Origin: Janthinobacterium sp. PAMC25594
GTDB lineage: Bacteria > Pseudomonadota > Gammaproteobacteria > Burkholderiales > Burkholderiaceae_D
Assembly: GCF_019443505.1 (NCBI RefSeq)
Contig: NZ_CP080377.1
Coordinates: forward strand, 310,001-374,000
Length of the DNA stretch: 64,000 nt
Direction: 5' to 3'
Below the pieces are notes generated by a model. It ran no database searches and had not been told where the DNA came from. It saw nothing but the letters and a program-made list of their open reading frames with translations. Shown here piece by piece: positions 1 to 64,000 of this stretch. The stretch's first letter is position 1. Each line of letters starts with the position of its first letter. The translations under genes were made by a program, and so were the position numbers.

Positions 1-2
1 AT

Positions 3-575
3 ATGGAAAATTTGATACTCACCGAGAACGATACGGAACAACGTCTGGCCGCGCGCCTGAAACAGTTGCGCGTGGAGCGGGGCTGGTCGCTGGACCAGTT
101 GGCGAACCTGAGCCAGGTCAGCCGCGCCACCCTGTCGCGCCTGGAAAATGGCGAAGTCAGCCCGACTACCAATGTGTTGGGCAAGCTGTGCGCCGCGTAT
201 GGCCTGGCCATGTCGCGCCTGCTGCGCATGGTCGAGGACGATTTTCCGCCCTTGCTGCGGCGGGCTCAGCAGGGTGTGTGGACGGACCCGGAGACCGGCT
301 TTATCCGCCGTTCCGTCTCGCCCCCATCGTGCGCCTTGGCTGGCGAAGCGCTCGAATGCGAACTGGGCGCGGGTGTGACGATCGCCTACGCGGCCTCGCC
401 CCGGCCCGGCATGGAACATCATCTGTTGCTGCAGGACGGCAAGCTGAACGTGACGGTCGACGGCCGCTCGCACGATTTAATGGCCGGCGATTGCCTGCGC
501 TACCAGTTGCATGGCGCCAGCGCGTTTGCGACGCCGCCGGACAGTGGCGCCCGCTATTTTCTCTTTCTCGTCTGA
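3..575 (+). CDS. XRE-family regulator with C-terminal cupin domain
   Basis: A 190-residue cytoplasmic transcription regulator. Residues about 14-70 form a Cro/C1-type helix-turn-helix (LKQLRVERGWSLDQLANLSQVS... then ATLSRLENGEVSPT), the classic XRE signature. Residues about 110-190 are a small beta-rich cupin domain (GMEHHLLLQDGKLNVTVDG, then GDCLRYQLHG), which in this family senses a small ligand. The ATG sits two bases from the window edge, so its promoter is not visible. The stop lies 7 bp before the GNAT acetyltransferase start, so the two are probably co-transcribed; XRE-cupin plus GNAT is a recurrent pairing. The ligand is unknown. Confidence 0.88.
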   Translation: MENLILTENDTEQRLAARLKQLRVERGWSLDQLANLSQVSRATLSRLENGEVSPTTNVLGKLCAAYGLAMSRLLRMVEDDFPPLLRRAQQGVWTDPETGFIRRSVSPPSCALAGEALECELGAGVTIAYAASPRPGMEHHLLLQDGKLNVTVDGRSHDLMAGDCLRYQLHGASAFATPPDSGARYFLFLV

Positions 576-582
576 GGTCATC

Positions 583-1107
583 ATGCCCGCATCGCTGCGT
601 AGTTTCAGTTCCGCCGATATTCTCGAACGCCTGCCGGAACTGGGCGCCTTGTTGCAAGACTGCGTGCACGACGGCGCCAGCATCGGTTTCATCTTGCCGT
701 TCGACGTGGCGGCCAGCCAGGCGTTCTGGACGGAGAATGTCTTGCCGGCCTTGACGCGTGGCGTGCGCCTGCTGCTGGTGGCCGAGGTGGAAGGCAAGGT
801 GGCCGGCGCCGTGCAGCTGGACTGGGATACCAACCCCAACCAGGCGCACCGGGCCGAAGTGCGCAAGCTGCTGGTCGCGCCCGCTTATCGCCGCCTCGGC
901 CTCGCGCGCCAGCTGATGCTGGCGCTGGAAGAGCAGGCGCGCCTCTTGCCGCGCAGCCTGCTGACTCTGGACACGCGCAGCGGCGACCATGCCGAACCGC
1001 TGTATTTGTCGCTCGGTTACGTGGTGGCGGGCAGCATCCCCGCCTATGCGCTGGCGCCGGCCGGCGACCGGCTGGACGCCACCACCCTCATGTACAAGCA
1101 GCTATAG
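583..1107 (+). CDS. GNAT family N-acetyltransferase
   Basis: A 174-residue acetyl-CoA-dependent N-acetyltransferase. The GNAT core is seen as the beta4 strand KVAGAVQLDWDTN, then AEVRKLLVAPAYRRLGLARQLM, which contains the acetyl-CoA loop (R-R-x-G-L/x-A family pattern), and the C-terminal LYLSLGYVVAGSIPAYAL. The reading frame is open further upstream, but this ATG was chosen because it follows the previous stop by 7 bp and the earlier codons lie inside the regulator gene. It is probably in an operon with the XRE-cupin regulator. The substrate (antibiotic, amino acid or other amine) cannot be read from the sequence. Confidence 0.87.
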   Translation: MPASLRSFSSADILERLPELGALLQDCVHDGASIGFILPFDVAASQAFWTENVLPALTRGVRLLLVAEVEGKVAGAVQLDWDTNPNQAHRAEVRKLLVAPAYRRLGLARQLMLALEEQARLLPRSLLTLDTRSGDHAEPLYLSLGYVVAGSIPAYALAPAGDRLDATTLMYKQL

Positions 1108-1115
1108 CGGGGAAC

Positions 1116-2513
1116 TCAGGCTTTCAGGCGCGCTCTAACAGCAGGGGCGCGTGAGCGTGACAGGGCAGGTGTGCCCTTGTCATGCGTCGTGTCTTGCACC
1201 GCGACAAGGCTGATGGCCGGCGCCGCGTGCCTGGACGCTGTCTCGTTGCCCAAGGTGAAGATGCCCACCGTGCCTGATAGCTGCTGGGCGCGCTGTTGCA
1301 TGCTGGCCGCCGCCGTCGACGCCTGTTCCACCAGCGCGGCGTTTTGTTGCGTCACATGCTCCATCTGCACGATGGCGGCATTGACTTGCTCGATGCCGGA
1401 CAATTGTTCGCCGCTGGCCATGCTGATTTCGCCCATGATGTCCGTTACGCGGTGCACGCTGGCCACGATTTCGCGCATGGTGGCGCCCGCCGTATCGACC
1501 AGGCGCGCGCCCGCGTCGACCCGCTCGACGGAGTCGCCGATCAGTTGCTTGATTTCCCGCGCCGCGCCGGCCGAACGCTGGGCCAGGGTGCGTACTTCGG
1601 CGGCCACGACGGCAAAGCCGCGTCCCTGTTCGCCTGCGCGCGCCGCTTCCACGGCCGCATTCAAGGCCAGGATGTTCGTCTGGAAGGCGATGGCGTCGAT
1701 CACGCCGATGATATCGACGATCTTTTTCGACGAAGCATTGATCGAGCTCATGGTATCAACCACTTCTGCCACCACCTTGCCCCCTTTGCCGGCCACGTCG
1801 GCGGCCGATTGCGCCAGCTGGTTGGCTTGCCGCGCATTGTCCGCATTTTGCTTGACGGTGCCAGTCAGCTCTTCCATCGAGGCGGCTGTCTGCTCCAGCG
1901 AACTGGCTTGCGCCTGCGTGCGCTGCGACAAGTCCAGGTTGCCAGCGGCAATCTCGCCTGACGCGCCCGCGATGTCCTGCGTGCCGCCGCGCACGTCGCC
2001 CACGATATGGATCAAACTGGCATTCATGTCTTTCAGCGCCTGCAGCAACTGGCCCACCTCATCGCCGGATTCGACGCGGATATTGCCGCTCAGGTCGCCG
2101 CCAGCCACCTTGCGCGCCACCTTGACGGCGTGCCGCAGGGGCCGCACGATGCCGCTGCTGATGAACCAGGCCGTGACCAGGCTCAACACACCGCCGATCA
2201 GGCCCAGCGCGATGATCAGCACGCTCGTATCGTGCGCGCGGGCCATGGCGGCCTCGGCCGCCGCGCGCATCTGCGCCGATTGCGTGGCGATCTGCTGGTC
2301 GATGTCGCGCAGGGCGGGCTGCTCCTGCGTGCGATTGCGCGTGGCCTGCAATTGCTCGATGCGCGCATAGCGCTGGTTCACGCTGCTGTCGATTTCCCCG
2401 CTTACCGTGGCCAGCTGCCACGTGCTGATGCCGACGACCACGGCCAGCAACAGCGATGCCAGCAAAAAACCCGTTGTCAGGCGTACACCGATGCGTATGT
2501 TTGAAATATTCAT
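1116..2513 (-). CDS. Methyl-accepting chemotaxis protein with a shortened periplasmic domain
   Basis: A 465-residue inner-membrane chemoreceptor that signals to CheW/CheA. TM1 is about residues 12-32 and TM2 about 97-121. Then come a HAMP domain (IVRPLRHAVKVARKVAGGDL) and a long cytoplasmic coiled coil with the conserved hairpin tip ([20 protein letters not shown], then RGFAVVAAEVR). The part between TM1 and TM2 is only about 63 residues. Related receptors with the same N-terminus usually have a four-helix bundle more than twice that size, so the ligand-binding module appears reduced. No CheB/CheR-tethering pentapeptide is present at the C-terminus. It is converging with the GNAT gene, 8 bp away. 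Confidence 0.93.
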   Translation of the reverse strand: MNISNIRIGVRLTTGFLLASLLLAVVVGISTWQLATVSGEIDSSVNQRYARIEQLQATRNRTQEQPALRDIDQQIATQSAQMRAAAEAAMARAHDTSVLIIALGLIGGVLSLVTAWFISSGIVRPLRHAVKVARKVAGGDLSGNIRVESGDEVGQLLQALKDMNASLIHIVGDVRGGTQDIAGASGEIAAGNLDLSQRTQAQASSLEQTAASMEELTGTVKQNADNARQANQLAQSAADVAGKGGKVVAEVVDTMSSINASSKKIVDIIGVIDAIAFQTNILALNAAVEAARAGEQGRGFAVVAAEVRTLAQRSAGAAREIKQLIGDSVERVDAGARLVDTAGATMREIVASVHRVTDIMGEISMASGEQLSGIEQVNAAIVQMEHVTQQNAALVEQASTAAASMQQRAQQLSGTVGIFTLGNETASRHAAPAISLVAVQDTTHDKGTPALSRSRAPAVRARLKA

Positions 2514-2845
2514 GTCCCCTCAGCTGTTGTCTCATGGTGGCCGCACCCCATGCGGACGGCACGGCGTGGCGCTGTTGCCCCTGATGTTGCTGGGGTGAAA
2601 TGAGTGTAGCAGTGCAATACTAAGTAATCTATAAATATTTCCATATTGGAATTTGTCACTGCTTGTTTAGCAACAACGGGCAACCATTGTCGAAATTGTT
2701 GCCAGATAAAATCACCCGTCTTATTACAGAGTCTTCCTACTCCCATCCCCGGCATCGTCCGACTGGCGCGTGCCGGTGCCGCGCCTACACTGTTCCTTGC
2801 ACAGACCCGGCGGCGGGTCATTTTTATTATCCAAGGGAGGTTGAG
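2514..2845. other. Intergenic region between divergent MCP and DUF378 genes
   Basis: This 332-bp gap separates a leftward chemoreceptor from a rightward DUF378 gene, so it should carry both promoters. It is AT-rich around 2590-2650. A good Shine-Dalgarno sequence (GGAGG, 2836-2840) precedes the DUF378 ATG. I see no convincing small gene, repeat or structured RNA here. Confidence 0.5.
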
Positions 2846-3109
2846 ATGGCGAATATCCAGGCAGGATCGGACGGGGCGGCAAACGAGGAAATGACGGCAA
2901 AGCGCCTGAACGTGGTCGACTGGATCTCCATGATCCTGCTGATCGTGGGCGGCTTGAACTGGGCGCTGGTGGGCTTGTTCGACATCGACATCGTGGCCCG
3001 CATCCTCGGTGCCATGACGACGGCGTCGCGCGGCGTGTATGTGCTGGTGGGGCTGGCGGCGGTGTATTCCATTTACCTGTGCGTGCGCAAGCTGCCGGCC
3101 AAGCCCTAG
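2846..3109 (+). CDS. DUF378 small membrane protein
   Basis: An 87-residue protein with two predicted transmembrane helices in its C-terminal two thirds: VVDWISMILLIVGGLNWALV and VYVLVGLAAVYSIYLCV. The WISMILLIVGGLNWALVGLF stretch with its GGLNW motif is typical of DUF378 proteins, whose function is unknown. The ATG was chosen over an earlier in-frame start because GGAGG lies 5 bp upstream and the earlier codons have no family-like sequence. It appears monocistronic. Confidence 0.87.
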   Translation: MANIQAGSDGAANEEMTAKRLNVVDWISMILLIVGGLNWALVGLFDIDIVARILGAMTTASRGVYVLVGLAAVYSIYLCVRKLPAKP

Positions 3110-3303
3110 GGGGCGCCCCAGGCGCGTCAGCGCCAGACTCGCCCATCGCTGGCAGTTGTCAGGGTTTTGATGGAGCGGTGCCTGCTGGCATGTACGTGCA
3201 GGTGGGGGCGATCAGGCCTGTGCGTGGTCGCCTTGCCGGACGGCGCAAGCATCGGTGCATGCGTTGGTAATGCATGCTTTGCTGCCTGTGCTAATGCAGG
3301 TGC

Positions 3304-3708
3304 TTACTGCGTGCGCAGATAAGCCAGCAAATCGGCCACTTGCTGGGCATTGCCGATGCCCCAAAAGCGCATGTTATTGCCGGGAATGAAATCGCTGGGC
3401 GCCTTGAGGAAACCGGCCAGGTTTTGCTCGGTCCAGACGATGTTCGCGTTTTTCATGGCCGCCGAATACTTGTAATCGGTGGTGGCAGCGGCTTTGCGGC
3501 CAATCACGCCCGTCAGCTTGGGGCCGAAGCCGCCGCGCGCCGATGGCCCTACCTGATGGCAAGAGGCGCACTTGCGAAACGCGGCCTTGCCCGCTTCGGC
3601 ATTGCCCATGAGGGGGGCGGGAACGGCGGCTGCGTGCGTGATGGCAGCGTGCGTCAGCAGCAAACCCGCGGAGGCAAGAGAGAAGAGCGAGCGAAAGGTG
3701 GATGTCAT
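3304..3708 (-). CDS. Class I cytochrome c, periplasmic
   Basis: A 134-residue secreted cytochrome. A signal peptide (STFRSLFSLASAGLLLTHA, cleavage near THAAA) is followed by the haem-binding CxxCH motif in RKCASCHQVG. A downstream methionine in PGNNMRFWGI fits the distal haem ligand. Length and motif spacing match the small soluble c550/c2 type that carries electrons between periplasmic redox enzymes. The start at MTSTF gives a clean signal peptide; other in-frame ATGs lie 15 and 69 bp upstream and cannot be excluded. The electron donor and acceptor are not evident from the neighbours. Confidence 0.88.
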   Translation of the reverse strand: MTSTFRSLFSLASAGLLLTHAAITHAAAVPAPLMGNAEAGKAAFRKCASCHQVGPSARGGFGPKLTGVIGRKAAATTDYKYSAAMKNANIVWTEQNLAGFLKAPSDFIPGNNMRFWGIGNAQQVADLLAYLRTQ

Positions 3709-3855
3709 TGGTGAGGCGGGCATGCGATGTGTGGCAATGGGTGGCAAGCGATGACGCATTTTACAGGCGCACATCAAAACCTGCCCGCCAGCACGGACAT
3801 GGATGCGAGGAAGCGGCGCAGGCAGCGATGCAGGATGGACGCAGTACCGCTACCG

Positions 3856-4734
3856 CTAGCGCTTGCCGCCCTGTGCGCCCAGCGCCGCCATGGCCGACGC
3901 AAACACGATGCAGGCGATGGCCAGCCACTGGGTCAGGCTCAGCAGTTCTCCCAGCACCGCCATGGCGGCCAGCGCGCTGACGGCGGGCGCCGCGCTGCTG
4001 AACATGCCGAACACCCCTTGCGGCAAACGGCGCAAGGCAAAGATTTCCAGCGAGTACGGCAGAGCGCTGGACAGCATGGCGATTGCCAGGCCCATCAGCG
4101 CAATCGATGGCGCCAGCAGGGCGGTGCCCGAATACGCGACGCCGATGGGCACCGTCACCATGGCCGCCACCGTCATGCCCCAGGCCACGGCTTGCCCGCC
4201 CTGCAAGGTCGAGGCGCGCTTGCCGAAGATGATATACAGCGCCCAGCACAGTGCCGCCCCCAGCGCATACGCCACGCCGATCGGGTCCAGGCTGCCCGGG
4301 CTACCCTGCAGCGGCAGCAATAAATACAAGCCGAACACGGCGCAGGCGACGGCGAATAAATCGCGGGGCCGGCGCGACGACAGCATGGCCACGGCCAGCG
4401 GCCCCGTCACCTCGATGGCCACGGCAATACCGATCGGTATCAGCGCAAACGCCCGGTAAATCAGCAAGTTCATCAATCCCAGCACGGAACCGTAGACCAG
4501 CAAGTTCAGCACATCCTTGCGCGTCAGCCGGAAACGCCAGGGCCGGAAGATGGCCAGCAGGATCAGCGCCGAAAAACCCACCCGGTACGCCGTAATCCCC
4601 TCGACGCCGATGACAGGAAACAGATTCTTCGCAATCGCCGCCCCCAGATTGACGGAAATCTGCCCTCCCAGGACCGCCAGGGACGGGAGCAAAATGCTGT
4701 CGGGGAGGGGGGAAGTCGAGGCGGGGGAGGTCAT
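3856..4734 (-). CDS. rhtA: EamA/DMT-family exporter, RhtA-like
   Basis: A 292-residue inner-membrane drug/metabolite transporter with about ten hydrophobic helices in two EamA repeats. The first half contains GAAIAKNLFPVIGVEGITAY, then LLAIFRPWRFRLTR and GIAVAIEVTGPLAVAMLSSR. The second contains AIAMLSSALPYSLEIFALRR. These segments follow E. coli RhtA, the threonine/homoserine exporter, closely. An amino-acid efflux role is inferred from that similarity; the substrate is not proven. The start was set at the MTSPAS methionine, preceded by a GGGGGAGG-rich stretch on the reverse complement. The gene is the last ordinary core gene before the accessory island. Confidence 0.85.
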   Translation of the reverse strand: MTSPASTSPLPDSILLPSLAVLGGQISVNLGAAIAKNLFPVIGVEGITAYRVGFSALILLAIFRPWRFRLTRKDVLNLLVYGSVLGLMNLLIYRAFALIPIGIAVAIEVTGPLAVAMLSSRRPRDLFAVACAVFGLYLLLPLQGSPGSLDPIGVAYALGAALCWALYIIFGKRASTLQGGQAVAWGMTVAAMVTVPIGVAYSGTALLAPSIALMGLAIAMLSSALPYSLEIFALRRLPQGVFGMFSSAAPAVSALAAMAVLGELLSLTQWLAIACIVFASAMAALGAQGGKR

Positions 4735-5091
4735 GGGGCGCCATTTTAATACGCAACAGGCCGCCAGTCGCTGGCAGATCTGCAATTAAAAGCAATTTAA
4801 CGGTCAGATCGGGTAAATGAAAACGTGGCTATCTCTGCTGAACTTAAATTCTGGCCCACCTTAAGAGCTCAAAGACTTCAGAACTAATGCGACCCCTCCG
4901 TTCTAATGCGACCCTCCGTTAATTTTATTGACGTGCAGACAACTGGTTACATAGGTGTTTAGTTTCGTGCGATTATATTCCTCGTCGCAGCATGCCCCTG
5001 TTCCGGGCCAGAGCTGCGCTTGACGAGTTGATCGGCGGTTTGCCACCGAGATCGGCCCACCGGTTGCAGCACATCGCATAAACTTCAGCCC
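4735..5091. other. Left edge of the accessory island, no gene seen
   Basis: This 357-bp gap lies between the RhtA-like gene and the IS481-type transposase remnant. The only clear element is a short tandem repeat at 4884-4920. The left boundary of the island must lie here. I could not define terminal inverted repeats or a target-site duplication. Confidence 0.4.
4884..4920. repeat. Two tandem copies of an 18-19 bp unit
   Basis: The unit CTAATGCGACCCCTCCGTT (4884-4902) is followed immediately by CTAATGCGACCCTCCGTT (4903-4920), identical except for one C in a run of C's. It lies about 170 bp before the broken transposase. It could be a duplicated IS end or a replication-slippage product; its function is unknown. 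Confidence 0.7.
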
Positions 5092-6066
5092 ATGAGCACA
5101 AGCATTCACCCCCAAGTCCGCACCACTCCGAAAATCCGGCAGGAAATCAAGGACTCCGGCCTGTCCGACCGCGAGGCCGCCAAGGTTTTCAATATCACCG
5201 TGCCACGGCCGCCAAGTGGCTCAAGCGGGACGAAGTACAAGACCGTTCGCACCGGGCCCATACGCTGCATACCACGCTGAGCGCGACGCAAGAGGCCATC
5301 GTGCTGTCACTGCGCCAGTCGCTCTATCTGCCGATTGATGACCTGCTGTACATTACCCGGCAATACAACAATCCCGACGTCTCCACCCGGGCATTGCCGG
5401 TTTGCTCAAACGCGAAGGCATGGCCCGGCTGGAAGATGTCATTCCCAAGGCTGAGGGAGAAACGATCTTGGCCAAGCAGACCTTCAAGGACTACGAACCC
5501 GGCTTTGTTCACGTCGACATCAAATACTTGCCGCAGATGCCAGACGAAACCTCGCGCCGCTATCTGTTCGTGGCAATTGACCGCGCCACGCGCTGGTTGT
5601 TCCTGCACATCTACGGTGATATGAGCGATAAAAGCAGTGTCGACTTTTTGAGCTGGCTCAAGCTGGCCTCGCCAATCAGGATCATTAAACTGCTGACCGA
5701 CAACGGCTCGCAATTCACCGACGGCTTCACAACAAAAGACAGGAAGCCCAGTGGCCAGCACCCCTTCAATAAAGTCTGCGCCGCAATGAGTATTGAACAC
5801 CGCCTGGCACCGCCCCGGCATCCGCAAACGAATGGCATGGTGAACGATTCAACGGCCGTATCAGCGAACTATTGCAGCAGACCCGATTCGATAGTCGGGC
5901 CGATCTGGAGATGACCTTGCTCAACTATTTAAAGCTTTACAACCACCACATTCCACAACGGGTCATCGGTGCTAAAACATCCATCCAGGCGCTAAAAGAA
6001 TGGCAGCAAAAGAAGCCGGAACTATTCGTTAAGTGCGTTTATGATCAAACGGGACTGGACATATAG
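5092..6066 (+). pseudogene. IS481-type transposase, inactivated by three frameshifts
   Basis: A DDE (rve) transposase that is intact only when read across three frames. The N-terminal helix-turn-helix begins MSTSIHPQVRTTPKIRQE. Reading shifts near 5202, near 5391 and near 5842. The catalytic core shows the first Asp in FVHVDIKYLP and the second in LLTDNGSQFTD. The third acidic residue (Glu in GMVERFNG) is restored only if a base is added at the third break. Each break can be repaired by one extra G next to existing G's. The C-terminus (LLNYLKLYNHHIPQR, then KKPELFVK) is complete. No functional transposase can be made as read. Either the gene has decayed or the assembly dropped bases in G runs. 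Confidence 0.9.
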
Positions 6067-6170
6067 GTAGTCCGCAATATCGTATTCTTGTATTATAGTA
6101 GCACCTGACGCCTCTCCTATCCAAACTGAAATACATGCGGTATTTATAATGCCCGATCTAGTAAGAAATA

Positions 6171-7061
6171 CTAAATATTAAATCCATAAATCTTAAAGGC
6201 AACTGTGGCGTTGGAAGCTAATGTCGCTGCTAAACGTCGTTTTACCACGTAATCAAGTAAATCGGGGCAATTCGCCAACGCATTATATAACATTCCCGCA
6301 GCTGAATGAGTTCCGTTGTTGTTAAATTCAAAAACTGATTTTTCTTTCAGTTGCTGCATCAAATTTTCTATTGTCATGACTAGGTTGAAATTGCCAGGCG
6401 ATTGAAATATGATACCGGTCGTTAATTCTTTCTCTGTGTATTCATACCAGAACTTTTCGCAAAATCTTAGAATTTTTCTGCGGATTTCTGCCACAGTAGC
6501 AAATTGGCCAAACCGTTTTCTTGATGGAAAGTCTAATCTTTTATTGGCACGGAGTGTGAATGTAGGCTTTCCGTCAAAAAAATTGACTATCTCTAACTGC
6601 AGGAAATTAGTTTTCATCCATTTGCTAAACACTGGGTGTAGGTGTCCTTCAATGTTACCTTTTGATGAATTGCATTCACCGCATACTGGGACTAAATTAT
6701 GGAGGAAAACTGCGAACTGAGGGAAATTACTAGTTGGCAAGAAATGATCAAGTTGACCATTTCTCGGAATGCCGCAAATTAAGCATGCTAGAGTTATTGA
6801 ATATCTCAAATCGTCGAACTTGACTTGAAAAACCGTACCAGACCTATATGCATTTTCAAAAGTTTTTTTGTTGCGTAAAAGATGTCTTGATGGTCGTAAT
6901 TCTTTGTGATTTCTATTGATAAATTTATGATAGTTGTAATAGTGCCGTCTTACCTCGAGAAAACGGCTGAGAATTTCCTTGCGTTCATCGGTCTTATACG
7001 CACGAAAAAAATCTCGCAACATGATCAGTTCTCGCTCAACCTCTTGTTTAATATTATTCAT
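6171..7061 (-). CDS. HNH endonuclease, PtuB-like (Septu-type partner)
   Basis: A 296-residue nuclease. It has a Cys4 zinc knuckle (C93, C96 in LACLICG; C127, C130 in VPVCGECN) bracketing an HNH core: D105-H106 in LDHFLP, N122 in HNLVPVC, and N131 with K134 in CNSSKGN. This LDHFLP...NLVPVCxxCN pattern is typical of nucleases paired with AAA/ABC-type ATPases, such as PtuB of Septu. The start codon begins one base after the ATPase stop (TAA-T-ATG), so translation is coupled and the pair forms one operon. Another ATG lies 45 bp upstream. Base composition is strongly AT-rich compared with the surrounding chromosome, indicating horizontal transfer. The expected role is cleavage of invader DNA or another nucleic acid under ATPase control; this is inference. 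Confidence 0.85.
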   Translation of the reverse strand: MNNIKQEVERELIMLRDFFRAYKTDERKEILSRFLEVRRHYYNYHKFINRNHKELRPSRHLLRNKKTFENAYRSGTVFQVKFDDLRYSITLACLICGIPRNGQLDHFLPTSNFPQFAVFLHNLVPVCGECNSSKGNIEGHLHPVFSKWMKTNFLQLEIVNFFDGKPTFTLRANKRLDFPSRKRFGQFATVAEIRRKILRFCEKFWYEYTEKELTTGIIFQSPGNFNLVMTIENLMQQLKEKSVFEFNNNGTHSAAGMLYNALANCPDLLDYVVKRRLAATLASNATVAFKIYGFNI

Positions 7062-7062
7062 A

Positions 7063-8637
7063 TTATTTGCTTGCTTCTTTGATTTTTCGGTAATAACTAA
7101 GTCCATCTACTCCAAGCAAGTTTCTCACTTCCCGATCAAATTTTTCAACATCACTTGAGTTGTCCACTGCGTCGCTAATTACCGTTTCAAACGATTTTTT
7201 TACTGTATGGTCATCGAATATTATGTCATTTATTAAGCCAACGCTTTCACCAAATGTTTGAAGCATTGGTCTCAGTATTTTCGTATCTTCATTTTGTCTT
7301 TGGAATATATGAACAGAAATAGCCTCAACTTCTCGAACAACCAATGCTGAATGTGACGCCATAATGCAAAAGGAATTTTGTGATATTAATATCGCTCGCA
7401 AAATAGATATTCCAGTCGATATAAATTTTGGATGCATACTATTTTCAAGTTCATCCAATAATAGTAAAGTATTTGGCATCACCTGTGCTGATACATTTAA
7501 GGCAATATCTATTAGGCATTCTTCTCCAGAGCTAAGGCCGCGCTCAACGCCATTCGAATCTACAAAGCGTAGGCCTCTGGCAGTGTCCACGTTTGCGCAA
7601 AAATCTAGTCGATCTCGTTCTCCTCCAAAAGTTCTTAAAAGAGTATATCCACCATGTTTAACGGGTACTTCTATATCAAAATTCTCGATTGCCTCTATAA
7701 GAATTTTGCGCAAGAACGCTAATGATAATCCATCTGAATTTCTTCCAATTTTCGCTACCGCCTCTGTTCGGGATAATCGATGATTGCCTCCCGCTCCAAT
7801 CTTAATACACTTTACGCCTTGAGGTAGGTTTGACGGCGGAGTTGTTGAGGTGGCAAATACGACAAGTTCAAATCCAACATCTTGCAGGTTGCAAACGCCT
7901 TCTGTAATTTTATTTAGTGATATATGGTCTTGTGTATTCGTAACTATTTTTGCCGACTCCACTAGTACGCTGGTCTTTCCAATGCCATTTATTCCGATTA
8001 AAACGGCAATCCTGTTTTTTCCAAGCGCACTTTCAGAGCAATCGAAAATTAATGTTGGATTTTCTACAAATCTCAAACTTTCATAACTTGACCAGAACGC
8101 TCGAACCTCTCTTAAAACATCATCTTCTCTAGCTCCAATTAAAAGACGATTCGAATTACTTTCTGAAATAAGATAGGCATCACGTTTTCTAACGAAACCC
8201 ATAAAATATTCTTTGGTCGACGTTAAGCTAAGGTCTGGTAAATCTTTAGCCTGTGTTCGCAGAGTCGGCAAATCATGTAATGAGCGAAGAATTTCAGTCG
8301 CCGCATCTATTCCGAAAACTTTCCCTAAAGAAAAGTAATTATCTTTGGATAGCTGTGCAGTTATAAAGAGAAATCCAATATCATCTAACGATAAGTAACT
8401 ATTGGAGTGATTCGACAATTTCTTCTTAAACCAGTCTTCAGTACGCGGTTCCATCTCAACAAGCATTCGCAGAGGTTTTGACCAAACCTTTATTCCAGAC
8501 TGAAATATTGTGAGTTTTGCATATAGCTTCAAATCAAAATCATTCCACTTATCGCTGTCGGGATGCAATAGTGCAATGATGCCGCTTTTATCGGAAGAAA
8601 TATTTAAGTTATCGTTTAATGATAGGAATATTTTCAT
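7063..8637 (-). CDS. ABC/AAA-type ATPase, PtuA-like (Septu-type partner)
   Basis: A 524-residue soluble ATPase of the SMC/Rad50-like ABC class. Walker A is GINGIGKTS (about 215-222), a signature-like LSSGEE is near 368, Walker B LLLLDELEN is near 391, and a switch histidine lies in IMASHSAL. The roughly 200-residue N-terminal region has no family I can name. It is followed directly by the HNH nuclease. An ATPase then an HNH gene in that order matches Septu (ptuA-ptuB), though OLD-like or other ATPase-nuclease pairs remain possible. The start was set at MKIFLSLNDN. The frame is open 270 bp further upstream, but that part runs into transposase sequence. No strong ribosome site is visible, so the start is uncertain. 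AT-rich, clearly foreign. Confidence 0.82.
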   Translation of the reverse strand: MKIFLSLNDNLNISSDKSGIIALLHPDSDKWNDFDLKLYAKLTIFQSGIKVWSKPLRMLVEMEPRTEDWFKKKLSNHSNSYLSLDDIGFLFITAQLSKDNYFSLGKVFGIDAATEILRSLHDLPTLRTQAKDLPDLSLTSTKEYFMGFVRKRDAYLISESNSNRLLIGAREDDVLREVRAFWSSYESLRFVENPTLIFDCSESALGKNRIAVLIGINGIGKTSVLVESAKIVTNTQDHISLNKITEGVCNLQDVGFELVVFATSTTPPSNLPQGVKCIKIGAGGNHRLSRTEAVAKIGRNSDGLSLAFLRKILIEAIENFDIEVPVKHGGYTLLRTFGGERDRLDFCANVDTARGLRFVDSNGVERGLSSGEECLIDIALNVSAQVMPNTLLLLDELENSMHPKFISTGISILRAILISQNSFCIMASHSALVVREVEAISVHIFQRQNEDTKILRPMLQTFGESVGLINDIIFDDHTVKKSFETVISDAVDNSSDVEKFDREVRNLLGVDGLSYYRKIKEASK

Positions 8638-8921
8638 ATGTCGGCAATGACTTATTGAGTTGATTTCAGAAATTAATAAATGCTTATTTATTAATTTTAA
8701 CATTATATAGTGGTGAATTTTATTATTTATTATCAATTCAAGGAATTTATTTCTCTGAGTTGATACTATGGGTTCTATTCCTTTAGCGCCGAAAGTTCCT
8801 TTGCCTATAGCATCGATAGTCCACCGCATGAGCCTTCCTGTCAAGTAACGAAGCAATATTAAATGGGTGCGATGTTCATCAGTTGTAGTGCCAGACGCTT
8901 TCGGCAATTTTTGCCTCTAAG
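8638..8921. other. Junction between defence module and truncated transposase
   Basis: This AT-rich stretch lies upstream of the ATPase and must hold its promoter. Near 8921 the sequence switches abruptly from transposase coding sequence (GC-rich) to unrelated AT-rich DNA. The ATPase frame stays open through the region but encodes nothing recognisable. No reverse transcriptase or retron RNA is apparent. Confidence 0.5.
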
Positions 8922-9470
8922 CATTTGTTCGAATACACCTGCGCCAACCCAGCGCGAAAACGCCTTGTAGACCGCCTGCCAGGGTGGGAACGTCTCCGGT
9001 AGCAGCCGCCATGCGCAGCCGGTGCGCAGCACGTAAGAACATGCATTGACGAGATCGCGGCGACTGTAGCGCACGGGTGTGCCTCGCTGTCCCAGCATAC
9101 GCTTGAACAAATCAGCAACCAGCTGCCATTCAACATCTGTCAGGTTCGTGCTATACGGCGAGATGGCCTCGCGCCTGTGGGCTGCCGTGTAGCCATACCG
9201 CTTGGCTCCCTCGGCTCGCACTGCGCACGTCCGGCGTACCGGCTTGAGCCGTACGAAGCCTAGCGTGCGTAGCGCGCGACGAATGGTTGCTGTGCACACG
9301 CGTAGACCACAGCGGTGATGCAGTTCATCGGCGATTTCCTGCAAGCTGGCCTGGGCGCGTTCCATCACGATATCGTGCAAAATGGCGATATGCTCAGGCT
9401 TCAGCGCTGGCGGTCTGCCACCAACGCTGCTTGACGGTTCAGTGCCGTCGAGTGGATGTGTCGTTGCCAT
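8859..9470 (-). pseudogene. IS5-group transposase, truncated after its N-terminal half
   Basis: The ATG at 9470 follows a good ribosome site (GGAGG, 8 bp upstream on this strand). Residues about 18-75 form a winged HTH of the kind seen in IS630-like proteins (ASLQEIADELHHRCGL, then TIRRALRTLGFVRLKPVRR). The next part is the IS5-group N-terminal domain (YSTNLTDVEWQLVADLF, then YVLRTGCAWRLLPETFPPWQ). Similarity ends after FEQM, at about position 8922. About 20 unrelated residues then lead to a stop, and the whole DDE catalytic half is missing. It is therefore a remnant whose 3' part was replaced by the AT-rich ATPase/HNH module. Confidence 0.85.
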
Positions 9471-9634
9471 TGCATGCTCCTCCCACATCGAGATAGCATG
9501 CCACAACTTCGTTGTTGATTTTGTCTACACCCTCTAAGATGGATATCTTTTGAAATAGCTGGTCGAGCGGTCGAGTAACTCACGTATAAATAAGAATTTG
9601 ATTTAGCAGATTTAAATATAGGAATAGTGAAAAC

Positions 9635-10603
9635 ATGGAATTTGAACGGCTCACAACAGCAGCAACAGCAGGCGACCCATATGCCCAAAACGAGCTTGGC
9701 CTGCGGTATCACTTAGGTAAGGGAGTGCCTGTAGACCTCGCTTTGGCGGCAGCGTGGTATAGAAAATCAGCTGAACAAGAGTTGGCAATCCCACAGTACA
9801 ACTTAGGGTTAATGTACCGCGAAGGCTACGGTGTTGAGAAAAATTACAAGAGTGCCTTTGGCTGGATATCCAAAGCTGCGTATCAAGGGCTTGCAAATGC
9901 ACAGTATGACGTTGGATTAATGCACGAGTTCGGGAATGGAACGCCAAAAGATGATGCGCAAGCAGTTCAATGGCTGACACGAGCGGCAGAGCAAGACATG
10001 CCGGAAGCTCAAAGTCATCTTGGGATGAGATATTTCGAAGGTCGGGGTGTTCCTCAAGATGATGCAAAAGCATTACTATGGACGAAGAAGTCAGCAGAAC
10101 TAGGTCTGGCGGAAGCCCAGCACCATCTTGCCTTAATGTATCTTGACGGAATTGGTGAGGAACTATACGACGGGGAAGCCGCGTTTTGGGCAAACAAAGC
10201 CGCTCAACAAGGGCATGAAGTTGCAATCTATAATGTTGGGCAGATGTACTTGAAAGGTCAGGGTGTGCTGCAAGACCCTTCGAGGGCTATGGCTTCGTTT
10301 CTGATACTGGCACAGAAGGGGAACGTGCTATGCCAATACAACCTTGGAGTTTTATATGGACAGCTAGGCACATCAAAAGACGACGCGCAGGCTCTATTCT
10401 GGTATGAGAAGGCAGCAGCGCAAGGATATGCTGATGCTCAAGCTAATCTTGCTTTGATGTACATACAAGGAAATGGCGTGCCAAAAGACTACAGCATTGC
10501 TGCTGAATACCTATCAAAGGCAGCAGAGCAAGGGCACGCTGGTGCGCAACACAACCTTAAAATGATTGTGAAAAAAATTCAGGGGCAAGGCAAGTTACAT
10601 TAA
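9635..10603 (+). CDS. Sel1-repeat (SLR/TPR-like) protein
   Basis: A 322-residue protein made almost wholly of about eight Sel1-like repeats of 36 residues. Examples are YNLGLMYREGYGVEKNYKSA, YDVGLMHEFGNGTPKDDAQA and ANLALMYIQGNGVPKDYSIA. These form an alpha-solenoid scaffold for protein-protein contacts. No signal peptide or membrane segment is present, so it is probably cytoplasmic. Base composition is lower in GC than the flanking chromosome, and it sits between a transposase remnant and the phytase genes, so it probably belongs to the acquired island. Function is unknown. A regulatory or defence-related scaffold role is possible but unsupported. Confidence 0.85.
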   Translation: MEFERLTTAATAGDPYAQNELGLRYHLGKGVPVDLALAAAWYRKSAEQELAIPQYNLGLMYREGYGVEKNYKSAFGWISKAAYQGLANAQYDVGLMHEFGNGTPKDDAQAVQWLTRAAEQDMPEAQSHLGMRYFEGRGVPQDDAKALLWTKKSAELGLAEAQHHLALMYLDGIGEELYDGEAAFWANKAAQQGHEVAIYNVGQMYLKGQGVLQDPSRAMASFLILAQKGNVLCQYNLGVLYGQLGTSKDDAQALFWYEKAAAQGYADAQANLALMYIQGNGVPKDYSIAAEYLSKAAEQGHAGAQHNLKMIVKKIQGQGKLH

Positions 10604-10894
10604 AAAATCGCAGATAAGATTTACGAATAAGTTCCTTGATGATTAGGAAGTCCGTTCATTAAACTCATTGATATGAAAAGGAGCCGCGTTTGCATAAGCT
10701 TAACTTGCTCATGGCTGTGATGAGGATTTTCGAATCAATAGGAATGGCGGCGGAAGGGCAAGAGTTGTTGCCACAGTTTAGACCTGCGCCTTGGAGCAAA
10801 CAGTTTTTGGTTTTTTGTTGATACCAATGCGTGCAAACCGCTGAAGCCAGTCATTTCGGTCGCAGCTATTTCGCACGCACTGGATTTGTGATCG
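10604..10894. other. Right edge of the accessory island, no gene seen
   Basis: A 291-bp gap between the Sel1-repeat gene and the convergent phytase gene. Composition changes from AT-rich to GC-rich across it, so the right boundary of the island probably lies here. A T-rich stretch follows CAAACAG near 10800. I see no convincing gene, att site or inverted repeat. Confidence 0.4.
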
Positions 10895-12748
10895 CTAATT
10901 CAATCCCAACGCCTTCGCCACATCCCCCCACGCCACATACTTGAAGTTCTGCGGCCCATCGGGCAGGCGCTTGTAGCCGTCCTGGATCACCAGCATGCCT
11001 TGCGCATACGCGCCGCCCAGGTTGGAGGAGGTGACGTCGAGGCCATCCGTTTCCGAGGTGCCGTCTATGCCGGCGGGCAAGTTGAATCCCACCTTGAAGC
11101 GGCCGCGTACTTTATATGGCGCTTGCGCGTCGAGCACCACGTAGCTGCTGTCACCCTGGCTGGAGACGATCAGGTAGCCTGTGTTGGGCGCGCTGCCGGC
11201 CTTGCGGTAGATGGCCATGCCTTCCACGTCGGCTGTCAGGTGCTGGCCGACGGGCAAGACCATGGTGAGGGCATCGGGCTTGGCGGCGTCGGCCGAGGTG
11301 GTCCAGATGCCGCGCGTTTCCTCGCCCAGGAACAGGCGGGCGTTGGCGTCATCGGCCACGCAGCCTTCCGGTTGCGTGGCGACTTTGAAGCTGCGCAACA
11401 GAGTCGCGCTGAACTTGTTGCCGCTCATTTCTATCTTGTACTGCTGGAAGGTGCCGTCCTTGTCGTTGATGAATGCTTGCACGCCGCCGCTGGCCGGCTG
11501 GTACAGACACATGCCGTAGATGCTTTTCAGTCCGGTCGGAAAACGGCCCGCTTCCGCCACCTCGCCGCTGGCATTGATGGTAAATAGCATCATGCTGTTG
11601 TCGTCGCGCTGGGTGGCCACGGCCAGGTCGACCTTGCTGCCGCCCAACTGGATGTTCTGCCGCACGTCGACGTTGTTCAGGCGGCCCACTTCCAGCAGCT
11701 GCGTCTGCTTGCCTTGCAGGTCGTAGACCAATAGCCCCTGTTTCTTGTTGGTGCCCAGGATGCGCGCATTGGCAGGATCGCTGGCCAGCCAGATGGCCGG
11801 GTCGTCAGCCGCGTCGCCCTGGCGCGCCATCGGTTCCGTTTGCGCTTGCGGGGCGATGATGGCCAACGCTGGCTGGGTTTCCGCCTTGCCCGCCCATTTC
11901 AAGGGCCGCGCCTGCCAACCGTTCTTGCCGCGCAGCAGTAGCGACTCCTTGTCCAGCGCCAGCTGGCTGTCGCCCTTGCGCACGTTCAAGGCGATGGCCT
12001 GGGCCGGCTGCGCCGTCCACTGTCCGCCTTGATGGGTGACCAGGTGCAGCTTGTCCGCCTTGCCGTTGAGCACGGCCACGCCGCCGGGCAGCACGGCCAA
12101 GGCGCCGGCGCCGCCGTCCAGCTGGCCGTACGGCTTGCGCAGGGCCACCACTTCGCGCTTGCCCATGCCTTCCGAATCGGCGTCATACGCCCACACGCCC
12201 ATGTTGGACTCGCTCACCAGCAGGCGCCGGGCGCCATCGTCGACACGGCAATGTTTCGCATGGGGCGGCAAAGCGAGTTTGCGCACCAGGCTGCGCTGTT
12301 CGCCCTGCATGACCCACTGTTCCGCCTGGCCATCCTTGCCGATCAAGAACAGATGAGCTAGCTGCTGGGCGTCGCGGTACAAACACGATGCTTCCACGGA
12401 AAACGTCGGCACGGGAAACGGCGCCAGTTTCACCAGCTTGCCGGCTTGCACGTCGACGGTGACGGGCAGCGGGCGCTGCGTGTCCGCTTCCAGGAACACG
12501 GCCAGCACCTTGCCGCCATCGATGCGCGTGTCGAGCTGCTTGGCGCGCATGGCGATGCGGTCCTGTTCCTGGCCGGCCGCATTGAACAAACGCAAGCCGT
12601 GTTTATCCAAAGTCAACCAGCCGCCGCCGGGCAGGCGGGCCAGTTCTTCCGCCTCCTGCGTAAAGGAGGGTAAAGCGTTGGCGGGCGCGGCTTGTGCGAT
12701 GCCGCCGAGGCAAGCCAGCAAAGCGCTACAGAGTACGGTTTTTTTCAT
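10895..12748 (-). CDS. Beta-propeller phytase, two-domain, secreted
   Basis: A 617-residue exported protein beginning with a signal peptide (MKKTVLCSALLACLGGIAQA). The C-terminal half, from about residue 300, is a beta-propeller phytase domain: DAADDPAIWLASDPANARIL, GTNKKQGLLVYDLQGK, EGCVADDANARLFLGEE and ETDGLDVTSSNLGG. These are the acidic calcium- and phytate-binding stretches of the family. The N-terminal half is propeller-like but lacks these motifs, matching the incomplete domain of dual-domain phytases. The expected activity is stepwise phosphate release from phytate in the periplasm or outside the cell. The start lies 14 bp after the stop of an upstream TonB-dependent receptor, so the two form a phytate-use operon. 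Confidence 0.88.
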   Translation of the reverse strand: MKKTVLCSALLACLGGIAQAAPANALPSFTQEAEELARLPGGGWLTLDKHGLRLFNAAGQEQDRIAMRAKQLDTRIDGGKVLAVFLEADTQRPLPVTVDVQAGKLVKLAPFPVPTFSVEASCLYRDAQQLAHLFLIGKDGQAEQWVMQGEQRSLVRKLALPPHAKHCRVDDGARRLLVSESNMGVWAYDADSEGMGKREVVALRKPYGQLDGGAGALAVLPGGVAVLNGKADKLHLVTHQGGQWTAQPAQAIALNVRKGDSQLALDKESLLLRGKNGWQARPLKWAGKAETQPALAIIAPQAQTEPMARQGDAADDPAIWLASDPANARILGTNKKQGLLVYDLQGKQTQLLEVGRLNNVDVRQNIQLGGSKVDLAVATQRDDNSMMLFTINASGEVAEAGRFPTGLKSIYGMCLYQPASGGVQAFINDKDGTFQQYKIEMSGNKFSATLLRSFKVATQPEGCVADDANARLFLGEETRGIWTTSADAAKPDALTMVLPVGQHLTADVEGMAIYRKAGSAPNTGYLIVSSQGDSSYVVLDAQAPYKVRGRFKVGFNLPAGIDGTSETDGLDVTSSNLGGAYAQGMLVIQDGYKRLPDGPQNFKYVAWGDVAKALGLN

Positions 12749-12762
12749 GTTATTGATAATCA

Positions 12763-15300
12763 TCAGAAGGCGCTGGCTTTCAGGCTCACTTTGAAAGTGC
12801 GGCCGTATTGTTCGTTTTGCACGTTGTATTGCTTCGTGCCTTGGTAGACATAGTATTTCTCGTTGTTCAGGTTCGCCGCTTCAAAGACCACCTGGAATTG
12901 CTTGTTGATCTGGTAGGACAGCGAGAAATCGAGCTGTTTCTGGCTGGCGACGATATGGTCCTGGCTTGGATCGAGGATGTCGTTGCCCATTTCCAGCAGA
13001 TAAGGCGACTTGTAGTTGAGGGCCAGGCGGGCGCTCACAGGCCCTGTTTCATAACCGAGCATCAAGTTCATCACCTGGTTCGACTGACCCGGCAGGCGGA
13101 TATCGCGGGTGAGCTGCTGCTTGCTCGCCTTGTCGTAGCGGCCGATTTGCGCGCTCGAGGTGCTCAGGGTGCCGTTGACGCCCACGAGGAACTTATTGAA
13201 TGGCGCCGGCAGCATGCGCAGCGGCTGCATGTAGGCCAGTTCGATGCCTTTCACCTTGGCCGCGTCGCCATTCGCATACGAGGCGGCCGTCGTGTAGCCC
13301 GTCCATTGTCCCGTGCCGGCCAGGTTCGTCGTGTAGGTAAAATTCTTGATGTCCTTGTAGAAGCCGTAAGCGGACATCACACCGTCGTTGCCCAGCACTC
13401 TTTCGATGCCGAGGTCCAGGTTGTTTGCTTTCAAGGGCTTCAAGTCCGGATTGCCGATCACGGCTTCCGTGTTGCTGGCCAGGCTGATGCCCGGCGCCAG
13501 CTGGCTGAAGTTGGCGCGCACCACGGCTTGCGTCCAGGCGGCCCGCACGCTGGTCTTTTGATCCAGGTCATAACGGGTTTGCAGGTTCGGCAGCCAGTTG
13601 GTGTACGAGCGTTCGCGCGTCAATGCCTTGGCAACCCCGGTGCTGTCCACCTGCGAGCCGTCCGCCTCAAAGCTGGTGCGTTCGGCGCGCACGCCGCCGA
13701 GGATGTGCCAGGCGTCGAAGTCGTAGCTGTTTTGCACATACATGGCGTTGATGTCTTCATGCATGCGGTAATCGTTGATGATGGACTCGGTGGCCAGGCG
13801 CGCCTTGGCGCGGTCCAGGCCCGCGACCCTGGCGCGTATCAGGGCCGGGTCCAGCGCCACGCCGATGTTGCCCAGGTCGTAGTCGAGATTGTGGCCTTGC
13901 ACGAAGGCGCTCATCGAGGTCGAGCCGGCGCCCCAGTAATTGCCGCTGGTGGCCTTGCTGCTGTTATACGCCCATTGATCCGTGTCATTGGTCTTTTCGC
14001 GGCGGCTGATCTTCGCGCCGAATTTCAGGGTGGCGATGTCGAACTTGCGCGCCAGGTCGATGCGCGCGTGGTGTTCATTGTCCTTCGAATAGCGCTTTTG
14101 CAGGGTGATGGCGTTGAGCGCATAGCTGGCCGGATCGTACAGCGAGGCGGGGCCGCTCAAGACAGGTTCTTGAGTGTCATTGAAACTGATGCCGTTAAAG
14201 TTGCTGACGCCGCGGAAACGGCCGTCGTTCAAGGACTCGGGCTTGTCTTCCGTGGCGCGGCTCATGCCGCCTTTCACGTCCAAGGTCCAGTCGCCCGATT
14301 TTTGCTGCGTGCCCAGCACGAGCGAGCGCACTTGCTGCGTGTACTTGCGCTGGCGGATGCGGCGCTCGGCGCGCGCGCCGGCCGTCTGGCCTTCGGCCAG
14401 GCTGCCGCCCGTGATATTGCTGATGGTCAGGCGGTCGCGCACTTCATCGTCGGAAAATTCGCTGACGAACGAGCGCAGGAACCAGCTGTTGCCCGCTTCC
14501 GGGCGGTAATCGAGGTTGACGGCCAGGGCGCCGCGCTTGCGCACGGGCAGGTAGTCGCGCAATTCCAGGCTGGACAGGCGGCCCTTGCTCCATGAACCGC
14601 CCGTTTCCACGTCATCGGAGCCGAACGAACGTTTTTCCGCGCTCAGGCCGGCGGCCACGCCCAGCTTGCCGTCGAGGAAGCGCTGGGCCCACAGGGCGCC
14701 GCCGCTGGGGCTGGTCCTGCCCGTCTTTTCATCATGGCTGGCACCCACGTTGGCCGACAGCAGCTTGCCCGGCAAGTCGAAGGCGGACAGCGATTTGACT
14801 TCGATGGTGGCGCCCAGCGAATTGGCGTCCATTTCAGGGAGTAAGGTTTTCGAGACTTCCAGAGTGCGGATCAGGCCGGCAGGCAGGATATCGAGCGCCA
14901 CGGCGCGGCGGCCCGCTTCCGGCGACGGCACCAGCGCGCCGTTGATGGTCACCGCATTCAAGTCCGGCCCCAGGCCGCGCACCGTGATGTAGCGGCCTTC
15001 GCCCTGGTCGCGCTGCACGGACACGCCCGGCAAGCGGGCCAGCGCCTCGGCCGCGTTTTTGTCCGGCAAGCCGCCGATATCGTCGCTGCTGATGACGCTG
15101 ATGATGTTGTCGGCTTTCTCCTGTGCGGCGATGGCGTTGCGCAGGCTGGCGCGCTGGCCGCTGACGACGACGGTGGCGGCCGGCAAGCCATCCGCATCTT
15201 GCGCTTGCGCATGGCTTGGACCGCTGAAGACGGCCATGATGCCGAGGGCCAGGGCCGTCAGGCGCAGCGGAGAGGGGGGCGAAGTGTGCATGGTTTTCAT
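12763..15300 (-). CDS. TonB-dependent outer-membrane receptor paired with phytase
   Basis: An 845-residue outer-membrane receptor. It has a signal peptide (LRLTALALGIMAVFSGPSHA), then a plug domain (NIISVISSDDIGGLPDKNAA, ALARLPGVSVQRDQGEGRYI, TVRGLGPDLNAVTING) and a 22-strand barrel ending in aromatic-rich RTFKVSLKASAF. The plug sequence resembles the large Caulobacter/Xanthomonas-type TonB receptor group that takes up plant-derived compounds. The start was set at MKTMHT, which gives the signal peptide; an in-frame ATG lies 171 bp further up. Its place immediately before the phytase suggests uptake of phytate, inositol phosphates or a metal complex. The ligand is inferred from context only. 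Confidence 0.9.
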   Translation of the reverse strand: MKTMHTSPPSPLRLTALALGIMAVFSGPSHAQAQDADGLPAATVVVSGQRASLRNAIAAQEKADNIISVISSDDIGGLPDKNAAEALARLPGVSVQRDQGEGRYITVRGLGPDLNAVTINGALVPSPEAGRRAVALDILPAGLIRTLEVSKTLLPEMDANSLGATIEVKSLSAFDLPGKLLSANVGASHDEKTGRTSPSGGALWAQRFLDGKLGVAAGLSAEKRSFGSDDVETGGSWSKGRLSSLELRDYLPVRKRGALAVNLDYRPEAGNSWFLRSFVSEFSDDEVRDRLTISNITGGSLAEGQTAGARAERRIRQRKYTQQVRSLVLGTQQKSGDWTLDVKGGMSRATEDKPESLNDGRFRGVSNFNGISFNDTQEPVLSGPASLYDPASYALNAITLQKRYSKDNEHHARIDLARKFDIATLKFGAKISRREKTNDTDQWAYNSSKATSGNYWGAGSTSMSAFVQGHNLDYDLGNIGVALDPALIRARVAGLDRAKARLATESIINDYRMHEDINAMYVQNSYDFDAWHILGGVRAERTSFEADGSQVDSTGVAKALTRERSYTNWLPNLQTRYDLDQKTSVRAAWTQAVVRANFSQLAPGISLASNTEAVIGNPDLKPLKANNLDLGIERVLGNDGVMSAYGFYKDIKNFTYTTNLAGTGQWTGYTTAASYANGDAAKVKGIELAYMQPLRMLPAPFNKFLVGVNGTLSTSSAQIGRYDKASKQQLTRDIRLPGQSNQVMNLMLGYETGPVSARLALNYKSPYLLEMGNDILDPSQDHIVASQKQLDFSLSYQINKQFQVVFEAANLNNEKYYVYQGTKQYNVQNEQYGRTFKVSLKASAF

Positions 15301-15607
15301 GAAGAGCTCGGTTAGGGAGGAAGGAACCGGGCGGATTCTAGGCAGCAAATATGACGGTTGCGTGACAGGGGCGGGCTTGCCACCCTGAAAACAACGGCGG
15401 GTGAACGCTTTCCGGCCGGAAATGAAGCGTGGTGAGCTGAAATGACCTGCCGGCGCAGGGCGCACGGGCAATGGCTTGCCGGATTTGCATCAGTTGCGTT
15501 GCGCATGTTGAGCCGTTTGCACCTGCCGCACGGGCGTGGCGTATGTCATCGTGCCGTCATGGGCGGGCGCTATCGTGGCGGCAGCACCACTTTTAAAGGT
15601 CCCCCAC
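15301..15607. other. Divergent promoter region, TonB receptor / GGDEF protein
   Basis: A 307-bp intergenic region between a leftward TonB receptor and a rightward membrane GGDEF protein; it should hold both promoters. A purine-rich stretch (GGAGG on the reverse strand near 15318-15323) lies upstream of the receptor start. I see no clear Fur or Pho box, repeat or structured RNA. Confidence 0.4.
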
Positions 15608-16510
15608 ATGCTGCCGTTGCACCGTAACAGTCTGATTGCCGCCGCGCTGGCATTGCCTCTGTTCTTTTTCCTGTACGCCACACTTGGGCACCTTAAACCG
15701 TTTGCCATCTGGAAGTGGATGGATATCGTCTGCGAAGGCGGCACGGCCGTCATGGCGGGCATCTGGTTTTTGTTCACCCTCAGCAGCCGTCCACGGGGAC
15801 GGGTGACGAGCCTGATCGCCGGCGGCCTGTGCGCCATCATGCTGGGGTCCTGGGCCGATTGCCTGGATGAATTCTTTGCCGTCGATAAGAGCGCCGTGTG
15901 GGACAACTGGCTGGAAGCCCTGATTCCGTTTGGCATGCTGGTGCTGACGATCGGCATGTATTACTGGCGCCAGGAACAGTTCCGCCTGAACGAGCACCTG
16001 CAAAAGCGCGAACGCCTGTTCCGCGACCACCGCGCCTTCGACCGCATCACGCAGCTGGCCGACGCCAGCTACCTGCGCACGCAGATGCGCCTGGAGCAGG
16101 AACGCCGGCCCGGCCTCGATTGCGCGCTGGTCTTGCTCGACATCGACAGCTTTCATCTGATTAACCGCGAATACGGCCACCGCGAAGGCGACCGCGTGCT
16201 GCAAGCCGTGGGTCATATGCTGCTGCTGAACTTGCGCAATGACGATTTGCTGTGCCGCTATGCGGGCGACCGCTTTGCCGTGCTGATGCCGGGCGTGTCG
16301 CGCGAGGATGCTGCCGTGAAGGCGCGCCACCTGTGCGCCATGGTGGGGCAGATGCGCCACCACGCCAACGACAACCGTGAAATCCGCTTGAGCCTGCGAC
16401 ATGCGTGCTCGCTCACCGATGGCGTGCCGGAAGTGGTGTTGGCCGAGCTGAGCCGTGCCGTGGAAACGCCGCGCTCCGGTGCCGGGATCAGTTCCGCCGC
16501 GCCTGCCTGA
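15608..16510 (+). CDS. Membrane protein with degenerate GGDEF domain
   Basis: A 300-residue protein with four hydrophobic helices (about 8-27, 38-58, 66-82, 102-120) and a C-terminal GGDEF-type domain (about 140-295). The substrate motif reads AGDRF (219-223) instead of GGDEF/GGEEF, so the catalytic acidic residue is replaced by Arg. The inhibitory-site RxxD is kept (R210-D213) at the canonical five-residue spacing. Diguanylate cyclase activity is therefore unlikely; a c-di-GMP-binding role is possible. The ATG was chosen because earlier in-frame codons lack family sequence. The stop overlaps the AraC start by one base (TGATG), so the two are translated together. Confidence 0.85.
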   Translation: MLPLHRNSLIAAALALPLFFFLYATLGHLKPFAIWKWMDIVCEGGTAVMAGIWFLFTLSSRPRGRVTSLIAGGLCAIMLGSWADCLDEFFAVDKSAVWDNWLEALIPFGMLVLTIGMYYWRQEQFRLNEHLQKRERLFRDHRAFDRITQLADASYLRTQMRLEQERRPGLDCALVLLDIDSFHLINREYGHREGDRVLQAVGHMLLLNLRNDDLLCRYAGDRFAVLMPGVSREDAAVKARHLCAMVGQMRHHANDNREIRLSLRHACSLTDGVPEVVLAELSRAVETPRSGAGISSAAPA

Positions 16511-17535
16511 TGCCGCTGAACCAGCAAGGCGATCCCAGCATCGCGGCCCATCACCAGCCGGCGCTGGTGCTCGATTACGCGCGCAGCCGCGAGCTGGCTG
16601 TGGCGCCGCTGCTCAAGGGCACGGGCCTCGACGGCGGTGCGCTGCCATGTGCGGAAAGCCAGGTCAGCGCCGCGCAATACCTGCAATTGCTGGCCAATGT
16701 GGCGCGCGGCCTCGACAGTGCCGACACCAGCTTCATGCTGGGCCAGCAAATGCTGCCCGGCCATTACGGCGCGGCCAGCCATGCCTTGCTGCAGGCGCAG
16801 AATCTGCGCCAGGCCTTGACCATCCTGTGCGCTTTTCATACCTTGCTGTGTCCGCTGCTGCAACCGCGCTTGCGCGAGGCGGGCGAGCTGCATGTGCTGT
16901 ACTGGACAGATGCGTTCGGCGCACCGAGCCAGCTGCCGTTTCTGGTGGAAATGCACATGACGGCGCTGGCGGCCATGTGCCGCTGGCTGGCCGGCGAAGC
17001 GCTGCCGTGGCGCTTCTGCTTCAACCGCGCGCGGCCCCGTCACGTGGAGCAGCATGAAGTGCACCTGGGCCAGGCGCTGCGCTTCGATTGCCAGGTCGAC
17101 GCCATGCTCATCGATTCCAGCTGGCTCGATAAACCCTGGCCGCGCGGCAATGCCACGGCGGCCGCGCTGGCCTTGCGGGCGGCGGCGCTGGCGCCCGTGC
17201 CGGCTGCGAGCCTGCTCGGAGCGCTGTACGACTATCTGCTGGCGAACATCCGCTGCGCGCCCACGCTGGAACGCACGGCGCAGGAATTCGGTGTCAGTGC
17301 GGCCACCCTGAAACGCCACCTGGCGCGCCATGGCACGCATTTTCAGGCCGAGCTGGACCAGGTGCGCGCGCACAAGGCCATCTACCTGTTCCAGGCGCAT
17401 GACTACGACAACGACGCCGTGGCCGCCTACCTCGGCTTTCATGATGCCACCAACTTTCGCCGCTCGTTCAAGCGCTGGACGGGGCAAACGCCGCAGCTGT
17501 TGCGTCATGCGCTGGCGTTGTTCGTGGCTGGTTGA
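16510..17535 (+). CDS. AraC-family transcriptional regulator
   Basis: A 341-residue regulator with an N-terminal ligand/oligomerisation domain of the AraC_arabinose_bd type (SADTSFMLGQQMLPGHYGAA is characteristic) and a C-terminal pair of AraC helix-turn-helices. The HTH part includes TLERTAQEFGVSAATLKRHL, then DAVAAYLGFHDATNFRRSFK and RWTGQTPQLLRH. The ATG overlaps the stop of the upstream degenerate-GGDEF gene by one base, so the two are very probably one unit. It lies 219 bp ahead of the phc-like operon and could regulate it, but nothing in the sequence proves that. Confidence 0.9.
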   Translation: MPLNQQGDPSIAAHHQPALVLDYARSRELAVAPLLKGTGLDGGALPCAESQVSAAQYLQLLANVARGLDSADTSFMLGQQMLPGHYGAASHALLQAQNLRQALTILCAFHTLLCPLLQPRLREAGELHVLYWTDAFGAPSQLPFLVEMHMTALAAMCRWLAGEALPWRFCFNRARPRHVEQHEVHLGQALRFDCQVDAMLIDSSWLDKPWPRGNATAAALALRAAALAPVPAASLLGALYDYLLANIRCAPTLERTAQEFGVSAATLKRHLARHGTHFQAELDQVRAHKAIYLFQAHDYDNDAVAAYLGFHDATNFRRSFKRWTGQTPQLLRHALALFVAG

Positions 17536-17754
17536 ATGGCGGCGTTGCGCGCCAGCGCCATGATGGGTCGTTCCAGAGGGAACAATTGCCCGTTCTGCCA
17601 CATCCATAGTACACTCGATCAGAGAGCGAACAGACGCGCTTTGAGGCGCTCCGGTATGGCAGCGACGACCGGTGTGCCGTGCCTTAACCCAGCCTGGAAA
17701 CTGGCGCGCCCAACGTGGTGCGCCGGCAGCCGGGCAACTTGATAATGCTCAATC

Positions 17755-19149
17755 GTGTATTCACAATCGCAGATCGATCCAGTCGTCAGTTTCCGTAACA
17801 CCCAGGGTGAGGCGGTGCGTGGCACGATTTTCAACTTGCAGCGCAATTCGCTGGTCATGGAAATCTACAATCCCTACTCGATTGTGCAGGTCAGCGAGGT
17901 GCTCAACGACCTGACGGTGCGCATGGGAACGAAGAACGCCTATGTCGGCAAGGCCGTCGTCATCAGCAGCGTCAACACGGGCCTGACCGCCATCGTTTCC
18001 GTCACCCTGATCGACGAGTGGCGCGAGCTCAGCGACGTGGTGGTGGTCAAGGGCGCCGTGGCGAAAGAGTCCAGCGCCTTTGTCGCGGGCTGGGGCGAGC
18101 GCTTCCGCATCCGCCGCGATTACCAGATCGTCGTCAACGAAATGCGCGCCTTTTTGTCGGAAGTGGCGCGCTGGGTCGAGCAGGTCGACTTGTCCGATTC
18201 GCTGCCGAAGGAAAACGGCCGCCTGCGCGCCGACATCTTCGACGAGCTGGCCTTGCCGCTGATGGAGCAAACCCAGCTGTACTTGCGCCAGCTCGAGGTG
18301 GAAGCTTCCCTCGTCGAGGAAGAACGGGCGCCGGCCCACCGCGCGTTCGCCCAGGCGGCCTTGCACCCGCTGATCCTGCGCGCGCCGTTCGTCTTCCGCA
18401 CGTTTACCAAACCGCTCGGCTACGCGGGCGATTACCAGATGGTCAACCAACTGCTCGACGACCCGCGCCAGGGCCCGAGCACGTATTTCCAGATCGTCAA
18501 TGCGGCATTCTTGCAGGCCGCCGTGGCGACGGCGCATCGCAACCGCATAGATATCCTGACGGAATTTTTGGCGCACAAGGCGGCCGAGGCGCGCGCGGCA
18601 GGGCGCGTGTATAAAGTGCTCAACGTGGGCTGCGGCCCCGCCATCGAGGTGCAGCGTTTCCTGGAAACGTGCTCCGATGCGCAATGGCTGGCCTTCGAAC
18701 TGGTCGACTTCAGCGGCGAGACCCTGGACTGGACGCGCGCGCGCCTGACCACCATCATGCAGCGCACGGGAAGAGTGGTGGAAATCGATTATGTGCACGA
18801 CTCCGTGCACAACCTGCTCAAGCGCCGCCACGGCTCGGGTGCCACGGGCTTGCCAGGCAGTTTCGACGCCGTGTATTGCGCCGGCCTGTTCGACTACCTG
18901 TCCGACAAGGTGTGTGCGCGCCTGCTGCTGCACTTCGCCTCGCGCGTGGGGCCGGGCGGGCGCCTGCTGGTGACGAATGTGCACGCCGACAATCCGGGCA
19001 AGTTTGGCATGGAGCATTTGCTGGAGTGGCATTTGATCTATCGCAATGAAGCGGGCTTGTCGGCCTTGCTGCCCGAACATGCGACGGCGCCGAAAATCTA
19101 TGTCGACGTCACGGGCGTGAATGTGTTCGCGGAAGTGAGCATTCCTTGA
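17755..19149 (+). CDS. phcB: SAM-dependent methyltransferase, PhcB-like signal synthase
   Basis: A 464-residue protein. The N-terminal 90 residues look like a PilZ-type barrel (RGTIFNLQRNSLVMEIYNPY) without the c-di-GMP-binding RxxxR motif. The C-terminal half is a class I SAM methyltransferase: motif I KVLNVGCGPAIEV, then DAQWLAFELVDF and GRLLVTNVHADN. Architecture and position, first of four genes before a membrane sensor kinase and two receivers, match Ralstonia PhcB, which methylates 3-hydroxy fatty acids to the quorum signal. The GTG start is the first possible start after an in-frame stop; no strong ribosome site is visible. Its stop overlaps the next start (TGATG). The signal identity here is inference. 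Confidence 0.78.
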   Translation: MYSQSQIDPVVSFRNTQGEAVRGTIFNLQRNSLVMEIYNPYSIVQVSEVLNDLTVRMGTKNAYVGKAVVISSVNTGLTAIVSVTLIDEWRELSDVVVVKGAVAKESSAFVAGWGERFRIRRDYQIVVNEMRAFLSEVARWVEQVDLSDSLPKENGRLRADIFDELALPLMEQTQLYLRQLEVEASLVEEERAPAHRAFAQAALHPLILRAPFVFRTFTKPLGYAGDYQMVNQLLDDPRQGPSTYFQIVNAAFLQAAVATAHRNRIDILTEFLAHKAAEARAAGRVYKVLNVGCGPAIEVQRFLETCSDAQWLAFELVDFSGETLDWTRARLTTIMQRTGRVVEIDYVHDSVHNLLKRRHGSGATGLPGSFDAVYCAGLFDYLSDKVCARLLLHFASRVGPGGRLLVTNVHADNPGKFGMEHLLEWHLIYRNEAGLSALLPEHATAPKIYVDVTGVNVFAEVSIP

Positions 19150-20492
19150 TGGATACCCCAGGCCTGCACGCCGGCTACACGGCCGTTTTGCGCGACTTCC
19201 GCCTGGAATTCAGCCGCGGCGGGGCTTACACGGGCATCGTGCTGATCCTGCTGGGCATGGGCCTCGATTCGGCCCTGTATCCTGATAAACAGTCGGCATT
19301 TACCAGCGCGCGCATCGTCGTGTCCGTGCTGATCTTTTGCGTCGTGCTGGCCATGCGCACGCGCTGGGCGCAAGACCGCATCCAGGGACTGACTTTTGTG
19401 TGGCTGATCCTGCCGCAGATCATGATCGCCTGGATGATCGCCGTCACGGAAGGCGCCACCTCGATCTATTACGTGGGCATGACCCTGGCCATTTATTCCT
19501 CGGGCATCGTGCTGGCCTTCGGCCTGTGGCAAAACATGGTTTTCGGCGCCATTTCCTGCCTGCTGTACGTGGCCGCCTGCGCCTGGCATGCGGGCGGCTT
19601 CGACTTGCCGGCCACGTTTGTCGTCAACTGCCTGTTCCTCATCATGTCGGCCAGCATCAGCGCCGTGTTTACCTATTTCAATGAGCGCGCCCGCTTCATG
19701 CTGTTCCAGCTGAAGGCGGAAGTGGCGCAAAAGAACACGCAGCTGGAAGAAACGAATAAAAGCCTGGCCGATATCAAGGGGCAGATGCTGCAGCAGGAGA
19801 AAATGGCCGCCATCGGCACCCTGGCCGCCGGCATGCTGCATGAAGTCAACAATCCCGTGAATTTCTGCATGATGGCCATCGAGGTGGCCATCGAAGACCC
19901 GGCCGCCAGGCAAAGCGCGCTGGTGAGCGAATGTCTGGCCGACGCCAAGCAGGGCATGCTGCGCGTGCAGCACATCGTGTCCGATTTAAAAACCTTTGCC
20001 TACCGCAAGAGCGGCAACCAGCTGGAAACGGGGCACTTCCAGTTCCGCAGCGCGCTCGACGCGGCCATTCGCCTGGTGGGGCACGAAACGAAGAATGTCA
20101 GCATCAGCCACGACTTGCCGGTCGACACTCTGGTGCGCGGCGACGAGGCGGCCATCGTGGGCGTGCTGATCAACTTGCTGGGCAATGCCGTGCTGTCCAT
20201 GCGCAAGGGCAATGCGCCGCCGTTCGAGATCCGCATCACGGCCCACTGGGACGAGAACCGCCTGCGCATCAGCGTGCGCGACAACGGCCCCGGCATCGCC
20301 CCGGAAAACCTGGCGCGCGTGTTCGAACCGTTCTTCACCACGCGCGAAGTGGGGCAGGGGCTGGGCCTGGGCCTGAGCATCAGCTATGGCGTGATCGAGC
20401 GCCACGGCGGCACCCTCTCCGCCGAAAGCGAGCTGGGTGTATGGGCCAGCATGAATTTCGACTTGCAGCGCTCCGACTGGGAGGGCCGTTAA
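19149..20492 (+). CDS. phcS: Membrane sensor histidine kinase, PhcS-like
   Basis: A 447-residue inner-membrane kinase. The N-terminal 190 residues carry about five to six hydrophobic helices. A coiled coil (VAQKNTQLEETNKSLADIKG) leads to the H-box LAAGMLHEVNNPVNF, with the autophosphorylated His in MLHEVNN. The ATP-binding domain has NLLGNAV, DNGPGIAPENLARVFEPFF and GLGLGLSISYGV. It starts on the ATG overlapping the methyltransferase stop and ends overlapping the next start (TAATG), a tightly coupled operon. The order parallels Ralstonia phcS, the sensor of the methyl-ester signal. The ligand is not shown by the sequence. Confidence 0.82.
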   Translation: MDTPGLHAGYTAVLRDFRLEFSRGGAYTGIVLILLGMGLDSALYPDKQSAFTSARIVVSVLIFCVVLAMRTRWAQDRIQGLTFVWLILPQIMIAWMIAVTEGATSIYYVGMTLAIYSSGIVLAFGLWQNMVFGAISCLLYVAACAWHAGGFDLPATFVVNCLFLIMSASISAVFTYFNERARFMLFQLKAEVAQKNTQLEETNKSLADIKGQMLQQEKMAAIGTLAAGMLHEVNNPVNFCMMAIEVAIEDPAARQSALVSECLADAKQGMLRVQHIVSDLKTFAYRKSGNQLETGHFQFRSALDAAIRLVGHETKNVSISHDLPVDTLVRGDEAAIVGVLINLLGNAVLSMRKGNAPPFEIRITAHWDENRLRISVRDNGPGIAPENLARVFEPFFTTREVGQGLGLGLSISYGVIERHGGTLSAESELGVWASMNFDLQRSDWEGR

Positions 20493-21589
20493 TGGACAAC
20501 GATAGCCGCGCCAGCGTGCTGTACGTGGACGACGAAGCGCTCGCCTGCAAGTATTTCGAGCGCGCCGTCGGTGCGCGCTACCGCGTGCTGACGGCGCACA
20601 GCGTCGATGCGGCGCTGGCCTTGCTGAAAGACGAGGCCGCCCAGATTGACGTGCTCGTCACCGATTACCGCATGCCGGACCGCCTGGGCAGCGAGCTGCT
20701 GCAGGAAGTGGCGCAGCGCTATCCGCACATCGTCTGCATGCTGGTCACCGCCTATGCGGACAAGGACGTGCTGCTGGAGCTGATCAACGGCGGCTCGCTG
20801 TTCCGCCTGCTGGAAAAGCCGCTCGACCTGGCCGCCATGCAAACGGCGCTGCAGCTGGCCGTGCAGACGGGACGCGAGCGCGCCGCGCGCCGCCAGGGTC
20901 TGGTGGCGATGGAGGAGTCGCTGGCCTTCCTGGCGCACGAATTGAACACGCCGCTGGCGGCCATCGCCAATTTTGCGCGCGGCATCGCGCGGCGCGCGCA
21001 GGCGGATTCCGCACCGCAGGCCGAGATCGGCGAAGCGGCCGCCTTGATGCACGACAATGCGCGCTATTGTTTGTCCGTGCTGGCCAGCTTTGTCGACACG
21101 GTGCGCCTGGCCAGCGCCGGGCCGGGCATGCAGGGCGGACGCAGCGCCGGCAGCGCGCGCCAGCTGCTGGCCGCCTTGCTCGACAGTTACCCCTTGAGCA
21201 CGCCCCAGCGCGCCGCCATCTCGGTCGAAGTGGGCGAGGATTTCTCCATTGCCGAGTCGCCCAACTGCGTTGCGCTGATTGTATCGTCCGTGCTGGCGAA
21301 CGCCTTGCGCTCGGCCGGTGAGCAAGATCATCCGGCGATCGGCATCCGCATCGATGCGGGCCGCATCACGGTGCGCGATAATGGCGCCGGCATCGCCCCC
21401 GAGATTGTGGCCCAGTTGTTGCTCGACCCCGTGAGTGCCAGCGGTGACGAAGGCAAGGGCTGGGGCATGGTGTTTTGCCACCGCATGATGCAATCGTTCG
21501 GCGGCAACCTCGATATCGCCACCGAATTTGGCAGTGCCACCACGGTCACCCTGAATTTTCCAGTACATATAAGGAACGAGCATGATTGA
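20492..21589 (+). CDS. phcR: Receiver-histidine kinase hybrid, PhcR-like
   Basis: A 365-residue cytoplasmic protein. The N-terminal receiver domain (SVLYVDDEALACKYFERAV, phospho-acceptor Asp in VLVTDYRMPD, Lys in LLEKPLD) is followed by a kinase-like half. That half has an H-box (FLAHELNTPLAAIANF), an N-box region (SSVLANALRSAGEQ), DNGAGIAPEIV and a compact G-box KGWGMVFCHRM. A receiver ahead of kinase domains, with no membrane part, is the unusual layout known for PhcR. It overlaps the sensor-kinase stop by one base and the next gene by 8 bp. It likely relays phosphate from the sensor and may act as a kinase itself. Confidence 0.82.
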   Translation: MDNDSRASVLYVDDEALACKYFERAVGARYRVLTAHSVDAALALLKDEAAQIDVLVTDYRMPDRLGSELLQEVAQRYPHIVCMLVTAYADKDVLLELINGGSLFRLLEKPLDLAAMQTALQLAVQTGRERAARRQGLVAMEESLAFLAHELNTPLAAIANFARGIARRAQADSAPQAEIGEAAALMHDNARYCLSVLASFVDTVRLASAGPGMQGGRSAGSARQLLAALLDSYPLSTPQRAAISVEVGEDFSIAESPNCVALIVSSVLANALRSAGEQDHPAIGIRIDAGRITVRDNGAGIAPEIVAQLLLDPVSASGDEGKGWGMVFCHRMMQSFGGNLDIATEFGSATTVTLNFPVHIRNEHD

Positions 21590-22595
21590 CGCCAATCTGC
21601 GTTTACCGGCTCAGCTTGAGCCGGCGCAAGGCTTGCCGACGATACTCTATGTCGATGACGAGGCCAACGCCCTCAAATATTTCCAGCGCGCCATCGCGCC
21701 GCTGGCCGACGTGCTGACGGCCACCTCGGTCGAGGAGGGCAAGCGCATCCTCGACGAGCAGGCCGACCGCATCGCCGTGCTGGTGTCGGACCAGCGCATG
21801 CCGGGTGCCTACGGCAACGAGCTGCTTTCGTATTGCTGGGACCGCCATCCGCACATCGTGCGCATTTTGACCACCGCGTATTCCGAACTGGAGCACACGG
21901 TGGAAGCCGTCAACCAGGGGCAGATCCACCGCTACATCCAGAAGCCGTGGGATATCGCGGCGCTGCGCATGGAACTCAAGCAGGCGTTGGAACTGGCGCG
22001 GCTGCGCAATGAACACGCCCAGCTGCTGCGCGAAAAGCTGATGGTGCGGCAGCGGCAAGCCGTCGCCAACCGCATCGGCACCCTGTACGCCTTGTGCGCC
22101 AGCCTGGCCGGTCCGGAACAGCAGCTGCCCGTGGAAGCGTATCTGTCGGCGGCCCTGACGGCCGGCGTCACGCCGCCCGAGCCGGACTGGCTGCTGATGG
22201 ATTATGCCGACCTGGTCAGTTCGGAAGCCTTCCGCGGCACCGCCTTTGCCGCCGCCGTGCGCCAGCAGCTCGACACGCTCGAGCGCGAGCATCCGGGACG
22301 TGGCGTGGAGCAGGCGATCGACATGCTGTTGCCCGTGTTTGGCGCGGCGCTGCAAAACCAGGGCGGCACGGCCCTGTTCCTCGATGGCCGCCTGCTGACG
22401 GAATTCCTGGAAACGCCGACCACCACGCCCGTCTCGTCCATCCACGCATTCTGGCTGGCCAGCCTGCTGTGGCTGGCGCGGCGCGGCTGGTCCCTGCAGC
22501 TGAGCAAGACGGAGCACGGCTTGCAGGGCAAGGTGGTGCAGGCTGAACCGGCGCTCACGCCCGACCACCTGGCGGCCTGGATCGAGCAGTTCTGA
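21582..22595 (+). CDS. phcQ: Response regulator with C-terminal helical domain, PhcQ-like
   Basis: A 337-residue response regulator. The receiver domain (residues about 20-140) shows TILYVDDEANALKYFQRA, the Asp in VLVSDQRMPG, Thr in ILTTAY and Lys in YIQKPWD. A coiled-coil linker (LARLRNEHAQLLREKLMV) follows, then about 180 residues with no DNA-binding or catalytic motif I recognise. This matches the last gene of the Ralstonia phcBSRQ operon. It overlaps the previous gene by 8 bp and is followed by a strong hairpin terminator, closing the operon. The output is probably by protein-protein contact. Confidence 0.8.
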   Translation: MIDANLRLPAQLEPAQGLPTILYVDDEANALKYFQRAIAPLADVLTATSVEEGKRILDEQADRIAVLVSDQRMPGAYGNELLSYCWDRHPHIVRILTTAYSELEHTVEAVNQGQIHRYIQKPWDIAALRMELKQALELARLRNEHAQLLREKLMVRQRQAVANRIGTLYALCASLAGPEQQLPVEAYLSAALTAGVTPPEPDWLLMDYADLVSSEAFRGTAFAAAVRQQLDTLEREHPGRGVEQAIDMLLPVFGAALQNQGGTALFLDGRLLTEFLETPTTTPVSSIHAFWLASLLWLARRGWSLQLSKTEHGLQGKVVQAEPALTPDHLAAWIEQF

Positions 22596-22627
22596 GCAGG
22601 CTTGCCCGCAAGGGGCAGCGCAAAATA

Positions 22628-22652
22628 AAACAGGGCCGCGCGGGCCCTGTTT
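22628..22652. terminator. Bidirectional intrinsic terminator
   Basis: A perfect 10-bp inverted repeat, AAACAGGGCC and GGCCCTGTTT, with a 5-base loop (GCGCG). It is flanked by A's on the left and T's on the right, so it can end transcription in both directions. It lies between the phcQ-like stop and the convergent SRPBCC gene. Confidence 0.88.
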
Positions 22653-22671
22653 CTGCTTGCCGCCGGCAGGC

Positions 22672-23199
22672 TTAGCGTTCCGACGCCGCCTTCAGGTTGT
22701 TCAAGCCCTTTTCAAAATCCTTGCCGATCATCCGGTCCATGCTGACAAACACTGTCATCACTTTGCTGACGTAAGGGCTGGGACCCGTCATGGTCCAGTT
22801 TACCTTGGTGCCGTCACCCTCGGGTGTCATGGTAAATGTGGTGGTGTTATGGCTTTCGAACGGTTTCAGGAAGTCCAGCTTGATGACGGTGCGCTCGGGC
22901 TGGGCCGCTTCCGTGATTTCCATGCGGCCGGCGCCCACCTTGTCATTGCCTTGCCACGCATATTGCGCGCCCAGGCCATTGGCCGGGCCCGCAAAGGTGC
23001 GGCGCATGGCGGGATCGAGCTTTTCCCACGGCGACCAGGCGGTCCAGTAATGGAAGTCCGTGATCAGGGCGGCGATTTTTTCGGGCGGGGCCTTGATGGT
23101 GATTTCGCGCTGGACACTGAAGGTGTCGGGCTTGGTGGTGGCATAGCCGAGGATGGCGGCGACGATGACAACGATCAGCAGCAGGGTTTTTTTGATCAT
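22672..23199 (-). CDS. SRPBCC (polyketide cyclase-like) family protein
   Basis: A 175-residue protein with an N-terminal membrane anchor or signal (IKKTLLLIVVIVAAILGYAT) followed by a START/SRPBCC helix-grip fold. It has the typical beginning VQREITIKAPPEKIAALITD, then FHYWTAWSPWEKLDPAMRRT and a late KDFEKGLNNLK helix. Such domains bind hydrophobic ligands; this subgroup (polyketide_cyc2) has no assigned reaction. The gene is convergent with the phc-like operon across the shared terminator. The N-terminus suggests it faces the periplasm; the ligand is unknown. Confidence 0.86.
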   Translation of the reverse strand: MIKKTLLLIVVIVAAILGYATTKPDTFSVQREITIKAPPEKIAALITDFHYWTAWSPWEKLDPAMRRTFAGPANGLGAQYAWQGNDKVGAGRMEITEAAQPERTVIKLDFLKPFESHNTTTFTMTPEGDGTKVNWTMTGPSPYVSKVMTVFVSMDRMIGKDFEKGLNNLKAASER

Positions 23200-23414
23200 A
23201 TGCTCTCCAGATCTTGAATGGTCGATGCGAACGAATCAAGGCAATCTTAGCAGATATGAATGGCTGTGCGCGACCGCCTGGCCTTTATTTGCGCCAGCTC
23301 TGTGCAGGGCTGCCTGCACGCCAGTTCGCCGTCGCGCACAGGTGCGCACGCCAGGTTTGTGGCGGGAGCGCGCGTCCGCTAGAATGCTGGCCTGCAAAGA
23401 TTTCAGAGGGAAAT

Positions 23415-24200
23415 ATGATTCAACGATCGATCGCCAGGCTGACCCTGGCGTGCGGCTTGCTGGCTTGCGCCTTTGCCGCGAACCTGGCGCATGCCGATGC
23501 CTGTCCCGCCCATTACGTCGATGGCCGCAAGCCGGAAATCACCAACCCCAAGCTGGACGTGGCGACCAAAGAGCTGTGCTACAACGTGTTTGGCGTGATG
23601 CATTCGGGGATCACCCGCACGCCCCTGTGGTCGGCCGAGCACTTGACGGTGAATAATCTGGAAGCGGCGCAGGACTTGTCGCGCGAAAACTCCTTCCACG
23701 CTGAACGCAAGCTGCCCGCCGCCCAGCGCGCGGAATTGGCCGACTATGCGCGCAGCGGCTTCGACCGTGGCCACATGGCGCCGAACGGCGACATGCCGGA
23801 CCGCCAGAGCCAGCGCGACAGCTTTACCCTGGCGAACATGGTGCCGCAGGATGCGCGCAACAACCGCTATGTATGGGCCGGCATCGAGGGCGCCGTGCGC
23901 AAGATGGCGAAGAAGGAGGGCGATTTGTACGTGATCACGGGGCCGGCCTTCATTGGCGGCAACCTGCGCAAGGTGGGCAGAGTCATCGTGCCCAGCCACC
24001 TGTACAAGGCCGTGTACAGCCCGCGCCAGCGCGCCGGCGCCGCCTACTTCATCGAAAACGTCGATACCAAGGCGTATGAAGTGCTGAGCATTGCACAGCT
24101 GGAAGACAATATAGGCATCGATCTGTTACCGTCGCTGACGCGGCAGCAGAAGCTGCGCATGCTGAGTTTGCCCAAGATCAATAGCAAATCCAAGAAATAA
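23415..24200 (+). CDS. Secreted DNA/RNA non-specific endonuclease (NUC1 family)
   Basis: A 261-residue nuclease with a signal peptide (RLTLACGLLACAFAANLAHA). The His-Me finger active site of the Serratia-nuclease family is present as FDRGHMAPNGDMP, with the general-base His at about residue 120. The metal-binding Asn follows in NMVPQDARNNR. It degrades DNA and RNA with Mg2+, probably in the periplasm or medium. The ATG was chosen because GAGGG lies just upstream and it gives the signal peptide. A short unknown gene follows 24 bp later. No immunity-like gene is adjacent, fitting nutrient scavenging or extracellular DNA turnover. Confidence 0.92.
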   Translation: MIQRSIARLTLACGLLACAFAANLAHADACPAHYVDGRKPEITNPKLDVATKELCYNVFGVMHSGITRTPLWSAEHLTVNNLEAAQDLSRENSFHAERKLPAAQRAELADYARSGFDRGHMAPNGDMPDRQSQRDSFTLANMVPQDARNNRYVWAGIEGAVRKMAKKEGDLYVITGPAFIGGNLRKVGRVIVPSHLYKAVYSPRQRAGAAYFIENVDTKAYEVLSIAQLEDNIGIDLLPSLTRQQKLRMLSLPKINSKSKK

Positions 24201-24224
24201 CCAGACCGTCGAAAAGGAAATCCC

Positions 24225-24479
24225 ATGTGCGCAAAAAAATTCGTCCCGTATGCCAATGAAAGCGATGTGCTGGAAATCGGCAATCTGAGCATCGAAAACC
24301 GGGTCGACCGCATCAGCCTCAGCGGCGACATCGACCTGACCCTGGACAAGCCGGGCCTGGCGCTGGCGAAACAGCTGCAAAAGCTGCTGGCCGACGTGGT
24401 GGCCCAGCTGGAAAAGCAGCAATTGCCGGACCAGTTGCCGCCGCCCGAGGTGACGTCGGTGGCCAATCCCTTCGAGTGA
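24225..24479 (+). CDS. Conserved hypothetical protein, 84 residues
   Basis: An acidic 84-residue protein with no signal peptide or membrane segment. The middle (LDKPGLALAKQLQKLLADVV) is predicted helical and the C-terminus is proline-rich (LPDQLPPPEVTS). An AAAAGGAAA ribosome site precedes the ATG, and it follows the nuclease gene by 24 bp, so co-transcription is likely. I do not recognise the family. Codon use agrees with the neighbours, so it is probably real. Confidence 0.75.
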   Translation: MCAKKFVPYANESDVLEIGNLSIENRVDRISLSGDIDLTLDKPGLALAKQLQKLLADVVAQLEKQQLPDQLPPPEVTSVANPFE

Positions 24480-24516
24480 GTTGGCAAGCGCGGGGGCGGT
24501 TGATCGTCCCCCGCGC

Positions 24517-25152
24517 TTACAATTGGCGCGGCCCCTGCGGCGTATCGATGTGGGCCACCAGGCCGGCGCCGCGTTCCCCTGTCGATAGGTGCACCGTCAG
24601 CTGGCTATCCAGGCCCAGCGAGAGCAGCAAGCGAGCAATGCGTTCGGGTTCGGGATGAAACAGTTCTAGCTTGATGAGGGACAGCCCATGATCCTGCAGC
24701 CTGGCCGCGGGGTGCGCCTCCGCCTGCCACTCGATGAGTGCCGGGGCGACGCCGTTCAAGGGCAACGCGCCATCATCGGGAATGGTGATCAGCCAATTCA
24801 GGGCACCCCTGCTCATGGCTTCGATATTTCCAAGCGGCTCCGAACAAGCCGCAACGCTCGCCTGGATATCGGTGGTGCGGGCTATCCAGGTGGCGAGTGC
24901 CGGCGCCGCATCGGCGGCCAGGGTGTCGAGCGCGAACCAGCGGGGCCTCGACGGTAGCGGCGCCCTGGGGGCGGGCGCGATCACCTCCAGATAGACAGCA
25001 TCGCCAAGTCGCAACAGAAGGTTGTGCGTCCCCATGCGGGCATGCGCTCCGCCAGCTTGAGGTTCCACCCCCAGCGCCAGCCGCACCAGCTCCGCACCCG
25101 CTTCCAGCGTTGGCGCCGTGATGGCGATATGGTCAATGTGGCAGCGTGGCAT
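24517..25152 (-). CDS. VOC / glyoxalase-like domain protein
   Basis: A 211-residue cytoplasmic protein of the Glyoxalase_3-like group. It begins with the typical CHIDHIAITAPTLEAGAEL, followed by GGAHARMGTHNLLLRLGDA and VYLEVIAPAP, in which the paired beta-alpha-beta units supply metal ligands (His in IDHIAI, Glu in YLEVI). The C-terminal part (HGLSLIKLELFHPEPERIAR) completes the second unit. The reaction is unknown; members include dioxygenases, isomerases and resistance proteins. It lies downstream of the M16 peptidase gene on the same strand, separated by a hairpin. Confidence 0.84.
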   Translation of the reverse strand: MPRCHIDHIAITAPTLEAGAELVRLALGVEPQAGGAHARMGTHNLLLRLGDAVYLEVIAPAPRAPLPSRPRWFALDTLAADAAPALATWIARTTDIQASVAACSEPLGNIEAMSRGALNWLITIPDDGALPLNGVAPALIEWQAEAHPAARLQDHGLSLIKLELFHPEPERIARLLLSLGLDSQLTVHLSTGERGAGLVAHIDTPQGPRQL

Positions 25153-25207
25153 TCAGATCCTTCACCGTAAGGTCGTTGAGATGTTCATGCCAGGTCATCC
25201 TCGGAGG

Positions 25208-25242
25208 CAACCTCATCCGAGATGCTTCGTCAGATGAGGTTG
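25208..25242. repeat. Inverted repeat between M16 peptidase and VOC genes
   Basis: CAACCTCATC (25208-25217) and GATGAGGTTG (25233-25242) are perfect 10-base inverted repeats with a 15-base loop. In the transcribed (minus) direction no U-run follows, so this is not a classic intrinsic terminator. It may be an mRNA-stabilising hairpin or a protein-binding site. Confidence 0.6.
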
Positions 25243-25257
25243 ATCCAGCACTAGCTC

Positions 25258-28134
25258 TTACTTCGCGAATGCCTGCGCGGCCGGCGTCACGGTGACGGCT
25301 GCTGGTTTGATGTGCAGCTGCATCGCGCCGATGACCTTGTCTTCATCGAGCAAGGCCTGCGGCTTGTTGCCGTCGTACTTGATGGGGGAAAACGCATCGC
25401 TGACGAGCTTTTCCTTCAAGCCGGCCGCATCCTTGGCGACGATCACCACGGACAGGTTCTTTGCCGACAGATGCTGTTTGATGGCGCGGTTGACATCTTG
25501 TACCGTCAGTTTCGACAAGCCATCACGCATCAGCTTGGTGAACTCGGGCGTGCCATACCATTGCGAATCGAGCGCGTAACCGAGTTGCTGGTCTTGCGTC
25601 GAGGTCATGACGAAGACGTTCTTCATCAGGTAGTCGCGCGTGGTGGCGAAATCGTCCTGCGTCAGGCCGTTGTCGACGAGCTTGCCCAGTTCCGTCAGGG
25701 CCACGCGCAGGGCGAAGTGGGCGTTTTCCGGCGCCACGGGGCGGATCCAGATCTCGAACAGCTGCGCCTTGCGGCCCAGGTTCGGGTTCGGGAAGAACTG
25801 GTACATGCCGCGCGGGAACGCTTCGATGTACGCGTAATCGCCATAGTTCATGCCGCGCAGTTCACGGATGCGCTGGTACAGGTAGGAGTTCGAGGCGCGG
25901 TGTTCGCCCAACCACGTCTTCGCCAGCCACAGGGCGGGGAAGTCCGGGTGCGTGCGCGTCACCTCCAGAGGCAGGCCGAAGGAAATCGCCGTGGCGCGCG
26001 TGTTTTTCTCGATGATTTCCACTTCCAGCCCTTGCGCCTTGCGGCCTGCGGGTTTCACGGTGGCCGGCAAGCCTGGGCCGGCCGGCAAGCTTGCCAGTGC
26101 CTGCGTCAGCGAGGCCGTCATGGCGTCGGACACGTCGCCGGAAATGCCCACCTTGACGGCGCCTTGCGCATACGCGCTCTTCCAGAACTGTTTCACGTCG
26201 TCCAGGGTGATGGCGTCGATGCCGGCGAGCGTGCCCAGCACCGGGTGGCCATATGGCGTGCCCGCATACACATTCGTTTGCAGCCGTTCCTTGGCGAATT
26301 CCTCTTCGTTATTGTCCTTCAGGTCCAGCAGCAGCGCGTTCTTTTGCGCATCCTTCAGGCGGCGGAAGTCGTCTTCGCGGAAACCGGGCGACAGCAGCAG
26401 CGGCAGGGCGATGGCGTTGAACTGGGTCCAGTTATCCCTGTGGATGGAGCCCGTAAACGTCGTCATTTCCTTGTCCGTCTGCTGGCTGAAACTGCCGGCC
26501 AGCGGGAACAGGGCCTGGTTGACTTCGTCGATCTTGCGTTCGGACGACCCGCCGGACGCCACCATGGCGGCCGTCAGCGCGGCCAGGCCTTCCTTGCCCT
26601 GCGGGTCTTGCGCGGAACCGGCCGTAAACAGCAGCTTGTAGCGGATTTGCGGCAGCGCCGATTTTTGCACCAGCACGTCGAATTTCGCGTTCGAGGCGGC
26701 CGGCAGCAGGCTGGCCAGCTTCGGCGTGGTGGCGATGGCGGCGGCCATCGGCTGATTTGACAGGGTGGTCACCACCAGGCCGTCGTCCGTCAGGTATTTG
26801 CGCGCGGCCGCCTGCAGGTCGGCCGGCGTGAGCGTATCGATCAGGCGGTAGTACTGGTTGATGGTGGCGTAGGAACGGTCGAAATGCACGAAGGACGCCA
26901 GGGTGCCGGCGATCTGCTCCGTGTTGTCGAGCGAGCGGATCAAGCCGTATTTTTCGGCCGACTTGGCGTCCGCCAGGTCTTTTTCGCTCACTGGCGTGTC
27001 GCGCAGTCGCGCCACGGTGGTCAATATGGCATCGCGCACGTAGACGGCGTCATCGATGTTTTTCACGCGCGCGCCCAGCACGGCCAGGGTCGGGTCGACG
27101 CGGTCCGGCGTCATCTCGAACAGCTGGTCGACCTTTTGCTCGTTTTGCACCAGGCGTTTATACAGGGGCGAGGTGCGGCCGAACGACAGCGACAGCAAGG
27201 TCGCCAGCGCCGCCTGGTCCTTGTCCTTCACGGAAAACGCGGGCGCGTGGAAACCGACGGCCACCCATGGCAGGGTCGGCGTGGGCCAGGTCACGTGCTT
27301 GTAGACGGGGCCATGCGGCGCGGGTTCCACGGGTACGGCCGCCTGCTGTTTGCCGCGCTGCCAGGCGCTCCAGTATTTTTCCACCAGCGCGATGGCTTGC
27401 TGCGGCTCCACGTCGCCGGCGATGATGATGGTGGTGCGCTCGGGACGGTACCAGCGGTCGAAGAAGAGCTTCGAATACGCGTACTGGTTCGGCATGTCTT
27501 CGATGTCCTGGATAAAGCCCATCGTCGTGTGCTTGTAGGTATGCGTCGTATAGGCGCTGTCGCGCATCACTTCGAACAGTTTCGAGACGGGATTGGCGCT
27601 GTTCTTGTTGTATTCGCCCAGCACGGCCCGCGATTCCGTCTTGAACGCGTCTTCCGCGTAGTCGAGGTGCTGGAAGCGGTCCGCTTCCACCTTCAGCACG
27701 GTTTCCAGGTCTTGCTTGGCGAACGTCGTGTGGTAATTGGTCAGGTCGTCGCTCGTGTAGGCGTTCTGGCGCGCGCCGGCGCGGGTGATGACTTCCTGGT
27801 ATTTCTCAGGCGGATAAGCCTTGGTGCCGCGGAACATCATGTGTTCGAAGAAGTGGGCAAAGCCGGACTTGCCCGGCTCGACTTCATTGCGCGAGCCCGT
27901 CTGCACGGGAATCTGCAAGGAAACCAGGTTGGGGAAGCCGGTCGGCACGATGATGATCTTTAATCCATTGGCCAGGGTCTTTTCCGTGGCCTTGAACGGC
28001 AGCAAATCCGCCTTGACGGCGGTGGCGCTGTGGGCGGCGGCCGGTTGGACGGGCGCGGCGCCCAGGTTCGACGCGGCCATGGCCGACAGGGCCAGGGCGA
28101 AAGCGGGTAATAAAGCGGGCATGATTCTTGACAC
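25258..28134 (-). CDS. M16-family (pitrilysin-like) zinc metallopeptidase
   Basis: A 958-residue exported peptidase with two M16 modules. After a signal peptide (MPALLPAFALALSAMAAS) the active module shows the inverted zinc motif HxxEH in GFAHFFEHMMF, and the downstream zinc-ligand Glu lies in ESRAVLGEYNKN. The second half (from about residue 500; LLFTAGSAQDPQGKEGLAAL onward) has the fold but no HxxEH, as usual for single-chain M16 enzymes that form a clam shell. It should digest peptides in the periplasm. The GTG start at VSRIMP was chosen because AAGGAG lies 5-6 bp upstream; an in-frame ATG lies 36 bp further up. Confidence 0.92.
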   Translation of the reverse strand: MSRIMPALLPAFALALSAMAASNLGAAPVQPAAAHSATAVKADLLPFKATEKTLANGLKIIIVPTGFPNLVSLQIPVQTGSRNEVEPGKSGFAHFFEHMMFRGTKAYPPEKYQEVITRAGARQNAYTSDDLTNYHTTFAKQDLETVLKVEADRFQHLDYAEDAFKTESRAVLGEYNKNSANPVSKLFEVMRDSAYTTHTYKHTTMGFIQDIEDMPNQYAYSKLFFDRWYRPERTTIIIAGDVEPQQAIALVEKYWSAWQRGKQQAAVPVEPAPHGPVYKHVTWPTPTLPWVAVGFHAPAFSVKDKDQAALATLLSLSFGRTSPLYKRLVQNEQKVDQLFEMTPDRVDPTLAVLGARVKNIDDAVYVRDAILTTVARLRDTPVSEKDLADAKSAEKYGLIRSLDNTEQIAGTLASFVHFDRSYATINQYYRLIDTLTPADLQAAARKYLTDDGLVVTTLSNQPMAAAIATTPKLASLLPAASNAKFDVLVQKSALPQIRYKLLFTAGSAQDPQGKEGLAALTAAMVASGGSSERKIDEVNQALFPLAGSFSQQTDKEMTTFTGSIHRDNWTQFNAIALPLLLSPGFREDDFRRLKDAQKNALLLDLKDNNEEEFAKERLQTNVYAGTPYGHPVLGTLAGIDAITLDDVKQFWKSAYAQGAVKVGISGDVSDAMTASLTQALASLPAGPGLPATVKPAGRKAQGLEVEIIEKNTRATAISFGLPLEVTRTHPDFPALWLAKTWLGEHRASNSYLYQRIRELRGMNYGDYAYIEAFPRGMYQFFPNPNLGRKAQLFEIWIRPVAPENAHFALRVALTELGKLVDNGLTQDDFATTRDYLMKNVFVMTSTQDQQLGYALDSQWYGTPEFTKLMRDGLSKLTVQDVNRAIKQHLSAKNLSVVIVAKDAAGLKEKLVSDAFSPIKYDGNKPQALLDEDKVIGAMQLHIKPAAVTVTPAAQAFAK

Positions 28135-28214
28135 GGGGGCTCCTTCTTTTTGGACGTTATGAAAGTGCAACGCCGCAGCATAGAATATTCGTGCCGCCGT
28201 GCATAGGGGCGAGA

Positions 28215-28547
28215 TTAAAAGTCGGGCCGCAGGATGCGTGCCGTCAGATGGCTGAGGAAGTCGCGCCGGGTCGGCAGGAACATGCGGATATACACGATGC
28301 CGTGTGCGCGCTCATGCTGGTACACGACGCGGATGTCGTGGCACAGGCGCTGCCGCACGTCCAGGCCGAGGTCGCGGGCTTCTTCGATGGGTGCGCCGCT
28401 GTCGGGAAAGGTCTTGAGATCGGCCAAAAGTTGCCGAAAGTCCGCAGTGAACTGCTCGCAGGCCGCCGCCGCATGGCGCGCCTGGAAGTCGCTGCGCAAT
28501 TCCCTGAAATCGGCTGCTGCGCTGTTCAGCACGACGATGCGCGTCAT
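28215..28547 (-). CDS. RelE/ParE-family toxin
   Basis: A 110-residue basic protein of the RelE/ParE fold. It begins TRIVVLNSAAADFRELRSDF and has the conserved core DVRQRLCHDIRVVYQHERAH, then VYIRMFLPTRRDFLSHL. Depending on subgroup such toxins cut mRNA on the ribosome or poison DNA gyrase; which applies here cannot be told. Its start lies one base past the stop of the upstream Phd/YefM-type antitoxin gene, so the two are translationally coupled as a type II toxin-antitoxin module. Confidence 0.86.
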   Translation of the reverse strand: MTRIVVLNSAAADFRELRSDFQARHAAAACEQFTADFRQLLADLKTFPDSGAPIEEARDLGLDVRQRLCHDIRVVYQHERAHGIVYIRMFLPTRRDFLSHLTARILRPDF

Positions 28548-28548
28548 C

Positions 28549-28836
28549 TCAAGCCTGGTCGAGGCTGGACAGGAAGTCTTCTTCGGACACCACGTCGCCG
28601 CGCGCGATGTCCTGGTTGCCCATGGCGATCAGTTTCATGAACGCGTGCTGTTCCTGCATCTGCTGCGCCTGCCGCTTGCCTTCCTGGTAGGCGTGCATGG
28701 ACAGCACGACCATCTTCGCTTCGCCATTTTGCGTGATGATGATGGGCTCGTCCTGGCCCGCGTCAAAGCTGTTGACGATCTCGGTCGTATTGGCCTTGAG
28801 GTAGGAGATCGGCTTGATGCGTTCCTTGAGGTTCAT
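28549..28836 (-). CDS. Phd/YefM-family antitoxin
   Basis: A 95-residue antitoxin. The N-terminal DNA-binding part carries the Phd/YefM hallmark IKPISYLKANTTEIVNSF and EPIIITQNGEAKMVVLSMHA. The C-terminal half (KRQAQQMQEQHAFMKLIAMG) is the likely helical toxin-neutralising tail. It precedes the ParE/RelE-type toxin gene in the usual antitoxin-first order. The start was set at MNLKER; an in-frame ATG lies 75 bp up but falls across the presumed operator. Autorepression through the palindrome at 28879-28890 is likely. Confidence 0.88.
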   Translation of the reverse strand: MNLKERIKPISYLKANTTEIVNSFDAGQDEPIIITQNGEAKMVVLSMHAYQEGKRQAQQMQEQHAFMKLIAMGNQDIARGDVVSEEDFLSSLDQA

Positions 28837-28878
28837 GGCGGCTCCGAATGCGTAAAACTGTGACAGGACTAAATATAC

Positions 28879-28890
28879 ACCAAATTTGGT
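28879..28890. promoter_or_regulatory. Candidate autoregulatory operator of the toxin-antitoxin operon
   Basis: ACCAAATTTGGT is a perfect 12-bp palindrome, 43 bp upstream of the antitoxin start and inside its probable promoter (AT-rich TAAATATA just beside it). Phd/YefM antitoxins bind such palindromes to repress their own operon. The assignment rests on position and symmetry only. Confidence 0.55.
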
Positions 28891-28918
28891 CGTGTCTCCT
28901 GATGCTGGCACTTGCCGC

Positions 28919-29905
28919 TTACGTCAGCGTGGTTTCTGGCAGGCTGATGCGGTTGCGGCCCAGGTGCTTGGCGCGGTACAGGGCGCAGTCGGCCGTGTGG
29001 ATCAATTGTCCCAGTTCCGTGCCGGGGCCGGGCAGGGCCGTGGCGGCGCCGATGCTGACAGTGACGCAGGCACCGCCGGAGCGCTTGCGCGGCAGTTGCA
29101 GCCGCTCCACGCGCTGGCGGATGCGTTCGGCCACGATGGCCGCGCCCTTGAGCGACTGGTTCGGCAGGATGACGGCAAATTCCTCGCCGCCATAGCGGGC
29201 CACCAGGTCGTTCGTGCGCATTTCGCTGGCCACGGCGCCGGCCACCTTGCGCAGGCACAGGTCGCCGCCCTGGTGGCCGTGGCTGTCGTTGTACTCCTTG
29301 AAATTGTCGACATCGACCATCAGCAGCGACAGGGGCTGGCCCTGCCGCTGGGCGCGCTGCCACTCGGCCAGGATGGTGTCGTCGAAGCAGCGTCGGTTTG
29401 CCAGGCCCGTCAGGCCGTCGCGCGTGGCCAGGCGTTCCAGTTCCACCTGCGCGCGCTTTTCATCGGTCATGTCGCGCAGGGTTTCGACCACGGCGATCAG
29501 TTCGTCGCCATTGCCGTAGATGGGGCTGGCATCGACGGCCAGGTAGCGGCGCCGTCCCGTGCGCGGCATGTCGCACCAATTTTCCGCACACAGATTGTTG
29601 CCGGTGCTGTTGCGGTATTGCTGCTGTGCGTGCAGTGCGCGCATGTCGCCGCCGCGTCCGGCCAGCAGCAGGTCGGCCAGAGTGGGGCGCTCGTCATTGT
29701 AAAAACAGCGGCCCGGCTCGCACGTGCCCAGTACTTCGCTGGCCGGCACGCCCGTCAGCTGCTCGCAGGCGCGGTTCCAGATCATCACCCGCCCATGCAC
29801 ATCGAGGACAAAGGTGGGCACCACCAGCAATTCCATCATCTTGACGGCGAAACTCTGGGCTTCGCCATACGGCGATGCGCTGGCATGTGCGTGACTATCC
29901 GGCAT
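28919..29905 (-). CDS. PAS-GGDEF diguanylate cyclase
   Basis: A 328-residue soluble protein. A PAS sensor domain (about 20-150: VVPTFVLDVHGRVMIWNRAC, then PIYGNGDELIAVVETLRDMT) is followed by a full GGDEF domain: LERLATRDGLTGLANRRCFD, LLMVDVDNFKEYNDSHGHQG and the catalytic YGGEEFAVILP. An inhibitory-site RxxD (RTND) lies five residues before GGEEF. The enzyme should make c-di-GMP from two GTP and be feedback-inhibited. No membrane segment is seen. It lies 93 bp downstream of an orphan sensor kinase on the same strand. Confidence 0.92.
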   Translation of the reverse strand: MPDSHAHASASPYGEAQSFAVKMMELLVVPTFVLDVHGRVMIWNRACEQLTGVPASEVLGTCEPGRCFYNDERPTLADLLLAGRGGDMRALHAQQQYRNSTGNNLCAENWCDMPRTGRRRYLAVDASPIYGNGDELIAVVETLRDMTDEKRAQVELERLATRDGLTGLANRRCFDDTILAEWQRAQRQGQPLSLLMVDVDNFKEYNDSHGHQGGDLCLRKVAGAVASEMRTNDLVARYGGEEFAVILPNQSLKGAAIVAERIRQRVERLQLPRKRSGGACVTVSIGAATALPGPGTELGQLIHTADCALYRAKHLGRNRISLPETTLT

Positions 29906-29998
29906 GAATGCATCCTTCCTGGGCGTGAATGGGGGGAGCTGGCTCCTTGGCCATGATGCAGCGTGGAGTAGCGATGGTGTTGATATAGAGCAATATTT

Positions 29999-30901
29999 TC
30001 AGCGATGGACCATCGCTTCTTCATGGCGGCAGTCTGGCAGGGGCAGCGACAGGTGCAAGGTGGTGCCGGCGCCGCTGTGGCTGGCGATGTGCAGGCTGCC
30101 GCCGGCGGCGGCCACGCGCTCATGCATGCCGGACAGGCCGCAACCGAGGCGCGGCGGCGAACCGGTCAGTCCGACGCCGTCGTCGCTGATGCGGCAGGCG
30201 AGGATGTCGCCCGCCTGTTGCAGGCACAGCTGGACATGCGTGGCACGCGCATGGCGGGCGATATTGGCCAGCGCTTCCTGCAGCGCGTGGTATAGCAGGG
30301 GGCCGTGCGCGCTGCCGGCGGCGGCGTCGAGCCGGTAATCGCAGCTGCAATCGATGCCCGTGCTGCGCTGGAAGTCCGCCAGCAAGCCATCGCACGCCGC
30401 TTGCAGGCCGGCATCGAGGGCGGGCGGGCGCAGGTCGTGGATGACGCGGCGCAGCGCCGCGATGCTGAGGTCGACATTGCGCGCCATCACGGCCAGTTGC
30501 CGCGCCAGCTGGGGCGTCGCGCCCTGCGTGCTGGCCTGCAGCATGGACAGGTCGATTTTCAGGGTCAGCAAATGCTGGCCCAGGTCGTCGTGGATGTCGC
30601 GCCCGATGCGCAGGCGTTCCTGTTCGCGCGCCTTGCGTTGCCCGCTGGCCAGGCGCGTCTGCTCGGCGTCGGCGCGCAGCTGCTCCTGCGCCCGCTGGCG
30701 CTGGAGCAGCCGGTGCTGGCGCCACAGCAGCAGCGCCAGCGCGCCTGGCACGAGGGCGCAGGCCGCCATCAGGGGCCAGGGCAGGCTGGCTTGCGCCAGT
30801 GACCCGGCGGCATGGCCGGCATACAGGGATGCGAGTGCGCCGGCCGTCAGGCAGGCCAGAATGCTCAGGCGATACGGCAGGCGTATCCAGCGTTGCAGCA
30901 T
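29999..30901 (-). CDS. NarX/LiaS-type sensor histidine kinase (HisKA_3), orphan
   Basis: A 300-residue inner-membrane kinase. Two N-terminal hydrophobic helices (ILACLTAGALASLYAGHAAG and LMAACALVPGALALLLW) leave almost no periplasmic domain. The HisKA_3 box is ERLRIGRDIHDDLGQHL, with the phosphorylated His in DIHDDLGQ, followed by LRRVIHDLRPPALD and the ATP site (EALANIARHARA, then DDGVGL and GLSGMHERV). The start was set at MLQRW, preceded by GGGAGCAAGGAC; an in-frame ATG lies 33 bp up. No NarL-type response regulator is adjacent, so its partner lies elsewhere. Confidence 0.88.
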   Translation of the reverse strand: MLQRWIRLPYRLSILACLTAGALASLYAGHAAGSLAQASLPWPLMAACALVPGALALLLWRQHRLLQRQRAQEQLRADAEQTRLASGQRKAREQERLRIGRDIHDDLGQHLLTLKIDLSMLQASTQGATPQLARQLAVMARNVDLSIAALRRVIHDLRPPALDAGLQAACDGLLADFQRSTGIDCSCDYRLDAAAGSAHGPLLYHALQEALANIARHARATHVQLCLQQAGDILACRISDDGVGLTGSPPRLGCGLSGMHERVAAAGGSLHIASHSGAGTTLHLSLPLPDCRHEEAMVHR

Positions 30902-31062
30902 GTCCTTGCTCCCTAAATGTTTTCCAACAAGCAATGTTCTTACAGAAAATATATTAACTTTGGGTTATTTATATTGTCTAAACGCAAAAGCTACGCAGTT
31001 ATGCCTGCCGCTGTGGCTTTCTTGCCCGTTGACACCTTGGCGCCAGGTGGCGGGCACGGCAT

Positions 31063-31093
31063 TTGCACGGGAAGTGTCGCGGCGACATATAAT
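31063..31093 (+). promoter_or_regulatory. Candidate sigma-70 promoter for queE-queD-tadA
   Basis: A perfect -10 box TATAAT (31088-31093) with a weak -35 (TTGCAC, 31063-31068) at 19-bp spacing, about 100 bp upstream of the queE start. The roughly 290-bp gap between the divergent kinase and queE has no other clear element; I saw no convincing preQ1 riboswitch. Confidence 0.5.
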
Positions 31094-31190
31094 AGAGGGT
31101 TGTCAATCGGCATTTGCGGTTCCGGCGCTGTGCGCGGGCATCGCGGCGGTCGCCCTGCGCGAGGACGCCAGCCAGCTCTTAGGAAATACA

Positions 31191-31826
31191 GTGACTTATA
31201 GCATCAAAGAGATTTTTTATACCCTGCAGGGCGAAGGTGCGCACGCGGGCCGTCCGGCCGTGTTTTGCCGCTTTTCCGGCTGCAATCTGTGGACGGGCCG
31301 CGAAAGCGACCGCGCCACGGCCGTGTGCCAGTTCTGCGACACGGATTTCGTCGGCACCGATGGCGAACGGGGCGGCAAGTTCAAGACGCCGCAGGAACTG
31401 GCCGCGCTGATCGACAGCCTGTGGCCGGCCAGCTACGCACCGAGCAAATACGTGGTGTTTACGGGCGGCGAACCGCTGCTGCAACTGGACACGGCCCTGA
31501 TCGACGCCATGCACGCGGTGGGCTTTACCATCGCCATCGAAACCAACGGCACCTTGCCCGTGCCGCCCGGTGTGGACTGGATCTGCGTCAGCCCGAAGAT
31601 GGGTTCGACGCTGGTCGTACACAAAGGCAATGAAATCAAGGTGGTCATTCCCCAGTTCCAGCAAGACCTGGCCGCCTACGAACAACTGGACTTCGAGAAC
31701 TTCTTCGTGCAGGCGATGGACGGCCCCCTGGCCGCGTACAACCTGCAGCTGGCCATCGAGACGTGCAAAAGCAACCCGAAGTGGAAGCTGAGCCTGCAAA
31801 CCCATAAACTCCTGCAAATACCTTAA
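31191..31826 (+). CDS. queE: 7-carboxy-7-deazaguanine synthase
   Basis: A 211-residue radical-SAM enzyme that converts 6-carboxytetrahydropterin to 7-carboxy-7-deazaguanine in the preQ0/queuosine pathway. The N-terminus TYSIKEIFYTLQGEGAHAGR is diagnostic. The iron-sulphur Cys residues lie in FCRFSGCNLW and VCQFCDTDF, a spacing with the long insert typical of QueE. The VVFTGGEPLLQ and AIETNGTLPVP motifs bind SAM. The GTG start follows an AGGAAA site. It is followed 9 bp later by queD. The upstream reading frame is open a long way, but that part overlaps the divergent kinase gene and is not protein-like. Confidence 0.95.
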   Translation: MTYSIKEIFYTLQGEGAHAGRPAVFCRFSGCNLWTGRESDRATAVCQFCDTDFVGTDGERGGKFKTPQELAALIDSLWPASYAPSKYVVFTGGEPLLQLDTALIDAMHAVGFTIAIETNGTLPVPPGVDWICVSPKMGSTLVVHKGNEIKVVIPQFQQDLAAYEQLDFENFFVQAMDGPLAAYNLQLAIETCKSNPKWKLSLQTHKLLQIP

Positions 31827-31835
31827 CAAAACAAT

Positions 31836-32784
<949 letters not shown>

Positions 32785-32825
32785 CAGGGCAGGGCCGCGA
32801 TGGCCTTGTCGTGTTTGCCATCCTT

Positions 32826-32851
32826 GCCAGCCATCGCGGCTGGCATTTTTT
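32826..32851 (+). terminator. Intrinsic terminator of the queE-queD-tadA operon
   Basis: GCCAGCC (32826-32832) pairs with GGCTGGC (32838-32844) across a 5-base loop and is followed by ATTTTTT. It lies 42 bp after the tadA stop. Confidence 0.9.
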
Positions 32852-32891
32852 GTAACTGTTGCGAAATAACATCTGTCTAGACCACTTTGCC

Positions 32892-32918
32892 ATTCTCAAA
32901 TGAGAATGATTCGTGTTA
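32892..32918. promoter_or_regulatory. Candidate Fur box upstream of the haem receptor
   Basis: ATTCTCAAATGAGAAT (32892-32907) is a perfect 16-bp inverted repeat (two 7-base arms around AA). It overlaps TGAGAATGATTCGTGTTA, which resembles the GATAATGATAATCATTATC Fur consensus in its GAATGATTC core. It lies about 90-115 bp upstream of the haem-receptor start, between the tadA terminator and that gene. Iron repression of the haem operon by Fur is therefore likely. Confidence 0.7.
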
Positions 32919-33005
32919 CAGTATTGTTTTCGCCAGCAAACTTCCCTTGCGCATCGTTATCGATCCGGGTTCAAGAGCCAGCCTCCACTCTCAAACCGGA
33001 TCATC

Positions 33006-35363
33006 ATGACTACAGTGCTTCTGCAGCGCTCCGCTGCGCCCGTCGTATCTCCCGTTCCTGCCCGCCGCCACAACCTGGTGCTGCGCGCCGCCTTGCTGGG
33101 CCTGTTCGCCGCGCCGCTGCTGCCGGTTTGCGCGCAAAATGCCGCCATCAACGCGGGCACGGCGGCGCAGGAACCGGCCAAGCTGCCTGTCTTCCCGGAA
33201 ATCGTCGTCAATGCCAAGCAGGACTATGAACGCCGCGCCGGCACGAAGACGGTCGTCACGGCGGACGACCTGGAGCGCCGCAATGTCACGGACATGGGCG
33301 GCATCGTGCGCTACCTGCCGTTGATTACCGCGCCAGCGGCGGCGTCGGGCAGCGGCAGCGTATGGGATGGTTCGGGCAACACCGGTTACAACATCCGCGG
33401 CCTGGAAGGCAACCGGGTCAGCCTGGAGCTCGACGGCATTGCGCTGCCCGACGCGGCGCCGAAGCCGGACGGCAACACCCTCAACGCCTTCGCCACGGGC
33501 CGTGATTATTTCGACCCAGAAACCTTCCGCGAAGTGCGCATCGATTCGGGCACGACGGCCGCCAGCGGCGCCAATCCAGGCCTGGGTGGCGGCGTGGCTT
33601 TCATCACCAAGTCGCCCGAGGATTACCTGGGCGAGGGGCGGGATCACTATGTCGCCTATAAATACGGCCGCGCCACGGCAGATCGCAGCAATGCGCACAC
33701 CCTGACGGGCGCCGCCAAAATCGGCGCCAATCTGCAGGGCCTGGCCGTCTACGTGCACCGCGATGGCGAGCAGACGGACAGCCGCGGCACCACCCCCGTC
33801 AACCCGGACGACTGGCATTCGAACGCCTTGCTGTCGAAGCTCGTGTGGACCTTGCCGGGCGAACAGAAGCTCGACTTGACGGTCGATATGTTCGAGCGCA
33901 AGAACAAGCGCGATCTGCGCAGCAAGGTCAGCACGTATTATCCGACGGGCGTGCAGCAGGATTCCACCACGAAACGTACGCGCGTCAGCCTGGGCCACGA
34001 TGTGGTGCTCAAGGATTTTGCCCTGTTCGACCGACTGACGTCGAAAGTCTATGTCCAGAACGCGAAAACGCAAGACAAGACCAACGGACGCTACACGTAC
34101 CGCGGCAACTATTTGCGCTCCATCGACACCAGCTTCAAGAATGACAGCATCGGCGTCACGTCCGAAGCGTTCAAGCAGCTCAATGCGGACAACGCGCTGC
34201 TGTACGGCGTGCAGCTGGAACAGCTGAAAACGCGCCGGCCGTGGCGTGAAGACCGCACCGTCGTCGCCACGGGCCAGCATCAGATCACCAACAAGAACCG
34301 CATGGCCGACATGGACACGAGCAAGCTGGCCCTGTACGTGCGCGACGATCTCAGCTTTGATCTGGCTGGCAAGAAGGCCGTGCTGACGCCGGGATTGCGT
34401 GCCGATTACCGCAAGGACGCGCCGAAAAACCTGCAAAGTTACGCCATCGGCGTGCCTGGCGCAGCCAAGGAAGTGCGCAAGCAGAGCGACACGTATTTCA
34501 CGCCGAGCCTGAGCCTGTCCGTGGAAGTCTTGCCGCAAATGAACGCCTACGCCACCGTGACGCGCGGCACGCGCCTGCCGACGGCGGCCGAACGCACGGG
34601 CACCTATGATTCCATCAGCTATACGGGCGCGGGTACGGGCTATGCCGTGCTGGGCAATGCGAATTTGCGCAAGGAAACCAGCCAGGCCTATGAACTGGGC
34701 TTGAAGGGCGACATCGTCAAGGGCTTGAGCATGCATGCGTCCGTCTACCAGACGGAATACAAGAACATGATCGAGTATGTGATGCAGGAAGATGATCCGG
34801 TCAACTATCCCACCATCACCCAGGGCCTGTTCCGTCCGGAAAACATTGGCAATGCGCGCACCTGGGGCGCCGAGCTGACCCTGCGCGCGGAGCTGGGCGC
34901 CTGGGCGCCAGCGATGCAGGGTTACCACGTCGACCTGGCAACGGGCGTGGCCAAGGGCCGCTCCTTCAATAGCCTGACGGGCGACAGCGGCGGCCTGGCC
35001 TCGGTGGCACCGGCCAAGTCGGCCTTGACCTTCGGCTACGACCATGCGAACGAGCTGTTCGGCCTGGCCCTGACGGCCGTGCATGCGGGCGAAAAACAGG
35101 CGCCGAACGACTTGCTGACGGGCACGACCGCGCCCCGTTTCAGCGTGCCGTCGTACACGATCTTTGACTTGTCGACCTACTGGAACGTGCACAAGAACGC
35201 GAAGATCGTCGTCGGCGTGTATAACTTGACGGATCGCAAGTATTGGGACTACGCCGCCGCGCGCAGCCTGTCCGCCGGCACCACGGCCGCCAATCGCGCC
35301 GAGATCGAGCGCTACGCCAAGCCGGGCCGCAACCTCGCCGCCAGCCTCAGCGTCAATTTCTAA
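33006..35363 (+). CDS. TonB-dependent haem/haemoglobin receptor
   Basis: A 785-residue outer-membrane receptor. A signal sequence (LVLRAALLGLFAAPLLPVCA) precedes a plug domain (GTKTVVTADDLERRNVTDMG, GYNIRGLEGNRVSLELDGIA) and a beta barrel ending RNLAASLSVNF with a terminal Phe. The central GTRLPTAAERTGTY and LGNANLRKETSQAYELGLKG fit the haem/haemoglobin receptor group, in which FRAP- and NPNL-like motifs occupy these places. The Fur-type site upstream and a HemS-like gene 62 bp downstream support haem as substrate. The start was set at MTTVLL, 93 bp inside a longer open frame. No TonB or haem ABC transporter genes are adjacent. Confidence 0.88.
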   Translation: MTTVLLQRSAAPVVSPVPARRHNLVLRAALLGLFAAPLLPVCAQNAAINAGTAAQEPAKLPVFPEIVVNAKQDYERRAGTKTVVTADDLERRNVTDMGGIVRYLPLITAPAAASGSGSVWDGSGNTGYNIRGLEGNRVSLELDGIALPDAAPKPDGNTLNAFATGRDYFDPETFREVRIDSGTTAASGANPGLGGGVAFITKSPEDYLGEGRDHYVAYKYGRATADRSNAHTLTGAAKIGANLQGLAVYVHRDGEQTDSRGTTPVNPDDWHSNALLSKLVWTLPGEQKLDLTVDMFERKNKRDLRSKVSTYYPTGVQQDSTTKRTRVSLGHDVVLKDFALFDRLTSKVYVQNAKTQDKTNGRYTYRGNYLRSIDTSFKNDSIGVTSEAFKQLNADNALLYGVQLEQLKTRRPWREDRTVVATGQHQITNKNRMADMDTSKLALYVRDDLSFDLAGKKAVLTPGLRADYRKDAPKNLQSYAIGVPGAAKEVRKQSDTYFTPSLSLSVEVLPQMNAYATVTRGTRLPTAAERTGTYDSISYTGAGTGYAVLGNANLRKETSQAYELGLKGDIVKGLSMHASVYQTEYKNMIEYVMQEDDPVNYPTITQGLFRPENIGNARTWGAELTLRAELGAWAPAMQGYHVDLATGVAKGRSFNSLTGDSGGLASVAPAKSALTFGYDHANELFGLALTAVHAGEKQAPNDLLTGTTAPRFSVPSYTIFDLSTYWNVHKNAKIVVGVYNLTDRKYWDYAAARSLSAGTTAANRAEIERYAKPGRNLAASLSVNF

Positions 35364-35425
35364 ATTTTTACCGGGGAGGGGTGCTTGCCCCTCTTATTTT
35401 CCATGTTTGATTGAATGGTCTCTCT

Positions 35426-36580
35426 ATGAAGTTATCCAAACTCGTTCTATCCCTGCTAGGCAGCCTGCTGATTGCAAACGCATACGCGGCCCCAGCCACC
35501 CTGGCGGAACGCTGGTCCACCTTGCGCACCGAGCAGCCCAAGCTGCAGATCCGCGACGCGGCGCGCGCGCTGGGCGCGTCGGAAGCGCAATTGCTGGCAA
35601 CTAACATCGGCAAGGGCGTCACGCGCCTGCAGGCCGATGGCAACCAGCCGCGCGAAATCATGCGCGCCGCGCTGGACCTGGGCCTCGTGCAAGCGATCAC
35701 GCGCAATGAGAACGGCGTCATCGAGACGACGGGCGTCGCCAGCAAGTTCAAGCAGGCGGGCGACAAGTCCGAGCAGGCCGACGCCAAGGACCCGGAAACG
35801 GAAGCACGCCAGCGCAATATCGCGGGCGGCTACCTGGGCGGCCAGATCGACCTGCGTTTCCACTTTGAAAACTGGAAATACGCATTTGCCGTGGAGCAAG
35901 CGGGCCGCGACGGCAAGCCCACGCGCAGCCTGCAATTCTTTGACGCCAATGGCACGGCCGTGCACAAAATCTACCTGCGCAACGAGCCTGGCGTGGCCGT
36001 CTACGATAAATTGGTGGCGACCTTCCGCCTGCCCCAGCAAAGCGCCGAATTGAACGTGCTGGCCGTGGCACCGAAAGCGGCGGAAAAGCCGGACAGCGAA
36101 ATCGACGTCAAGGAATTCCAGCTGGCCTGGAAAGACATGACGGACGTGCACCAGTTTGCGCAAATCATGCGCGAATTCCACCTGACGCGCGAACAGGCGC
36201 TGCGCCTGGCACCGGCCGGCGTGGTCGAGCGCGTGACGCCGCAAGCGCTGCGCACCCTGCTGGAAAACGCGGCCAGGGACAAGGTCGCCATCATGGTCTT
36301 CCTGGGCAATGAAGGCTTGACGCAGATCTACAGCGGCAAGATCGAGAAAACCATGGCCGCCGGCGGCTTCTTCAACGTGCTGGACCCGGATTTTAATTTG
36401 CACATCCGCGACACGGCCCTGCGCAGCGGCTGGGTCGTCAAGCGCGGCGGCGTCACTTCCGTCGAATTCTTCGACAACGACGGCACGCAAGTGGTCTCCT
36501 TCTTCGGCGTGCGCGAGCGCGGCAAACCGCAGCCGCAAGCATGGGTGGATCTGGCCGATAGTCTGCCAAAGGCAAAATAA
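35426..36580 (+). CDS. HemS/ChuS-family haem-handling protein with a signal peptide
   Basis: A 384-residue protein with the two tandem HemS repeats. The first holds RTEQPKLQIRDAARALGASE, then IDLRFHFENWKYAFAVEQ and LQFFDANGTAVHKIYLR. The second holds DMTDVHQFAQIMREFHLTRE, VAIMVFLGNEGLTQIYSGKI and VTSVEFFDNDGTQVVSFFGV. His242 in DVHQF is at about the place of the haem-ligand His of ChuS/HemS. Members bind and degrade haem and are normally cytoplasmic. This one starts with a clear signal peptide, MKLSKLVLSLLGSLLIANAY-A, so it is probably periplasmic. It follows the haem receptor in the same operon. Confidence 0.85.
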   Translation: MKLSKLVLSLLGSLLIANAYAAPATLAERWSTLRTEQPKLQIRDAARALGASEAQLLATNIGKGVTRLQADGNQPREIMRAALDLGLVQAITRNENGVIETTGVASKFKQAGDKSEQADAKDPETEARQRNIAGGYLGGQIDLRFHFENWKYAFAVEQAGRDGKPTRSLQFFDANGTAVHKIYLRNEPGVAVYDKLVATFRLPQQSAELNVLAVAPKAAEKPDSEIDVKEFQLAWKDMTDVHQFAQIMREFHLTREQALRLAPAGVVERVTPQALRTLLENAARDKVAIMVFLGNEGLTQIYSGKIEKTMAAGGFFNVLDPDFNLHIRDTALRSGWVVKRGGVTSVEFFDNDGTQVVSFFGVRERGKPQPQAWVDLADSLPKAK

Positions 36581-36606
36581 TGTTTTTTGCAAGTTGATGA
36601 GTATCA

Positions 36607-36724
36607 GCACGTGACAGAACCGTAGCGAGCGGAAGCGAATTGTGGTCGAGAAGCGCAACCGTACGAAGGTACGGTGAGCATCGCAGGCCGCAAGTCGCGA
36701 CGCGCAGTAGGTTCTGTCATGTGC
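36607..36724. repeat. 118-bp element bounded by 15-bp inverted repeats (REP/MITE-like)
   Basis: GCACGTGACAGAACC (36607-36621) and GGTTCTGTCATGTGC (36710-36724) are inverted repeats with one mismatch. Inside, ACCGTAC-GAAG-GTACGGT (36658-36675) forms a second perfect hairpin. The element fills most of the 269-bp gap between the HemS-like gene and the alpha/beta hydrolase. It looks like a dispersed extragenic repeat or miniature transposable element; no coding capacity is seen. It may also act as terminator or mRNA stabiliser. Confidence 0.7.
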
Positions 36725-36849
36725 AAGCAGAGCAACACTTCAGGATGGGTGCCGCGTGCCGGTCTCATGTCTGAAGCACGATAGTGGTATGCTGATTGCA
36801 AGGCCGCAGCGATCGTGCCTGCGTGCTGGTTCCTGGAAGAGAGGCAATC

Positions 36850-37767
36850 ATGGCAACCATCATGGCGAACGGCCTCAACATAGCTTATGAGAGCCACGGC
36901 AATCCCAACGATCCGTGCGTGCTGCTGGTCATGGGCCTGGGCATGCAACTGATCGCCTGGCCGGCGGACTTCGTCGAAGGCATCGTCGAGCAAGGTTTTC
37001 GCGTCGTGCGTTTCGACAACCGCGACAGCGGCCTGTCGAGCAAGATGGCGCAGGCGGGTAAACCATATTTGCCGCTGGCCTACGTGAAAAACCTCATCGG
37101 CTGGCCCCTGAAAACTTCCTACACCCTCAATGACATGGCGGACGATGCGCTGGGCTTGCTGACGGCCCTGCGTATTGCTCAGGCGCACGTGATCGGCGTG
37201 TCGATGGGCGGCATGATCGCGCAAGTGATGGCGGCGCGCGCGCAGCAGCAGGTGCTCAGCCTGACTTCCATCATGTCGAGCAGCGGCCGGCGCGGCTTGC
37301 CCGGCCCCACGCGGGCGGCGCGCAACGCCTTGTTGCAACGTCCGAAACGCAATGCCAGCCGCGCCGAACTGATGGCGCACATGGCGGCCACCGTGCGCGT
37401 CATCGGCAGTCCCGCCTATCCCGTCTCGGAAAAATTGCTGTACCAGCGCATCGAAGCGACGTTGCAGCGGGGCAGTTGCCCCGAAGGCGTGGCGCGGCAA
37501 ATGGTGGCCATTGCCGCCTCGGGCGAACGCACGGCGCTGTTGCCAAGCATCAGCTGTCCGGCGCTGGTGATCCATGGCGCGGCCGACCCCTTGATCCCTG
37601 TCGCTTGCGGCATCGATACGGCGGCGCTGATTCCGGGCGCCCGGCTGGAAGTGATCGAAGGCATGGGACACGACATGCCGCCCCAACTGATCGAGCGCCT
37701 GCTCGCCTTGATCGATGTGCATCTGCAAGGTAAGATGGCGCCCCAGATGCGCTCCCAGCCAGCTTGA
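36850..37767 (+). CDS. Alpha/beta hydrolase
   Basis: A 305-residue cytoplasmic alpha/beta-fold hydrolase. The nucleophile elbow is VIGVSMGGMIAQV (Ser in GVSMGG). The oxyanion region is LLVMGLGMQLIAWPADFVEG, the acid probably lies in HGAADPLIPV and the catalytic His in EGMGHDMPPQL. The FDNRDSGLSS stretch places it with esterase or haloperoxidase-like enzymes. The start was set at MATIMANG, preceded by AAGAGAGGC. It follows the inverted-repeat element and may share a message with the LD-carboxypeptidase 42 bp on. The substrate is unknown. Confidence 0.87.
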   Translation: MATIMANGLNIAYESHGNPNDPCVLLVMGLGMQLIAWPADFVEGIVEQGFRVVRFDNRDSGLSSKMAQAGKPYLPLAYVKNLIGWPLKTSYTLNDMADDALGLLTALRIAQAHVIGVSMGGMIAQVMAARAQQQVLSLTSIMSSSGRRGLPGPTRAARNALLQRPKRNASRAELMAHMAATVRVIGSPAYPVSEKLLYQRIEATLQRGSCPEGVARQMVAIAASGERTALLPSISCPALVIHGAADPLIPVACGIDTAALIPGARLEVIEGMGHDMPPQLIERLLALIDVHLQGKMAPQMRSQPA

Positions 37768-37809
37768 AAGTAAGCTGGCGCGCCCACTACTTGACTAGCC
37801 AGGCATATT

Positions 37810-38727
37810 TTGAAGACACCTGAAATTGGCATCGCCATCGTGGCGCCCGGCGGTTGCGCGCCCGATGAGGCGACCGTGGAGCGCGGCATCGCCCGCTTGC
37901 AGGCGCAAGGCGCCACCGTCCACAATTACTACGACCCCGAGCACACCTTCCAGCGCTTCGGCGGCACGGATGCGGGCCGCCTGGCGCAGCTGAACGCGGC
38001 CGCCGCCGATCCGGACGTGCAGGTGGTGCTCGCCCTGCGCGGCAGCTACGGCATCAGCCGCATCCTGCCCGACATCGATTTCGAACGCATGGCGGCCAGC
38101 CGCAAACTGTTTGTCGGCTACAGCGATTTCACGGCCTTCCACATGGGCTTGCTGGCCAAGACGGGCCGCGCCAGCTTTGCCGGTCCCATGGTCTGCGACG
38201 ATTTTACGCGCGACGAACCCGAGCAGTTTACGCTCGATCAGCTGTGGTCGTGCCTGGCCGGTCCCACGCACACGGTCATGGGCGTGTCTGCCGGCAATCC
38301 GCAGGTCGAATTGCAAGGCAAGCTGTGGGGCGGCAACCTAGCCATGCTGGTCCACTTGCTGGGCACGCCATATTTCCCCCAGGTCGACGGCGGCATTTTG
38401 TTCCTGGAAGACGTCAACGAACACCCGTACCGGGTCGAGCGCATGCTGCTGCAATTGCTGCACGCGGGCGTGATTGGGCGCCAGCAAGCCGTGGTGCTCG
38501 GTGACTTTTCCGGCTATAAATTGAGCCCGATGGACAAGGGCTACGATTTCGACGTCATGCTGGCGTATGTGCGCCAGCGCTTGCCCGTACCCGTGCTGAC
38601 GGGGCTGGAATTCGGCCACATCCGCCGCCGGGTCACCTTGCCGTTCGGCGGCCAGGCGCGGCTGCAATCGGATGCGTCCGGCTTCAGCCTGCAGGTGGGT
38701 GATTACCCGGCCCTGGCACGCCCCTGA
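37810..38727 (+). CDS. ldcA: LD-carboxypeptidase (S66 family)
   Basis: A 305-residue muramoyltetrapeptide carboxypeptidase that removes the terminal D-Ala from peptidoglycan tetrapeptides during cytoplasmic recycling. The Ser-Glu-His triad is visible: Ser in LALRGSYGISRILP, Glu in ILFLEDVNEHPYRV and His in LEFGHIRRRVTL. IAIVAPGGCAP is the family N-terminus, so a TTG start is the best fit; no in-frame ATG exists that would keep it. No signal peptide is present, as expected. A DUF418 membrane gene follows closely. Confidence 0.9.
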   Translation: MKTPEIGIAIVAPGGCAPDEATVERGIARLQAQGATVHNYYDPEHTFQRFGGTDAGRLAQLNAAAADPDVQVVLALRGSYGISRILPDIDFERMAASRKLFVGYSDFTAFHMGLLAKTGRASFAGPMVCDDFTRDEPEQFTLDQLWSCLAGPTHTVMGVSAGNPQVELQGKLWGGNLAMLVHLLGTPYFPQVDGGILFLEDVNEHPYRVERMLLQLLHAGVIGRQQAVVLGDFSGYKLSPMDKGYDFDVMLAYVRQRLPVPVLTGLEFGHIRRRVTLPFGGQARLQSDASGFSLQVGDYPALARP

Positions 38728-38756
38728 ACTCCATAAGCGCCAAACCCGGCAGGCTG

Positions 38757-39914
38757 TTGCAGCTCGATGTGCTGCGCGGCATCGCCGTGTTTGGCATCTT
38801 GCTGGTGAATATATGGGGCTTTGCCTGGGGCACGCTGTCCCTGCGCTACGGCACCTTGCCCGCGCAGCCGCCCGTGCTGGACCAGCTTGTCATTTTTTTT
38901 GTCGCTGCGCTGGCGCAATTCAAGTTCTATCCCATCTTCGCGTTTCTGTTTGGCGCCGGCTTTGCCTTGCAGACACGTTCCCTGAAACGCCAGCTAGGCG
39001 GCTGGGAGCAGGCGCAATCGGCTTACCGGCGCCGTTTGCGCTGGCTGCTGGTGTTTGGCCTGCTGCACGGGTTCCTCATCTGGAGCGGCGACGTGCTGAC
39101 CTCGTATGCGGTCGCCGGCATGCTGATCCTGCCGCTGGCGGCCGCCAGGCTCAGCCGCGTGCGCAACCGCGCCTGGCTGGTGGCGGCCGGTTTTCTATTA
39201 TTCATGTGCTTGTTGATTCCCGTGGGCCAGCAGGGCGGCGCGCCGGACATCGCGCGCGACCTGCAAGGCTTTGCGGACCGCTACGCGATTTACACGCAAG
39301 GCGGCGCGTGGGCCGTGGCCAGGCTGCGCGCCAACGATTTCCTCGCCTCGCTGCTGTACGCCATCGTCATGCTGCCGCATATCATCGTGCTGTTCCTGTT
39401 GGGCATCTTGTCCGTGCGCTGCGACTGGTTGACGCAGCCGCGGCGCCACCAGCGCCTGTGGCGCCGGGTGCGCGCCGTGGGGCTGGGCGTGGGCTTGCCG
39501 TTCAATCTGCTGGCGGCAGGCGCCATCGCGTGGCAGGTGGCCGATCCGTATCAAACCGTGTTCGATACGGCCCTGTTCGAAGTGGGCCTGTTCGCGGGCG
39601 GTCCCGTGCTGGCGGCCGGCTATGTGGCCGCGCTGATGCTGACCGGTCCCTTCCTGCTGGGCTGGCTGGGCACATGGCTGGCGCCCGTGGGGCGCATGGC
39701 GCTGAGCAATTATCTGCTGCAATCGTTGCTCGGCACCTGGCTGCTGCAGGGGCCGGGCCTGGGCTGGGGCGCCACACTGCGTCCCGCCGAGATGCTGGGC
39801 CTGGCGGTCATCATCATGGCGGGGCAGGTGCTGCTCAGCCGCTACTGGCTGCGGCACTTCCGCCAGGGACCGATGGAAGCGCTGTGGCGCCGGTTGGCGC
39901 GCCTGCCCGCTTGA
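38757..39914 (+). CDS. DUF418 multi-spanning membrane protein
   Basis: A protein of about 385 residues with around eight hydrophobic helices. The opening QLDVLRGIAVFGILLVNIWG is the hallmark of DUF418 proteins, as are LFGAGFALQTRS, the late GRMALSNYLLQSLLGTWLLQ and LSRYWLRHFRQGPMEALWR. Function is unknown; related YeiB-like proteins are suspected transporters or acyltransferase-like. No ATG is available. The TTG is taken as start, but a CTG at 38724, overlapping the previous stop, would add 11 residues and is equally plausible. The gene ends one base from the convergent SRAP gene. Confidence 0.85.
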   Translation: MQLDVLRGIAVFGILLVNIWGFAWGTLSLRYGTLPAQPPVLDQLVIFFVAALAQFKFYPIFAFLFGAGFALQTRSLKRQLGGWEQAQSAYRRRLRWLLVFGLLHGFLIWSGDVLTSYAVAGMLILPLAAARLSRVRNRAWLVAAGFLLFMCLLIPVGQQGGAPDIARDLQGFADRYAIYTQGGAWAVARLRANDFLASLLYAIVMLPHIIVLFLLGILSVRCDWLTQPRRHQRLWRRVRAVGLGVGLPFNLLAAGAIAWQVADPYQTVFDTALFEVGLFAGGPVLAAGYVAALMLTGPFLLGWLGTWLAPVGRMALSNYLLQSLLGTWLLQGPGLGWGATLRPAEMLGLAVIIMAGQVLLSRYWLRHFRQGPMEALWRRLARLPA

Positions 39915-39915
39915 G

Positions 39916-40632
39916 CTAGTCGGCGCCCCAGTCGAAGGCGCCTTGCGGCGACGCCGGCGGCGGCGCCCTGGGTTTGGCGGACGGCACCAGCGGATTATCG
40001 ACGGCATGCCACTCGAACAAATCCACGTCGAGCATGCAGGTGCGCGCCAGGTGCAGCGCTTGCTCGGGGGGGAGCGCGGGGTCCAGCCAGCGGTGCGCGT
40101 CTTCCCGGCTGACGGCCACGGGGCGGCGGTCGTGGATGTCGACCATGCCACCGAGGCTGTCGGCCGTCACCAGCACGAAGCCCGCTTCCTCGCGGCTGAA
40201 CTTCCAGGGGCCGAAATGGGCCAGCGCCAGCAGGAACAGGGGCGCGCGGTCGCGGCGGTGGATGTGCCACGGCTGCTTGCTACCTTTTTCCCCCGTCCAT
40301 TCATACCAGCCGGACACGCAGACGATGCCGCGCCCCGCGCGCAGCAAGGGTTTCCAGTAGGCGCCGGCGAGTTTTTCCAGCCGCGCATTGATGGCGATGG
40401 GGATTTTTTTCTTGCCGGGCGCGGGCACGGCCTGTGCGGCCCAAGCAGGGCGGTAGCCCCAGAACACGTCGTCGACCCGGTGCACGCCATCCTGGATATG
40501 CAGCACGGGCCGGTAAGTGCCGGGCGAGACGTTCAGGTGCGGTTCTGCCTCGCTGTCGAACACCGCGTCGGTCCAGCCGAAGGACGACGCCAGCACGCGC
40601 GCCGTGTCATTTTGATCGAATCGTCCACACAT
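39916..40632 (-). CDS. SRAP / HMCES-family protein (YedK)
   Basis: A 238-residue protein that crosslinks to abasic sites in single-stranded DNA and shields them. The catalytic Cys2 is exposed after Met removal (MCGRFDQND), which fixes the start 24 bp inside the longer frame. The other active-site blocks are AINARLEKLAGAYW (Asn), VCVSGWYEWTGEKG (Glu) and VDIHDRRPVAVS (His in IHDRRP). It is probably induced by DNA damage in many bacteria, though no LexA box was recognised here. It is convergent with the DUF418 gene. Confidence 0.93.
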   Translation of the reverse strand: MCGRFDQNDTARVLASSFGWTDAVFDSEAEPHLNVSPGTYRPVLHIQDGVHRVDDVFWGYRPAWAAQAVPAPGKKKIPIAINARLEKLAGAYWKPLLRAGRGIVCVSGWYEWTGEKGSKQPWHIHRRDRAPLFLLALAHFGPWKFSREEAGFVLVTADSLGGMVDIHDRRPVAVSREDAHRWLDPALPPEQALHLARTCMLDVDLFEWHAVDNPLVPSAKPRAPPPASPQGAFDWGAD

Positions 40633-40772
40633 GGCGAAATCATACCCGATCGCCATGGTGCGCGCGGTCTGGCACGCAGGCGTGGGTGTGGGCCAACGTA
40701 CAGACTGCGGGCGGGCTATGGCGCACAGTGGAAGTCAGTCAGGTGGCTGACGCTTCATGCATCGGAGGAATT

Positions 40773-40994
40773 ATGTCGTTTGAAAATCCCACCATCCACA
40801 AAGGTTTTACGATCAGCGCCACGGCTTGCCAGCGCCGCGATGGCCGGTGGGTCGGCTCGTATGTCAGCCAGAACCAGGCGCGCGGCGCGTATGCGGATAC
40901 CTGCGACTACGACGATTGCAGCAATGAAAAAGAGGCGCAGCAACTGGCGCTGTCCGTCGGCTGGCGCCTGGCCGATGGGATGCAGGCACGTTAA
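40773..40994 (+). CDS. Hypothetical protein, 73 residues
   Basis: A small soluble protein beginning MSFENPTIHKGFTISATACQ and containing DGRWVGSYVSQNQARGAYAD; it looks like a compact beta fold followed by an alpha helix (NEKEAQQLALSVGWRLADGM). A good ribosome site (GGAGGAA) lies 6 bp before the ATG. The open frame extends upstream across the SRAP promoter but without plausible protein. I do not recognise the family. Confidence 0.7.
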   Translation: MSFENPTIHKGFTISATACQRRDGRWVGSYVSQNQARGAYADTCDYDDCSNEKEAQQLALSVGWRLADGMQAR

Positions 40995-41007
40995 GCTGCG
41001 CGCAGCG

Positions 41008-41253
41008 TCAGCTTTGGCGACGCAAGGCCAGCAGCAGGCCTGCGCACGGGAACAGCAGGGCCGTGCCCAGACGTACGGAGGTCAGCGAAGCGGCCTCCGC
41101 GCCCAGCACATGCGGCAAGGCCAGCAGCAACAGGGGCGCCGGCACGGCAATGGCGAAGAAAAACAGGTACCACGAGTAGCCATTCTTCTTGGCCAGCAAG
41201 GCGATCAGCGCGCAGCCGACCAGGAAGACCAGCGGTAGATTCACAAATTCCAT
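41008..41253 (-). CDS. Small membrane protein, 81 residues
   Basis: A very hydrophobic protein with about three predicted helices: LPLVFLVGCALIALLAKK, YLFFFAIAVPAPLLLLALPH and GTALLFPCAGLLLALRR. It ends 14 bp from the convergent 73-residue gene. No family is recognised; the length and pattern resemble small uncharacterised inner-membrane proteins common in this bacterial group. Confidence 0.65.
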   Translation of the reverse strand: MEFVNLPLVFLVGCALIALLAKKNGYSWYLFFFAIAVPAPLLLLALPHVLGAEAASLTSVRLGTALLFPCAGLLLALRRQS

Positions 41254-41309
41254 GATGACGCACTCTTAGCAAGGGGAACGCGATTATACGCGCCGCTCCT
41301 TGCCGAGGC

Positions 41310-41615
41310 TTAATTGCCGACCAGGTCAGGCGGCTGTGGCGCCTGCTTGTCGCCGGCCGGCGCATCGGCGGGCAGCAGCGCCGTGATGGCGCCACTATAG
41401 ATAAGTTCCTGGGCGTACGCCGATGCCTCGATCAAGGCCGCATGCGCGGACTTGAAGCTGCTGGGCGTTTCTATCAGGACGGGCTTGGCATACACCTGCT
41501 GCGTATCGCCGCGCTTGCTGATCAAAATCATGCCCCGATAGCGTCCATCCTTCTCCAGCGCCCCCGCCACATGAAATTCATAGCCCCGGATCTGATGTTT
41601 TTGTTGCTGATCCAT
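41310..41615 (-). CDS. Hypothetical protein, 101 residues
   Basis: A soluble protein starting MDQQQKHQIRGYEFHVAGAL, with a probable beta-sheet core (YRGMILISKRGDTQQVYAKP) and a helix (FKSAHAALIEASAYAQELI). The start was chosen for the GGAGGCGGGAG ribosome site; an in-frame ATG lies 102 bp up. The layout is reminiscent of the 73-residue protein nearby (short beta motif then an alanine-rich helix), but no family is recognised. Confidence 0.65.
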   Translation of the reverse strand: MDQQQKHQIRGYEFHVAGALEKDGRYRGMILISKRGDTQQVYAKPVLIETPSSFKSAHAALIEASAYAQELIYSGAITALLPADAPAGDKQAPQPPDLVGN

Positions 41616-41752
41616 GTCTCCCGCCTCCAGACCTGATTGTGGTGGCTCAGACCTTTTTAAGCGTATCGAACAGCTGAGTGTTTGATTTGTATCAATACGT
41701 CCCTTGAACGCATTCAACTAGCGCCCCGCGCAGTAGCTTGCGGCAAGCGTCA

Positions 41753-41959
41753 TCACCCAGCGCGAATGGCGCGGATCTGTTGGGCCGTCTCTTCGATCTC
41801 GCGATACGCTTCCTGGATATAGCCATTGATCGGATGCCCGTCCATCCACTCGAAATAGGCGCGCTCGTCGTGTTTGATGGCAAAGGGGACATGGTGGTCG
41901 CGTATCGACACGGCCGTGTCGCGCACCAGCGCGGCAAAAAGCAGCTCCAGAGTTTCCAT
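41753..41959 (-). CDS. Hypothetical protein, 68 residues
   Basis: A small soluble protein beginning METLELLFAALVRDTAVSIR, followed by HDERAYFEWMDGHPINGYIQ and a final helix (YREIEETAQQIRAIRAG). An AAGGTGA ribosome site supports the chosen ATG. No family is recognised. It is one of four consecutive small uncharacterised genes between the SRAP and arginase genes. Confidence 0.6.
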   Translation of the reverse strand: METLELLFAALVRDTAVSIRDHHVPFAIKHDERAYFEWMDGHPINGYIQEAYREIEETAQQIRAIRAG

Positions 41960-42132
41960 GATGGTCACCTTGCGAGACAGGAATGCAGAGTATTCAATGT
42001 AGCACAAAGCGCGTCTTTGCCCACGCCCGGTGATCGCGGCGTGCGCGCCTGCCAGGTCTGCGTTGCGGCTATCATGAGGCCCGGCGGCACGCTGTGTGTC
42101 CGCACGTCAACCTGGATTGTAAAGTCATCCTC

Positions 42133-43071
42133 ATGGAAATTATTCTTGCTCCTTCCAACTTGGGGCTGCGGCCCCTGGCTCCCGGCCATGAGCCGGGTAC
42201 CTGGCGCGCGCCAGCCGTGCTGATGGCGAATGGCCTGGCAGCGGCCGTGGGCGCGATCGCCATCGTGCCACTGCCGCGCCCCGCCTATACGCCCCTGGCG
42301 CAGCCTGGCACGCGCCTGTATAACGGCGTGACGATGCGCGCATTCAACCTGGAACTGGCCGCGCGCGTTGCCGACAGCCATGCACGCGGCGCGTTTCCGC
42401 TGGTCATAGGCGGCGACTGTTCCGTGCTGCTGGGGGCCTTGGCAGGCGCCCGGCGCGCTGGCGGCGTTGCGCTGGTGCATGTGGATGGGCATAGCGATTT
42501 CCGCCATCCGGGCAATTATGACCCCGCGCAAACCCTGGGCGCCGTGGCCGGCATGGACCTGGCCCTGGCCACGGGCCGGGGCGAAGCGCTGATGACGCAT
42601 TGGCCCGGCGTGGCGGCGCCGCTGGTAGCGGAAGAGCATATCGTGCAATTGGGGGAGCGGGAAAACCGCGACGCCGATTTCGCCTGGCCGGACGTGAATG
42701 ATACGGCCATCACGCGCATCGACGTGTTCGATGCCAACGCGGCCGGTCCCGCCGTCGTGGCCAGCCGCATCAATGCCGTGCTGGACAGGGCTGAAGCGCG
42801 GCGCTTCTGGCTGCACCTGGATGTCGATGTGCTCGATCAGGCGCTGATGCCTGCCGTCGATTCCCCGGGCAGCCCCGGTATTGCGCCGGACGCCTTGCTG
42901 GCCATCCTGCGTGCCGTGCGCGACGGCGGCTGCTGCTGCGGCATGAGCGTGACAGTGTTCGATCCCGACAAGGACCCGGATGGCAGTTGCGCCGCCTTGC
43001 TGGTGGAGCTGCTGGGCCAGCTTTTCGCGCCAGCCCGGGCTTCAGGCCGGATGGCCGATATGCTCGTATAA
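42133..43071 (+). CDS. Arginase/agmatinase (ureohydrolase) family protein
   Basis: A 312-residue manganese enzyme of the ureohydrolase fold. The binuclear metal site is read in [13 protein letters not shown] (normally GGDHS; here Cys replaces the His ligand), [10 protein letters not shown] (DxHxD) and [15 protein letters not shown] (DxD). The family hydrolyses arginine, agmatine, formimidoylglutamate or guanidino acids; the His-to-Cys change in the first motif makes the substrate and metal use uncertain. The start was set at MEIILAP. The 3' end overlaps the convergent mntP gene by 30 bp. Confidence 0.86.
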
Positions 43072-43611
43072 GATCACGCAGCCGATGATGATCAGCACCA
43101 GGCCGCCCACCAGTTCGGCGCGCCGGCCCGCCACCGTGCCCAGCACGCGGCCCAGCATCACGCCCAGGGTCACCATGACGAAGGTGGAAAAGCCGATGGC
43201 GGCGGCCGTGACGACGATGTTGGCGCCCAACAATGCCAGGCCCGCGCCGACCACCATGGCGTCGATGCTGGTGGCCAGGCCCGTGACGGCCAGCACCCAG
43301 AACGAGTGCGACTGGGCCGGCGCTTCGTCCTCGTCGGCGTCGGACAGGGCATTGCGTATCATCAACAGGCCGATGATGCCCAGCAGGCTGAAGGCGATCC
43401 AGTGGTCCCACGCTTCCACGTAGGGTGCGGCCACGCTACCCAGGGCCCAGCCAATGATGGGCGTGATGGCTTCGATGACGCCAAAGATCAGGCCCGTGCG
43501 CAGCGCCTCGCGCCATTGCGGCTTGTGCAGGGCGGCGCCCTTGCCCACGGCGGCCGCGAAGGCATCGGTGGACATGGCGAGGGAGAGGGCGGCGGTGGCG
43601 GCGAAATTCAT
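43042..43611 (-). CDS. mntP: Manganese efflux pump MntP
   Basis: A 189-residue inner-membrane protein with six helices that exports Mn2+. The metal-path motifs are clear: [23 protein letters not shown] sequence at the N-terminus (here [20 protein letters not shown]) and its mirror [20 protein letters not shown] in the second half, each with the conserved Asp. [15 protein letters not shown] is also typical. It lies 60 bp downstream of uppP on the same strand. No yybP-ykoY manganese riboswitch fits in that gap. Confidence 0.94.
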
Positions 43612-43671
43612 CGTTGGCTTTCAGTAAAACCTGGCTGGGATGGTTAGTTGCAAACTACAAACCCGGCGATT

Positions 43672-44526
43672 TTACCCTACGTACAGCACCACGGCAGAGG
43701 CCAGCAGGCAATACGCGCCAAAGAAATGCCAGCGGCCCTGTTCCAGCCAGCGCGACAGCCAGCGCAAGGCCAGCAAGCCGGCCAGGAACGATAGCAGCAT
43801 GCCCAGCAGGCTGGGTCCGAGCAGGTGCAGCATGCTGTTGCCGTGTTCCAGATGGTCCAGGCTGCCATTTGCCACGGCCTGGTAAAAGCGCCAGCCTTCC
43901 TTGACCAGCACGGCTGGCGTCAGCACGACGGCCAGGGCAAAGCTGAATTCCTCGGCGCGGCGTTGCGGCACGCCCATGGCGATGCCGGCGGAAATGGTGG
44001 CGCCCGAGCGGGAAAAACCCCGGAAGGGCAGGCACAGGCCTTGCACGGCGCCGATCACCATCGCCTTGCCAATGGACAAGGTGCCATGCTGGCGCGCCTG
44101 CAGGCGCGAGGAGACGATGATCAGCACGCCGGCGGCGGCCAGCGCGGCGGCCATCAGTTTCGCATTGCCGAACAGGTGCTCGATTTCAAAGCCGGGCGCA
44201 TCCTTGCTCATGAAATGGGTAATGCCCTTGAGCAAGCCGAAGCCGACGATGCCCGTCAGCGCCGTGGCGGCCGCGAGCAGCAGCACATTGCTGCGGAAGG
44301 CGGCGGTCGAACTGAAATACGTGGCGCGCCAGGATGCCCAGAAATACACGATGACGGCGAACATGGTGCCGGTGTGCAACATCACCAGCAGCATGGTCAG
44401 TTCCGGCGACGTGGGGTCCAGGCCCATCCATTTTTCCGCCATGATGACGTGGGCGGAGCTGGACACGGGCAGCAGTTCGGCGAAGCCCTGGACGATGGAA
44501 AGAATAAATAGTTGCAAAAAGCTCAT
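43672..44526 (-). CDS. uppP: Undecaprenyl-diphosphatase (BacA type)
   Basis: A 284-residue inner-membrane phosphatase with about eight helices that recycles the C55 lipid carrier for peptidoglycan and confers bacitracin tolerance. The catalytic Glu/Ser block reads VQGFAELLPVSSSAHVIMAE. The second motif, normally PGxSRSxxT, appears as FRGFSRSGATISA, with the arginine kept but the leading Pro changed to Arg. Start and length fit the family. It is transcribed with mntP. Confidence 0.93.
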   Translation of the reverse strand: MSFLQLFILSIVQGFAELLPVSSSAHVIMAEKWMGLDPTSPELTMLLVMLHTGTMFAVIVYFWASWRATYFSSTAAFRSNVLLLAAATALTGIVGFGLLKGITHFMSKDAPGFEIEHLFGNAKLMAAALAAAGVLIIVSSRLQARQHGTLSIGKAMVIGAVQGLCLPFRGFSRSGATISAGIAMGVPQRRAEEFSFALAVVLTPAVLVKEGWRFYQAVANGSLDHLEHGNSMLHLLGPSLLGMLLSFLAGLLALRWLSRWLEQGRWHFFGAYCLLASAVVLYVG

Positions 44527-44602
44527 GGGGGCGGGACTCGGGCGGGGGAAGATTAACCGCCGATTTTACCCGCCGTAGCGTGTGCCTGAGCCGTGCGCGC
44601 CA

Positions 44603-45223
44603 TTACAGTTTGTCCATGTTGGCGCAGGCCAGCAGCACGCCCAGCGCCATCAGCAGCGTGCCGATCAGCCGGTCGAGGGTCCGCTGGTGCTTGACCATGC
44701 GCAAACGAAAGCGCGCTTGCGAGAAAAAGATGGCCACGAGGGCAAACCAGGCCAGGTGGATGGCGGACATGCACAGCCCATAGCCGAACTGGACGCTCAA
44801 TGGCGTGCCCGGCTGCACCACCTGGGTGTAGGTGCTGATGACGAACAAGGTGGTTTTCGGGTTCAGCGCATTCGTCAGGAAGCCGTTGAGCAGGATCTTG
44901 TGCCGGGGCACGCTGGCGCCGCCATGCAGGTCGATGATGAGGCCCGCGCGGTTGCTCCAGGTTTTCCAGCCGATCACGATCAGGTACACGGCGCCGACAA
45001 ACTTGATCGCTGTAAACAGCGCCGGTGAACTGGCGATGACCAGTCCCACGCCAAACATCGTATAGAACACGTGCACTTGCACGCCCAGCGCGATGCCGAG
45101 CGCGGCCAGCAAGCCGGCGCGGCGTCCATGCAGATAGCTGTTGCGCGTGACCATCGCGAAATCGGGGCCGGGGACGATGGAGGCCAGCAGGGTAATCAAT
45201 GCAACGGCAAGCAATGCGATCAT
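44603..45223 (-). CDS. LysE-family amino-acid exporter
   Basis: A 206-residue inner-membrane translocator with about six helices. ASIVPGPDFAMVTRNSYLHG is the N-terminal LysE/RhtB signature, followed by GRRAGLLAALGIALGVQVHV and the conserved LNGFLTNALNPKTTLFVIST. Members export basic amino acids, homoserine, threonine or leucine; the substrate is not given by the sequence. The start was fixed by the AAGGAAGAG ribosome site and the family N-terminus. It is divergent from a LysR regulator 169 bp away, the usual control arrangement. Confidence 0.92.
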   Translation of the reverse strand: MIALLAVALITLLASIVPGPDFAMVTRNSYLHGRRAGLLAALGIALGVQVHVFYTMFGVGLVIASSPALFTAIKFVGAVYLIVIGWKTWSNRAGLIIDLHGGASVPRHKILLNGFLTNALNPKTTLFVISTYTQVVQPGTPLSVQFGYGLCMSAIHLAWFALVAIFFSQARFRLRMVKHQRTLDRLIGTLLMALGVLLACANMDKL

Positions 45224-45392
45224 GTCTCTTCCTTGGAGGGTGGCGGCCGCATGGCAATCGGTGAGTATTCGTCGCCTGTAGGGGCAAGGCACTGCACCGA
45301 TGCCGCCGGCCGGAACACGCATTATCGCGATAATGGCGGCCGATGAAAAACGATGATATCTTGCCGATATATGTGAGAAAAAATGACAGATC

Positions 45393-46286
45393 ATGACCAG
45401 ACAGACAGCACTCGGTAGCTTGCGTTTCTTCGAGGCGGCGGCCAGGCTGGGCAGTTTTGTCCAGGCGGCGGACGAGCTGCACGTGACGCACGGGGCGGTC
45501 AGCCGGCAAATCCGCCTGCTGGAAACGTCGCTGGGCACGGCCTTGTTCGAGCGCCGCAACCGCGGCGTCTTTCTGACCGCACCGGGCGCGCAGTTGCGCG
45601 ATGCCGTGCAGCAGGCGTTCGAACGGCTCGACGCCGCCCTCGATGCGGTGCGCCAGCCGACCCGCCCGGCGCCGCTGGTGGTGTCATGCGAGCCGACGAT
45701 TGCGATGAAATGGCTGATCCCGCGCCTCGGCGACTTTTACCAGCGCCATCCGGAAGTGCCGCTGCACCTGTTCGCCTCGGGCGGGCCGGTGGCGTTCCAG
45801 CGCGACGCGGTGGACGTGGCGCTGCGGCGCAACGATTTTGCGTGGGATGCGGCATTGCATGCGGAAAAGGTGTGCGACGAATGGATCGCGCCTGTGTGCG
45901 CGCCGGCCCTGCTGCGGCAAGGGCGGCTGGACTTGTCCGCGCAACGCCTGCTGCACACGGCGTCGCGCCCGGCCGCCTGGGCGCACTGGCGCGCCGTCGG
46001 CACGGACGACGGCAGTAGTAGCCTCGGCCACGGCGACAGCCAGACCTACGAGCATTTCTATCTGAGTCTGCAAGCCGCTTGCGCCGGCCTGGGCGTGGCG
46101 GTCGGCTCCGTCTTCATGGTGCGCGAAGATATCGACAGCGGGCGCCTGGTCGCGCCCCAGGGTTTCCGGCGCGACGGCAGCGGCTATTTCCTGCTGTCGC
46201 CGCTGCTGTTCGACGGCGATGCGCGCCGCGCCACCTTGCTGCACTGGCTGCGCGAGCAGATGGGGCAGGCGCTGCCGGTGGCGTAG
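45393..46286 (+). CDS. LysR-family regulator, GcvA-like
   Basis: A 297-residue DNA-binding regulator. The N-terminal winged HTH is LGSLRFFEAAARLGSFVQAA, then ADELHVTHGAVSRQIRLLE, closely like GcvA-type regulators. The effector domain (from about 90) has PLVVSCEPTIAMKWLIPRLG and FYQRHPEVPLHLFASGG. It is divergent from the LysE exporter and probably controls it, with an exported amino acid as the likely effector. It is not the PhcA-type LysR expected for the phc-like operon, given its GcvA-like sequence and distant position. Confidence 0.92.
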   Translation: MTRQTALGSLRFFEAAARLGSFVQAADELHVTHGAVSRQIRLLETSLGTALFERRNRGVFLTAPGAQLRDAVQQAFERLDAALDAVRQPTRPAPLVVSCEPTIAMKWLIPRLGDFYQRHPEVPLHLFASGGPVAFQRDAVDVALRRNDFAWDAALHAEKVCDEWIAPVCAPALLRQGRLDLSAQRLLHTASRPAAWAHWRAVGTDDGSSSLGHGDSQTYEHFYLSLQAACAGLGVAVGSVFMVREDIDSGRLVAPQGFRRDGSGYFLLSPLLFDGDARRATLLHWLREQMGQALPVA

Positions 46287-46295
46287 CCGTGCCGC

Positions 46296-47153
46296 TTATT
46301 GCGGCGCGGTAATAGGCTTGAACACGGCGCGGAATGCTTTCAAGGCGGCCGGATGGTAGATGGTGCCATGGGTCTCTTCCGGCATCTTTTCCTGGTGCCA
46401 TTGCAAGCCGGGCGGCGCCTGTTTTTCCAGCACCTGGGCCAGGCGCTGCACTTCGACGGCGATGCCCGCCTCGCTGCTGGACGCCAGGTACAGGCTGTGT
46501 TTGCCCGGCTTGCCCTTGGCCAGCAGGGCCGCCGCCTGACGCGGCAGGGCGCCATGATTCCACCACAGACTGGGGTCGAAGGCCAGGTAATGGTCGAACA
46601 GTTGCGGTTCCAGCAGATACGTTTCCACCACGAACAGGCCCGCCAGCGATTCGCCGACGATGGCCGTTTCGCCCGTCGTGCGGTAGCGCCGTTTGATTTC
46701 CGGCATCAGTTCATCGCGGATGAAGGCCCGGTAGGCCGGCGCGCCACCCACCACGGGGGCGATCTTGCGGTCTTCCGCGCTCTGCGTTGGGCCTGTCAAG
46801 TCGCGCCGGCGCTGCGTGTTTTGCATGCCGACCAGCATGAAGGGGCGCATCGTGCCATTCGCCACCGACACTTGCAGCAAGCCGGCCACGTGTAAAAAGT
46901 CTTCCGCCACGCCGCCGTCGGGCATGTACAGCACGGGCAGCGGCGCGTCGCGCGGCGTATCCCAGGCGCGCGCCATGTACACATTGATGTGGCGCTGTTC
47001 CTGCAGCGCCTGCGAATCGATCGTGAAACTGTCGCCGATGACGAGCGGCGTGGCCGCGCTGGCGGCAGCGGCCGGTGCGGCATGGGCGAGGTGGAAGGGG
47101 CTGGACAGCAGCAGGGCGGCGGTGAGGTGCAGTGCAAGGCAAGAGCGGCGCAT
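46296..47153 (-). CDS. Secreted alpha/beta hydrolase, IroE/Fes-like esterase
   Basis: A 285-residue exported esterase. A signal peptide (CLALHLTAALLLSSPFHLAHA) is followed by the esterase-D-like fold: RHINVYMARAWDTPRDAPLP, VLYMPDGGVAEDF, the nucleophile elbow TAIVGESLAGLFVVE (Ser in GESLAG) and a terminal EETHGTIYHPAALKAFRAVF with the catalytic His. The closest known group includes periplasmic siderophore esterases such as IroE. No siderophore gene is nearby, so the substrate is open. The LysR gene ends 10 bp away on the other strand. Confidence 0.86.
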   Translation of the reverse strand: MRRSCLALHLTAALLLSSPFHLAHAAPAAAASAATPLVIGDSFTIDSQALQEQRHINVYMARAWDTPRDAPLPVLYMPDGGVAEDFLHVAGLLQVSVANGTMRPFMLVGMQNTQRRRDLTGPTQSAEDRKIAPVVGGAPAYRAFIRDELMPEIKRRYRTTGETAIVGESLAGLFVVETYLLEPQLFDHYLAFDPSLWWNHGALPRQAAALLAKGKPGKHSLYLASSSEAGIAVEVQRLAQVLEKQAPPGLQWHQEKMPEETHGTIYHPAALKAFRAVFKPITAPQ

Positions 47154-47247
47154 GTTTTCCCGTGATAAAGGATAAGTAAGTCGGATCGATGGCATGTATA
47201 TGTATGGACATGCCACCAAGCAATTCTATCTTATCTTTGGCGCAGCA

Positions 47248-47889
47248 TTACTTGATCGTCAATAGCTTGCGCTCGCGCACGATTCCCGTCTTGTCGATCG
47301 TGTAGGCGACCAGCAGCGCGCCATCGTCGGCGCAGGCATGGCAGCTCTTCAGGGGCGTGGAAAACAGCACGCTCTGGCCGCCATCGGCGGTCGTCGTGCT
47401 GCCAATAAAGTCGGCGGGGGCGAACGGCACGGCGTCCGGATGGGCGGCGGCAAACGCGCGCCAGGCCGGGGTGGCGCGGTCTTCCTCGCGCACGGAGTCC
47501 TCGTCGACGTCGATGGCGGCGCCATCGCTGCCGATCAGCAAGCTACCTTCATTCGTGTTGGCGCGAAACGGATAGGTGACGGTGGCCAGGGCCGCCTTGC
47601 CCAGCGGGCGCCAGGCGGAGATAAAGCCGGCCTTGTTCGCCTTCACCAGCATGTTGGCGGCGGCGATGGCTTGCGGGCGCGCGCCCGAGCGCTGCATGGT
47701 GCGCAGCAGGCAGACGTCGGGCGCAGTTTGGGATTGTTCGCTGCGGCAAGCCGACAGCGAACGTTCCTGCCACACGGCGCGCGCATCGATGGGGCCTGTC
47801 GGCTGGGCATGGGCCGCCTGCATGGTGGTCAGGGCGGAGACGGCAAGTACGGCGCAGCCGGCCAGATGGCGGGAAAAGCGTGTGGGCAT
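47248..47889 (-). CDS. Exported hypothetical protein, 213 residues
   Basis: A secreted protein with a clear signal peptide (FSRHLAGCAVLAVSALTTMQ, cleavage near AHA-QP). Four Cys occur in the mature part: SACRSEQ, DVCLLRT, and a close pair in LKSCHACADDG that could form a disulphide or bind metal. It ends VAYTIDKTGIVRERKLLTIK. The start was set by GAAAGGAC before the ATG. I do not recognise a family. Confidence 0.72.
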   Translation of the reverse strand: MPTRFSRHLAGCAVLAVSALTTMQAAHAQPTGPIDARAVWQERSLSACRSEQSQTAPDVCLLRTMQRSGARPQAIAAANMLVKANKAGFISAWRPLGKAALATVTYPFRANTNEGSLLIGSDGAAIDVDEDSVREEDRATPAWRAFAAAHPDAVPFAPADFIGSTTTADGGQSVLFSTPLKSCHACADDGALLVAYTIDKTGIVRERKLLTIK

Positions 47890-47973
47890 GGGGAGTCCTT
47901 TCAGTGCGGAAAACAATGTATCGTCATCGATTATAGAAGGAGGGCCGTGCCCGCCCACGCACCGCAGACCCGT

Positions 47974-48300
47974 TCAGCGCTTCTTTGCCGCCGCCTGGCG
48001 CAGGGCCTTCGCTTCCTGCTTGTTGGGAATGTGCGGACGCGTGGCCAGCTCCGCCTTGACGGCGGCGATGGCGGCGCCGAAATGCTGTTCCGCCTGTTCG
48101 ACGCTGGCGCCCGCATAGTGCTGCTGGTTGGATTGCGCGGCACGCAGCCGGCGCAGCAGCGCCAGCAATTGCCTGCCGTGCAGGGCAGGCAATTCTTGCG
48201 CCAGCGCTTGCCTGACCACCGCGCCTTCCACATGGTCGGGGTCGATCAAGCGCAGCACGGCCAGGCCCGCAGGCTGTGGTGCCGGTGTCAATTTGTCCAT
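47974..48300 (-). CDS. Hypothetical protein, 108 residues
   Basis: A basic, helix-rich cytoplasmic protein: LIDPDHVEGAVVRQALAQEL, PALHGRQLLALLRRLRAAQS and a lysine-rich tail (NKQEAKALRQAAAKKR). No signal peptide or motif of known function. Length and codon use are compatible with a real gene, but support is modest. Confidence 0.55.
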   Translation of the reverse strand: MDKLTPAPQPAGLAVLRLIDPDHVEGAVVRQALAQELPALHGRQLLALLRRLRAAQSNQQHYAGASVEQAEQHFGAAIAAVKAELATRPHIPNKQEAKALRQAAAKKR

Positions 48301-48325
48301 CCAGCCATTCTAAACGAGGCCAGGA

Positions 48326-49006
48326 TTACAGGTAGTCCCAGATTTCATCGAAAGTTTCGCGCGCGAAATCGTTGCGCCAGGCTTCCGAGTCCTTTTCGCG
48401 GCTGACGGCAAACACGGCGCGCCACGTCTGCTTCGGTGCGCTGGTGTAGGTCGCGGCGATCTTTTGCAGGCCGGCCTTGCATTGCTCGACCTTGCAGCCG
48501 CTCTTCGCCAATTGCTGGGCGGCAGCCGCCCACGCCACGGGCACCTTGACGACCTGGCACTCGAAGCTGACGGCGGCCGTCTGCATGCCGTTTTCCACGG
48601 TGACCGGGTCCGCCTTGGTGGCCTGGCACGCGGCGCCATTCTTGGCGGCGATGACGTTCGCGGCCAGCAATTCGGCGGCCGGCGTCACGGCCGCGCGCAT
48701 GGGGGCCGGGAACAGGTCGGCGATCAGCTTGCCGGTTTCCGTTGGAAACTTGGCGTCCGCTTCCTTCAATCCGCTGTACGACGCGTATTCGGCGCTTTGC
48801 TGGCCCGCCAGACGGGTGGGGCGCAGGTAGGCGTTGAGCTGGGCGACGCTGGCTTCATCCTGGTTGATGATGGTCTTGATGTACAGGTTGGCGACGGCTA
48901 GCGGCGCCAGTTCCACGGCGGTGGGTTCAGCAGCCATGACTGGCTGCATCAGCGCGGCGGCGAGGGTGGCGGCCAGCAATCTGGCGGCAGGGAATTGCTT
49001 GTGCAT
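48326..49006 (-). CDS. Exported hypothetical protein, 226 residues
   Basis: A secreted protein with a signal peptide (ARLLAATLAAALMQPVMAAE). The mature part is predicted helical (LAVANLYIKTIINQDEASVA, QLNAYLRPTRLAGQQSAEYA) and contains four Cys (AACQATK, FECQVVK, SGCKVEQCKAG) likely to be disulphide-bonded. The start was set at MHKQF, giving the signal peptide; the earlier in-frame ATG is 96 bp up. Family not recognised. Confidence 0.7.
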   Translation of the reverse strand: MHKQFPAARLLAATLAAALMQPVMAAEPTAVELAPLAVANLYIKTIINQDEASVAQLNAYLRPTRLAGQQSAEYASYSGLKEADAKFPTETGKLIADLFPAPMRAAVTPAAELLAANVIAAKNGAACQATKADPVTVENGMQTAAVSFECQVVKVPVAWAAAAQQLAKSGCKVEQCKAGLQKIAATYTSAPKQTWRAVFAVSREKDSEAWRNDFARETFDEIWDYL

Positions 49007-49103
49007 GTATTTTCTCCACGATTCGATGTCAGGTGCCAAAAGATGCCTTATAGCAACGCTGGCGCGCGCATTATATATGGTGAAAGTCATAACGTTGCGC
49101 ACT

Positions 49104-50774
49104 TCAGGCGTCGGTCTTGCTGGCCGCTTCCAGCAAGGCCAGCAGCAGCTCCTTGCGCCGGCCGTCCGCCTTGCGCGCCAGGGTGGCCAGTTTTTCCAGC
49201 TTGCCCCAGACCGGATACAGCATGTGCTCGACCAGATAGCCTTCCAGCCCTTGCAGTTGCTGGCAGAACAGTTCCAGCTTCTCCACCTCTTCCAGTTCCG
49301 TCTGGATTTTCACCTTGGCGTTGTCCGTGCAGGCGCGCAGGCAGGCCGCCAGCACGGGGATGGACTCCGTCGTCACGCCATGCTGCTCAGCAAAGGCGGC
49401 CGTGAACTGGTCCTGTACGCCCTGGTGTTCCTCGTCGACGCTGGCCATGTAGTGCTGCACCAGGGGAAAATAACGCGCATCGAGCAAGCCCAGGCCGAAC
49501 GTGGCGTAGCTGCCGGGCATGCAATTCTTTTCGCCTTCCGTGTCCGCATAGAATTCGAATTGCTCGATGGCGGCGCGCGCATACGCTTCCAGTTGCGGCT
49601 GCAGGGACGCATGGGCGAGGGCGTTGGCAAAGAAACGGTGCGTGTCGGATTTCGCCAGTCCCTTGATCGGCAGATATTGCTTGAACTTGGCCTTGAGCTT
49701 GATCTGGTAGCTTTTCGGAAAACCGTTCCGCAGCAAATGCGTGATGAAGGCCAGCGCCTGCGCATACGCGTCTGCCTCTTCCCGGGCAATCGTGATGCTG
49801 ATCGTGGCAAACACATCGTTGGCGCGGCATTCCAGCAGCGCATTTTTCAGGTGGATGTCGGCATCGGGGAAGGTGCCGCTGCCTTCCTTGAGCATGCGCA
49901 CGGCCCGTTCGCTGCCCAGTTCGCGCGCGATTTCCAGGAATTTCAAGCCCTTTGACTTGGCGTAGCTGGCGTCATGGCGCAAGATCATCACCGCGCCATA
50001 CAGCAGCAGGTCGATCGGCTGCAGTGCCTGTGCATCGGGCGCCGCGCCCGCTTTCAGTGTGTATTCGGTGGCGCGGTAGGCGGACAGCGCGCGGTCATAA
50101 AACTGCGGCAGGAAAACGTTTTCCGCCCATTGCGTGATGGCGCGGATGATGTCGGCGCGGTGCCTGGCCAAGTCGTCCGGCTGGGTCTTGTTCAAGGCCT
50201 GGATGCGTTCGTATTGGGCGATGGTCCAGGCCACGTCGAGCTGCGGGAACAGCTGCGGGTCGAGCAGGTGGCGTGCCAGGAAGAACGTTTCCAGCGGCTG
50301 CGTCGGATGCTTGCCATGCGTGAGCTTTTGCCCAATGTACGCGTGTATGTTTTCCAGCAAGGCCTGGCGTTTATCCTCGTTGACGTATTCCAGCAACGTC
50401 AGGTGCAGCTTGCCCTGCGCCGTCTGGAACTTGCCACGGCAAGTGAAGCGGTAGTCGATCATCGGCGTGTCCACCAGCGGCGCCAGGCGGGCCTGTACCA
50501 CGGCCGTCAGTTGTGGCACGACATCGTCGCGCATTTGCGCATCGTCAAGGCGCGCCGCCGTGCCGGGGCGCGCGTCGTCGTCGAAGTCCAGGTCGATATC
50601 GTCGGCGATCGCGCGCCCTGGCTTGTAGTCGAGCATGAAGTCATTGAAAATGCCCGCTTGCAAGGTCGTGCGTTTGACGGATTGTTCCAGGTCGTTGCGC
50701 TGCAGGCGTTCATCGAACCAGGCGTGGATGGCCGCCGTCATTTCCTGTGTTACCAGCTCTACAAGAGTACTCAT
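49104..50774 (-). CDS. Large uncharacterised cytoplasmic protein (DUF6138-like)
   Basis: A 556-residue soluble, mostly helical protein with no signal peptide. It begins STLVELVTQEMTAAIHAWFD; the middle has DIHLKNALLECRANDVFATI and IKLKAKFKQYLPIKGLAKSD, and it ends with a coiled-coil-like EELEKLEL-type helix (QTELEEVEKLELFCQQLQGL). Overall it reminds me of the DUF6138 family, but I cannot confirm this. No catalytic motif is visible. Promoter-sized gaps flank it on both sides. Confidence 0.72.
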   Translation of the reverse strand: MSTLVELVTQEMTAAIHAWFDERLQRNDLEQSVKRTTLQAGIFNDFMLDYKPGRAIADDIDLDFDDDARPGTAARLDDAQMRDDVVPQLTAVVQARLAPLVDTPMIDYRFTCRGKFQTAQGKLHLTLLEYVNEDKRQALLENIHAYIGQKLTHGKHPTQPLETFFLARHLLDPQLFPQLDVAWTIAQYERIQALNKTQPDDLARHRADIIRAITQWAENVFLPQFYDRALSAYRATEYTLKAGAAPDAQALQPIDLLLYGAVMILRHDASYAKSKGLKFLEIARELGSERAVRMLKEGSGTFPDADIHLKNALLECRANDVFATISITIAREEADAYAQALAFITHLLRNGFPKSYQIKLKAKFKQYLPIKGLAKSDTHRFFANALAHASLQPQLEAYARAAIEQFEFYADTEGEKNCMPGSYATFGLGLLDARYFPLVQHYMASVDEEHQGVQDQFTAAFAEQHGVTTESIPVLAACLRACTDNAKVKIQTELEEVEKLELFCQQLQGLEGYLVEHMLYPVWGKLEKLATLARKADGRRKELLLALLEAASKTDA

Positions 50775-50890
50775 CAGTGTCGTCGTCTTTCCTTGCGCGT
50801 GACGGCGCCACCGGCTGCCGTCACGGTCATGTTTTATAAAAGCACTATTTTAGGTGGCCGGGCCTGGCCGCAACAAGGGCCGCACGGGCA

Positions 50891-51208
50891 TCAGGAGGGG
50901 GCAGTGAGGAAGCGCGCGTCGATCTCATCGGATTGCGGGCCCACGGTGATCGTCGTGTGCCAGCCGGACGGCTTGTCGTTGCCGTCAAACAAGGCGATGC
51001 GCGTGTGGACGAACAGCACCGCATATACGCCCGATTTCATGTCGCGATTCAAGTCCCAGTGCATCAGTTCGATGGCTTCGCCCATGCGCGGCAGATGGGC
51101 GCCCGACGGCAGCAGGATGTTCTGGTTGATGAATTCCCGGCTCGGGCCCGGTTCCTTGTGGCGCGGATCGATGTAGCGGAACGAGACGCTGGTAACGATG
51201 TTGCTCAT
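50891..51208 (-). CDS. Hypothetical protein, 105 residues
   Basis: A small soluble, beta-rich protein: NIVTSVSFRYIDPRHKEPGP, then LPRMGEAIELMHWDLNRDMK and a closing WHTTITVGPQSDEIDARF. The ATG follows an AGGAG ribosome site at good spacing. An in-frame ATG 27 bp up lacks one. Family not recognised. Confidence 0.68.
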   Translation of the reverse strand: MSNIVTSVSFRYIDPRHKEPGPSREFINQNILLPSGAHLPRMGEAIELMHWDLNRDMKSGVYAVLFVHTRIALFDGNDKPSGWHTTITVGPQSDEIDARFLTAPS

Positions 51209-51361
51209 GCATGGCTCCTGCCTGGTGATGTACATGATGACAATAGCACAGGGGAGGGCCGATGCGTGCGCGTAAGTAAGTATGTACGGTAACAGACGGT
51301 GCTTGACGGATCATCGCGCTAGGCTGGCTTGTTCTTAATCATTGAGATTACCGAAAACGCC

Positions 51362-52510
51362 ATGATGCATTTATTCCTAGCGGAAAATCGCGCCGAGCTG
51401 GAGCGCCGTTGTCGTGACAAGGTCGCCAAGCGGCCCATGCGTTTTTCGACTGAAATACAGTTAAGGGAAGGCATCCCCATCTTCCTGGACCAGCTGATCC
51501 GCACTCTGAAGGCGGAAGAAGCGGGTAAGCTGGCGCAAAGCCTGGCAATTTCTGGTTCCGCCGACGGCAGTGCGGCGAGTACATCGGAACTGGCCGACAG
51601 CGCCAGCACGCACGGCGGGCAATTGCTGGCGCTCGGCTATTCCGTCAGCCAGGTGGTGCACGATTATGGCGACCTGTGCCAGGCTGTCAGCGATCTGGCC
51701 GTGGCGCTGGACGAGCAATTTGCCGTCGAGGAATTCAGGACGCTGAACCGCTGTCTCGACAACGGCATTGCCGAAGCCGTATCCGAATTTTCCCAACGGC
51801 GCGACGTGCTGATCGCCGACGAGCAGGCCGTGCAGCTGAGCCAGCGCATCGGCTACTTTGCCCATGAGCTGCGCAATCATCTCAGCACTGCCAGCCTGGC
51901 TGTCGCCGCCATCAAACAGGGCGGCATGGGAGTGACGGGCGCCACTGGCGCCGTGCTCGACCGCAGCCTGGTGGGTTTGCGTACCCTGATCGACCGCTCG
52001 CTGGCGGAGGTGCGGGTGGAGGCGGGCCTGACCTTGCAACGCTCGGTCTTTTACTTGGACAACTTCATCAGTGAACTGCGCTATTCGGCCAGCCTGGAAG
52101 CGGACTTGCTGTGCTGCACCTTGATCGTGGACGAGGTTGCACCCTTGCTGCAGCTCAATGCGGATCAGGATTTGTTGCTCTCCGCCGTGGGCAACCTGCT
52201 GCAGAATGCCTTCAAGTTTGGCTCGCCGAAGGGTGCGGTGGTGCTGCGCGCGTATGCACACGGCGAGCGGATCAGGATCGAAGTGGAAGACAACGGCGCC
52301 GGCATGCCGCCGCAGGCCGCAAATGACTTGTTTTTGCCCTTTACGCAAGGCGGCGCCAACAAGACGGGCCTGGGCTTGGGCCTGTCGATTGCGCGGCGCA
52401 GCGTGGAAGCGAATGACGGCACCTTGAGCGTGAAAAGCGTGCCTGGCCATGGCTGCGTCTTCATCATCGACTTGCCACGGCATGCCGCTTCGGCCACCGT
52501 CGCCAAATGA
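51362..52510 (+). CDS. Soluble sensor histidine kinase
   Basis: A 382-residue kinase without membrane segments. The N-terminal 160 residues are helical (IPIFLDQLIRTLKAEEAGKL, LLALGYSVSQVVHDYGDLCQ) and resemble RsbR/RsbRD-type sensory domains. The kinase core has the H-box IGYFAHELRNHLSTASLAV, N-box LLSAVGNLLQNAFKFG and VEDNGAGMPPQAAND, then NKTGLGLGLSIARRSVEAND. Two adjacent ATGs (51362, 51365) could start it. A small unknown gene follows 15 bp later in the same operon. No response regulator is adjacent. Confidence 0.88.
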   Translation: MMHLFLAENRAELERRCRDKVAKRPMRFSTEIQLREGIPIFLDQLIRTLKAEEAGKLAQSLAISGSADGSAASTSELADSASTHGGQLLALGYSVSQVVHDYGDLCQAVSDLAVALDEQFAVEEFRTLNRCLDNGIAEAVSEFSQRRDVLIADEQAVQLSQRIGYFAHELRNHLSTASLAVAAIKQGGMGVTGATGAVLDRSLVGLRTLIDRSLAEVRVEAGLTLQRSVFYLDNFISELRYSASLEADLLCCTLIVDEVAPLLQLNADQDLLLSAVGNLLQNAFKFGSPKGAVVLRAYAHGERIRIEVEDNGAGMPPQAANDLFLPFTQGGANKTGLGLGLSIARRSVEANDGTLSVKSVPGHGCVFIIDLPRHAASATVAK

Positions 52511-52525
52511 ACGGGGGCGGCGGCC

Positions 52526-52783
52526 ATGCCCTATGACATCCTGCGCGACAGCATCGCGCTCGAACCGGCGGGCGACGCCATCCGCTTCCATCTGAGCGTC
52601 TTCGGCGTGGAAAAGACTTGCCGCATCACCGTGACGGCATTGCGCAGCCTGGACCAGGGACAGGGCGGCGACTGGCTGCTCATCTTCGACACCCACCGCC
52701 TGCGCATGGGCCAGCGCGCCTTCGCTTATCTGAGCCGCGATCTGCTGGTCAGCAGCGTGGTCTTGCGGGCGCTCGATTTTTAG
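52526..52783 (+). CDS. Hypothetical protein, 85 residues
   Basis: A small protein with a DUF1488-like look: YDILRDSIALEPAGDAIRFH, LSVFGVEKTCRITVTALRSL and a C-terminal [18 protein letters not shown]. It begins 15 bp after the histidine-kinase stop, so the two are probably co-transcribed. Its stop overlaps the convergent AraC-gene stop by 4 bp. Function is unknown. Confidence 0.68.
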   Translation: MPYDILRDSIALEPAGDAIRFHLSVFGVEKTCRITVTALRSLDQGQGGDWLLIFDTHRLRMGQRAFAYLSRDLLVSSVVLRALDF

Positions 52784-53598
52784 TTGGCTCCCTGCGCCAG
52801 CCATTCGCGCGGCGACAAGCCGCTGTATGCGCGGAAGGCCCGGGTGAAGGCCGGCTGGCTGGCATAGCCCACTTCCAGCGCGACATCCTGCACCAGCCGG
52901 CCCTGCTGGAGCAGCGCCTGGGCGCGCAGCATGCGCTGGCCCGTCAGGTATTCGGCCGGCGGACATCCGATGACGGCGTGGAACTGGCGCGCGAAGCGGC
53001 TGCGCGACATGCCGCACAGCGTCGCCAGCGATGCCACCGTCCAGTGGCGCCCGGGATGGTCGTGCATGGCCGTCATGGCGTTGGCGAGGGCGGCATCGGA
53101 TTGGTCGAGCAGGCATGTGGCGGGCATGAGATGGTTGGCCAGCGCATGGCGCAGCAGTTGGACGATCAGCACGTCGCACAGGCGGTTGAGCACCAGTTTC
53201 TGCCCCAGTCCCCCATGTTGCGCCTCGTCGAACAGCAGATCGAGCAGGCCAGCCATGGCCGGCAGTTGCGCCAGCGGCAGCGGCAGGCACGGCGGCAGGC
53301 TGTCGATCACGGCCCCGTCGTCGCCGGGCAGATGCACGGTCGCGCATAGCAGCCGCGCCGTGCCGGCACCCGTGTCGAGGCCGTGCGCCTGCGGGCGCGG
53401 GTAAAGAATCAGCGTGGGCGCATCGACGCGCAGCCGGGTGCCGTCTGCGTGGACGAAGGTCACCGACCCTTCGCGCACCAGGTGCAGATGGCCCCTTCCC
53501 GGTTGCGCGGGGAAGTGGTTGCTGCCGCAAAACGTTCCCTCGAAGAAAGTGTCGGCTGAAAAGCCAAATTGCAGCAACAAGGCAGACAAGCGATCCAT
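52780..53598 (-). CDS. AraC-family regulator with cupin sensor domain
   Basis: A 272-residue regulator. The N-terminal cupin domain ([20 protein letters not shown], then [13 protein letters not shown]) is of the cupin_6 type. The C-terminal double HTH reads [20 protein letters not shown], then [20 protein letters not shown] and [21 protein letters not shown] with the SPREW end. This subgroup often controls neighbouring oxidoreductase or efflux genes, none of which is adjacent. The start was set at [12 protein letters not shown], the family N-terminus; the frame is open far upstream into the divergent chemoreceptor gene. Confidence 0.9.
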
Positions 53599-53709
53599 GG
53601 AAATTATAAAAAGACGATAAGATATAAATTGTATCCCATCAGCAACAAATGTTTCCATTTTTATCGCTATGATGGCGCCTTGATGTTTGTTCTTACATGG
53701 AGTACGAAA

Positions 53710-55335
53710 ATGGCATTGTCCAACTTGAAGATCGGCACCCGCCTGTATCTGGCCTTTGGCGCCGTCGTCGCCTTGCTGGCGATACTGGTCGCGTCTGCGC
53801 AAGCGAATTTTTCCCGCCTGGGTGAGGCCAATGGACTGAATATCCATACGTACGAGGTCATGGGAGAGGCCAATGCCTTGCTCGAAAGCCTGATCAACAT
53901 CGAGACCGGCGAGCGCGGCTTTGCCCTGACCGGCAAGGATAGCTCGCTGGAACCGCTGGCAAGCGGCCAGCGCGGCTTTACCGAACACTTGCAAAAGATC
54001 CGCACCTTGACTGCCGACAACCCTACCCAGCTGGAGCGGCTGAAGGCATTGGAAGGTGCTCAGCAGCAATGGTTGGCGACGGCCATCAATCCCGTGATCG
54101 CCTTGCGCCGCGCGGCGGCCGTCGATGGCAGCCTCGACGCCGTGGTGGCGGCGGAGCAGGCCGGCAAGGGCAAGGCGGCCATGGATGCAATGCGTATCTT
54201 GCTCGCCGACATAGGCAAGACGGAAAGTATGTTATTAGGGCAACGGGGCCACGAAGCGGCCGCCTTGCAGTCGCGCACGACGTGGGTCTTGTTGGGCGGC
54301 GGCGTCATCGCCGCACTGCTGGCGTGCATGCTGGCGATCTTGCTGACCCGTAACATCACGCGCCCGCTGGTCGAGGCGGTGGCGTTGGCCCAGCGCGTGG
54401 CGCAGGGCGACCTGAGCAGCGATATCGTCGTGCGTTCGCAAGATGAAACGGGTCAGCTGATGGCCGCCCTGCGCGACATGAACACGGCGCTGGTTGGCAT
54501 CGTGGGCGAAGTGCGCGGCGGCACCGATACCATTGCCACTGCTTCCGCGCAGATCGCCGTCGGGACCATGGACTTGTCATCGCGCACGGAACAGCAGGCC
54601 AGTTCGCTGGAAGAAACGGCGTCGTCAATGGAAGAGCTGACTGCGGCCGTCAAGCAGAATGCGGACAATGCGCTGGCGGCGCGCTCGCTGGCGTCGGCGG
54701 CGTCCGCTGTGGCCGTCAAGGGCGGCGCGGTGGTATCCGAAGTGGTGCAGACCATGGGCTCGATCAATGATTCCTCGCGCAAGATTGCCGATATCATCGG
54801 TGTGATCGACGGCATCGCCTTCCAGACGAATATCCTGGCCTTGAATGCCGCCGTGGAGGCTGCCCGCGCCGGCGAACAGGGACGCGGTTTTGCCGTGGTG
54901 GCCACGGAAGTACGCAACCTGGCCCAGCGTTCGGCCAGCGCCGCCAGGGAAATCAAGGGCTTGATCGACGATTCCGTGGACAAGGTGGGTGCGGGCAGCA
55001 AGCTGGTCGACCAGGCCGGTGCCACCATGCAGGACGTGGTTGATAGCGTGCAGCGCCTGAGCGCCATCATCGGCGAGATTACGGATGCGAGCGAAGAGCA
55101 GCGCCTCGGCATCGAGCAGGTGAATGAAGCCATCAGCCAGATGGACCAGGTGACGCAGCAGAATGCGGCCCTGGTCGAAGAAGCGGCGGCCGCGGCCAAT
55201 GCCATGCAGGATCAGGCGGCGCAGCTGTCGCACGCCGTGCAAGTGTTTCGCCTGAAGGATGCGCCGCATACCACCCAGGCCGGCGCGGCGCGGCCAGCAG
55301 GGCGTCGGCCCTTGGCCTTGACCATGGGCGGCTAG
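53710..55335 (+). CDS. Methyl-accepting chemotaxis protein with CHASE3 sensor
   Basis: A 541-residue chemoreceptor. TM1 ([20 protein letters not shown]) and TM2 ([20 protein letters not shown]) enclose a CHASE3 periplasmic domain ([20 protein letters not shown] is diagnostic). HAMP ([20 protein letters not shown]) and the signalling hairpin ([38 protein letters not shown]) follow. The start was set at MALSNLKIG, with GGAG 8 bp upstream; an in-frame ATG lies 27 bp up. The tail ends LTMGG with no tethering pentapeptide. A DUF3334 gene with a CheC/CheX-like motif lies about 300 bp downstream. Confidence 0.94.
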
Positions 55336-55633
55336 CCTCCGGCACTGTGGCCCCGCAGGCGGCGTATGGTATTTCCGCACAGATCGTCAAGTAAATGCAG
55401 GTATGGCTGGACGGAAATGTTACATCTGGGTATTCTGCGCATCTGATACTTATTTCTATACAGAAAAAGGTAACAGGGCGGTTCGTGCCAGCGGCAACGC
55501 GGCTCGCACGGCCAGGCAAGGTCGGGCATGCAAAGGTGAAGTCGTCCGCTTGCTGAGCGAAACGGTCGTGTTTCGGCTCGCGACGGGCAGGGAAACAGTG
55601 CTGTCATCTTTAAAATAGTAGGAGAGGTTGCTC

Positions 55634-56326
55634 ATGGATGCAGAAAAGGATGTTGTGTACGGTACAGAAGATTTGTTGATGAGTTTGTGCAACTCGGTGG
55701 TTCGGGTGCTCAACGTTGCAACGCAAAGTAGAGTCAATTATTCAGGCATGGTGCAGCGCATTACCAAGACCGGCCTGAAGCCCGACATCGGTTGCTTCGT
55801 GATGTTCGATGGTGGTTTCACGGGCCTGGTGGTGCTCAATTTTGCCGCCGATACGGCGATGGAAATCTACGAGCGCTACATGTTGCACATGGGTATGCCG
55901 AAGTCAGAACTGGCCAATTTCTACACGTCGGACGAAGTGTCGAACATCATGGGCGAGCTGATGAACCAGATCGTGGGCGACTTCACGGGCAAGGTGCGGC
56001 GCGAACTGCAAACGAACATCACCCAAAGCCAGCCGAAGATGCTGGTGTTGAACAAGCAGGTGATGCTCAGCGTCGACACGCCGCTGGACCGCCCGGAAAT
56101 GCGTCGCGTTACCTTCTACACGGAAAAGAACAATATTTTCTATCTGGAACTGGCGATCGACCGTACCGAGTTCATCAAGTTGCACGATTTCGATTCGCGC
56201 GAAGTCGATGCCGACTCGCTGATGGATACGGAATACGCGAACCGCGAACGCGACGCCGGCCCGGCGCCGGCAGTGGAACCGGAAGACGACGACAACGCCG
56301 ACCTGCTCAAGTCCCTGGGCATGTAA
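55634..56326 (+). CDS. DUF3334 protein with CheC/CheX-type phosphatase motif
   Basis: A 230-residue soluble protein. It matches the DUF3334 pattern (TEDLLMSLCNSVVRVLNVAT, MVQRITKTGLKPDIGCFVMF, NIMGELMNQIVGDFTGKVRR, LVLNKQVMLSVDTPLDRP). In the middle, N104-x3-E108-x2-N111-x22-P134 agrees with the CheC/CheX/FliY signature (D/S-x3-E-x2-N-x22-P) except at the first position. This suggests a CheX-like fold and possible dephosphorylation of CheY-type receivers. It has an acidic tail (EDDDNADLLKSLGM). The ATG follows AGGAGAGG. It is downstream of a chemoreceptor, which fits a chemotaxis role. Function is inferred. Confidence 0.85.
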   Translation: MDAEKDVVYGTEDLLMSLCNSVVRVLNVATQSRVNYSGMVQRITKTGLKPDIGCFVMFDGGFTGLVVLNFAADTAMEIYERYMLHMGMPKSELANFYTSDEVSNIMGELMNQIVGDFTGKVRRELQTNITQSQPKMLVLNKQVMLSVDTPLDRPEMRRVTFYTEKNNIFYLELAIDRTEFIKLHDFDSREVDADSLMDTEYANRERDAGPAPAVEPEDDDNADLLKSLGM

Positions 56327-56344
56327 GCAGCGGTGTCTGAACGT

Positions 56345-56370
56345 GGCCGGCGGCATGTTTGCCGCCGGCC
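56345..56370. terminator. Strong hairpin between convergent genes
   Basis: GGCCGGCGGCA (56345-56355) and TGCCGCCGGCC (56360-56370) are perfect 11-base inverted repeats with a 4-base loop (TGTT), between the DUF3334 stop and a convergent gene. The T-run is weak, so it is a probable but not textbook terminator. Confidence 0.65.
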
Positions 56371-56378
56371 GCTGCCGT

Positions 56379-57089
56379 TTACTGCCGACAAGGCTGTGCT
56401 CCGGCCTCGTCCCTGCAAGATAACTTCCCCTGTTGTTGCGGTAACGTCAATGTTTCCATGCGGCGCATGCCGACCATGCCGCTCTGCTGGCTGTCATCGA
56501 GCGACCAGTATTCAAGCGCATACACATAACTGCCATCGACGATGGTCAGCGTTTCCTTCTGGCGGCCGTTGGGGGCCTTGTAATACAGGCGCCGCGCGGG
56601 CTTGCCATCGACCGTCTGCTTGAATGACTGCGACGAAATCGTGACGCGCTTGCCCGTCTTGCCCGCCATCGACATCGCCGTGATCGTCAGGTAGGCCCTG
56701 TCCGGGCAGCGCGCCAGCAGGTGCGCGCCGCTCAGCACGGCAGGCTGCGCCCGATCCAGCGGGAAGCCATACGCTTGCACGCCGACGATATCCAGGCATT
56801 CCATCTGCCGCGCCAGGGCCGTCAGCACGGCCGGGTCGAGCGCGCTGGTGTAGTGTTTTTCTTCGGCCTGCGCCTGTCCCAGCGCCCAGCGGCGCTCCAG
56901 TTCGGCCAGCGAAATGTCGCTGGACACGGGCAGCGGCGCGGGCGCGTCGGGGTCGGCCGCGCTCGATGTTTCCGCCTGCATGCGCGAGGCGACAGAGTGG
57001 CTGCTCCCGGCTGTGCCATCGAGGGCGTGGGCGAATGACGTGGCGCTGGCGAGGGCCATTGCCAGCGATAAGGCCGCGTGTTTCAGCAT
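56379..57089 (-). CDS. Exported hypothetical protein, 236 residues
   Basis: A secreted protein with a signal peptide (HAALSLAMALASATSFAHA). The mature N-terminus is Ser/Ala/Pro-rich and looks unstructured. The rest has a beta-rich core (AYLTITAMSMAGKTGKRVTI, YKAPNGRQKETLTIVDGSYV) with Cys residues in MECLDIVG, LLARCPDR, LSCRDEA and QPCRQ. The C-terminus reads SGMVGMRRMETLTLPQQ. No family is recognised. A DUF2939 gene follows upstream on the same strand. Confidence 0.72.
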   Translation of the reverse strand: MLKHAALSLAMALASATSFAHALDGTAGSSHSVASRMQAETSSAADPDAPAPLPVSSDISLAELERRWALGQAQAEEKHYTSALDPAVLTALARQMECLDIVGVQAYGFPLDRAQPAVLSGAHLLARCPDRAYLTITAMSMAGKTGKRVTISSQSFKQTVDGKPARRLYYKAPNGRQKETLTIVDGSYVYALEYWSLDDSQQSGMVGMRRMETLTLPQQQGKLSCRDEAGAQPCRQ

Positions 57090-57173
57090 GAAATCTCCTG
57101 CAATCTGCTACAAGTGGCAGGCATTGTGTCTCGGATTGCCTGCGCATGCGTGTTCCTTGCGCCTTCCTTCCCT

Positions 57174-57722
57174 TTAATGTGCTGCCATCGCCGACGCAAT
57201 CTCGATCGAACTCAGCTTCCAGTCCCACACGCCATGGCGCTGCAGGACCAGCGCGCCTTCCTGCGCATTGCCCTCCTTGGCGCGCACGACGAAGGTGTTC
57301 ACGCCGGCATAGCTTGCCGAATAGTCGGCCTTTTTCTGCGTGCCATCGACCGGGGCATCCGCACTTGCATCGGCTCCCGCTTGCGGGCTGACGGCGCTCT
57401 TGTTGACCAGTGCCACCACGCCGGCGGGCGAGACCATGGTGTCGACCATCTTGCCCAGCATGGCGCTGGCGATCGACTGGCCCAGGGCGGCCAGCGGGTT
57501 GCCGCTGCCGGCGGTCGCCTCGATGCTGCGAGCCATGCTGGCCTCCAGCTGTGCCTTGACGCTGGCGCGCAGGGCGGGGAAGTCCACGTGCCCGGCCAGG
57601 GCGTCGGCATTGCGCTCGGCCAGGGCGGTCTTGATCTGGTGCAAGGCGTAGTACGGCGAAGCGTAGGCGGTGACAGCGACGGCAATGACGGCCACGGCGG
57701 CGGCGATGGTGATTTTTTTCAA
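57174..57722 (-). CDS. DUF2939 exported or membrane-anchored protein
   Basis: A protein of about 182 residues with one N-terminal hydrophobic segment (KKITIAAAVAVIAVAVTAYA). The next part, SPYYALHQIKTALAERNADAL-like with AGHVDFPALRASVKAQLEAS, is the DUF2939 hallmark, as is the closing VLQRHGVWDWKLSSIEI. Function is unknown. The TTG start was chosen because it gives the usual KKI-type N-terminus; a GTG at 57761 would add 13 residues and is also possible. No ATG is available nearby. Confidence 0.8.
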   Translation of the reverse strand: MKKITIAAAVAVIAVAVTAYASPYYALHQIKTALAERNADALAGHVDFPALRASVKAQLEASMARSIEATAGSGNPLAALGQSIASAMLGKMVDTMVSPAGVVALVNKSAVSPQAGADASADAPVDGTQKKADYSASYAGVNTFVVRAKEGNAQEGALVLQRHGVWDWKLSSIEIASAMAAH

Positions 57723-57851
57723 GAGATGCCTGTGAGCTAGAGGGGTGGGAACGGATGCCACGCAGGGTAGCCGCTAAATGGAATGGCGGCAATCATATTT
57801 TCTTGCCATTATTTCTCAGCATGTACTCCGGTCGCCCTCGGCCGACCACTA

Positions 57852-57880
57852 TAGAGTGATGAGGGTGGGTGCTGTATAAT
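57852..57880 (+). promoter_or_regulatory. Candidate promoter of the ybiT-like gene
   Basis: A perfect -10 box TATAAT (57875-57880) lies about 50 bp upstream of the ABC-F start. The -35 region (TAGAGT, 57852-57857) is weak. The 210-bp gap from the divergent DUF2939 gene has no other clear element. Confidence 0.5.
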
Positions 57881-57932
57881 GGGAGAAAAGTATTTAACTA
57901 GCTGTTTTAACTGAATAAAGACCCAATATCAC

Positions 57933-59531
57933 ATGCTATCTACAGCAAATATTACGATGCAGTTTGGCGCCAAGCCATTGTTTGAGAATATCTCCGTCAA
58001 GTTCGGCGACGGCAACCGCTATGGTTTGATCGGCGCCAACGGCTGCGGCAAGTCGACGTTCATGAAGATCCTGGGCGGCGACCTGGACCCATCGGGCGGC
58101 AACGTCATGCTCGACACCAACGAGCGCCTGGGCAAGCTGCGCCAGGACCAGTTCGCGTTTGAAGACATGCGCGTGCTTGACGTGGTCATGATGGGCCACA
58201 CGGAAATGTGGGCCGCCATCCAGCAACGCGACGCCATCTACGCGAACCCGGAAGCGACCGACGACGACTACATGCAGGCGGCCGATCTGGAAGGCAAAGT
58301 GTCCGAATACGACGGCTACACGGCCGAATCGCGCGCGGGCGAACTGCTGCTGGGCGCCGGTGTCGCCATCGAGCTGCATCAAGGCCCGATGAGCAATGTC
58401 TCGCCAGGCTGGAAGCTGCGCGTGCTGCTGGCGCAGGCGCTGTTCTCGAATCCGGACATCCTGCTGCTCGACGAGCCGACGAATAACCTGGACATCAACA
58501 CGATTCGCTGGCTGGAAGACGTGCTCAACGAGCGCAATTCCACCATGATCATCATTTCCCATGATCGCCACTTCCTGAACCAGGTCTGCACCCACGTGGC
58601 CGACATGGACTACGGTACCCTGAAGATTTACCCGGGTAATTACGACGAATACATGTTCGCCTCGACCCAGGCGCGCAACCAGCAGCTGGCCAACAACGCG
58701 AAAGCGAAAGACAAGGTTGCCGAGCTGCAGGAATTCGTGCGCCGCTTCGCCGCCAACAAATCCAAGGCGCGCCAGGCGACATCGCGCGCCAAGCAGATCG
58801 AAAAGATCAAGGTCGATGACATCAAGCCATCGTCGCGCGCCTATCCGTTTGTGCGTTTCGACGGCGAAAAGAAATTGCACCGCCTGGCCGTGGAAGTGGA
58901 AAACATCACCAAGGGCTTTGATCGCACCCTGTTCAAGAATTTCAGCATCATGGTCGAAGCGGGCGAGCGCATCGCCATCATCGGCGCCAACGGCGCCGGC
59001 AAGACCACCATGCTGCGTTGCATCGCGGGCGACATCGCCGGCCTGCAGCCGGACCAGGGCCGCGTGAAGTGGGCGGAAAACGCGAATGTCGGCTACATGC
59101 CGCAAGACCCGACGGAAGATTTCGCCAAGGACACGAACCTGACCGACTGGATCGGCCAGTGGACGAAAGAGGGCGACGACGACCAGGCCGTGCGTTCCAT
59201 CCTGGGCCGCTTGTTGTTCGGCGGCGACGACGTGAAAAAGGCCGTGAAGGTGCTGTCCGGTGGTGAAAAGGGCCGCATGATGTACGGCAAGCTGATGCTG
59301 GGCCGCCACAACGTGCTGATGCTCGATGAGCCGACCAACCACATGGACATGGAATCGATCGAATCCTTGAACATCGCGCTGGAAAAATACGCGGGCACCC
59401 TGATCTTCGTGTCGCATGACCGGGAGTTCGTTTCCTCGCTGGCGAACCGCATCATCGAGATCAAGGAAGACGGCATTGTCGATTACAACGGCAATTACGA
59501 AGATTACTTGAAGAGCCAGGGTATCGATTAA
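57933..59531 (+). CDS. ybiT: ABC-F ATPase, YbiT type
   Basis: A 532-residue soluble protein with two ABC domains and no membrane part, a ribosome-associated translation factor of the ABC-F family. Domain 1: Walker [15 protein letters not shown], the unusual signature [18 protein letters not shown], Walker [16 protein letters not shown]. The linker contains [17 protein letters not shown]. Domain 2: [49 protein letters not shown]. The noncanonical first signature (SPGWK instead of LSGGxK) and the [10 protein letters not shown] linker match YbiT rather than EttA or Uup. It probably modulates translation at the ribosomal E site. Confidence 0.95.
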
Positions 59532-59549
59532 TTTATAGGCTAACGTTGC

Positions 59550-59650
59550 GTCGGATTACGCGCTGTGCGCTAATCCGACCTACGTCAGGGTGAGTTGCCC
59601 GGGTTGGTCGCGTAGGTCGCGTAGGTCGGATTAGCGCAGCGTAATCCGAC
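59550..59650. repeat. REPIN-like pair of inverted palindromic repeats
   Basis: Two hairpin-forming units face each other. The left one (59550-59584) has arms GTCGGATTA / TAATCCGAC and ends CCTACG. The right one (59620-59650) begins CGTAGG and has the same arms in inverted order. They differ by a 4-base indel in the loop. A 9-base direct repeat CGTAGGTCG (59611-59619, 59620-59628) adjoins the right unit. Such GTCGGATTA...TAATCCGAC sequences are common dispersed extragenic repeats in proteobacteria. It lies between ybiT and nadA. Confidence 0.8.
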
Positions 59651-59765
59651 AATTCCGGCCAGCGAGGCCACCCAGCACCACACCGACGCGCCGCGGTCCT
59701 TTCGTTCCGGCGCACCAGCTTCATTGCGTTCGTGCCGGTCTATCCCGTTTTTGTTTGACACAGCC

Positions 59766-60899
59766 ATGCAAACTTTAGCCATCAAATCCGTCGAGTATGA
59801 ACACCCACAAGACGGAGCCAGCTGCACTGCCCATGCCTGGGCACGCACGCCAGCGACGCCGTCCCCGGCTGAAAAAGCCGAACTGATCACGCGCATTAAG
59901 CGTCTGCTGATCGAGCGCGAAGCCGTGCTCGTTGCCCACTATTACGTTGATGCCGACCTGCAAGACCTGGCCGAAGCCACGGGCGGCTGCGTCTCCGATT
60001 CGCTGGAAATGGCCCGCTTCGGGCGCGACCATCCGGCCAAGACCCTGGTCGTGGCCGGCGTGCGCTTCATGGGCGAAACGGCGAAAATCCTCAGTCCCGA
60101 GAAAACCGTATTAATGCCCGACCTCGATGCGACCTGCTCGCTCGACCTCGGCTGCCCGGTGGATGAATTCACGGCCTTCTGCGACGCCCATCCGGACCGC
60201 ACGGTGGTGGTCTACGCCAACACCAGCGCGGCCGTCAAGGCGCGCGCGGACTGGATGGTGACGTCGTCGATCGGCCTCGACATCGTTGCGCACCTGCATG
60301 CGCAGGGCAAGAAAATCCTCTGGGCGCCCGACAAGCACCTGGGCGGGTATATCCAGAAGGAAACGGGCGCCGACATGCTGCTGTGGCAGGGTAGCTGCCT
60401 CGTGCACGACGAATTCAAGGGCATCGAACTCGATTTGCTCAAGGAAGAGTATCCGCAAGCCAAGGTGCTCGTGCATCCGGAGTCGCCCGCCAACGTGGTG
60501 GCGCTGGCCGACATGGTGGGCTCGACGTCGCAAATGATTGCGGCAGCGCAAACCATGGATACGGACACGTTTATTGTCGCCACCGACAACGGCATCCTGC
60601 ACAAGATGCGCGCGGCCGCACCCGGCAAGCGCTTCATCGAAGCGCCCACGGCCGGCAACAGCGCCACCTGCAAAAGCTGCGCGCACTGCCCGTGGATGGC
60701 CATGAACGGCTTGCTGAACCTGGCGCAAACGCTGGAAAACATGCACAACGAAATCCACGTCGATCCCGCCGTCGGCCAGCTGGCCGTGCGTTCGATCAAG
60801 CGCATGCTCGACTTCGCCGCCGCCAAGAAGGCGGGCCTCAAGCCGGGTGCGGACCTGGCAAAAGAAACCACATTGTTCCAAGGAATCGGTCCAGCATGA
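59766..60899 (+). CDS. nadA: Quinolinate synthase A
   Basis: A 377-residue [4Fe-4S] enzyme that condenses iminoaspartate with dihydroxyacetone phosphate to quinolinate in NAD synthesis. The substrate and cluster residues are visible in [36 protein letters not shown], the first cluster Cys in [14 protein letters not shown], the second in [13 protein letters not shown], and the third in [17 protein letters not shown]. The start at MQTLAIKS is preferred because the upstream in-frame part overlaps the repeat region. The stop overlaps the nadC start (ATGA). No nadB is adjacent. Confidence 0.95.
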
Positions 60900-61762
60900 G
60901 TACCCTCGTTAATTCTTTCGCTCCCTTTGACCCCGCCCTGGCGCGCGCGTTCGAAGGCAATCTGCTGGCCGCCTTGCTGGAAGACGTGGGCCAGTGCGAC
61001 CTGACGGGCGAACTGGTGCCGCCCGACCACATCGTCACGGCGCGCGTCATCGTGCGCGAAGCGGCCGTGCTGTGCGGCGCGCCGTGGTTCGAAGGCATCA
61101 TGAAAAGCCTGGACCGCAGCATCGATATCGCCTGGCATTATGCCGAAGGCGACATGATGACGGCCGACAGCGTCGTCTGCACCATTCAGGCGCCAGCGCG
61201 CGCCTTGCTCACGGCCGAGCGCAGCGCGCTCAATTTCCTGCAACTGCTGTCGGCCGTGGCCACGGCCACGCGCCGGTATGTGGACGTGGTCGCCGGCACC
61301 AGGGCGTCCATTTTAGATACGCGCAAGACCTTGCCTGGCTTGCGCCTGGCGCAAAAGTATGCGGTGCGCGTCGGTGGCGGCAAGAACCAGCGCCTGGCCC
61401 TGTACGATGGCATCCTGATCAAGGAAAACCATATCGCGGCCGCCGGTGGCGTCAGCCAGGCCCTGGAAAACGCGCGCAACCTCGACGCGGGCGTGCCCGT
61501 GCAGATCGAGGTGGAAAACCTGGCGCAATTACGCGAAGCGCTGGACGCGGGTGCCGTCTCCGTGCTGCTCGATAACTTCAGCAACGACATGCTGCGCGAC
61601 GCCGTGGCCGTCACCAACGGCCGCGCCTTGCTGGAAGCGTCGGGCGGCATCAATGCCGACACCGTGCGGGCGATTGCCGAAACGGGCGTGGACCGCATCT
61701 CGATCGGCAGCCTGACGAAGGACGTGCGGGCCACCGATTACTCCTTGCGCATCGTCGGCTGA
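60896..61762 (+). CDS. nadC: Nicotinate-nucleotide pyrophosphorylase (quinolinate phosphoribosyltransferase)
   Basis: A 288-residue enzyme that turns quinolinate and PRPP into nicotinate mononucleotide, the step after NadA. Family blocks include [39 protein letters not shown], the [20 protein letters not shown] stretch with [20 protein letters not shown], and the C-terminal [20 protein letters not shown]. Start and stop overlap its neighbours by a few bases (ATGA with nadA; TGATG with the next gene), so the three are tightly coupled. Confidence 0.96.
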
Positions 61763-62526
61763 TGAAAGGAGCAGGGCGGCGCCTGCTAACCTTGGCGCTG
61801 CTGTGGCCGACGCTGCTTGTGCCATCGCAGGCGCCAGCCCGGGAACTGCTGGCCGTGGGCGCGCAGTTCGAGCGCGTGTTCGAGTATCAGGACGGTGGCG
61901 AGTATGGCGGGCTGGGTGCGGAACTGCTGCGGCTGATGGCGGCGCGCACGGGTAACACCGTGCGTTTTCGCATGGTGCCGTGGGCGCGCGCGCAAGCCAT
62001 GCTGGTGCAGGGCCAGGCCGATATCCTGATCGGCCCCTACAAGACGCCCGAGCGCATCGCCAGCATGGGGTTTTCCGACAAGCCGTTCTACCAGGACCAG
62101 ATGGTCTTTTATACGCGCCAGGATGCCAGTTTCGGCTGGGATGGCGACTACGCGGCGCTGAAGAACCGCAGGGTGGTGCTGCTCAATGGCTGGGCGTATG
62201 GCGCGGACTGGGAGCGCGTGCGGCCCGGCTTGCAGGTCAGTGTGGCCAATAATGTGGAAAATGGCTTGAAGATGCTGGTGCACAACCACGTCGACGTGTT
62301 CATCAGCAACCGCCGCAATACCGACCCCGTGATCGCCCGCCTGGGCTATGCTCGCCAGGTGAAACCTTTGCCCAAGGTAATTGACATACAAAACGGCTAT
62401 TTCGCCTTTCCCCGCTCTCCCACCTTCGACAAGCTGCGCCTGCAGTTCGATCAGGAACTGAATAGCCTGATCGATAGCGGCGAACTCAAAAAAATGGCTA
62501 AGCGCTTCGATGTGAGCGTGCCTTGA
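61762..62526 (+). CDS. Periplasmic substrate-binding protein (SBP_bac_3 type)
   Basis: A 254-residue exported protein of the solute-binding family 3 type. A signal peptide (RRLLTLALLWPTLLVPSQAPA) precedes GLGAELLRLMAARTGNTVRF, RMVPWARAQAMLVQGQADIL, IGPYKTPERIASMGFSDKPF and the C-terminal LIDSGELKKMAKRFDVSVP. It probably binds an amino acid or similar small solute. The ATG overlaps the nadC stop by one base, so it is translated with the NAD genes. No ABC permease genes accompany it, and stand-alone members of this group can act as sensors or be ORFans of uptake systems. Confidence 0.87.
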   Translation: MKGAGRRLLTLALLWPTLLVPSQAPARELLAVGAQFERVFEYQDGGEYGGLGAELLRLMAARTGNTVRFRMVPWARAQAMLVQGQADILIGPYKTPERIASMGFSDKPFYQDQMVFYTRQDASFGWDGDYAALKNRRVVLLNGWAYGADWERVRPGLQVSVANNVENGLKMLVHNHVDVFISNRRNTDPVIARLGYARQVKPLPKVIDIQNGYFAFPRSPTFDKLRLQFDQELNSLIDSGELKKMAKRFDVSVP

Positions 62527-63088
62527 GCGCTTCCCCCGCGGCATGGCCGCGTTGAGGCATAGCGCCTGACACTTATTTCAAGTTTTTAAGTCATCGTGAC
62601 ATTTGATGACTATTAATCATTTTTTTAACTGCATACTGTCTTTCCCTGCTGAGCCGCGCCGCACCCATATGCCGCCGTTCAGCCACAGGGAAAGTTGGCC
62701 GCCGATGCCCTGAGCATCGGTTTTGCCGGCTTTCATTTTGCCGGGAGCGCGCCATGCCGTATGCGACAATTTTCCACTTCATCCTGCCGTGGTGCGGCCT
62801 GCCCGGCGACGCCCACAAGTCCGTGCCGGTGCCGGCCGGCGCGTATCGCAGTCCACTGCAACCGATTTATTGGCGCTTGCGGCGTTTGCCGCAAGCGTGA
62901 CGATCAAGGTCGTCTGCGCGCAGCTGCGCTCGCTGATTGAGGGCAATGGCGATGGCGCACTGCTGGCGTGATGCGGACGGCTTACACGAGCATGAATTTT
63001 CGTCACTTAACGATAGCGCGACAGCGTTTTGTGGCTAATTTAAGCATGCAGCACACCTGGTTTGTTAACGAAACTTAAGGGAAATGCC
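62527..63088. other. 562-bp gap with two hairpins, no gene supported
   Basis: Two strong hairpins are seen. CCGATGC-CCTGA-GCATCGG followed by TTTT (62702-62724) looks like an intrinsic terminator. CGCTTGCGGC-GTTT-GCCGCAAGCG (62874-62897) is a perfect 10-base stem without a U-run. The part at 62580-62640 is AT-rich and could hold a promoter. A 48-codon open frame at 62754-62900 has no support. An unannotated small RNA ending at the first hairpin is possible. Confidence 0.5.
62702..62724 (+). terminator. Probable intrinsic terminator
   Basis: CCGATGC (62702-62708) pairs with GCATCGG (62714-62720) across a CCTGA loop, followed by TTTT. It lies about 175 bp after the binding-protein stop, so it may end either the nadA-nadC message or a short RNA starting in the AT-rich part upstream. 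Confidence 0.6.
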
Positions 63089-63508
63089 ATGACAGTGACC
63101 ACTACGCTCAAGGGAAATATCGTAATCGGGACTTCCACCGATCCCACCAAGAACATCTCGATTCCGATCGAAACGCAATTGCCGCCAGCCAAAGCGCAAG
63201 AATTCGAATTCAAGTATGGTCCGCAGGCACCTCAGGATGCCATCACCATCGTCGTCGGCGATTTCATCACCTGGGCCGCCACGGCAGTCGGCCTGACAGT
63301 GACGGACGCCGACCTGCCCACCAGTTTGAAAACGCTGTCGGTGGCGGTGACCCAACTCGATATGAACACCAATGGCAACCTGACGCTCGCCACCAGTCTC
63401 GGTTCGGTCGACGCTGACAAGAAATGGAAGGATGACTGGACGCCGATCGCGGGCATCGCCATCAGCCTGCAAGGGGTGGCGCTGAGCATCGTGCGCACGC
63501 CCGCCTGA
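63089..63508 (+). CDS. Unrecognised protein, 139 residues
   Basis: A soluble, beta-rich protein with no signal peptide. It begins TVTTTLKGNIVIGTSTDPTK and continues SIPIETQLPPAKAQEFEFKY, then ITIVVGDFITWAATAVGLTV and a closing DWTPIAGIAISLQGVALSIV. A purine-rich site (AAGGGAAA) precedes the ATG. The opening GNIVIG...ISIP pattern recurs in altered form (GTIVLG...LSLP) at the start of the next gene, hinting that the two are related. I do not recognise the family. Confidence 0.72.
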   Translation: MTVTTTLKGNIVIGTSTDPTKNISIPIETQLPPAKAQEFEFKYGPQAPQDAITIVVGDFITWAATAVGLTVTDADLPTSLKTLSVAVTQLDMNTNGNLTLATSLGSVDADKKWKDDWTPIAGIAISLQGVALSIVRTPA

Positions 63509-63527
63509 GGTCGCCGCCAGCTTGCAT

Positions 63528-63547
63528 CGCGCGGCGCCTGCCGCGCG
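63528..63547. repeat. Hairpin between the two unknown genes
   Basis: CGCGCGGC (63528-63535) and GCCGCGCG (63540-63547) form a perfect 8-base stem with a 4-base loop. It lies between the stop of the 139-residue gene and the next start, with only a weak T-run after it. It may reduce read-through within a two-gene operon. Confidence 0.55.
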
Positions 63548-63581
63548 GTTTATCCACTTTTCAGCGCGGAATGCATATCGC

Positions 63582-64000
63582 ATGAGCACCCTGGTCAATA
63601 TTGCCGGCACGATCGTCTTGGGACAGGGAAGCCTGTCGGCCAGGCTATCGCTGCCGGGCACCAGTATTCTGGCCGAGCTGGAGAAAAATTCCAGTATCGA
63701 TTTTCGCCAGATGATCGACGAGCTCATGCGGGCGAGCTTCCTGTCCTTGCCGGATAGTTTCCCCCAGCTATTGTTGACAGCCGCATCCTTGCAATACGAC
63801 TGCCAATCCGGTGATCTGTCGTTTAGCGGCACCGTACAGATGGACTGGCACGATCCGCTGGGCTTGACGGGCGTCACGGTCAAGGACTGGACGCTGGCGT
63901 TCAAGCGTGGTGCGTCCGGCGCCTCGCTCCACTTCCAGATCCGGCTCGATTTCGGCAGCCTGCGCCTGACGGGCGATATCTGGTTCGAGCAAGGCAAGCT
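63582..64000 (+). CDS. Unrecognised protein, 5' part only (runs off the window)
   Basis: An open frame from ATG 63582 to the window end, at least 139 residues, with no stop. It begins STLVNIAGTIVLGQGSLSAR, then LSLPGTSILAELEKNSSIDF, RQMIDELMRASFLSLPDSFP and later TVQMDWHDPLGLTGVTVKDW and LDFGSLRLTGDIWFEQGK. The alternating hydrophobic pattern suggests repeated beta strands of a larger protein. It lies 73 bp after the 139-residue gene and probably shares its operon. It could belong to the large DUF6603-like proteins, but that is a guess. Confidence 0.68.
   Translation, partial: MSTLVNIAGTIVLGQGSLSARLSLPGTSILAELEKNSSIDFRQMIDELMRASFLSLPDSFPQLLLTAASLQYDCQSGDLSFSGTVQMDWHDPLGLTGVTVKDWTLAFKRGASGASLHFQIRLDFGSLRLTGDIWFEQGK

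Follow-up and report, generated by a model that had tools for sequence, protein, structure and literature searches.

Two tandem minus-strand genes in the 64,000-nucleotide stretch of DNA analysed here (the window) encode an ABC-type ATPase and an HNH nuclease, which we read, with a probability of roughly 70%, as a divergent PDC-M01 (Ea59-Ea31-type) anti-phage module most likely working like Septu (PtuAB). Direct support extends to an intact pair, its family, conserved catalytic residues, the coupling of the two genes in relatives, and predicted folds resembling those of PtuA and PtuB; from these features we infer a role in defence. PDC systems are described in PMC11811056 as unpublished candidates of PADLOC. 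PDC-M01 has already been catalogued as a candidate, and what deserves attention here is the distance of this member from the rest of its family and the link to phage lambda.

The gene pair and its conserved residues

The reading frames, motifs, coordinates and spacing of the pair were all as described in the initial annotation (Table 1), with the nuclease start lying one base past the ATPase stop. The two genes have GC contents of 37.7% and 37.3%, against 63.1% for 11–64 kb of the window, in keeping with the AT-richness noted earlier. Over 6067–8858 the longest stop-free run was 597 codons, compared with a maximum of 174 in 1000 single-base shuffles; a chance pair of ORFs was rejected on this comparison. 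An alternative in-frame ATG at 7106 would give a 311-aa nuclease overlapping the ATPase; the start at 7061 is favoured because the best PDC-M01B profile match begins at residue 16 of this longer form. Promoter-like sites numbered nine, no more than in shuffles (mean 9.4), and terminator-like sites were absent (shuffle mean 2.0).

Table 1. Features of the ATPase-nuclease locus, in window coordinates
Feature	Position	Strand	Evidence
Left transposase remnant, rve integrase core	5402..5911	+	Pfam rve 2.3e-10
HNH nuclease, PDC-M01B / Ea31-like, 296 aa	6171..7061	-	PADLOC PDLC04266 1.2e-23; PtuB-like predicted fold
Zinc knuckle and HNH core: C93, C96, D105-H106, N122, C127, C130-N131	6669..6785	-	Conserved rows of the nuclease alignment
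ABC-type (AAA_21) ATPase, PDC-M01A / Ea59-like, 524 aa	7063..8637	-	PADLOC PDLC04242 5.9e-55; Pfam AAA_21; PtuA-like predicted fold
Walker B LLLLDELE, residues 391-398	7444..7467	-	D395, E396, E398 in 56/56 rows
ABC signature LSSGEE, residues 368-373	7519..7536	-	S369, G371 in 56/56 rows
Walker A GINGIGKTS, residues 215-223	7969..7995	-	G215, N217, G220, K221 in 56/56 rows
N-terminal region, residues 1-185, family-specific, before Walker A	8083..8637	-	No PADLOC models other than PDC-M01A at E <= 1e-4; no Pfam family above cut-off
Right transposase remnant, HTH part and DUF4096 (IS4/5)	8862..9506	-	Pfam DUF4096 2.2e-23

Aligned with 55 other ATPases, the window protein shared every invariant position; besides the motif residues of Table 1, these comprised R150, H402, P403, H429, S430 and F474. 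The Walker B motif reported earlier was present but reads DELE instead of DEPE, the Pro found at position 397 in 55/56 aligned ATPases giving way to Leu only in the window protein. In the N-terminal region, W31, D33, Y101 and D122, near-invariant in the family alignment, were kept. Pfam placed only AAA_21 above its cut-off on this protein. A non-defence ABC transporter ATPase was rejected, as Pfam ABC_tran fell under its cut-off and the top PDB matches were PtuA entries.

Across 53 aligned nucleases, the window's included, C93, C96, D105, H106, N122, C127 and C130 were present throughout and N131 in 51/53. Tyr-144 and Trp-254, each found in 49/53 of these rows, are replaced in the window protein by Val and Ala. 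Pfam HNH fell under its cut-off on this protein.

The two flanking transposase remnants described from the sequence were also recovered by Pfam, an rve ORF on the left and a DUF4096 ORF on the right. Both ORFs are incomplete, and Pfam found no catalytic domain in the right one. In the latter, HTH_32 and HTH_Tnp_Tc3_2 both lay slightly under their Pfam cut-offs and are fused to the IS4/5-type DUF4096, as would result if an insertion sequence landed within a second one. No target-site duplication was recognised among the repeats listed for the interval. Just beyond the AT-rich island, at 9635–10603, lies a gene for a 322-residue Sel1-repeat protein (Pfam 2.3e-71; GC 48.3%).

Family membership and gene coupling

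Profile searching, proposed in the initial annotation as a check, returned the defence-candidate family PDC-M01, and not a non-defence family, as the best match for both proteins. The top seven PADLOC rows of the ATPase were all PDC-M01A and the top 19 rows of the nuclease all PDC-M01B; the best PtuA profile ranked eighth on the ATPase, and no PtuB profile was among the best 25 of 48 PADLOC matches of the nuclease. The region before Walker A, at first unrecognised, turned out to mark the PDC-M01 family: residues 1–185 alone matched PDLC04242 at 4.3e-16, and no Pfam family exceeded its cut-off there. In the predicted model this region consists of strands followed by helices. The putative N-terminal domain sets PDC-M01-type ATPases apart from PtuA. 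The window pair is very divergent, with at most 25% identity over the aligned proteins.

Similarity to the ATPase was the sole criterion for collecting loci, which came from records of plasmids and phages, contigs of genomes and viruses, and whole genomes; the viral contigs were searched with an alignment because single-protein scans of them gave no relative. A profile built from alignment A1, all 25 members of which also belong to the collected loci, divided the 182 loci by score into a high group (200 bits or more) and a low group of 50 (120 bits at most), in which PtuA-type ATPases occur among other ABC ATPases, with two truncated loci in between. Once the repeats L009 and L029 were dropped, the high group held 128 loci, or 114 at 90% identity, five of which, having under 900 bases of downstream sequence, did not enter the coupling count. 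According to the initial annotation, homologues that did not occur as an adjacent pair would speak against its reading; an HNH ORF lay directly downstream of the ATPase in 109/109 usable non-redundant high-group loci, the window included (53 on viral contigs, 31 on genome contigs, 12 on plasmids, 10 in whole genomes and three in phage records). The HNH motif was loosened before this final count; L107, L116 and L136 carry an HNH ORF with other Cys spacing that the strict motif missed.

In a tree of 121 ATPases, a branch with SH-aLRT 99 separated 14 PtuA-type rows from all others, the window ATPase among the latter, the PtuA-type label denoting a low score together with an HNH neighbour and being confirmed by PADLOC for L004 only. 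The 15-member group that takes in the window ATPase (support 95) also contains plasmid members from Rhizobiales, Novosphingobium and Tritonibacter, viral members and one from Paraburkholderia. The end branch of the window ATPase, 1.91, is the longest outside the PtuA-type rows, and with this long branch and a quick tree search its placement is uncertain. L004 is a canonical PtuA-PtuB pair from the same genus (genome G004; PtuA 2.6e-155, PtuB 2e-25).

Structure comparison, the other computational check proposed, gave predicted models resembling PtuA and PtuB. Among the PDB rows listed, the ATPase model was best matched by a solved PtuA, over residues 169–524 only, and the nuclease model by a solved PtuB; the entry titles among the matches included solved PtuA-PtuB complexes. 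ATPase residues before 169 lay outside all PDB matches listed. Against a viral fold library, the best 50 matches listed for the ATPase model were all either generic ATPases or entries with unrelated names.

These comparisons bear on whether the pair could be Septu proper, merely diverged, which we consider unlikely. PtuA models do match the ATPase (9.9e-27), but the best of them, PDLC00282, matches lambda Ea59 at 5.4e-184 and, judging by that score, in effect amounts to an Ea59 profile; therefore, some double calls of Septu and PDC-M01 may stem from this model. Such calls are on record, as PADLOC assigned 41 loci of the Bacillus cereus group to both systems and the authors kept them as Septu, PDC-M01 also being among the candidates given another name by DefenseFinder (PMC11811056). 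PtuA and PtuB are the nearest solved folds among the rows listed, whereas the PtuA-type ATPases of the tree form a separate side of their branch. Walker A, moreover, lies at a median of residue 203 in the high group (range 51–362; 107/110 located, ORF starts uncurated), against residues 17–68 in the low group (23/47 located). Canonical Septu was rejected, as PtuA and PtuB are not the best profiles and the window ATPase lies outside the PtuA-type branch. Of the earlier wording, Septu-type or closely related, the close relation is upheld by profiles, gene order, predicted folds and tree, while profiles and tree speak against Septu itself.

Distribution and genomic setting

Relatives are common on mobile DNA. 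Among viral contigs, 149 candidates were confirmed and 80 kept, 71 of these falling in the high group, and 83 plasmid records matched the window ATPase at E <= 1e-5. Matches to this ATPase were sparse in related bacteria, with 20/399 genomes of the order and 11/369 of the class at E <= 0.001, its own genome being counted in both and several matches being weak. The nuclease alignment matched 15/40 genomes of the genus at the same threshold, four of them, the window's included, near full length (at least 165 bits). Besides the window's, two genomes of the genus (G001 and G019) carry PDC-M01-type pairs, and a third (G436) a full-length HNH member.

The interval 4786–10906, between a transporter-like gene (3856–4785) and the gene at 10895–12763, is a variable site in the genus. 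We sampled 39 other genomes and compared the intervals of the 24 in which both flanking genes lay on one contig; these intervals ranged from about 1.1 to 16 kb. At the DNA level, the ATPase-HNH pair was absent from all 24, as was the Sel1-repeat gene, and the sole match to the window's interval was a 324-base stretch (4971–5293) in one genome. Family searches of the sister intervals, which took in 61/95 ORFs and listed 25 of 29 PADLOC families, found AbiU in one (G025, 1.9e-202) and Wadjet JetA in another (G011, 2.3e-100). The JetB and JetC models each matched one scanned sister-interval ORF, presumably in the same locus as JetA.

Frequent carriage by viral contigs and plasmids would also fit an ATPase-nuclease encoded by phages or other elements and serving not cell defence but, for instance, element competition or maintenance, and lambda ea59 and ea31 have been scored non-essential (PMC10695390). 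We think such a role has a low probability, since PADLOC placed a defence gene no more than 4 kb from four of the ten annotated plasmid relatives, namely Gabija (L034), a GajB-type helicase (L040), AbiEii (L036) and Shedu (L043), as found with six ORFs, all in these four loci, picked by annotation. The window's own site elsewhere takes AbiU and Wadjet, and the ORFs examined in its interval included none recognisable as a phage gene.

That the pair is a non-functional remnant, decaying where insertion sequences have enclosed it, is improbable, despite the long tree branch, the loss of some near-invariant residues and the incomplete transposase ORFs on both flanks, because both frames are fully open with stop-free runs far beyond those of shuffles and the catalytic residues are kept.

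Proposed mechanism and comparison with known systems

Judged by its PtuA/PtuB-like predicted folds and its active site, the window pair is expected to be, like Septu, an HNH nuclease gated by ATP. As a PDC-M01 defence module it would work through an ABC ATPase that oligomerises, binds the HNH protein and, in its ATP-bound state, keeps that protein inactive. A change brought about by the phage could then be sensed through the ATPase together with its family-specific N-terminal domain, which would free or activate the HNH enzyme. This enzyme would cut nucleic acid, possibly phage DNA or host tRNA, and thereby halt phage production. For an E. coli Septu, PMC13096335 describes a requirement for both the Walker and the HNH residues and, upon infection, cleavage within the variable loop of tRNA-Tyr. 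Nicked phage DNA is the reported target of another Septu, and one retron PtuAB depletes tRNA-Tyr while a second does not (PMC11555353). The literature searched, as far as its text was covered, yielded no anti-phage assay of the candidate PDC-M01.

The lambda counterpart consists of Ea59 (525 aa) followed by the HNH protein Ea31 (296 aa). By PADLOC, Ea59 is PDC-M01A at 3.9e-201 and Ea31 is PDC-M01B at 5.8e-113. In BLASTP the window ATPase matched Ea59 over its residues 195–512 (E 3e-18, 23% identity), and the window nuclease matched Ea31 over its residues 17–154 (E 1e-13, 30% identity). A tblastn search of phage records returned 19 records, of which 17 were lambda or lambda-like (by name or position), matching through Ea59, and two were phage clones. 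Ea59 residues 1–175 (L030, 2479–3003) also matched the PADLOC candidate PDC-S34 (E 4.1e-9, residues 17–85 against 311–374 of 416); because of this match, the Ea59 N-terminal domain may be a mobile module common to defence candidates.

We tentatively suggest that PDC-M01 could be a second, independent Septu-like lineage, in which the family-specific N-terminal domain takes the place of the retron or another trigger. Lambda ea59-ea31 would then be a working member shielding lysogens from other phages, and the window pair an early-branching bacterial form. This broader proposal is plausible, and we hold it with clearly less assurance than the reading of the window pair as a PDC-M01 module. If true, it would give a function to two genes scored as non-essential in the best-studied temperate phage and would connect a candidate system of wide distribution with the mechanism of Septu, raising the question of what the extra N-terminal domain senses. 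No link between Ea59 or Ea31 and defence was found in the literature searched (including the text covered of PMC10695390, PMC12318184 and PMC6207430; bioRxiv preprints and most subscription journals were outside its scope), and such a link may be in print elsewhere. The window copy itself illustrates how far the PDC-M01 family diverges while keeping its catalytic residues.

Among known systems, Septu shares with the window pair the order of an ABC ATPase gene followed by an HNH nuclease gene. PtuA-type ATPases, however, have Walker A close to their start, whereas about 190 residues precede it in the window family, and the Septu nuclease is shorter (187–236 aa in 20/24 HNH ORFs of the low group, against a median of 286 in the high group). 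The PtuAB of the type I-A retrons Ec78/Eco7/Ec83 has the same ATPase-HNH effector folds. Such a retron was rejected for the window, as no reverse transcriptase was recognised among the ORFs of 3500–12000 (by eye and partly by Pfam) and no Rfam match, to an msr-msd RNA or otherwise, was found up to E 1 in 4700–11000. PDC-M01 provides the best profile for both window proteins, with the same gene order and the same N-terminal region; on PDLC04242 the window ATPase falls far short of typical members, with 184.5 bits against 867.3 and 858.7 for the Novosphingobium and Sinorhizobium plasmid relatives. Lambda Ea59-Ea31, likewise PDC-M01 and in tandem, is nearly identical in size to the window pair (525 and 296 aa against 524 and 296 aa). 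The lambda genes overlap by four bases and adjoin int, whereas those of the window are one base apart and sit between transposase remnants, and Ea59 lies in a different part of the ATPase tree from the window ATPase.
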